DNA of 25,613 nucleotides from a virus. The notes beneath the pieces were generated by a model. It did not search any database and was not told the origin of the DNA. It saw only the letters and a program-made list of their open reading frames with translations. Each line of letters begins with the position of its first letter. The first letter of the stretch is position 1. Positions 1 to 25,613 of this stretch are shown piece by piece. Location of the stretch: the IMG/VR virus record IMGVR_UViG_3300009553_000068, positions 1-25,613 of that record; one strand, given 5' to 3'. Position numbers and translations under genes: made by a program.

Positions 1-1
1 A

Positions 2-2080
2 GACTCTCCACCCTTCGCCATTATGTACAATATGCTCAGGGGTGCGCAGACATCACAGGATGCCATCAATAATGCAGAAATGATGGGCTTTAAATCAAAG
101 CCATCACCTGATGGCAAGACTTTCTTGATTGAGCGTGGCAAAGAAAAATACCGATACGACCCTGAAAGCATGTTTACCGGGTTTGTTGGCTCGATCAGGC
201 CGACTGCTCAAACAGCGGGAAGCATGATTGGCGGCGCTTTGGGCATTGCGGGTGGGCCTGGCGGGGTTGTGGCGGGTGGATCTGCTGGGGGCGCCGCAGG
301 GGGGCAGGCAACGGATCTTATTGCTGGCCTTGCTGAGCCACGTGGCACAACTTTCGCGCAAGAGGCTGCGCAGGGCGGTAAGGATGTTATACAGAACACG
401 GAGGCGGCATTGCTTGGAGACATTACTGGCCGCGGCATTAATGCAGCCGCTGGAGGTATATCGCAGGCTCTTGAAAAGCGGGTTGCTGATAAAGCCATTC
501 GGGCCACCGAAGCGCCAGCAGAAATGCCCACCGAAAAAACCTATCAACAATTAGTTGATGCCTTAAAAACCGGAAAGACTAAGCGAATTGCCCCCAAAAT
601 TCAGCCCAATCTTGAAATAAAGCGCATGGCCGAATCGGAGGGAATTGATTTAAACCCCTCGCACTATTCAACGAATCAAGTTTATGTTGAGGTTGAGCAG
701 GCTCTGAAGTCGCGCTCCGGCTCACTGCTGAATACTCGCGAGCAACAAGCCATCTTAAAAATGGGCGAAGCGGCAGACGATATCAAAAGCAATCTGGGGT
801 CCATGGGCGATAAATCGCAACTCAACTCAGACTATACGGCAAAGGTTTTCGATGCCATTGATGGCATAAAAAAGCAAGAAGGACCTCTTTATCAGAAAGT
901 GGCTGACGCCATCCCCGCTCAGACAAAGGTCAATCCCCGCAATACGCTTGCCTTTCTGCAGCAGCGTATCGATGAATTGGGCGGCAAAGAATTTTTGACG
1001 CCTGAAGAGCGAAAGGTTTTTGCCCGCTTTGAATCCGGCAAAGTCAATCATGCATTGCTTGACGAAACTCGCCGCCAGATTGGTGAGGGATATAACAAAC
1101 AAGGCCCCTTTAAGGATGCCTCCGATCGATTGCTCGATGGTCTTTATGGCTCGATGACCAAAGACCAAGAAGGCGTTGCCAAGGTTTTTGGCTTGGATGA
1201 TGAATATCAGATTGCCAAAAAATTGACGCAACAAAGAAAGTTTATAGAACAAAGTGTCCAGGACATTTATGGCGCCAAGGCGGTCGAGGGGGCGAAATCA
1301 GGTTTCGATCTTCAGCTATCTGCCAGACTGGATGGGGCTGTTTCAAAGCTCACCAAGGGCAATATAGCGGACTTCCGCCGAACTATTCAGCTGGTCCCTC
1401 AGGATATGCGCCAAGAGGCTGTGGGCACCTCATTAGATGCTTTATTTACCAGTGGCGCCCGCAATAAAAATAATTCGATAGGGCAGGGCTTTATCTCCGC
1501 CTATGAGCAGTTGAACAAAAATCAGCAGGCCAAGGCGGAGCTTTTTCAGTATATCCCCAAGGCAGAACAGGAGCGTATCGACAACCTTTATCAGGTAGCT
1601 AAAGGGATTTATGGGGCCAAACGTTGGGAAAATACCTCGGGGACAGCAAGGGCCATGCTGGCGGCCATGGATAAGGATCTTGGCCCCTTAGAGAAGCTCT
1701 ACGGCCTGGCCAAGCAAGTTGGGGCTACCGAGGCGGCTACATCAAGCCTGGGGGCGCCCGGTGTCGGTACGGCGGTTACATTGGCCTCAACGGCCATGGC
1801 GGCAAAGAAGGGGGCAGCAACCAAGGCAGCAGATGAATTTATTGCTTCGCCGGCCTTCGAAATGGCTTTGAATCAGTATGCCAGGGAGAATAATGCCAGG
1901 GCTTATCAACTGCTCTCAAAGAGCAAGCCCTATCAGAAATGGCTGGAAGCACAGCCGGAGCCTATCGCTTCCAGGGTGGGATCGATGGGCTTTTTTGCTT
2001 GGCTCTTTGGTCAGCCCAACCCGCAACCGCAGCCAGCAGAACAATCTTCAGCGCCAGTGCAATCCATGGAGCAACAATAA
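2..2080 (+). CDS. Large virion protein, possible podovirus DNA-ejection/internal protein (5'-truncated by window edge)
   Basis: The reading frame is open to the left edge with no stop, so the true start probably lies outside; the first in-window ATG is at 23. At least 685 residues are visible. Residues about 50-100 after that ATG form a long Gly/Ala-rich, weakly hydrophobic stretch resembling glycine-zipper membrane-interacting segments of podovirus ejection proteins. The middle (about 170-520) is charged and helical, and the C-terminus is Pro/Gln/Ser-rich. It sits directly upstream of the tailspike, where P22-like phages can carry ejection or head-completion genes. No catalytic motif (for example a lytic transglycosylase Glu motif) was recognised. 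The ejection role is inferred from position and composition only; a generic structural protein is equally possible. Confidence 0.6.
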   Translation, partial: DSPPFAIMYNMLRGAQTSQDAINNAEMMGFKSKPSPDGKTFLIERGKEKYRYDPESMFTGFVGSIRPTAQTAGSMIGGALGIAGGPGGVVAGGSAGGAAGGQATDLIAGLAEPRGTTFAQEAAQGGKDVIQNTEAALLGDITGRGINAAAGGISQALEKRVADKAIRATEAPAEMPTEKTYQQLVDALKTGKTKRIAPKIQPNLEIKRMAESEGIDLNPSHYSTNQVYVEVEQALKSRSGSLLNTREQQAILKMGEAADDIKSNLGSMGDKSQLNSDYTAKVFDAIDGIKKQEGPLYQKVADAIPAQTKVNPRNTLAFLQQRIDELGGKEFLTPEERKVFARFESGKVNHALLDETRRQIGEGYNKQGPFKDASDRLLDGLYGSMTKDQEGVAKVFGLDDEYQIAKKLTQQRKFIEQSVQDIYGAKAVEGAKSGFDLQLSARLDGAVSKLTKGNIADFRRTIQLVPQDMRQEAVGTSLDALFTSGARNKNNSIGQGFISAYEQLNKNQQAKAELFQYIPKAEQERIDNLYQVAKGIYGAKRWENTSGTARAMLAAMDKDLGPLEKLYGLAKQVGATEAATSSLGAPGVGTAVTLASTAMAAKKGAATKAADEFIASPAFEMALNQYARENNARAYQLLSKSKPYQKWLEAQPEPIASRVGSMGFFAWLFGQPNPQPQPAEQSSAPVQSMEQQ

Positions 2081-2136
2081 CCCAACTCATACAATTTCCC
2101 AGAAGTCTCTCGCTGTGAAGCGATATGGAGTACCTA

Positions 2137-4200
2137 ATGGCTTATTATCCGGCCAGTTCGTTCGTTCCGCAATTTTTTACTGATCCAGGGGTTCCCCTCG
2201 CGGGCGGTACGATCTCTGCGTATATATCCGGCAGCTCAACGCCAACACCGATGTATATTGATAATGCCGGTACCTCTGGCGGCGTATCTATTACCCTAAA
2301 TGCCCGCGGTGAGCCTCAGGTTTCCGGCAATACGGTCATTATCTGGCTGGATTCCGCCTTAAGTTATAAGTTCGTTTTGGCTGATGCATCGGCTATTAGC
2401 AAATGGACCATTAACGGCATCACCAATATCAATTATTTGATTTCAGATACCACGAATGTGGCCAATGGTGATGCATTGGTTGGGGTAAAGCGCACCCTAA
2501 CGGGCGCTATCGCCACCACTTTGCATAACTGGCTAGAGAAACAGTTCGCCAACGTTCAAGCAGATTTCGGCGCAACAGGTAATGGCACAACCGATGATAC
2601 GGCCGCCATTCAAGCCGCCTTAACCGCTTCTCAATATGTCTTTTTCCCGCCAGGCACTTATAAAGTCACGGCTACATTAACAGCACGATCTGACTCTTAT
2701 TTGCTGGGCCTGCATCCCGAATTATGCCAACTCAAAAGAACAACCGTTTATGGCGATACGATCACAGTCGGTAGCCCCGGGACTCACGCTGGCTCAATGA
2801 CCGTTGAAGGCCTTTGGTTTAATCATACCTATACGTTTAACAATGGGTCTACCTATGTAGCCGGTACATCGACCAGCATTACGAATAAAGACCCTACCTC
2901 AGTGCATCTCGCCATTAATTATGGTCAGAATGTCCGCATCAGGGATTGCTGGTTTTACGGCATTGGGTACGGGATTGAGTTTTTAGATTCGACAGTGATG
3001 TGGATCGAAAGGTGTTTATTTAACGGGATGTGGGATGCGAATGTTTCTGGGCTCCAGGATACGACCGCGGGGATCTGGCTGCATACCTCCTCATCGGCTA
3101 CACGCTGCGGCATTCTGAATATTACCGGCTGTCATATTGCAGGTTATGGCGCGGCCGCGGCAACGAATGTCACTACTCCGGAGGGCGGCGGTACCGGTAG
3201 TGTCATTGTTAGCAAGACATTAAATGCTGGCATGAAATACGGGGTTTATATTCAGTCCTGCGAACGCTTCAGTATCAACGACAATTATATTGGTGGTCAG
3301 AGTTCGCACTGTATTTATCTTTCTGCCGCGGCCGTAATTGGCCATGGCGCCATACACGACAACATGATTGATGGCGCTGCGGATTATTCTATTGTTCTGG
3401 AGTCGCAGGACAATTCGTATTTCCCCAATTTTATCAATATCCACCATAATACAGCCGTTGGATATGGCATAGAAAAAGGATTTCTCTGGGTTAAGGATAC
3501 CAGCCATACCTATTCGGCGAATTTCATCGATGTTTCGGATAACGTGGGGCAATATTATTATCGCGCGCCCATGCGTTTTGAGAAGGCCAAAGGGATTAAG
3601 CTCGCTAACAACCAGTTTTCTGGGTACAACTCGGACCACGCATTAACGACCGCCAATGATCCTTATACGATGGCTGGTGCAGTGTTTGACGCTAGCTGCG
3701 TATTTGTTGATTGCTCTGGCGATAAATGGGGCGGCGCAATCAATGATCCCTCCGGCACAAATTATTGCAAATGGGGACTCTATTTCTACTCGACCACAAA
3801 CAATAGTGCCAGCAGTCAAATTTCTGTGGGATTTGGATTAACGGGTGGCACGATCGTTGGCGGGATGGCGCAATTTTACCCCGTGCTGTCTGATAGCACC
3901 GCCATTGCGCCCACCTATACAAACAGCTGGGTAGATGCAGGCGCGCCTTATCTAATCGCAGGCTATTACCTGGATGGATTCGGTGTTGTCCATCTGCAAG
4001 GCTCGATCAAGAGCGGAACCATCAATACAGCCGCTTTCACGCTTCCCACTGGTTATCGGCCGACCTCAACATTGACCTTTGCGGTCGTTTCCAACAACAC
4101 AATCGGTGGCGTGACAGTGAGTTCCGCCGGTGTTGTTACGCCCACGTTTGGGAATAACGCTTATGTGGCACTGGACGGGATTTCATTCAGACCGAATTAA
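2137..4200 (+). CDS. Tailspike/tail fibre with pectate-lyase-like beta-helix
   Basis: Receptor-binding or glycan-degrading spike of the virion. The N-terminal about 110 residues contain the FTDPG-PLAGG-I-Y pattern and a LNARGEP segment typical of P22-type head-binding domains of podovirus spikes. A linker follows, then DFGATGNGTTDDTAAIQAAL at about residues 145-165, the hallmark entry of Pectate_lyase_3 right-handed beta-helices, then about 350 residues of short beta repeats. The last about 110 residues (GYRPTSTLTF region) look like a phage fibre C-terminal trimerisation/adhesin module. An in-frame ATG at 2125 exists, but GGAG at 2127-2130 lies 6 nt before the ATG at 2137, so 2137 is preferred. 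The substrate polysaccharide cannot be read from sequence. Confidence 0.88.
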   Translation: MAYYPASSFVPQFFTDPGVPLAGGTISAYISGSSTPTPMYIDNAGTSGGVSITLNARGEPQVSGNTVIIWLDSALSYKFVLADASAISKWTINGITNINYLISDTTNVANGDALVGVKRTLTGAIATTLHNWLEKQFANVQADFGATGNGTTDDTAAIQAALTASQYVFFPPGTYKVTATLTARSDSYLLGLHPELCQLKRTTVYGDTITVGSPGTHAGSMTVEGLWFNHTYTFNNGSTYVAGTSTSITNKDPTSVHLAINYGQNVRIRDCWFYGIGYGIEFLDSTVMWIERCLFNGMWDANVSGLQDTTAGIWLHTSSSATRCGILNITGCHIAGYGAAAATNVTTPEGGGTGSVIVSKTLNAGMKYGVYIQSCERFSINDNYIGGQSSHCIYLSAAAVIGHGAIHDNMIDGAADYSIVLESQDNSYFPNFINIHHNTAVGYGIEKGFLWVKDTSHTYSANFIDVSDNVGQYYYRAPMRFEKAKGIKLANNQFSGYNSDHALTTANDPYTMAGAVFDASCVFVDCSGDKWGGAINDPSGTNYCKWGLYFYSTTNNSASSQISVGFGLTGGTIVGGMAQFYPVLSDSTAIAPTYTNSWVDAGAPYLIAGYYLDGFGVVHLQGSIKSGTINTAAFTLPTGYRPTSTLTFAVVSNNTIGGVTVSSAGVVTPTFGNNAYVALDGISFRPN

Positions 4201-4211
4201 TGGGTGATGCG

Positions 4212-4334
4212 ATGGAATTGTTTTTAAAACGTCAACCCAGCAAAGAAGGAGCTACGCTTGGCGAGCTATTTATTGATGGAAAATTAGGCTACGTTTTTCC
4301 ATGTTATATATTTGCATATCCTATAAATGCATAA
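4212..4334 (+). pseudogene. Truncated DUF5675-like gene, cut by the HNH endonuclease segment
   Basis: From ATG 4212 the translation begins MELFLKRQPSKEGATLGELF and continues IDGKL, which matches the conserved start of DUF5675 proteins (small phage proteins found beside lysis genes; typically well over 100 residues, with a later TLED motif). Homology stops at about 4286, exactly where the antisense HNH ORF ends, and the frame then runs through foreign AT-rich DNA to a stop at 4332. Only 28 bp separate the HNH start from the endolysin, so the missing 3' part is not present downstream. Likely non-functional; family recognition is from memory of the N-terminal motif. Confidence 0.6.
4275..4284. 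repeat. Left copy of 10-bp inverted repeat bounding the HNH ORF
   Basis: GATGGAAAAT here is repeated in inverse orientation at 4815-4824, so the perfect 10-bp arms sit at the two ends of the HNH ORF. It could be a trace of how the endonuclease segment moved, or chance in AT-rich DNA. Confidence 0.4.
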
Positions 4335-4823
4335 TTCCTTAACATTGTATTTTTTGGCAATCCAAGCATAGGATGCCCCTGTTTTGTGGAGCGATCTAAT
4401 CTCAACAATTTGTTTTTCGGTTATTTTCGATTTTGGATTTTTCTCTCCAGCGCTGCATCTAAGCCCCGTTAAAACGGCATGAGATATATTTTCTTGAATA
4501 GACATAATTTCAATATTTGAAATTCTATTGTCAGTTTTTATTCCGTTAATATGATTGATGGTTTCGCCTAAAATATCAGGCTGTAAAAATGCCATTGCAA
4601 TTAATCTATGAGTAAAAAATAGCTTTGCCTTTCCATCTTTTGAAAGATGCGATAAATAATATCCATTGACGCTTTTTGCTTTCGCAAGAATTCGCTCTCT
4701 CACAAAAGAGAGGCATTTACGCTTTCCAAGTTTCGATCTATTAAGAGATTTTATTTCACCATTAGAGGATGCTTGGTATAAGCCAATATATCCAGGTATG
4801 TCTTTCCAAATAATATTTTCCAT
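4284..4823 (-). CDS. NUMOD4-HNH homing endonuclease
   Basis: Predicted free-standing homing endonuclease of 179 residues. A NUMOD4 motif (WKDIPGYIGLYQ, residues 6-17) is followed by an HNH_3 core: H72-R73, N90-H91-I-N-G, N99 and N103. The C-terminal GEKNPKSKITEKQIVEIRSL followed by YAWIAKKYNV is a typical DNA-binding NUMOD/HTH tail. The segment is markedly AT-rich relative to its neighbours and lies antisense to the late operon, which marks it as recent arrival. Its stop codon coincides with the point where DUF5675 homology ends. No clear Shine-Dalgarno precedes the ATG at 4823. Because it is antisense, it is not a normal group I intron ORF of the disrupted gene. Confidence 0.87.
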   Translation of the reverse strand: MENIIWKDIPGYIGLYQASSNGEIKSLNRSKLGKRKCLSFVRERILAKAKSVNGYYLSHLSKDGKAKLFFTHRLIAMAFLQPDILGETINHINGIKTDNRISNIEIMSIQENISHAVLTGLRCSAGEKNPKSKITEKQIVEIRSLHKTGASYAWIAKKYNVKELCIYRICKYITWKNVA

Positions 4824-4824
4824 C
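4815..4824. repeat. Right copy of 10-bp inverted repeat bounding the HNH ORF
   Basis: ATTTTCCATC is the reverse complement of 4275-4284 and covers the first codons of the HNH gene. Confidence 0.4.
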
Positions 4825-4851
4825 CATTAATTATACGGGTATAGCAGAGAA

Positions 4852-5277
4852 ATGGAAATTGTCGGAGTTAAATATTTTCAACTTGAGGAGCTTGTTGATA
4901 AACCCTATATCGATAAGTTTGGAAAAAATTCACAATGGTTTTTAGATAAAGCATTGGTACTTTGCCTTGATCGCATAAGAGAGGCGATTGGCCCATTAAT
5001 TATTAATAATTGGAAAACAGGCGGTCTTTATCATGAGTCAGGGCTGCGTATGCCAACCGCAGAAACCGGCGCACAATTTAGCCAGCATAAATATGGAAAT
5101 GCGTTTGACCTTAAACCTCAAAAAATCAGTGTTCATGAACTCTTTTATCATATCTACCACCAGCAATTTCTTTATCCGCAAATCACCGCTATTGAGAACC
5201 CTGAAAAAACTATGACGTGGCTACATGTTGATTCTAGATGGCATGAAGGCGACGGCATGATTATCGTGGAGCCTTAA
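4852..5277 (+). CDS. Endolysin, peptidase M15-like (D,D-/L,D-carboxypeptidase fold)
   Basis: Predicted zinc peptidase that cleaves peptidoglycan stem or cross-link peptides at lysis. The 141-residue size fits single-domain phage M15A enzymes. Visible metal ligands are H79 and D86 in SQHKYGNAFDL and H125 in TWLHVDSRW, with E115 as a possible catalytic base; R66 in GLRMP is the usual conserved Arg. There is no signal peptide, so export should depend on the holin encoded immediately downstream (TAA directly followed by ATG). Start at 4852 follows a weak purine-rich GCAGAGAA. No separate Rz/Rz1 spanin pair was recognised. Confidence 0.85.
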   Translation: MEIVGVKYFQLEELVDKPYIDKFGKNSQWFLDKALVLCLDRIREAIGPLIINNWKTGGLYHESGLRMPTAETGAQFSQHKYGNAFDLKPQKISVHELFYHIYHQQFLYPQITAIENPEKTMTWLHVDSRWHEGDGMIIVEP

Positions 5278-5685
5278 ATGCCGCTTGATCCCATAACCGC
5301 AGCACTCGATATCGGCGGGAAATTGATTGATCGCTTATGGCCTGACAAAGCACAAGCCGATGCAGCAAAATTGGAATTGCTCAAGCTTCAGCAGTCCGGC
5401 GAGCTGGCCGAGATGACCGGGCAGCTAGAGATCAACAAGGTCGAGGCTGCCAGTGCTAGCGTATTTGTGGCCGGCTGGAGACCCTTCATAGGCTGGACTT
5501 GCGGAATGGCACTTGTCTACACATTCCTGCTCTATCCATTGCTCCAATGGGTGGCTGCGCTGCTACAACCCAATATGCCGATCCCGGTCCTGGTCAACAT
5601 GGATATGCTCTGGGAGCTTATGTTCGGCATGCTGGGATTTGGTGGATTGAGAACGTTTGAGAAGCTGAAGGGCGTGACAAAATAA
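5278..5685 (+). CDS. Holin, GTA_holin_3TM-like
   Basis: 135 residues. The N-terminal half is charged and amphipathic (about 1-60, DPITAALDIGGKLIDRLWPD start typical of 3TM holins). Hydrophobic segments follow at about 62-95 (VFVAGWRPFIGWTCGMALVYTF then LLYPLLQWVAALL) and 105-125 (LWELMFGMLGFGGLRT), ending with a basic tail. WRPFIGW is the conserved signature. It forms the inner-membrane lesion that releases the endolysin encoded just upstream. The genes abut without spacing, so translation is probably coupled. A U-tract terminator follows directly. Confidence 0.88.
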   Translation: MPLDPITAALDIGGKLIDRLWPDKAQADAAKLELLKLQQSGELAEMTGQLEINKVEAASASVFVAGWRPFIGWTCGMALVYTFLLYPLLQWVAALLQPNMPIPVLVNMDMLWELMFGMLGFGGLRTFEKLKGVTK

Positions 5686-5686
5686 T

Positions 5687-5721
5687 ATGCATAGAAAACC
5701 GCAAAATCTATGCATGTTTTT
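5687..5721 (+). terminator. Rho-independent terminator after the lysis genes
   Basis: A 9-bp stem (ATGCATAGA 5687-5695 with TCTATGCAT 5707-5715) has an 11-nt loop and is followed by GTTTTT. It starts 2 nt after the holin stop codon and probably ends late transcription before the opposing glycosyltransferase gene. Confidence 0.7.
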
Positions 5722-5728
5722 GGGAAAT

Positions 5729-5777
5729 ATATAGCAAAGTTACTGTGGTTTATCAAAAATCAGTAACTTTGCTATAT
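5729..5777. repeat. 17-bp perfect inverted repeat at the 3' end of the glycosyltransferase gene
   Basis: ATATAGCAAAGTTACTG (5729-5745) and its exact reverse complement (5761-5777) surround a 15-nt loop. The right arm encodes the last glycosyltransferase residues (SKVTDF region), and the loop holds its stop codon (5753-5755). No strong U-tract follows on either strand. It may be a bidirectional transcription stop or the scar of cargo acquisition. Confidence 0.75.
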
Positions 5778-6724
5778 TCAGCGACTGATTGCAGCGACAA
5801 GATGGCCCACCGTAAAAAAGCATGTACCCGTTTCCCCGGCCAAAACATGGCTTGCCTGTAGCGTTCACGGCTTCCGGCTTTATCGCCATGCTGCTTGAGG
5901 GCATAAGCCAGGGAGCAAAGTTTGAATGAGACCGCTTCGGCGAATCGTGTTTTGTTTTGCAATAGAGCGGTTTTATGATGGGATTTCAGGACTTCAACGC
6001 CACCGTTCATTTGCCGAACGATGTAGGCATAAGGATTATCGTTCCCAGAATGTAAACCCATTATCGCCATAGGTCTATCGAGATAGCTAAGACCAAATCG
6101 ATCGCATAACCGTAAAGCCAAGTCGAAATCCTCGCAATACCTGATTCCTCTATTCCAACCGCCCACCTTCATCAATGCAGAACGCTTGACCAGGAAGGTC
6201 GGTGGAAACGCTGGGAAGCCACGCAGAAGCAATTCTACCGCACTGGTCGGACCGAGCTTGTACCAACCGGGGATAGGCTGCTCCGCGAGCGATTCGAGGT
6301 ATTCCATGGCCCATGGGAAATTAATCCTATTACCTGGTAAGGTCTCATCAGGGCGGTCCTCATGGATTCGGCGCAGGTCAGCGATCAGAAAATCGACAGG
6401 CTCTACAGCAAGGATATTCTGTAGCTGTTCGAGCTTATCGGCAGGCCACCAATCATCAGCGTCGAGGTAAGCGATATATTCGGCGGTTGAAGCCTCGGAG
6501 CCTGTTTGGCGGGCTGCCGCGGCCCCTCCATTCGATTGCCTGAGAAATCGTATTGGCAGATCGACTGACAACTCGGCAACCACGGTCGCCGTCTCATCGG
6601 TCGAGCCATCGTCAACGATGATAATTTCAGCGGGCTGGACTGTCTGAGCTTTGACGCTCGCAAGCGCTCTACCTATTGTCCGGGCAGCATTGTACGCAGG
6701 AATAACAACGGCAATATTAAACAC
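5753..6724 (-). CDS. Family 2 glycosyltransferase (cargo gene)
   Basis: Transfers a sugar from a nucleotide-sugar donor; the GT-A fold is clear. VVIPAYNAARTIGRAL opens the protein, VDDGSTDET is at residues 37-45, and the metal-binding D88-A-D90-DW motif follows. GGWNRGIRYCEDFDLALRL (about 200-218) matches the ED acceptor/catalytic region. Length 323 is normal for a soluble or peripheral GT2; no strong membrane helices are seen. It stands alone between the lysis genes and int, opposite in direction to both. P22-like phages carry O-antigen-modifying gtr genes near attP, so a surface-polysaccharide conversion role is a reasonable inference. However, no flippase or GtrA/GtrB partners are present, so the acceptor is unknown. 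Confidence 0.88.
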   Translation of the reverse strand: MFNIAVVIPAYNAARTIGRALASVKAQTVQPAEIIIVDDGSTDETATVVAELSVDLPIRFLRQSNGGAAAARQTGSEASTAEYIAYLDADDWWPADKLEQLQNILAVEPVDFLIADLRRIHEDRPDETLPGNRINFPWAMEYLESLAEQPIPGWYKLGPTSAVELLLRGFPAFPPTFLVKRSALMKVGGWNRGIRYCEDFDLALRLCDRFGLSYLDRPMAIMGLHSGNDNPYAYIVRQMNGGVEVLKSHHKTALLQNKTRFAEAVSFKLCSLAYALKQHGDKAGSRERYRQAMFWPGKRVHAFLRWAILSLQSVAEYSKVTDF

Positions 6725-6924
6725 GGGCGTTCCCTCGATTTTTTGTTATACACCCCAGTACAGCATGCCAAGCTTTACGATGATCGCTATTGCAATAGCC
6801 GCGGCCAATGTTTCGAGCAGAAGGCGTGTGGCCGACACAGCATAATCCGTTTAGGGTTGTTGGGGATGAGCTTAGCAGAAAGTAAATGGGTGAATAGGTA
6901 CAGAAACGATCAGTCAACATTGCA

Positions 6925-6954
6925 GTGCTCCAACGATCCGCCATGGTTTGGAGC
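6925..6954. repeat. GTGCTCCA-N-TTGGAGC element, upstream copy
   Basis: GCTCCA (6927-6932) and TGGAGC (6949-6954) form an inverted repeat with a 16-nt spacer containing GATCCGCCA. The 7145-7178 element shares GTGCTCCA, TCCGCCA and TTGGAGC in the same order, so this looks like a duplicated binding site for integrase, an excision factor or a regulator. Confidence 0.5.
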
Positions 6955-7080
6955 GAGATTGACATCTATTTGAAATTAAACGCTAATTAATTGTGTAAAT
7001 CCAGTCCATCATCGGCGCACAACAAAACCTATTAAGCTCGAATTTATCAGTGTTTTCAATCAATTAAAATTGTCCATTCG

Positions 7081-7100
7081 CCGCTTCGAAGCGGTTTATT
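7081..7100 (+). terminator. Palindromic hairpin with T-rich tail upstream of int
   Basis: CCGCTTCGAAGCGG is a perfect 14-bp palindrome that can fold as CCGCT/AGCGG and is followed by TTTATT and more pyrimidine-rich sequence. Directional on the + strand, it could stop read-through into int. Confidence 0.5.
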
Positions 7101-7141
7101 CCTGTCTTTTCTTGCTTGTTTTTCACCATTTTTGCTAGTGT

Positions 7142-7181
7142 GGTGCTCCAGCAGTCCGCCAAACCCGATTCTTGGAGCACC
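7142..7181 (+). promoter_or_regulatory. Inverted repeat that masks the int ribosome-binding site
   Basis: GGTGCTCCA (7142-7150) pairs perfectly with TGGAGCACC (7173-7181). The only Shine-Dalgarno for int, GGAG at 7174-7177, lies in the right arm, 6 nt before ATG 7184. In RNA this 9-bp stem (22-nt loop) would hide the ribosome site. As DNA it could be an operator. Either would restrain integrase synthesis. Confidence 0.55.
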
Positions 7182-7183
7182 CT

Positions 7184-8221
7184 ATGGGCACAATAACAAA
7201 ACGTAAACGCGCTGATGGATCGATAGCTTATCGCTATGAAATACGGATAAAACATAAGGGGGAGATAATATATCAGGAATCAGAAACTTTTGATCAACGG
7301 CAAATGGCGAAAGAATGGGGCGCGAAACGAGAAGAAAAGTTGAAGGCACCAGGCGGCATTCAAACGGCGAGATCAACCCATAACATTGAGCATATAATTA
7401 ATTGGTATGTGGAAGTCTATGGTAATGGTTTTGGCCGCACCAAGCTGTCCCATCTCAAATTCCTAAAAAAATGCCCGCTTGCCAAGCTTTCCGCCCTGCG
7501 CCTTACCGCACAACAGCTCATTGATCATGTACGAGAGAGGCGCAAAGACGGCACTGGCCCATCAACAGTGAATAATGATTTAGTATGGCTTAAAAGCGCG
7601 TTTAAAGCGGCTAGGCCGGCTTTAGATCTGGATCTTAAGCTTGAGGTTATTGCCGATGCGGCGGCGTTCTGTCGCGAGCAGAAGCTGATAGGAAAGTCTA
7701 GATGGCGAGATCGTAGGCCAACTGAACAAGAATTAGCTCTTCTCCGGAAGCATTTCTCAAGCAGGGATGGCCGGGCTCGCATACCAATGTTAGATATTAT
7801 GGAATTTGCGCGTGAATCATCAAGGCGAGAAGAGGAAATCACTTTATTGCGCTGGTCGGATAACAATGAAAAGGATTTTACCGGCATTGTACGCGATGCA
7901 AAGCATCCAACGGCCAAGGAGGGCAACCACAAGACCTTTAAATATACCTTAGAAGCCTGGGAGATTATGCAGCGTCAGCCCAAAATCTCTGAGTATATTT
8001 TCCCCTATAAATCTAAGTCTATTGGTGCAGCCTTTACGCGAGCCTGCAAGTTACTTGGGATTATAGATTTGGTATTTCATGACATGCGCCATGAGGCTAC
8101 TAGCGGGCTTTTTGAACGCGGTTATTCAATACAGGAGGTTCAACAATTTACGTTACATGAGAGCTGGGCAACCCTCCAGCGATATACACATTTGCGGCCA
8201 AAGAATGTAAAACACCGTTAA
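7184..8221 (+). CDS. int: Tyrosine recombinase integrase
   Basis: Site-specific recombinase for integration and excision. The N-terminal GTITKRKRADGSIAYRYEIR with a beta-rich arm-binding character is typical of phage integrases, with a core-binding domain at about 65-160. Catalytic residues fit the family: R215 in the SSRREEEITLLRW box, H299 and R302 in HDMRHEA, H325 in LHESW, and the nucleophile Y334 in RYTHL. At 345 residues it is a normal length and appears intact. An in-frame TTG at 7172 exists, but GGAG-N6-ATG supports 7184. It converges with the PrtN-like gene, the stop codons overlapping. Confidence 0.95.
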   Translation: MGTITKRKRADGSIAYRYEIRIKHKGEIIYQESETFDQRQMAKEWGAKREEKLKAPGGIQTARSTHNIEHIINWYVEVYGNGFGRTKLSHLKFLKKCPLAKLSALRLTAQQLIDHVRERRKDGTGPSTVNNDLVWLKSAFKAARPALDLDLKLEVIADAAAFCREQKLIGKSRWRDRRPTEQELALLRKHFSSRDGRARIPMLDIMEFARESSRREEEITLLRWSDNNEKDFTGIVRDAKHPTAKEGNHKTFKYTLEAWEIMQRQPKISEYIFPYKSKSIGAAFTRACKLLGIIDLVFHDMRHEATSGLFERGYSIQEVQQFTLHESWATLQRYTHLRPKNVKHR

Positions 8222-8493
8222 GCGGCATTGTCTTGTGCAGCAGCTTGCATTCTGGCCCAATCCTTGCGCGCCAGAGCATTGATCTTGTCTAGGTATTCAG
8301 CTAAATCGATCACATGCACAAGATAAGGCGCTTTTTGTGAAGCTGGGTCATGTGAAACTGGGAAGGGTAGCTGCTGTAGCTTTGCCTTCCTTTTCGCCGT
8401 CCGCACATCCATCTTGAGATATTTTTCGCACATATCTTCAAGATTGATCTGGCTGGTATCAAATTCGGCCATCAATAAGAAAACTGTTTTCAT
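8218..8493 (-). CDS. PrtN-like regulator (pyocin activator family), in excisionase position
   Basis: 91 residues beginning MKTVFLLMAEFDTSQINLED, followed by a middle with basic helices and VHVIDLAEYLDK near the end. This matches the plan of the pyocin activator PrtN family (NTAFLLMAQ... and HLVDLAEYID). PrtN activates pyocin genes in Pseudomonas; homologues are common in prophages. As the last gene of the leftward operon, facing int and sharing overlapping ends, it occupies the usual xis slot, so an excision role is plausible but unproven. Start 8493 lies 4 nt after the upstream stop; a longer non-coupled start at 8535 would overlap that gene. Confidence 0.7.
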   Translation of the reverse strand: MKTVFLLMAEFDTSQINLEDMCEKYLKMDVRTAKRKAKLQQLPFPVSHDPASQKAPYLVHVIDLAEYLDKINALARKDWARMQAAAQDNAA

Positions 8494-8497
8494 CTCA

Positions 8498-8824
8498 TCA
8501 ACCCTGCATAGCCTTGCCGATTTCTGCTGCTGCACGAACTATTGCTCTACGGGCGGCAGCATTATTATCGTTTCCATATGGTTCGCTTGCTCTTATGCCG
8601 CAATATTCCCAAGCATCTATTGTTTCTTCAAATTGAATCCATAAATTTAATTTAATAAATAATCGAAACGCATCGCCATCATTGATGAGTGGATTCCACT
8701 TGGGGCCATTATTCCCCATATAGAGACTTTCTTTGCCGCCACCCATTTTAACAGCCCAAGCATCCGAATGGATTGGATAGGCAGCCGCCTTAGCCGCCAT
8801 CTCCAACAATTCTCTATCGCTCAT
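8498..8824 (-). CDS. Phage hypothetical protein, DUF2591-like
   Basis: 108 residues. The pattern LLEMAAKAAAYP...GNNGPKWNPLINDGDAFRLFIKL resembles small phage proteins of the DUF2591/ABA-sandwich group, which carry the WNPL-DDGDALRLAV motif. Function unknown. A good GGAGAGAG ribosome site sits just before ATG 8824. It is the penultimate gene of the leftward operon. Confidence 0.65.
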   Translation of the reverse strand: MSDRELLEMAAKAAAYPIHSDAWAVKMGGGKESLYMGNNGPKWNPLINDGDAFRLFIKLNLWIQFEETIDAWEYCGIRASEPYGNDNNAAARRAIVRAAAEIGKAMQG

Positions 8825-8855
8825 ACTCTCTCCAGCTCATCGCGCGTCAGGAACA

Positions 8856-9713
8856 TTATTCCGCACCGCCCTGCTGCTCAATAACCGCATGAAGTTTCCG
8901 CAATTCCTGCTGCAAATACGCTTCAGGCGCTGTTTTTGCTTCGAACCACAATCCTTCATCTTCAGCCTGTTCTTGCACGAGCGCTATAATTGGGCATGTA
9001 GGTGTACCGCCCTGCCGCTCGGGTGAGGCTTCGAGCATTTCAGCACGATATTTATCAGCCCGATTAATTGCTGACCGGATTACATTGGCAACTGCGAATT
9101 GATCCAGCCCATGAAATAGCACGTCGATCTCTTCGCCCGCCCAATCTCGAATCACGTCATCGTGAATTTCTGGCACAGCCGGCGCTGCGGGGATGGGGTG
9201 GGTGTAGAGTGCTTGTGATTCTTTTGGCTTCTGCCCATTCCATTCGATGTGTGAATTGCGCCAGACTGGATTTCCTGAAATTGGATCAGTGAAACGATAT
9301 CGGTAAGCAGCCGGCTCACTCTGCCCCGCAGCACGCCGAGGACATGGAATGCATCGTGTTTCATCGGTAGGATAATCTGCGGGCGGACAATCTCCGCATA
9401 GCACAGCAGCGGGCTGGCCGGGCTCTGGCTTGCGTCGATTAATCGAAAGAATGCACCATCCTGCAATCAACCCATAGATCGGTCCGGATAGCTTATAAGT
9501 GATTTCCGCCTGCACTTCTAAGCCAGTGTATTGTAGAGGCGCTCCGGTTTTCATATCAGTACCGCTGAACTTTGTCTCACGCAACAGCACTCTATCGCCG
9601 ACACTAAAATCTCTATCATCGAGCCGAATTTCGAAGCTTTTTTCTCCACGCCATACGGCCTGAAAAACTTCGGGGTCAGTTTTTAATTCGTGCTCGCATT
9701 TTAATTCACCCAT
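8856..9713 (-). CDS. DUF3850 (ASCH/PUA-like) domain fused to a phage C-terminal region
   Basis: 285 residues in two parts. Residues about 5-92 (HELKTDPEVFQAVWRGEKSF, then EIRLDDRDFSVGDRVLLRE and ITYKLSG...GWCILSI) match DUF3850, a PUA/ASCH-like fold proposed to bind RNA. The rest (about 93-285) has a Cys-rich patch (CGDCPP...CIPCP), EPAAYRYRF, and a C-terminal helix-rich part, a modular composition seen in accessory phage proteins. It overlaps the preceding gene by 8 nt; GGAG lies 7 nt before ATG 9713. Role unknown; RNA binding is family-level inference for the N-terminal domain only. Confidence 0.7.
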   Translation of the reverse strand: MGELKCEHELKTDPEVFQAVWRGEKSFEIRLDDRDFSVGDRVLLRETKFSGTDMKTGAPLQYTGLEVQAEITYKLSGPIYGLIAGWCILSINRRKPEPGQPAAVLCGDCPPADYPTDETRCIPCPRRAAGQSEPAAYRYRFTDPISGNPVWRNSHIEWNGQKPKESQALYTHPIPAAPAVPEIHDDVIRDWAGEEIDVLFHGLDQFAVANVIRSAINRADKYRAEMLEASPERQGGTPTCPIIALVQEQAEDEGLWFEAKTAPEAYLQQELRKLHAVIEQQGGAE

Positions 9714-10092
9714 GGTTCGACTCCGGCAGCGGGGCGGTTAATGGATTTGCTATGGCAGCCAACATCCCATAAGCAAGCATCAATCCATTAGATTCTTTCT
9801 CGCTCAACCCTGCTCGCTTTTCCATTGATTTCAGTTGCTCTAAGAATTCTTGTGCGCATTTAGCTTTTGCATCCCTCTCAGCCTCAGCCAGCCGCTGCTC
9901 CAAATCAACTATTTTTGCTTCTTGTTTGATTGAAAATTCCATTTCTCCGCTTTCGGCATTAGCAAGTCGCTTTCCAAACTCGGCGCAAACCGTCTCCAAC
10001 TTATCTTCATCCATCGAATAGGATCGACTCCATTTTCCAATTACCGCAACGGCTTTAATCCGCTCAAACAATCCCCGCTCAGCTTGGCTCAT
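9706..10092 (-). CDS. Hypothetical coiled-coil protein
   Basis: 128 residues. Heptad-like charged helices run about 35-95 (KQEAKIVDLEQRLAEAERDA), followed by a helix with LMLAYGMLAAIANPL. No known domain was recognised. GAGGAAACAAA precedes ATG 10092. It lies in the small-gene part of the leftward operon and overlaps the next gene by 8 nt, so it is translationally coupled. Confidence 0.6.
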   Translation of the reverse strand: MSQAERGLFERIKAVAVIGKWSRSYSMDEDKLETVCAEFGKRLANAESGEMEFSIKQEAKIVDLEQRLAEAERDAKAKCAQEFLEQLKSMEKRAGLSEKESNGLMLAYGMLAAIANPLTAPLPESNHG

Positions 10093-10101
10093 TTTGTTTC
10101 C

Positions 10102-10281
10102 TCAATCGATAAATAGCTTTTTGCATGCCGGGCAGCCATAAACTTTCATAGTTTCATTATGATAAAAAGTGGAGCGCTCTACCTTTATCGGCAGCTCATA
10201 AAAATCACCGTTCTTGCCTTCAATAGTTTCCTGTCGTTCGGGAGACCAGCCTGTTTCATAATTACAATGCGTACAGATCAT
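10102..10281 (-). CDS. Small zinc-ribbon protein
   Basis: 59 residues starting MICTHCNYETGWSPERQETI and ending CPACKKLFID. The CxxC pair at the start and CxxC near the end form a zinc ribbon around a beta-rich middle. The chosen start (10281) has GGAGG 7 nt upstream and gives an ATGA overlap with the preceding gene; a longer frame upstream would read through that gene. Function unknown. Confidence 0.65.
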   Translation of the reverse strand: MICTHCNYETGWSPERQETIEGKNGDFYELPIKVERSTFYHNETMKVYGCPACKKLFID

Positions 10282-10598
10282 GACTTCACCTCCGGTGCGC
10301 TGGCGATGGCTTTCTCTGCCCTGTGATACGCACATATGAAATTCCCATAAACCATCGGGCCATTTGGCATACAATCGCCGCACCCATGATCAAGATAGCC
10401 TTGTGGTTTATGCTCAAGAAGCCAGATTGCGCGCACAGGAATGGTTATAAAACCCTGATCATCGGTCTGCCCCTCCAGCGCATCGATGTGGTCGAGGAGG
10501 ACTATAACTGTAGATGAATCCCAGCTGCGATAACCAGTTGGCCTAGCCATATAATCTTGGCAATTCTTACGCAACTTCTCGCGCTCGGCCTTGTTCAT
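10278..10598 (-). CDS. Hypothetical phage protein with Cys-rich centre
   Basis: 106 residues. The start MNKAEREKLRKNCQDYM leads into DSSTVIVLLDHIDALEGQTD, which is the layout of accessory phage proteins resembling the DUF551/Eaa neighbourhood. A Cys/His-containing part (LDHGCGDCMPNG...CAYHRAE) follows. It overlaps both neighbours through ATGA junctions. No function can be assigned. Confidence 0.55.
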   Translation of the reverse strand: MNKAEREKLRKNCQDYMARPTGYRSWDSSTVIVLLDHIDALEGQTDDQGFITIPVRAIWLLEHKPQGYLDHGCGDCMPNGPMVYGNFICAYHRAEKAIASAPEVKS

Positions 10599-10792
10599 TT
10601 TGCCCTCTCATAATTAATAGTTACTATCTGCCTGAGCTTCAATTTCTTCAGAGTGCGCTCTGACGGCCGATCTTTTTCACCCGTCGATAATCGAAGCAAA
10701 TAACCTGGATCGATACTGAGCACGCGCCCCACGGCTCTCAGCGAACCATGTTGCGTAATCAATTCATCGATCCGCTGCTTTAGGGTCATCAT
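10595..10792 (-). CDS. Small Cro/XRE-type helix-turn-helix protein
   Basis: 65 residues from ATG 10792 (next ATG at 10789; GAGAGG lies just upstream of both). LKQRIDELITQHGSLRAVGR then VLSIDPGYLLRLSTGEKDRP is a compact HTH: helix 2 around SLRAVGRVL and the recognition helix around PGYLLRLSTG. Proteins of this size in early phage operons act as auxiliary repressors or Cro-like factors. Target unknown. Its stop codon overlaps the next start (ATGA). Confidence 0.6.
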   Translation of the reverse strand: MMTLKQRIDELITQHGSLRAVGRVLSIDPGYLLRLSTGEKDRPSERTLKKLKLRQIVTINYERAK

Positions 10793-10819
10793 TCCTCTCA
10801 CTCAGGGCGCAAGGGTTGG

Positions 10820-11668
10820 TTATTTCACGCTGATCATCGGTAGCGGGCTTCCGCCCATGACTTGCGGATACTTGCCATCCCATTTCTCAATGCGGCGCAA
10901 TTCGATCAAGCCAGGACTATTAGAGAGTGCTTCAGCTTGAATTTTGATTGCCTGCGCCTCGGCAGTCGCCATTGCCAGTTTTGCCTTTGCTTCACCCTCG
11001 GCCTTCGTTACGTCGATTTCTGCCTGAGCGCGGGCTGTAGCGACTTGGTTTTCTCGCTGTTGTGCTTGCTGTGTTGCAGTAATTTTTGCATTGATTGAAG
11101 AGGTGACGGTTTGTGGTAAACGCAGATCACCTATCCAATAAACTTTTTCCACTTGTATACCTATATCCTTCACTTCCGCGCGCACCATTGTCTCCACCGC
11201 GGAAATCAGATCAGCCTTACCAACGCCATATACATCCTCGATCTTGCGGGTACTGGCTGTCTTTACAAGTGCATCACGAACCATATTACGTAAATAGATA
11301 TCTGTGATCTCATCGACGCCCTTGCGGTATTTCTGAAACACGAGGGCTGCCTTACCGGGTTCAATGGCATAGGTAATACCGATATCAGCATTGACCGACA
11401 GGCCTTCGCTCGTACCAAATGTCAGAGATTCATTTCCGCGTTGACTTGTTTCAGCCCAGACATAGTTTTGGCTGAAAGTTGGGAACAGATATAAATCTTC
11501 GTTCCAGCCAATCCAGTAACGCCCCGGTGATAGCTGTTCGGTATCCACACCCTTTGCGCCACCGAGTAGATAAACCTTGATACCGACATTTCCAGCTGGC
11601 ACTTTGCTGCATGCCGAAACGAAAATAAGGGCCGCAACAATCATTGTAATTCTACTTAGAAGTTTCAT
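10820..11668 (-). CDS. SPFH/Band-7 (prohibitin-like) lipoprotein
   Basis: 282 residues. A signal peptide ends in the lipobox V-S-A-C with the lipidated Cys at residue 20. An SPFH/Band-7 domain covers about 25-200 (VPAGNVGIKVYLLGGAKGVD, VNADIGITYAIEP, VRDALVKTASTRKIEDVYG). A long Ala/Glu/Lys coiled coil follows (about 200-250, QQREN...AEGEAKAKLAMATAEAQAIK). SPFH proteins oligomerise on membranes and scaffold proteases or other partners. Its presence amid recombination genes suggests membrane-linked host takeover or exclusion, which is speculation. It overlaps the upstream membrane protein gene by 17 nt, arguing for a functional pair. Confidence 0.87.
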   Translation of the reverse strand: MKLLSRITMIVAALIFVSACSKVPAGNVGIKVYLLGGAKGVDTEQLSPGRYWIGWNEDLYLFPTFSQNYVWAETSQRGNESLTFGTSEGLSVNADIGITYAIEPGKAALVFQKYRKGVDEITDIYLRNMVRDALVKTASTRKIEDVYGVGKADLISAVETMVRAEVKDIGIQVEKVYWIGDLRLPQTVTSSINAKITATQQAQQRENQVATARAQAEIDVTKAEGEAKAKLAMATAEAQAIKIQAEALSNSPGLIELRRIEKWDGKYPQVMGGSPLPMISVK

Positions 11669-11876
11669 TGGTGGTCTCCGGTTTTTTAAAGAATTGTTTT
11701 GTCAGTTTGATAATTTTTATGATGCCCAGAAAATTAACTATTGGTGCAACTACCAGAATAAAAAAACCAGCAATTACAGCCTCATAACTGCTGGCAGAAA
11801 ACAGCATTGGCAATACAGAGCCAACCAAGAGCATATCTACCGCAACGAGCAAAATTATGTATAAGTACAGCTTCAT
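11652..11876 (-). CDS. Small membrane protein coupled to the SPFH lipoprotein
   Basis: 74 residues from ATG 11876, chosen because GGAG lies 6 nt upstream (ATG 11879 is only 3 nt away). Two hydrophobic helices are visible, LYLYIILLVAVDMLLVGSVL and AVIAGFFILVVAPIVNFLGI, then a basic cytoplasmic tail (KLTKQFFKKPETTNETSK). The 3' end overlaps the SPFH gene start. No family recognised. Confidence 0.7.
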   Translation of the reverse strand: MKLYLYIILLVAVDMLLVGSVLPMLFSASSYEAVIAGFFILVVAPIVNFLGIIKIIKLTKQFFKKPETTNETSK

Positions 11877-11921
11877 CATTATCTCCAAGGCCCATACCGG
11901 CGCCGCTAGACCCGGGAAGGG

Positions 11922-13034
11922 TTAGTAAGCAATGCTCACATGCGGTATTTCTTTCTTCGCAATCAGCGTTACAACCTGCTTGGCGCATTCTTCAGTAACG
12001 CCGCCTTTGATGAAGGCTTGCAGTGCTTCGTTGTTGATTTTGGCAGCATGTTTCTTGTTGGCTTCGCGGCGAGCCAGTTCGGCGGATTCGCGCTGCTTGG
12101 CGGCCTCCTGTTCGCGCTTGATTCGGGCTTCGGTTTCCTTGATAGCATTCTCTGCATCGATTTTGGCCTGTGCCTCACGGCGCTCAGCGTCTTCTTTTTC
12201 TTGCTGCGCTTTACGAGTCGAATTGTCGGCGTCAATCAGCTTCTGCTGCTCTGCTGCGCGCTCCATGGCTATGCGATTGGCTTCGGCAACCCTATCTGCT
12301 TCGGCTTTCGCCTCGGCCTCCTGCTGGGCCTTCAGAGCGGCTTCCTGGCGAATCTTTTCCTCGTGCTCTGCTTGGGCCTTGGCTTCGGCTTCAACACGTT
12401 CCCTGGCTTCGCGTTCCTCCTTCTGGCGGCGGAGTTCGGCAAGTTCTAACTGCTCGGCATCGTATTTGGCTCTGGTCTCAATGGCTTCCTTAATATCGGT
12501 AATCGCGGCCGCATGCGCCTTAAGAGCCTCGGCACGAAACTCTTCCCAAAACTGTTCAGTCATTGGCTGCGTTTCGACTTCAGCAAGCCGATCCCGCATG
12601 ACATCGAGGGGAAGAGAGCCCCAATTATTTTTGGTATACATGCCAACCTGAAGCAATTCAGCAAGATCAACCTTGTGCTTTTCGACTCGCGCCTCTTCGG
12701 CAATCTCCCAGTCGGTCAGCGGCTTCCGGCATTCGTCCTGCCAAGTCTGCAAAGTATCCTTGGCATAGTTCCGCGCCCTGTCGATCAGGTCGGGGATTTT
12801 CTTCTGGTCGTCCTTCAGGTCTTTGCCGATTTTATCGACGGCGACTTTCACCTGGGCCACTTTATGGGCGAGCGAAGCAATAGCCTCTCTTCCCTTTTTC
12901 GTGGAAACATCCGGCTTATGCTTGTCGATTTCGACCTTGACCAGCTTCAGATAAGGCTCCAGCGCGTTCTCGGTTGTGAACACGGCCAACGCCTTTTCCG
13001 GCTCGATTACAATCAGCTCCTTGAGTTCGCTCAT
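11922..13034 (-). CDS. Recombination-operon coiled-coil protein (TolA-like)
   Basis: 370 residues. The N-terminal about 150 resemble phage proteins described as DUF1351-like (STKKGREAIASLAHKVAQVK, IGKDLKDDQKK). Residues about 190-325 are a very charged Glu/Ala/Lys/Arg coiled coil, which triggers TolA-like annotations. The C-terminal about 40 (NNEALQAFIKGGVTEECAKQ then VVTLIAKKEIPHVSIAY) is a short conserved module common in proteobacterial phages beside RecT/Erf and exonuclease genes. It overlaps the exonuclease gene by 4 nt. It may assist recombination or host nuclease inhibition, but that role is inferred only from its partners. Confidence 0.75.
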   Translation of the reverse strand: MSELKELIVIEPEKALAVFTTENALEPYLKLVKVEIDKHKPDVSTKKGREAIASLAHKVAQVKVAVDKIGKDLKDDQKKIPDLIDRARNYAKDTLQTWQDECRKPLTDWEIAEEARVEKHKVDLAELLQVGMYTKNNWGSLPLDVMRDRLAEVETQPMTEQFWEEFRAEALKAHAAAITDIKEAIETRAKYDAEQLELAELRRQKEEREARERVEAEAKAQAEHEEKIRQEAALKAQQEAEAKAEADRVAEANRIAMERAAEQQKLIDADNSTRKAQQEKEDAERREAQAKIDAENAIKETEARIKREQEAAKQRESAELARREANKKHAAKINNEALQAFIKGGVTEECAKQVVTLIAKKEIPHVSIAY

Positions 13035-13651
13035 GCTGCTTTCTCCTTCAGGGCAATAACCAGTTGATCGACCTCCTGCAAAAATGCCTGCACTTCACGC
13101 TCAAGCTCTACAATCTTCAATGAGTCGCGCTGGACTCGCTTGCAGAAGAACGAGAGGTTTTCTGGCATACGGGGATCATAGGAAACAAAATCGCACCAAT
13201 TCCGCCCCGTGCAGGCCATTTGCCACTGCATTTGCAGTTCATACTTCGTCGGCACGCTTTCGCCGAGAAGCGTTTCAATATGTGTGGCGGTATTCGGACA
13301 TTTGATTTCCAGCAATCCATCATCACCCACATATCCATCGGGAGACGCGCCACTCATAGCGATTCTGGGGTGTTCGACAAAGGCAACCTGAACAACATCG
13401 CAATCCTTATCAAACTCATAGGCTGCGCGCGCCAAGGGCTCCTTCTCGATACCCCACTGCATGGCGCCGCTCGAATAGCTTTCTGCTGGCATACCGGTTA
13501 ATCGCTCGGCCACTAGCTGGGCACAATAGTTTGCTCTGGATGCACCCCAACCGCTTTTTGTCTTGGCCATCAGGTCGGCTATTCGGCTTGCTGTAACCTT
13601 GCCCACGCGCATAGCTAACCATTCGGGGGAGCCTTGAATAATCTCGGTCAT
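13031..13651 (-). CDS. YqaJ-type (lambda exonuclease-like) 5'-3' dsDNA exonuclease
   Basis: Degrades the 5' strand of double-stranded ends to produce ssDNA for annealing. The 206 residues fit the family. Visible motifs are GSPEWLAMRVGKVTAS at the start, GIEKEP (E69/E71), the metal-binding D105 in SPDG, and E115-I-K117 in LEIKCP: the PD-(D/E)XK core. LQMQWQMACTG is the conserved QxQ helix. It is coupled by ATGA overlaps to Erf upstream and the coiled-coil gene downstream. Confidence 0.92.
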   Translation of the reverse strand: MTEIIQGSPEWLAMRVGKVTASRIADLMAKTKSGWGASRANYCAQLVAERLTGMPAESYSSGAMQWGIEKEPLARAAYEFDKDCDVVQVAFVEHPRIAMSGASPDGYVGDDGLLEIKCPNTATHIETLLGESVPTKYELQMQWQMACTGRNWCDFVSYDPRMPENLSFFCKRVQRDSLKIVELEREVQAFLQEVDQLVIALKEKAA

Positions 13652-14406
13652 TTGGATGCTCTCTTTTTCTCAAGGGCCGAAACAGCGCGGTCATAATCTT
13701 TGGCTTTGATCAGACCAATTTCCGCGGCGCCAATGTATTTGAGGAATTTGGGAATATCGGCTTTAACTTCGTCGGCCAATGCCTGAATGTTCATTGCCTG
13801 GTCATCGGTAATCAGGCCGGCGCCCTCGGACTTTATGCCATCATCATCCTGGCCTTTTACTGCAACACCGGTTGCGGCTAGCAAGGTATACCGCTGCAAA
13901 TATGTTACGGTTGAACCGATGGCCTGAATGCTGTTCTTCCCGCCGGATTGATCGGCAAGCGATTGCATGGGTACGCGCTCGCTGTGGCCGAGAACATGTG
14001 TGAGCACGCAAGTAACGCAGATGATCCCACCTGCTTGCTGTTCAACATCCCAACGATGACTAAGTCCGTGTACCGCCAAAGCCTTGCCAATTTCCGAAGA
14101 AACATGATCAAGTGTTGCATGATCATATTCGGTGATACCCCGCTGGGTATCGAACCGGACATGCTTGTTTTTGGTAAGCTCCGGTGGATTTGCTTTGAAT
14201 GCGCTCAGGGCCACTACAAACGCCTTGCGCGCTTCGTTCTTTTCCCATCTTTCCTGCAATTCCATCAGCTTTTCTAGCTTCGCCAGATCAGCGTTTTGCT
14301 CGACAGCCAGCTGCAACATATAGGCAGGCGTACCAGCTAATGGATTTGGCTCTTGATGGATCACAAGCCGACTCGGTTGTTGTTCAACTGCTGCTAATTC
14401 TTTCAT
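13648..14406 (-). CDS. erf: Erf-family single-strand annealing protein
   Basis: 252 residues. The N-terminal half (LMELQERWEKNEARKAF, VALSAFKANPPELTKNKHV, YDHATLDHVSSEIGKAL) and GSTVTYLQRYTLLAATGVAV followed by DDDG match the Erf superfamily (P22 Erf). These proteins form rings that anneal ssDNA and circularise phage genomes after infection. It pairs with the YqaJ exonuclease encoded next. The C-terminal about 60 residues are variable (ADIPKFLKYIGAAEI...YDRAVSALEKKRASK). Its start overlaps the preceding 46-codon gene by ATGA. Confidence 0.92.
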   Translation of the reverse strand: MKELAAVEQQPSRLVIHQEPNPLAGTPAYMLQLAVEQNADLAKLEKLMELQERWEKNEARKAFVVALSAFKANPPELTKNKHVRFDTQRGITEYDHATLDHVSSEIGKALAVHGLSHRWDVEQQAGGIICVTCVLTHVLGHSERVPMQSLADQSGGKNSIQAIGSTVTYLQRYTLLAATGVAVKGQDDDGIKSEGAGLITDDQAMNIQALADEVKADIPKFLKYIGAAEIGLIKAKDYDRAVSALEKKRASK

Positions 14407-14543
14407 TTCTTCATTCTCCGCTTAGCCAACTCCACAACCCCACGCCGAGCCTCAGCCCGCTTATTCGCTTCGCAGATACAGATAACATTCCCTACGCGAA
14501 GTTCGGATATCCAGTGGTTGTTTGTGTCTTTGTAGGTTTTCAT
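14403..14543 (-). CDS. 46-residue small protein upstream of erf
   Basis: Encodes MKTYKDTNNHWISELRVGNV followed by ICICEANKRAEARRGVVELA and a basic end KRRMKK. It is kept as a gene because it begins with an ATGA overlap after the previous gene and ends with an ATGA overlap into erf, preserving the operon's coupling on both sides. The Arg/Lys-rich helix could bind nucleic acid. Function unknown. Confidence 0.6.
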   Translation of the reverse strand: MKTYKDTNNHWISELRVGNVICICEANKRAEARRGVVELAKRRMKK

Positions 14544-14854
14544 GCTGCATTCCCCGACTCATCCCGAATCAACTTCCTCATATCGTCCATAATCGTTCGG
14601 ATGAATTTGCGCTTTCCGCTTTGTGTGAATTCGTCGTCGCTGTCTTGAGGCAACATACAGTTGGAATCAATAACCGGCTGACCGCTGAAGTTCAGAACAA
14701 GTACCCGAACACCACCCGGTATAGAATGAAGTCCTGCGCTATACGGAGTACGTTTCATGACCTCAATGGCCAAATCCCACAACTCTTGCCTGTCATCCTT
14801 TGGCTTCATAATTCGCTCCATGAAATCTTTGTCTGAGAGTTGGGTGATGTTCAT
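14540..14854 (-). CDS. Hypothetical phage protein
   Basis: 104 residues: MNITQLSDKDFMERIMKPKD, a central beta segment (GVRVLVLNFSGQPVIDSNCM) and an acidic/basic helical end (GKRKFIRTIMDDMRKLIRDE). No family recognised. It has ATGA overlaps on both sides within the leftward operon. Confidence 0.6.
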   Translation of the reverse strand: MNITQLSDKDFMERIMKPKDDRQELWDLAIEVMKRTPYSAGLHSIPGGVRVLVLNFSGQPVIDSNCMLPQDSDDEFTQSGKRKFIRTIMDDMRKLIRDESGNAA

Positions 14855-15135
14855 GATTTACCTTCAGCCTTTGCTATGGCCGCCTCAGCAGCTTCCTGCG
14901 CTCGATCCCAGCCGACCCCATATAAGTCACCATGCGAGTGTCGAATGTATTTCCAGCCGCTTAACATATCTTTGAGGGCGGCCAAGAGTTCTGGCGCAGC
15001 CATATTTTCAGGAGTTGCGCGGATATATTTCACGTCGTACTCATTGATTTTGTCCGAGCACCACGTGGTATCCTCCCAGTTATACGGAAGGTCATCCTCT
15101 TCGCATTGCAGATAAATAACTTCTGGCGCATTCAT
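14851..15135 (-). CDS. Hypothetical phage protein (EDTTWC family)
   Basis: 94 residues from ATG 15135. MNAPEVIYLQCEEDDLPYNW then EDTTWCSDKINEYDVKYIR resembles a short accessory protein found widely in proteobacterial phages, often in exonuclease/annealing operons. The C-terminal part (AAPELLAALKDMLSGW) carries the AL-LLEAL-D type helix common to such proteins. Function unknown. The start is supported by GGGGATTGGGA upstream and the ATGA overlap. Confidence 0.65.
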   Translation of the reverse strand: MNAPEVIYLQCEEDDLPYNWEDTTWCSDKINEYDVKYIRATPENMAAPELLAALKDMLSGWKYIRHSHGDLYGVGWDRAQEAAEAAIAKAEGKS

Positions 15136-15389
15136 TCCCAATCCCCAGCGATATCCTGCGCAATATCTTCTAAGACTTCATAGGGAAGGTCAGCAGTGAT
15201 TACCAGACCTTTCCAGCTGACAGAGGTGACTTCAATTGATCCTGAACCCACATCAGGTTCTCTGTTATGCCGCTCGAAAAGCACGTTGCATTCCTGCTCA
15301 CCCAATACACCGAGGTCCAACTTGATTCGATGCGGCAACTTAAAGTTTTTTCCGTAAGCCAAGTCGGGGAGGACGGATTTTATGTTCAT
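15132..15389 (-). CDS. Hypothetical beta-rich phage protein
   Basis: 85 residues from ATG 15389 (GGAGAAGAG ribosome site). LPHRIKLDLGVLGEQECNVL, FERHNREPDVGSGSIEVTSV and KGLVITADLPYEVLEDIAQDI alternate strands with a final acidic helix, and it ends AGDWE. It resembles small phage proteins of unknown function. ATGA overlaps on both ends. Confidence 0.6.
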   Translation of the reverse strand: MNIKSVLPDLAYGKNFKLPHRIKLDLGVLGEQECNVLFERHNREPDVGSGSIEVTSVSWKGLVITADLPYEVLEDIAQDIAGDWE

Positions 15390-15589
15390 GACTCTTCTCC
15401 AAACTTGATCTTGACGCCGGCTTTCTTTAAGCAAACCATCGGTGTTGTATAACCTTCGATTGCATCAGCAAACAAACGCACGTCGAGGTGCATAATTGTC
15501 GATTCCTGCTTAACAGCATAAGCAAGCCACATATCCAGCGCCTGCCCTGCTGTGAGTTCTTTGCCTGTGGGGTCGAGGAATTTAGGCAT
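15386..15589 (-). CDS. Hypothetical phage protein
   Basis: 67 residues: MPKFLDPTGKELTAGQALDM, WLAYAVKQESTIMHLDVRLF, then a basic end (VCLKKAGVKIKFGEES). No family recognised. A GGAGAT ribosome site is upstream of ATG 15589 and the stop overlaps the next start (ATGA). Confidence 0.55.
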   Translation of the reverse strand: MPKFLDPTGKELTAGQALDMWLAYAVKQESTIMHLDVRLFADAIEGYTTPMVCLKKAGVKIKFGEES

Positions 15590-15591
15590 GG

Positions 15592-15744
15592 CTATTTATC
15601 TCCAAACTCCATATCTCGATCAAAGAAAACGTCTTCCTCTTCCTCGATGGCGCATTGCAAATGCATTTCTTCGTTATCAACCATGGCAGTCAATTCATCT
15701 AATAAGATAGGCTTATCGCACCACGGACATTTCGGATATTTCAT
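15592..15744 (-). CDS. 50-residue CxxC protein
   Basis: Encodes MKYPKCPWCDKPILLDELTA then MVDNEEMHLQCAIEEEEDVF and a short acidic end. The CPWC pair plus a later H-x-x-C suggests a small zinc site. It lies between coding neighbours with 2 nt to the following start, and GGGAAG precedes ATG 15744. Function unknown. Confidence 0.55.
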   Translation of the reverse strand: MKYPKCPWCDKPILLDELTAMVDNEEMHLQCAIEEEEDVFFDRDMEFGDK

Positions 15745-15780
15745 CTTCCCACCCCATCCGCTAATTAGTTGCCTTGGGCT

Positions 15781-15981
15781 TTAAAACGGAATCCTTTTAT
15801 GCGGATTGCCTTCGCAAAATTCATTAGGGCATCTGCCGATAGGAAATCTATGCATACACACTCGGGCCGGCATTGGCGGATGCCGATACTGGTAATCCCA
15901 CAGCGGGCTATCCGGGTCCATTTCCATTTCTTCAAGTTCATCCATTGCGCGGTCAAAGCAATCATCTGCAATTTCGCCCAT
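15781..15981 (-). CDS. Small Cys/His protein
   Basis: 66 residues: a strongly acidic N-terminus (MGEIADDCFDRAMDELEEME), then a probable zinc site (CMHRFPIGRCPNEFC) and a basic end. Chosen over the alternative frame in 15765-15971 because GGAAGAGGAA precedes ATG 15981 and the composition is protein-like. It is the first gene after the structured RNA segment. Confidence 0.6.
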   Translation of the reverse strand: MGEIADDCFDRAMDELEEMEMDPDSPLWDYQYRHPPMPARVCMHRFPIGRCPNEFCEGNPHKRIPF

Positions 15982-16011
15982 TTCCTCTTCCCTCTATTCG
16001 TTAACCGTGAT

Positions 16012-16099
16012 TAAAAATACGAAGCCATATGACCGACAAGGAATTAACAAGACATCAATCAGCAATGTAGTCTTATCGGCATTCGCTCATAGGCTTCGT
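16012..16099 (-). ncRNA. Structured RNA segment / terminator-like leader in the pL operon
   Basis: Read on the - strand, ACGAAGCC (from 16099) pairs with GGCTTCGT (ending 16019), extended by TATGA/TCATA across a one-base bulge. The end is followed by ATTTTTA. Inside, CCGATAA can pair with TTGTCGG (one G-U), and GAC/GTC pairs lie further in, giving a closed multi-helix fold of about 80 nt. It sits between the first gene of the leftward operon and all the rest, so it could be a conditional terminator, an antitermination element or a small RNA. Confidence 0.45.
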
Positions 16100-16124
16100 C
16101 ATAACTCTTTCAAACCCCTTCCCG

Positions 16125-16147
16125 AATGGCTCTGCGAGAGAGCCATT
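16125..16147 (-). terminator. 9-bp perfect hairpin just after the first leftward gene
   Basis: AATGGCTCT (16125-16133) and AGAGCCATT (16139-16147) form a perfect 9-bp stem with a 5-nt loop, 6 nt after the stop of the 16154-16648 gene. No U-tract follows on the - strand, so it may be a pause, processing or antitermination structure rather than a classical terminator. Confidence 0.45.
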
Positions 16148-16153
16148 GAGGAA

Positions 16154-16648
16154 TTAGTTGTACATTTCTGCATCGCGCGGAGATAAGATATTTCCACCAT
16201 TAATGGCCATGCTGAATGCGAAACCGCAGCCAACAAATTTTTCCGCCGCCTCTCTATCCCATCCACCGTCACCTCGTTTTTGGTCCCAGAAGTCGCCGTT
16301 TTCTACGAGATAAGCAACAAGGTCTTCGGGTTTTTCAAATATCGGCGTTACCGGAGTTCCTTCGCTGACGGTTTCATAAACAACAAAATGCGTTGCCTCT
16401 TCTTCTGTCCAACTTTGCTCTCTGTAATATTCTTTATCGGGCGGACTTCCGTAATAATCGTGAAACCATTTTGCATAGTCATTGGGCGTAAATTTCGCAG
16501 CCTCCTCATACCATTCGGCACATGCCGTGTCGTAATCCTTGTCATACATCGGATGGAAGGCGTCTTTCTGCCATGTATGGCTGATTTGATCTTTTGAATA
16601 TTTCGGATGTTGCCAGCCAGCCGGAACTTTTCTAATTTCTCTGCCCAT
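16154..16648 (-). CDS. First gene of the leftward early operon, phage protein of unknown function
   Basis: 164 residues from ATG 16648 (GAGG 8 nt upstream; an in-frame GTG at 16657 is less likely). It begins MGREIRKVPAGWQHPK, a start seen in many phage hypothetical proteins. It is Trp/Tyr/Asp-rich (WQKDAFHPMYDKDYDTACAE, WFHDYYGSPPDKEYY), has a VVYETVSEGTPVTPIFEKPE segment, and ends GFAFSMAINGGNILSPRDAE. It occupies the lambda N position but is acidic and aromatic and does not look like an N-type arginine-rich antiterminator. Confidence 0.75.
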   Translation of the reverse strand: MGREIRKVPAGWQHPKYSKDQISHTWQKDAFHPMYDKDYDTACAEWYEEAAKFTPNDYAKWFHDYYGSPPDKEYYREQSWTEEEATHFVVYETVSEGTPVTPIFEKPEDLVAYLVENGDFWDQKRGDGGWDREAAEKFVGCGFAFSMAINGGNILSPRDAEMYN

Positions 16649-16792
16649 TTCCTTCACCTCGTTATTAACGTTTAAACCGCTGCATTACATTTCCCCTAAT
16701 CAACGAAACTCTGTTGCGAAATGTGTCAGGTGGGCGTAGGTTGTGTGGTTCTCTGGCGTAGCTCAGCAATTGAATTAGCCAGCCTTGAAGTA

Positions 16793-16820
16793 ACAATACC
16801 AGATGTATTGGAGATTGCAA
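16793..16820 (-). promoter_or_regulatory. Putative pL promoter
   Basis: On the - strand, TTGCAA (16820-16815), a 16-bp spacer and TATTGT (16798-16793) predict a start near 16786, about 138 nt before the first leftward gene. The two operators at 16795-16809 and 16819-16833 overlap both hexamers, as expected for a repressor-controlled pL. Confidence 0.55.
16795..16809. promoter_or_regulatory. Left operator site 1 (AATACC-N3-TGTATT)
   Basis: AATACCAGATGTATT matches the AATACC-N3-GGTATT palindrome with one mismatch and covers the proposed pL -10. Confidence 0.65.
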
Positions 16821-16833
16821 TACCTTTGGTATT
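16819..16833. promoter_or_regulatory. Left operator site 2, perfect palindrome
   Basis: AATACCTTTGGTATT is a perfect 15-bp operator-like palindrome; its centre is 24 bp from site 1. It touches the proposed pL -35. Confidence 0.75.
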
Positions 16834-16844
16834 TATTTTAAAAA

Positions 16845-16859
16845 AATATCTTAGGTATT
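16845..16859. promoter_or_regulatory. Left operator site 3
   Basis: AATATCTTAGGTATT matches the palindrome with one mismatch; its centre is 26 bp from site 2, giving three regularly spaced sites as in lambda oL. Confidence 0.6.
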
Positions 16860-16930
16860 GGTGTATCTTAGTAACAGGGGAGGCCCCGCGGGGTGGGCGG
16901 GAAGAAGGATTGGGTATTTAGGAAAATAAA

Positions 16931-17110
16931 ATGCTGGACGAAATAATAAATCGATTCAGGAATTTAGGCCCAGATCAACAGAAGAAATTCATGGATTTTA
17001 TCATTGCTCGGACTGATCGCCCGCCCGCTCAAGAAGATCCAGAAACTTCAGAGCCTCCTGTTGCTGAGACAAAGAAAGGCGTCCAAGACGAATCTCAAAC
17101 TCACGAATAG
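16931..17110 (+). CDS. Possible 59-residue protein antisense to the repressor 3' end
   Basis: Encodes MLDEIINRFRNLGPDQQKKF then MDFIIARTDRPPAQEDPETS and an acidic/basic tail. AGGA lies 7 nt before the ATG. The last 110 nt are antisense to the end of the repressor gene, so it could be a shadow of that gene. The first 70 nt lie outside it, and the amphipathic helix looks protein-like. A weak rightward promoter (TTGCAA 16815, TTTAAA 16837) overlaps the left operators. Confidence 0.35.
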   Translation: MLDEIINRFRNLGPDQQKKFMDFIIARTDRPPAQEDPETSEPPVAETKKGVQDESQTHE

Positions 17111-17396
17111 TTCTATTGGTGACTGAGCTTATATCTTTGGCCGTTTGCTGAATAGACGGCCGGATCAGGCTTGCATCAAATTCCATGATTTGAGCCAGTT
17201 GGATCAATCTATGTTCGGGGATTTGTCGATCGCCGCTAAACCAGCGCTGAAGTTGACCCTGATTAATTCCATACTCTGCGCAGAATCGATCTTGAGATAG
17301 GCCATCATGGCGAGCCTTATATAGCTGCCATTGTTTCCGTAGCAATAGCCCCTCTCTCTTCCTTTGTGGGAGGGGGATTAAGTCTAGGCGTGGCAT
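17001..17396 (-). CDS. Short phage repressor (CI-equivalent) lacking a LexA-type peptidase domain
   Basis: 131 residues from ATG 17396, supported by GGAAGA upstream; in-frame upstream starts reach 17462 and would run into the operator. HTH region about 20-70: LSQDRFCAEYGINQGQLQRW is helix-turn-helix, followed by RQIPEHRLIQLAQIMEF. The C-terminal half is helical (IREFEIRLGRLSLSQQQEAL, KFLDLLERAG) and probably dimerises. No S24/LexA Ser-Lys self-cleavage domain is present, so RecA-triggered autocleavage is not expected. Divergent from cro with shared operators, which strongly supports its role as lysogeny repressor. Confidence 0.8.
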   Translation of the reverse strand: MPRLDLIPLPQRKREGLLLRKQWQLYKARHDGLSQDRFCAEYGINQGQLQRWFSGDRQIPEHRLIQLAQIMEFDASLIRPSIQQTAKDISSVTNRTIREFEIRLGRLSLSQQQEALKFLDLLERAGDQSEQ

Positions 17397-17452
17397 GTAA
17401 TTTTCTTCCAATCTCCAACATACATACTTGTACATCCACATCTTCTGCTCGA

Positions 17453-17481
17453 CAAATACCAAAGGGCTTGATAATCTTCAA
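17453..17481 (-). promoter_or_regulatory. Putative repressor-maintenance promoter (pRM)
   Basis: On the - strand, TTGAAG (17481-17476), a 17-bp spacer and TATTTG (17458-17453) predict a start near 17446, about 50 nt before the repressor ATG. It is weak in its -10 and overlaps both right operators, fitting autoregulation. Confidence 0.45.
17455..17469. promoter_or_regulatory. Right operator site 1 (degenerate)
   Basis: AATACCAAAGGGCTT has a perfect left half and a degenerate right half of the AATACC-N3-GGTATT palindrome. It overlaps the -35 of pR. Confidence 0.5.
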
Positions 17482-17496
17482 TGCCAGAGGTATTAT
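17468..17496 (+). promoter_or_regulatory. pR promoter for cro, predicting a leaderless cro mRNA
   Basis: TTGATA (17468-17473), a 17-bp spacer and TATTAT (17491-17496) are close to sigma-70 consensus. The start site, 7 nt after the -10, would be about 17503, which is the A of the cro ATG. Both right operators overlap the promoter. Confidence 0.7.
17480..17494. promoter_or_regulatory. Right operator site 2
   Basis: AATGCCAGAGGTATT matches the palindrome with one mismatch; its centre is 25 bp from right site 1 and it covers part of the pR -10. Confidence 0.65.
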
Positions 17497-17502
17497 TTAA
17501 AA

Positions 17503-17709
17503 ATGAAAAGCATCCATATCAAAGACTTTTGTGAGCAGCCTGGTAACAGCCAGCAAACTGCGGCCGACCTACTTGATCTTCATCAAACAGCCATATCGAA
17601 AATGATAAGGCGAGGTCGGCCTGTCTATCTGATTTTTGATAACAGGGATCGCTTTCTGCGCGCTGTAGAACGGCAGGAGCGAACTGTTGGCAAAAAGTCT
17701 AGGGGTTAG
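17503..17709 (+). CDS. cro: Cro-like regulator
   Basis: 68 residues: MKSIHIKDFCEQPGNSQQTA, then HTH residues about 18-38 (TAADLLDLHQTAISKMIRRG) and a beta end (RPVYLIFDNRDRFLRAVE). Layout and length match lambda Cro (TAKDLGVYQSAINKAI-type HTH followed by strands). First gene rightward of the operator, divergent from the repressor. No good Shine-Dalgarno lies at normal distance, which fits a leaderless transcript from pR. A longer frame from 17428 would start inside the operators and is rejected. Confidence 0.85.
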   Translation: MKSIHIKDFCEQPGNSQQTAADLLDLHQTAISKMIRRGRPVYLIFDNRDRFLRAVERQERTVGKKSRG

Positions 17710-17758
17710 CCCATGGCCGACATCCTGTTCTGCGCCTTATTCCTAGCATCGACCGGTG

Positions 17759-18049
17759 TTACGACTCTGGCAATTTCAGGTCAGTTTGCACCATTTGATC
17801 GAATATTTGCTTGGCTCGCATGTTTGACAGAATCCCCAATGCAGCCGTGGTCCCTGACATTACTAACGAAAATAGTACCTGTGGATTATCAAATCCGAAC
17901 ATATAGAGAAGCCCGATATCCAGGGAGATGAGGGAAAGCAGCAGGCAGAACTGGCCGTTAATCGTGTTTCGGTGAACGCCGGATGCATGTGAAACGCTAA
18001 GACGCAGCGAGCAAATGAGATCAGGTAGCTGGGGTTGTTTTGTATTCAT
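17759..18049 (-). CDS. Antisense small membrane protein between cro and tR1
   Basis: 96 residues from ATG 18049, with AGGAGG 10 nt upstream and a possible own promoter TTGTTA (18124-18119), 17 bp, TATGCT (18101-18096). Two hydrophobic helices: FCLLLSLISLDIGLLYMFGF and LFSLVMSGTTAALGILSNM, then a charged end (RAKQIFDQMVQTDLKLPES). It runs against pR transcription, so it would be expressed mainly in the lysogen. A superinfection-exclusion role fits size and location but is inference. The competing + frame (17713-17931) looks less protein-like. Confidence 0.55.
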   Translation of the reverse strand: MNTKQPQLPDLICSLRLSVSHASGVHRNTINGQFCLLLSLISLDIGLLYMFGFDNPQVLFSLVMSGTTAALGILSNMRAKQIFDQMVQTDLKLPES

Positions 18050-18170
18050 GGTTTTGAGGCCTCCTTGGCTAGTTGTTGTGGTGTTAGAGCTAAGCAGCAT
18101 AGCCAAGAGCCTCTTCTTTAACAAATGGTCAGATTAACGCAGTAGAACTGCAAAAGATTGAACGAAACAG

Positions 18171-18190
18171 CCGTCCTTAGTGACGGTTTT
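18171..18190 (+). terminator. tR1-like Rho-independent terminator after cro
   Basis: CCGTC, a 6-nt loop, GACGG and TTTTATTT. The position between cro and the next regulator equals lambda tR1, suggesting that downstream early genes need antitermination or read-through. Confidence 0.75.
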
Positions 18191-18230
18191 ATTTAACTCG
18201 CAGTCCGTCCTACAAGTAGAGTCAATTGAA

Positions 18231-18647
18231 ATGCCATCGGTTGCAGCACAACAAGAAAAGCTGGCTTTGAGGGTAGTTCGTGAAGTGAGAGAAACACTGG
18301 CGGATGAACAGCTTGAACTCATTCCCTCGCTTTCTAAAGCCTGTTTTCGCTGCATTGATGAAAGTGGTTTGCAGGACAAATCGATTTGCTACGAACTGGA
18401 AATTGATCCGGGTGTTTTATCCCGAGCAAGAACGGGTCAGGCGAATTTTCCACCTGACAAGATCGATGCATTAATGGACTTGTGTGGCAATGAAATCCCG
18501 TTGCGCTGGCAGGCTTTGAAGCGGCATTACGGGCTGGTGAAATTGAAAGGTAAGCTCGAAGCCGAATTAGAAATCGAGCGCCAGAAGAATGCAGAACTCG
18601 AACTGAAATTGCGCCATATCGAAGAGTTTATGAGGGCGACGAAATAG
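18231..18647 (+). CDS. cII-position DNA-binding regulator with C-terminal coiled coil
   Basis: 138 residues from ATG 18231 (an in-frame GTG at 18180 lies inside the terminator and lacks a ribosome site). An HTH-like centre (KSICYELEIDPGVLSRARTG) is followed by the conserved FPPDKIDALMDLCGNEIPLR pattern seen in unnamed proteobacterial phage proteins beside cro, then a coiled coil (LKGKLEAELEIERQKNAELE). Location suggests a cII-like activator or replication-linked factor; it does not resemble lambda CII or the CP76 family closely. Confidence 0.7.
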   Translation: MPSVAAQQEKLALRVVREVRETLADEQLELIPSLSKACFRCIDESGLQDKSICYELEIDPGVLSRARTGQANFPPDKIDALMDLCGNEIPLRWQALKRHYGLVKLKGKLEAELEIERQKNAELELKLRHIEEFMRATK

Positions 18648-18950
18648 CATATCTCCTCCTTGGGGGGCGTATCAGAAATGGTGTCATGGGAACTTAGGCC
18701 AATGGGCAATCCCAACTCAAAAGTTTAAGGATGGCATCATTTCTAATGCGGTGCGACGTGTGAAAGCGGGACACGGTAATAACGTAAGTAGCGCGACGGC
18801 TGCTTACGCCAAGAGCCTTGGATGCAACGCCATTGACCGTCGTTGGTGGCTCTACAAGGAATAAACGAGCAGGGGTAGCGTCCTGCCACCGCAGACCTAC
18901 AAGTAAGGATAAAGCCAGGGAGTGGCGGCACTTAATTACCGAGACGAGTT
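18648..18950. other. 303-bp interval with hairpin and possible non-ATG ORF
   Basis: No ATG-initiated gene of useful size. A frame ending at TAA 18862-18864 reads protein-like (GIISNAVRRVKAGHGNNVSS, ATAAYAKSLGCNAIDRRWWL) but has no ATG; ATT 18739 lies 7 nt after AAGGA and GTG occurs at 18751. The interval also holds a 10-bp stem-loop at 18783-18808 and a smaller GCAGG/CCTGC hairpin near 18870. Confidence 0.4.
18783..18808. repeat. 10-bp stem-loop
   Basis: CGTAAGTAGC (18783-18792) and GCTGCTTACG (18799-18808) pair with one G-U around a 6-nt loop. No U-tract follows, so it is not a standard terminator; it lies inside the possible non-ATG frame. Confidence 0.5.
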
Positions 18951-19124
18951 ATGAACATGACCTATACGCATATCTGCCTGCACTGCGGTCAAGACCTTCT
19001 AATGAAAGAGATCAACGCCAAGGAATGCTACCACGCAGAGTGCAAGAAGATCGTTGTGGCAAATGCTTCGCGGAAAGAGCGGGAGAGTAGTTTGCATCGG
19101 GCGAATTCGAGGGGTGGATTATGA
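18951..19124 (+). CDS. 57-residue Cys-rich small protein
   Basis: Encodes MNMTYTHICLHCGQDLLMKE then INAKECYHAECKKIVVANAS and a basic tail. CLHCG and CYHAEC form a probable C2-type zinc site like other tiny phage zinc proteins. Its stop overlaps the next start (ATGA), which supports translation. The larger overlapping frame 18818-19090 is Arg-rich and judged a shadow. Confidence 0.6.
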   Translation: MNMTYTHICLHCGQDLLMKEINAKECYHAECKKIVVANASRKERESSLHRANSRGGL

Positions 19125-19378
19125 GTTGGCGTGAATGGTTTGAGAAAGTCGCACTCGTTAACAGAGTCATTATGCCGGGCGGCGAAATATATAGTGTCTC
19201 GGATGCTGAGGAAGCCCGCTACCACGCCTTCAAGGCTCGCCTGATCGAAGAGCTGAATATTTCCGAACAAAAGATGGAGTGGAGGAAGATTGAGGGAACG
19301 GAATCGACGGGCGGTCATGGAATGCTCGAGCCGCATCCATCGGTTGAGAAGCCCGCCAGCCCGCGCCCCTGGTATTGA
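19121..19378 (+). CDS. Hypothetical phage protein
   Basis: 85 residues: MSWREWFEKVALVNRVIMPG, EIYSVSDAEEARYHAFKARL, then a Pro-rich end. No family recognised. Coupled to the preceding small zinc protein by ATGA. Confidence 0.55.
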   Translation: MSWREWFEKVALVNRVIMPGGEIYSVSDAEEARYHAFKARLIEELNISEQKMEWRKIEGTESTGGHGMLEPHPSVEKPASPRPWY

Positions 19379-19387
19379 GAGGTGGAT

Positions 19388-19582
19388 ATGAGCGAATGGC
19401 AATTAATAGAAACAGCGCCGAAGAATGAATATTTTTTAGGATGGAGCTTGATTGACGATTTTCAAGTACTGATTACTGAAAGCGAGCCAGATGAAAATGG
19501 CAGAAGGTATTTCAGAAATGATGATTTTTGTCGTTACACCCCAACACACTGGAAGCCATTGCCCGAAGCCCCGGTCACTTAA
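19388..19582 (+). CDS. DUF551 protein
   Basis: 64 residues: MSEWQLIETAPKNEYFLGWS at the start and THWKPLPEAP at the end are the two conserved ends of DUF551 phage proteins, whose function is unknown. ATG 19388 preferred over GTG 19382 because GAGAGGTGG precedes it and the family starts MSEWQPIETAP. Confidence 0.85.
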   Translation: MSEWQLIETAPKNEYFLGWSLIDDFQVLITESEPDENGRRYFRNDDFCRYTPTHWKPLPEAPVT

Positions 19583-19599
19583 GTGCGCAGATTATTGAT

Positions 19600-19770
19600 A
19601 TGACGCAAGAGCAGGAATATGAGTTCAGCAACCTTGTCGGCGAGCACCGAGCGAAACCGCTAGCTGACATTGATGGCATCCATTTGAGCTTTGAAGAGCT
19701 GAAGGAATTTGTTGAGCATCTTTGCCAAGAGGCTTATACGCGCGGTCTGCATAACGGGCTTGGTATCTAA
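19600..19770 (+). CDS. Hypothetical small acidic protein
   Basis: 56 residues from ATG 19600: MTQEQEYEFSNLVGEHRAKP, then a helical acidic end (LSFEELKEFVEHLCQEAYTR). A frame opening at 19528 would overlap the DUF551 gene by 55 nt and is less likely. Function unknown. Confidence 0.45.
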   Translation: MTQEQEYEFSNLVGEHRAKPLADIDGIHLSFEELKEFVEHLCQEAYTRGLHNGLGI

Positions 19771-19795
19771 TGATCGACCAGCAGCGAGTATTGAT

Positions 19796-20011
19796 ATGAG
19801 CACAAAGAAATACTGCCAAGGTTGCAGCCTGACGGGCCATTGGAAAGGCCATGACTGCAGCAATGAAGCCAAATTTAAAGCAGGTGGCAAGGATTATTGC
19901 GGCCAGCATTTCTCCATAGCTACGTTTAATCCAGAGCGTTTTACGAAGGCTAGGGAGTTGAAGGCCAAGCAGGAAGCCAGGAATCGCGCCCGTTTAGTTT
20001 TGGTGAAATGA
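19796..20011 (+). CDS. Small zinc-binding protein
   Basis: 71 residues from ATG 19796: MSTKKYCQGCSLTGHWKGHD then CSNEAKFKAGGKDYCGQHF, with Cys/His ligands CxxC, H, C, C, H. It ends with a basic helix (FTKARELKAKQEARNRARLV). Probable nucleic-acid-binding zinc finger; the longer frame from 19709 is rejected as it has no ribosome site. Confidence 0.6.
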   Translation: MSTKKYCQGCSLTGHWKGHDCSNEAKFKAGGKDYCGQHFSIATFNPERFTKARELKAKQEARNRARLVLVK

Positions 20012-20098
20012 ATTTGCATGGCATAGGGTCGCCGCTGCTTACATAGCCGCAATTAACGCGCGATCATTATAGGCAGCATCCCTTTCCGAGAAGTTGAT

Positions 20099-20884
20099 AT
20101 GGCAAGAATTAGAAGCATTAAGCCCGAATTTTGGACTAGCGAACAGATCGTCGAATGTTCGGCGAATGCTCGGTTGCTGTTCATCGGACTATGGAATTTT
20201 TGTGATGATTACGGGGTGCACCCTGCTTCTTGCTCGCGATTAAAAATGGAGGTTTTCCCGAACGACAAATTTGATTCGGCGGATATTCGGCGAATGGTCG
20301 ACGAATTAGTTGAAAAGAAACTGCTCGTTGAATATGTCATTGAAAACGAAACATATTGGTTTGTTACAGGATGGGATAAACACCAAAAGCCAGATACAAA
20401 AACAGGGAAATGGCCGCGCCCAGATGGGACCATAGGAGGGAAAGTTCGGCGTAAGTCCGCCGATCATTCGGCGAATGGTACTGGAACAGACACCGATCAT
20501 TCGCCCACGGAATTGGTTCTTGGTTCTTGTTCCTTGGTTCTTGGTAAAAAACCTTCTGTCAGAGACAAGTCTCTTCCATGCCCGCATTTGGAAATAATAA
20601 CCCTATACAACGAAATTCTTCCTGAACTGCAATCCGTAATTCCTGAGAGGTGGGATGGGCAGCGAGCCAAGCATCTGCAGGCCAGATGGCGAGAAAGCCA
20701 CAAACATCAAAATATCGAATTCTGGCGAAAATTTTTTACAGTGTTGCGCAATTACGGTTGGTATCTCGGCCAGAACGACAAAGGCTGGAAAGCAAATCTG
20801 GCTTGGATCGTCGAAAAGAAAAACTTTGACAACCTAGTTGAAAAATTCGTTTCCGATTCTCGCCGCTCAGGAACCGTAACATGA
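20099..20884 (+). CDS. O-like replication initiator
   Basis: 261 residues. The N-terminal MARIRSIKPEFWTSEQIVEC and SANARLLFIGLWNFCDDYG followed by a winged-helix-like part (to about 110) are the standard start of phage replication proteins that bind the origin. The centre (about 115-160) is low-complexity and is where repeats occur in the DNA. The C-terminal part (about 165-250, ARWRESHKHQNIEFWRKFFT, NYGWYLGQNDKGWKANLAWI) is the helicase-recruiting domain type. It overlaps dnaB by ATGA, as expected for an initiator/helicase pair. Confidence 0.85.
   Translation: MARIRSIKPEFWTSEQIVECSANARLLFIGLWNFCDDYGVHPASCSRLKMEVFPNDKFDSADIRRMVDELVEKKLLVEYVIENETYWFVTGWDKHQKPDTKTGKWPRPDGTIGGKVRRKSADHSANGTGTDTDHSPTELVLGSCSLVLGKKPSVRDKSLPCPHLEIITLYNEILPELQSVIPERWDGQRAKHLQARWRESHKHQNIEFWRKFFTVLRNYGWYLGQNDKGWKANLAWIVEKKNFDNLVEKFVSDSRRSGTVT
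20286..20296. repeat. TTCGGCGAATG repeat inside the initiator gene
   Basis: The same 11-mer occurs at 20158-20168, 20286-20296 and 20467-20477, each centred on a TTCG-C-GAA palindrome; possible initiator-binding sites. Confidence 0.4.
20460..20542. repeat. Candidate replication origin: repeats in the middle of the initiator gene
   Basis: CCGATCATTCG occurs at 20460-20470 and 20493-20503 (33 bp apart). It is followed by four tandem 7-bp units (GGTTCTT, GGTTCTT, GTTCCTT, GGTTCTT; 20515-20542) and an A-run. Lambda-type phages place ori iterons at this spot in gene O. Confidence 0.5.
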
Positions 20885-22272
20885 ACGCACAAATTCCGCC
20901 TGATTACGATATCGCCCAACTCAAAATACCGCCATACAGCCTGGAGGCCGAGCAATCGGTTATCGGCGGCTTGCTGGTTCCGGGCAGTGATTTCGATGTG
21001 GTTGCCGATCTGCTGACAGACGATGATTTCTACAGCCCCGCACATCGAGTCTTGTTTGCCCATATCCAAGCGCTGGCTCATTCGGGCAAGCCGGTGGATG
21101 CCGTTACCGTTCTTGAATCGTTGAGTGAATCTGACTTGCAGCACGTAGGTGGGGCGGTTTACCTGTTCGACCTCGCCCGTAATACGCCCAGCACGGCGAA
21201 TATCCGAGCCTACGCAGCCGCGGTTAGGGAGCGTTCGAATCTGCGTTCGCTGATTACCATTGGCGGCGATATCGCTGGCAGCGCCTACGATGCGGATGGC
21301 AAGACGAGTGCCGACCTGATCGACGAAGCGCAGCGGATGATCCTGGCCATTGGCGAGCGCACCTCAGAAGTCGGTGATATCCATGTCTCCGCATCGCTCA
21401 ACGATTATATTAAAGAGCTTGAGCGCCGTAGTGGTTGCGATGGGTTGGTTGGCCTATCAACTGGGTTCCTGGACTTCGATAAGCGGACTAATGGCCTAAC
21501 GCCGGGCGAGCTGGTAATCCTTGCTGGGCGCCCTGGATCGGGTAAGACAACGCTGGCCATGAATATCGCCGAGCACGTGGCGCTCCATGAAAATAAGTGT
21601 GTGCTGGTGTTCTCGATGGAGATGACTAGAACCCAGCTGATTGACCGGATGGTTGCAAGTGTTGGAAAGATACCGTTTGCGCTGCTGCGCTCTGGGAAGG
21701 TATTTGGGACGGAATTCAATAGCGCTGTGCTGCCTACGGCTAATCGCATTAAAAATTCAAAACTCTATATCGATGAGCGTGGCGCATTAACCGTTCAGCA
21801 GATGCGCACTGCTGCAAGGCGCCTGCACAAGAAAGTCCCACTCAGTTTGATTGTGGTGGACTATCTCCAGTTATCGCGCGGCAAGGGCGAGAACAGGGTC
21901 AATGAAATCACTGCGATCAGTCAGGGCCTAAAGGCGCTTGCGAAAGAATTAAATATTCCCCTGATCGCCATTTCCCAATTGAGCCGCAAATGCGAAGAAC
22001 AAAAACGTCGGCCAATTAGTTCAGACCTCCGTGACTCTGGGGCAATCGAACAAGATGCAGATTCAATCCTCCTGATTTATCGCGATGAGATTTATAACCC
22101 TGATTCCAGCGATAAAGGGAAGGCGGAAATGCACTGGGCAAAATTGCGCAATGGCCAGCCTGGATTGGATTGGCTGCAAAGCGATCTACATTTATGCCGG
22201 TTTAATAATTTGGCCGCGCCCTATCAGTCTCAAATTGTCGAAAAGAAACCCACGAGGTTTGAATACTCATGA
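20881..22272 (+). CDS. dnaB: DnaB-type replicative helicase
   Basis: 463 residues. The N-terminal DnaB domain (PPYSLEAEQSVIGGLL, DFYSPAHRVLFAHI) is intact, followed by a linker. The RecA-like domain contains Walker A G216-RPGSGKT-223, Walker B with D327 in VVDYLQL, and the SQLSRKCEEQK/DLRDSGAIEQDAD motif. It is slightly shorter than Escherichia DnaB in keeping with phage versions. It unwinds the fork after loading by the initiator encoded upstream; no separate loader gene (lambda P type) was found. Confidence 0.95.
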   Translation: MNAQIPPDYDIAQLKIPPYSLEAEQSVIGGLLVPGSDFDVVADLLTDDDFYSPAHRVLFAHIQALAHSGKPVDAVTVLESLSESDLQHVGGAVYLFDLARNTPSTANIRAYAAAVRERSNLRSLITIGGDIAGSAYDADGKTSADLIDEAQRMILAIGERTSEVGDIHVSASLNDYIKELERRSGCDGLVGLSTGFLDFDKRTNGLTPGELVILAGRPGSGKTTLAMNIAEHVALHENKCVLVFSMEMTRTQLIDRMVASVGKIPFALLRSGKVFGTEFNSAVLPTANRIKNSKLYIDERGALTVQQMRTAARRLHKKVPLSLIVVDYLQLSRGKGENRVNEITAISQGLKALAKELNIPLIAISQLSRKCEEQKRRPISSDLRDSGAIEQDADSILLIYRDEIYNPDSSDKGKAEMHWAKLRNGQPGLDWLQSDLHLCRFNNLAAPYQSQIVEKKPTRFEYS

Positions 22273-22496
22273 ACTTCTACAACTCAGGCTATGGCTACGA
22301 ACGCAGTGATCAGGGTTATGTGATTTCGCATGGGCAGGTTCCTAGCAAGAACGGGCATCACTACGTTGATGTTTGGTCAGCTTGGGACGATCTGCCACCG
22401 AATGGTCGCAAGATTAAGAACGGCTCGGAAGATTATTTCTATACCCGTCAATCGGCAGTGCATGCGTGTTCTGAGCATGCGAGGAAAGCGGCATGA
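22269..22496 (+). CDS. Hypothetical phage protein
   Basis: 75 residues: MNFYNSGYGYERSDQGYVIS, WSAWDDLPPNGRKIKNGSED, then a short helical end (HACSEHARKAA). Aromatic-rich; no family recognised. It overlaps dnaB by ATGA. Confidence 0.6.
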   Translation: MNFYNSGYGYERSDQGYVISHGQVPSKNGHHYVDVWSAWDDLPPNGRKIKNGSEDYFYTRQSAVHACSEHARKAA

Positions 22497-22524
22497 GCTA
22501 CCAACGAATGTTTCCGGGGGCGAG

Positions 22525-22689
22525 ATGAAAAAGATTTTGGCTAGAATCTGCTTTTGTGCAGGCCCAGCGACAATACCGTTTTTCCTCTTCGCCTATTTGA
22601 ATATTTATTTGGCGTGCATGTTATTTCTTTGTGTTTTTGTTATGGGCTGGCAAGTAACAGAATCGCATTCTGAACGGGGCGAATCATGA
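22525..22689 (+). CDS. 54-residue membrane protein
   Basis: MKKILARICFCAGPATIPFF starts a protein with two hydrophobic runs (IPFFLFAYLNIYLACMLFL and CVFVMGW) and an acidic end. GGGGGCGAG precedes ATG 22525, and its stop overlaps the next start. Function unknown; could be a small inner-membrane regulator. Confidence 0.55.
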   Translation: MKKILARICFCAGPATIPFFLFAYLNIYLACMLFLCVFVMGWQVTESHSERGES

Positions 22690-22796
22690 ACACCTACGAC
22701 ACCGAAGTAACCGACAGCGCCAACCTCTGCCTATTTTGTGTAGTGGCATGTCTTGGCTATTTCCTGTGGTTTTGGTTTGCGGAGGGGAGGGTATGA
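22686..22796 (+). CDS. 36-residue single-span membrane protein
   Basis: Encodes MNTYDTEVTDSANLCLFCVV followed by ACLGYFLWFWFAEGRV: an acidic N-terminus and one hydrophobic helix. ATGA overlaps at both ends (22686-22689 and 22793-22796) support translation. Confidence 0.5.
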   Translation: MNTYDTEVTDSANLCLFCVVACLGYFLWFWFAEGRV

Positions 22797-23017
22797 GCGA
22801 ATCGAGCGCAAAGGAAGCATTAAGCGCAGCCTTAGAGGTTTGTAAGAACCTCCATAAAAGAATTGCCGATTTGGAGCGCACAAACCTTCTCATGGCCGAG
22901 CAATTCAGGAAGCGCGACGGTTTTTGGCTTGCGCCAATGGCCGCGCCTGACCATTGGAGTATGGATAGAAAGGGCGAATATTATGCCATGCGGCAAGAAT
23001 TGAGAGAGCGGAAATAA
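22793..23017 (+). CDS. Hypothetical helical phage protein
   Basis: 74 residues from ATG 22793: MSESSAKEALSAALEVCKNL, then HKRIADLERTNLLMAEQFRK and an aromatic/charged end. A coiled-coil character is visible. AGGGGAGGG precedes the start. No family recognised. Confidence 0.55.
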   Translation: MSESSAKEALSAALEVCKNLHKRIADLERTNLLMAEQFRKRDGFWLAPMAAPDHWSMDRKGEYYAMRQELRERK

Positions 23018-23224
23018 ATGACCATTAGCCCCTGCGCCTGTATGGGTCCAATAGGCAACGACCCTGAATGCCCATGTCGTATGCGGGCGAAAGGATTGAT
23101 GCCGACACCGATATGGACGCCTGAAGCAAAGGCGGAATTAAAGGCGGCGCTTGAAGAAATATTCAATCGCGAGCAGGCAGATAAATTCAAATTTCGAAAA
23201 TTCGGATTGATTGATAAATCGTAG
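23018..23224 (+). CDS. Cys-rich small protein
   Basis: 68 residues: MTISPCACMGPIGNDPECPC then RMRAKGLMPTPIWTPEAKAE and a basic helix. Four N-terminal Cys residues suggest metal binding. It starts directly after the preceding stop codon (TAA-ATG). Confidence 0.55.
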   Translation: MTISPCACMGPIGNDPECPCRMRAKGLMPTPIWTPEAKAELKAALEEIFNREQADKFKFRKFGLIDKS

Positions 23225-23232
23225 GGGCGCAT

Positions 23233-23646
23233 ATGAAAGATTGCTTGGTTGGAAAAACCATTATCAATGCAAAGATTGCCAATGATGACAAGGCAATTCT
23301 ATTCGTAACTGATCATGGCGAAATTGTGGCTAAGGCCGATGGTGATTGCTGCTCAAGTTCGTGGATTGAACATGTTGAATTGCCTGCGCTAGGTTTTCCA
23401 GCAAAGGTTATTGAAGTTTTGGATATAGAAATGCCTAATGCGGCCGGCGCGGCAGACAATGAGGATGACTTATTGCAGATTTATGGATTAAAAATCAGCA
23501 CGGACAAAGGTGATTTTGTTATCGACTATCGAAATGAGTCGAACGGATATTACGGAGGAAATCTTAGCTGGCCGGGCGATCATCATTATGGCGGTGTATA
23601 CGGCCAAAACGATTCGACTTGTGAATGGGTGGGGATAAATGGCTAA
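23233..23646 (+). CDS. DUF7448-like phage protein
   Basis: 137 residues. The pattern L-GKTI...AILFVTDHGEIVAKADGDCC followed by SSSWIEHVE and later YGLKIST...DYRNESNGYYGGNL matches a common phage family with a GDCCS-SW-E motif (recognised from memory, DUF7448). Beta-rich; function unknown. It overlaps the NinB-like gene by 8 nt. A short GGGGCGCAT spacer precedes it. Confidence 0.7.
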   Translation: MKDCLVGKTIINAKIANDDKAILFVTDHGEIVAKADGDCCSSSWIEHVELPALGFPAKVIEVLDIEMPNAAGAADNEDDLLQIYGLKISTDKGDFVIDYRNESNGYYGGNLSWPGDHHYGGVYGQNDSTCEWVGING

Positions 23647-24070
23647 TCAGTCATGGAAAGCCCAAACCTGCGAGCAGCTACAGCAGTGCTTTAGATTCTT
23701 GGCTCAGTCTATGCCGGAAAAGGGATGGAGGATTACGTTCGAAGAATGGCGGGATAAGCGCAGCCTGAACGCCTCCAATCTTTATTGGCAATGGCTGACA
23801 TTCATGGCAGAGCATTTTAGCCGGTGCGGTAAGAAATTCACCAAGGACGATATGCACGATCTTATGCGCCACCAATTTCTCGGGTATGAGGACAAGATTG
23901 TCGGCAGCACCAAAATAAGTCAGCAGCTTGCATCAACAGCGAATCTCGATACGAGCCAGATGTACCACTATATGACCAAGATCGATGCGTGGGCAGCAGA
24001 TCATGGCTGCTTGCTTCCGCATCCGGCTGATGCCGAATATGCGCAATATCGGGAGGCTGCGGCAGCATGA
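23639..24070 (+). CDS. NinB/YbcN-like recombination protein (nin region)
   Basis: 143 residues. KRSLNASNLYWQWLTFMAEH, FTKDDMHDLMRHQFLG, TANLDTSQMYHYMTKIDAWA and a LPHP end follow the plan of NinB-related phage proteins (lambda Orf/NinB and DLP12 YbcN), which bind single-stranded DNA or help recombination mediators. The assignment rests on pattern and on its location two genes before NinG. Overlaps the upstream gene by 8 nt and the next by ATGA. Confidence 0.55.
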   Translation: MANQSWKAQTCEQLQQCFRFLAQSMPEKGWRITFEEWRDKRSLNASNLYWQWLTFMAEHFSRCGKKFTKDDMHDLMRHQFLGYEDKIVGSTKISQQLASTANLDTSQMYHYMTKIDAWAADHGCLLPHPADAEYAQYREAAAA

Positions 24071-24306
24071 AAAAAGAACCCATAGCCGTAATTGAGAAGC
24101 GACCACATAAAGATGTAATTGAGTTTTTAGAGCAAGTTCTTGCGGATGCAAAGAGCGGCGAGATAATTGCGGCCGTCATTATTTGCGGTCATAGCGATGG
24201 ATGCGTTAGTTCAAGTTGGGCAGGGATTAAGAATTGTGCAACGCGATTGGTTGGCAAATTGTTTACGACTGCTACCGACATCGCCAATCAGATTAATGCG
24301 GAATAA
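24067..24306 (+). CDS. Hypothetical phage protein
   Basis: 79 residues: MKKEPIAVIEKRPHKDVIEF, a central VLADAKSGEIIAAVIICG, then SSSWAGIKNCATRLVGKLFT and a helical end. It resembles small phage proteins with an IIA-VIIC-H pattern; function unknown. Sits between the NinB-like and NinG genes. Confidence 0.6.
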   Translation: MKKEPIAVIEKRPHKDVIEFLEQVLADAKSGEIIAAVIICGHSDGCVSSSWAGIKNCATRLVGKLFTTATDIANQINAE

Positions 24307-24308
24307 TC

Positions 24309-24857
24309 ATGCGCATTTGTAAGGGCTGCAAAACAAAATACGAACCTATGCGCCCATTGCAGACTACCTGCTCGGTTCCCTGCGCTTTAACGCTTGTGAG
24401 AGCGAAGCAGGATAAACTACAGCGCAAGATCACAAGAGAGGCTAAGCAAAGGATCAAGACGAGAGCGCAATGGATGCATGAGGCTCAGGCCGCATTCAAT
24501 GCCTATGTGCGTTCCAGGGATTTTGATCTGCCGTGTATTTGCTGCGGCAACTTTACGCCAGAAACGCGCGGCGGAGATTATGATTGTGGGCACTATAGAT
24601 CGGTAGGCGCCAACCCCGAATTGAGATTTAACGAACTCAACGCCCATAAGTGTTGTAAGCGGTGCAACCAGTTTTTTAGTGGCAACATTGTGAATTATCG
24701 CATCAGCTTGTTAATGCGCATAGGCGAAGAAAAAGTGACATGGTTGGAAGGTCCGCATCCAGCCAAAAAATATACCATCGAAGATTTAAAGAATATCAAG
24801 GCCGAATACAAACAAAAGCTGAAGGATCTGGCTTCAAAACCTCACTATCCGGTTTAA
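24309..24857 (+). CDS. ninG: NinG/Rap recombination endonuclease
   Basis: 182 residues. An N-terminal zinc ribbon C4/C7/C21/C25 is followed by a basic helix (KQDKLQRKITREAKQRIK) and the HNH-like core: LPCICCG, GGDYDCGHYRSVGANPELRF, NELNAHKCCKRCNQF. Lambda Rap (NinG) is a Holliday-junction/branched-DNA endonuclease acting in recombination. Length and motif order match full-length NinG. Confidence 0.92.
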   Translation: MRICKGCKTKYEPMRPLQTTCSVPCALTLVRAKQDKLQRKITREAKQRIKTRAQWMHEAQAAFNAYVRSRDFDLPCICCGNFTPETRGGDYDCGHYRSVGANPELRFNELNAHKCCKRCNQFFSGNIVNYRISLLMRIGEEKVTWLEGPHPAKKYTIEDLKNIKAEYKQKLKDLASKPHYPV

Positions 24858-24869
24858 GGAGTCAATTAA

Positions 24870-25259
24870 ATGAGCAGATTAACTCGAGAAGATTATGCGG
24901 AAATGCGGCGGTGCAATGAGAGGCCAGGGGTGTCGCCCTCAATCAAAGCCCTGGAGCAAATGGAGCTGGACCGGCAGAAGAAGGAGTATTTTGCGAGGGG
25001 CGGGAGGATTTGCGGCGTTCCAGTGGGGACAAGCGCCTTTGTTTTCAGTAAGCCGCTGAGGACAAGTATTGCCGCGCCCGCCCCGAAAGATACGATGGGA
25101 ATCAAAGAGGCGGCGAAGTATTGCGGTGTTTCTAGGCGTTGCATTGGGAATCATATTGTCAGGGGCAGCGGACCGGTATTCACAATGGCCAACAAGGCGA
25201 GGCGCTTCACAAAAGCCGATCTTGATACCTGGATGGCTTCGAGAAGGAAGGCGGCCTAA
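24870..25259 (+). CDS. Phage protein with C-terminal excisionase-type HTH
   Basis: 129 residues. The N-terminal half is charged (MSRLTREDYAEMRRCNERPG, QKKEYFARGGRICG). The C-terminal about 55 residues (MGIKEAAKYCGVSRRCIGNH and RRFTKADLDTWMASRRK) form a MerR/Xis-like HTH_17 domain. AAGGAG lies 8 nt before ATG 24870. It may regulate the late switch or assist excision; it lies in the nin region rather than near int. Confidence 0.65.
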   Translation: MSRLTREDYAEMRRCNERPGVSPSIKALEQMELDRQKKEYFARGGRICGVPVGTSAFVFSKPLRTSIAAPAPKDTMGIKEAAKYCGVSRRCIGNHIVRGSGPVFTMANKARRFTKADLDTWMASRRKAA

Positions 25260-25594
25260 TGGAGTTACGGGACGTAGATCGGCTGTTAGAGCAGTGGGTG
25301 TTGTGGTCGGCCAACCCTCTCGGGAGGCTGGATGCTTCAAGATCACGTTGGCAAAGCGAGGTTAGGGACGAATACCCAGAGATTGGCAAGCATGCTGAAT
25401 ATGCAATGGCTGACGATCAAACCATGTTGTTTGTTGATCAAACTTTGGCTGCCTTGAAGCGCGAAGAAGTATATGCCTATGTCGTCCTGATCGACACTTA
25501 CCGCAATCATAAATTCTATCGACCGGATAGCCTGGAATTCGCCCAAAAAGCCTTTATGAATCGGTATGTTGAGGGTGTTGACAGTGCCGCATGA
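25259..25594 (+). CDS. Possible Q-position late antiterminator
   Basis: 111 residues: MELRDVDRLLEQWVLWSANP resembles the RDI--LERW-W start of phage antitermination Q proteins of the 82/Antiterm type, and the end (FAQKAFMNRYVEGVDSAA) is helical. The sequence between is not clearly homologous. Position directly after NinG and the HTH gene is the Q slot in lambdoid maps. Start overlaps the previous stop by one base. Low confidence; a small terminase-associated protein is an alternative. Confidence 0.4.
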   Translation: MELRDVDRLLEQWVLWSANPLGRLDASRSRWQSEVRDEYPEIGKHAEYAMADDQTMLFVDQTLAALKREEVYAYVVLIDTYRNHKFYRPDSLEFAQKAFMNRYVEGVDSAA

Positions 25595-25613
25595 AGGCAA
25601 TAATCTTTAACTC

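Follow-up and report, generated by a model that had tools for sequence, protein, structure and literature searches.

A shared AATACC-N3-GGTATT operator palindrome in the probable immunity region of a lambda-type virus genome

The stretch of DNA analyzed here (hereafter the window) is a virus record of 25,613 bases whose genes include those for an integrase, Erf-like and RecE-like proteins, a replication initiator, a DnaB helicase, NinB, NinG and a Q-like protein. The integrase, Erf, NinB, NinG, Q-like and DnaB genes are consistent with a temperate phage of the lambda type. A repressor gene and cro are divergently transcribed from a putative right operator cluster (OR), which precedes cro, and together with a left cluster (OL) it flanks the repressor gene (Table 1). 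Elsewhere in the window, a GtrB-like glycosyltransferase gene (5753-6724, minus strand) adjoins the lysis genes and is a possible O-antigen conversion gene.

Table 1. Features of the putative immunity region, in window coordinates. Operator and promoter assignments are predictions; mismatches are counted against AATACC-N3-GGTATT. L006, IMGVR_UViG_3300025924_000077; L007, IMGVR_UViG_3300005563_001078.
Feature	Position	Strand	Sequence or product	Remarks
OL1	16795..16809		AATACCAGATGTATT	1 mismatch; PWM score 15.2; identical in L006
OL2	16819..16833		AATACCTTTGGTATT	Perfect dyad, 0 mismatches; PWM score 19.5, the best in the window; identical in L006
OL3	16845..16859		AATATCTTAGGTATT	1 mismatch; PWM score 14.9; L006 copy differs by one spacer change
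OR2	17455..17469		AATACCAAAGGGCTT	Right half weak; 2 mismatches; PWM score 8.9
OR1	17480..17494		AATGCCAGAGGTATT	1 mismatch; PWM score 15.8; identical in L006 and L007
Repressor gene	17001..17396	-	131 aa; HTH like that of the lambda CI N-terminal domain	ATG at 17396; HTH_3 E=4.4e-6
cro	17503..17709	+	68 aa; lambda-type Cro	Pfam Cro and PDB Cro matches
pR	17468..17496	+	-35 TTGATA, N17, -10 TATTAT	Predicted start ~17503
pL, predicted	16793..16820	-	-35 TTGCAA (16820-16815), N16, -10 TATTGT (16798-16793)	Read from sequence
PRM candidate	17427..17455	-	-35 TTGTCG (17455-17450), N17, -10 TACAAG (17432-17427)	Predicted start ~17420

Five 15-bp sites share the palindromic consensus AATACC-N3-GGTATT, arranged in tandem with spacings of 24 and 26 bp in OL and of 25 bp in OR, and the positions and spacings given for them in the original prediction proved correct to the base. 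They are the only matches with two or fewer mismatches in the 25.6-kb window, for which first-order Markov shuffles give a chance expectation of 0.76 such matches on average; three sites within 60 bp were seen in none of 200 window shuffles. Composition-matched shuffles of the 0.86-kb region contained a mean of 0.036 sites, and five sites in 0 of 3000. A PWM built from 110 sites of relatives, at loci originally located with the consensus of the original prediction, ranked the five sites 1, 2, 3, 4 and 6 over the 25.6 kb scanned. The score of OR2 (8.9) is low against the relatives' median of 19.4. No third right operator (OR3) was found between 17380 and 17520, where the next-best PWM score is -15, as compared with 15.8 for OR1 and 8.9 for OR2.

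The sites had also been said to overlap good -35/-10 hexamers. This holds for pR, which matches the promoter consensus at 10 of 12 positions and is the promoter scanner's top site in the region, and was generous for pL, which matches at only 8 of 12 and falls under the scanner's cut-off. The -35 of pR overlaps the end of OR2 and its -10 the end of OR1; the predicted pL, identical in L006, has the same register on OL1/OL2, its -10 using the last four bases of OL1 and its -35 the last two of OL2. The PRM candidate adjoins OR2, with a predicted start 24 bases ahead of the repressor ATG and GGAAG in between. As the pR -10 ends six bases ahead of the cro ATG, the predicted first transcript base is the A of this ATG, which suggests that the cro mRNA is probably leaderless, while the cI mRNA probably has a leader. 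OR1 starts 23 bases before the cro ATG here; in relatives retrieved by Cro protein it starts approximately 48-54 bases ahead of the point where the Cro match begins. BoxA-like sites are no more frequent than expected by chance, and hence no nut sites were assigned.

HTH_3 was the sole Pfam hit of the repressor above the cut-off, with no match to Peptidase_S24; the CI proteins of five relatives (HK620, Erwinia phage 49 and three others) match S24 with E values of 3e-17 or lower. Against a CI-type HMM the window's repressor gives E=8e-4, and its best PDB match has E=0.014. Phage matches had E values no better than 0.5, no useful relative was found among phages or plasmids, and the AlphaFold model of the repressor (pLDDT 58) was too poor for use. 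Since the repressor is far from characterized CI proteins, its proposed use of the five sites rests on position. Its recognition helix reads QGQLQRWFSG, as opposed to the QGAVGHYLNG type in the CI proteins adjoining these operators. Cro matches Pfam Cro (PF09048) at E=4.3e-5 with 23.9 bits, under the curated cut-off of 32.7, but it also matches PDB Cro proteins, and iterated HMM searching places it among Cro proteins. A profile scan of genome contigs with the Cro alignment yielded no relative, and five scattered genomic matches to a DNA pattern from the OR region were treated as chance.

Two close relatives show how this region has been conserved. L006, whose repressor and Cro are 92% and 96% identical to those of the window, retains all five sites, with the sequence diverging left of OL1. 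The L007 contig starts just left of OR2 and encodes a Cro with 57% identity overall and 63% within the matched segment; it retains both right sites, OR1 being identical, together with the pR -35 and the PRM -35, and its pR -10 is TATTGT. The TTGTCG-N17-TAC of the PRM candidate is preserved in L007 despite a different spacer, and the distance from OR1 to the cro ATG is 9 nt in both phages although most letters in between differ. This pattern is what functional sites would be expected to leave. The weak GGCTT right half of OR2 is preserved in two diverged phages (window 17455-17469; L007 26-40), as though a weak OR2 had been under selection.

The palindrome also recurs in many phages beyond these relatives. 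Viral contigs were searched by DNA only, for one full site and a second half-site 8-12 bases away, with no protein used. This search returned at least 120 loci, approximately 79 of which, among those listed, encode a Cro homologue; this number is the 85 loci in the middle HMM rounds minus six not chosen by operator, and is approximate because the last HMM round took a repressor as the best match in three loci. Among the matches listed, the distance between an operator centre and the Cro ORF start is 6-46 bp wherever it was measured, and many loci have a second site cluster 1-3 kb away, across a CI-like gene. It should be noted that the listed loci are redundant, with 52 in one HK620-like cluster, the largest. 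When loci were instead retrieved by Cro protein, 80 were obtained, representing 50 distinct upstream regions; two or more sites are present in 49 of these and three or more in 41, against 1 for the best of 300 control half-sites. The Cro alignment was seeded mainly from operator-selected loci, so the operator is demonstrated for Cro proteins near the seeds and not for all Cro proteins. The PWM came from consensus-found loci and the Cro alignment mainly from the same loci, and hence these tests are not entirely independent of each other. The sites are also carried by L007 and Erwinia phage 49, both found with the window's own Cro.

A close known counterpart is HK620 (AF335538; also HK630, HK140 and mEpX2), which has the same class of palindrome at OL and OR. 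HK620 and the window share the 15-bp consensus, tandem arrangement within a 23-26 bp spacing range, an equal operator register on pR and, as predicted for the window, on pL, divergent cI and cro, and a lambda-type Cro. The HK620 record annotates OL1, OL2, OL3, OR1, OR2, OR3, pL and pR; its OL1, OL2, OR2 and OR1 hold matches to the 15-mer with at most one mismatch and its OR3 a two-mismatch match, and its annotated OL3 is not among the 15-mer matches. In contrast to the window, with two OR sites and three OL sites, HK620 has three OR sites, a CI of 238 aa with S24 instead of a 131-aa repressor without it, and a cro leader with a Shine-Dalgarno sequence (GGAG) where the window's cro is predicted to have none. 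Erwinia phage vB_EhrS_49 resembles the window in its Cro homologue and in the AATACC-type sites on both sides of its CI gene, and differs in having three sites on each side and a CI of 238 aa with S24.

Taken together, the comparative evidence strongly supports a bipartite lambda-type immunity region in which pL and pR have matching operators, at sites that flank the repressor gene and adjoin cro. It does not bear out the further claim that the sites define the operator code of this repressor/Cro pair, as the palindrome is common to many phages with quite different repressors. The operator code is real, but it is already known and shared: it is not new, because the HK620 record already annotates such palindromes as OL and OR operators, nor is it private to this pair. 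A literature search with the operator letters gave no relevant description among the matches listed. The missing OR3, the short repressor without S24, the probably leaderless cro and the conserved weak OR2 half-site were not part of the original prediction.

The reading that best accommodates these data, to which we give a probability of about 0.92, is that we are dealing with a temperate lambda-type phage and its immunity region, in which the palindromes would serve as OL1-OL3 and OR1-OR2 and would bind the short CI-like repressor and Cro, both as dimers. The main alternative is that the palindromes are operators of Cro only, with the short, diverged repressor using other DNA or acting otherwise. 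Conservation and the association across phages are indeed strongest with Cro, and the repressor helix is unlike the type found in CI proteins beside these operators. However, as in HK620, the sites overlie both predicted early promoters and lie on either side of the repressor gene; a role for Cro alone gives no obvious explanation for three left sites; the region has no other conspicuous cluster of similar dyads; and the repressor does match the CI-type HMM, so that we consider this alternative improbable.

That the motif recurs in many phages could also suggest that it serves a regulator other than the repressor and Cro, such as a host factor. Yet it tracks Cro genes at the short distances from the Cro ORF start given above, and HK620 annotates its sites as the operators of a CI/Cro switch, which makes such a regulator very improbable. 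Least credible of all is that the palindromes are chance products of AT-rich DNA: the intergenic stretches are AT-rich, but the composition-matched region shuffles, the conservation of the sites in relatives and the presence of the motif in the upstream regions retrieved by Cro already refute this idea.

Under the immunity-region reading, repressor bound in a lysogen to OL1/OL2 and OR1/OR2 would cover the -10 and -35 of pL and pR, keeping both early operons off, and repressor on OR2, whose centre lies approximately 42 bp upstream of where PRM is predicted to start, may assist PRM. Following infection or induction, Cro expressed from pR would compete for the same sites, turning both operons down.

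The window shares with lambda, as the latter is generally known, the bipartite OL/OR layout, similar spacing, half-sites with a common ACC-N3-GGT core and, by prediction, operators over pL and pR. The lambda half-site is TATCACC; in its frame the window's half-site is xAATACC, with A2, A5, C6 and C7 kept and positions 3 and 4 changed, and in the recognition helix the first glutamine is kept while the next residue differs from that of lambda. Hall, LeFevre and Cordes, as cited in PMC4488713 and PMC4997575, are said to have described in 2005 correlations between Cro recognition helices and half-sites, with operator specificity inferred by comparing the two. Lambda has an OR3 and a cleavable CI. 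As OR3 is missing here, repressor or Cro could not close PRM there as in lambda; as the CI C-terminal domain is absent, one would not expect lambda-style tetramers, an OL-OR octamer loop or RecA-stimulated self-cleavage, and both absences together make loop-based control of PRM as in lambda unexpected. The lambda cI mRNA from PRM is leaderless and the lambda cro mRNA is not, a pattern of which that predicted for the window, with cro lacking a leader and cI having one, is the reverse.

Since self-cleavage is not expected, induction probably needs an antirepressor, as in the Gifsy phages, whose repressors are small (136 aa) and non-cleavable and in which LexA-controlled antirepressors act (PMC3121763). 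Both systems have short repressors, a likeness in size, and an antirepressor gene is seen in Gifsy whereas none was identified in the window. In PY54, RACE showed the cro mRNA to be leaderless, as is that of cI, and a single operator is present, at OR3 (PMC4488713). PY54 therefore resembles the window in its leaderless cro (predicted in the window) and in having fewer operators than lambda; it differs in that the window lacks OR3 and retains OR1 and OR2. Other short repressors adjoin such operators in L056, L076 and L090. L076 retains three right sites alongside its short repressor, indicating that a short repressor need not be accompanied by the loss of OR3. In the short-repressor locus L090 (3759-3801) the right sites have the variant half-site ACTACC/AGTACC and the left sites AATACC.

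The short repressor, the absent OR3 and the apparently leaderless cro make this a mildly unusual form of the lambda-style switch, and the absence of OR3 and of the CI C-terminal domain represents a testable natural reduction of that switch. A more ambitious reading, which we offer tentatively and think rather unlikely, is that a switch of lambda layout has been rebuilt around a repressor without a domain for cooperativity or cleavage; such a switch would lack both OR3 and the OL-OR octamer loop and would have a cro without a leader, a cI with one and an antisense small gene (16931-17110) that could regulate the repressor gene. If true, it would amount to a natural experiment on which components of the lambda switch can be dispensed with. 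More broadly, in many phages a single operator palindrome is tied to Cro proteins whose recognition helices are related, which suggests that the operators can be identified from DNA in uncultured temperate phages of this class.

Several minor features accompany the region. The small ORF at 16931-17110 (59 aa, plus strand), preceded by AGGA, overlaps the 3' end of the repressor gene, which is on the opposite strand, and is kept in L006; it had no match in a phage search, and the idea that it is a decoy resembling the repressor tail was rejected when 2868 of 5000 shuffles scored equally well and BLASTP found nothing. An ORF of L056 (2028-2345, minus strand, with SD-like GAGGTGG) occupies the same position, starting 67 bp past the repressor stop as compared with 70 in the window, and its sequence relationship to the small ORF is not significant (at best, 373 of 5000 shuffles). 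A G+C-rich block, GGGGAGGCCCCGCGGGGTGGGCGGG (16880-16905), also kept in L006, lies between OL3 and the small ORF. Inverted copies (12/13) of TTGGAGATTG occur at 16808-16820, between OL1 and OL2, and at 17406-17418, upstream of the repressor start codon. Just past cro, inside the early right operon, a leftward ORF (17759-18124, minus strand) with likely membrane helices has a layout like that of a leftward ORF in L007 (274-615), and its 5' end is overlapped by a strong hairpin followed by a T-rich run (18040-18130, plus strand; RNA z-score -3.0), a possible tR1-like terminator.
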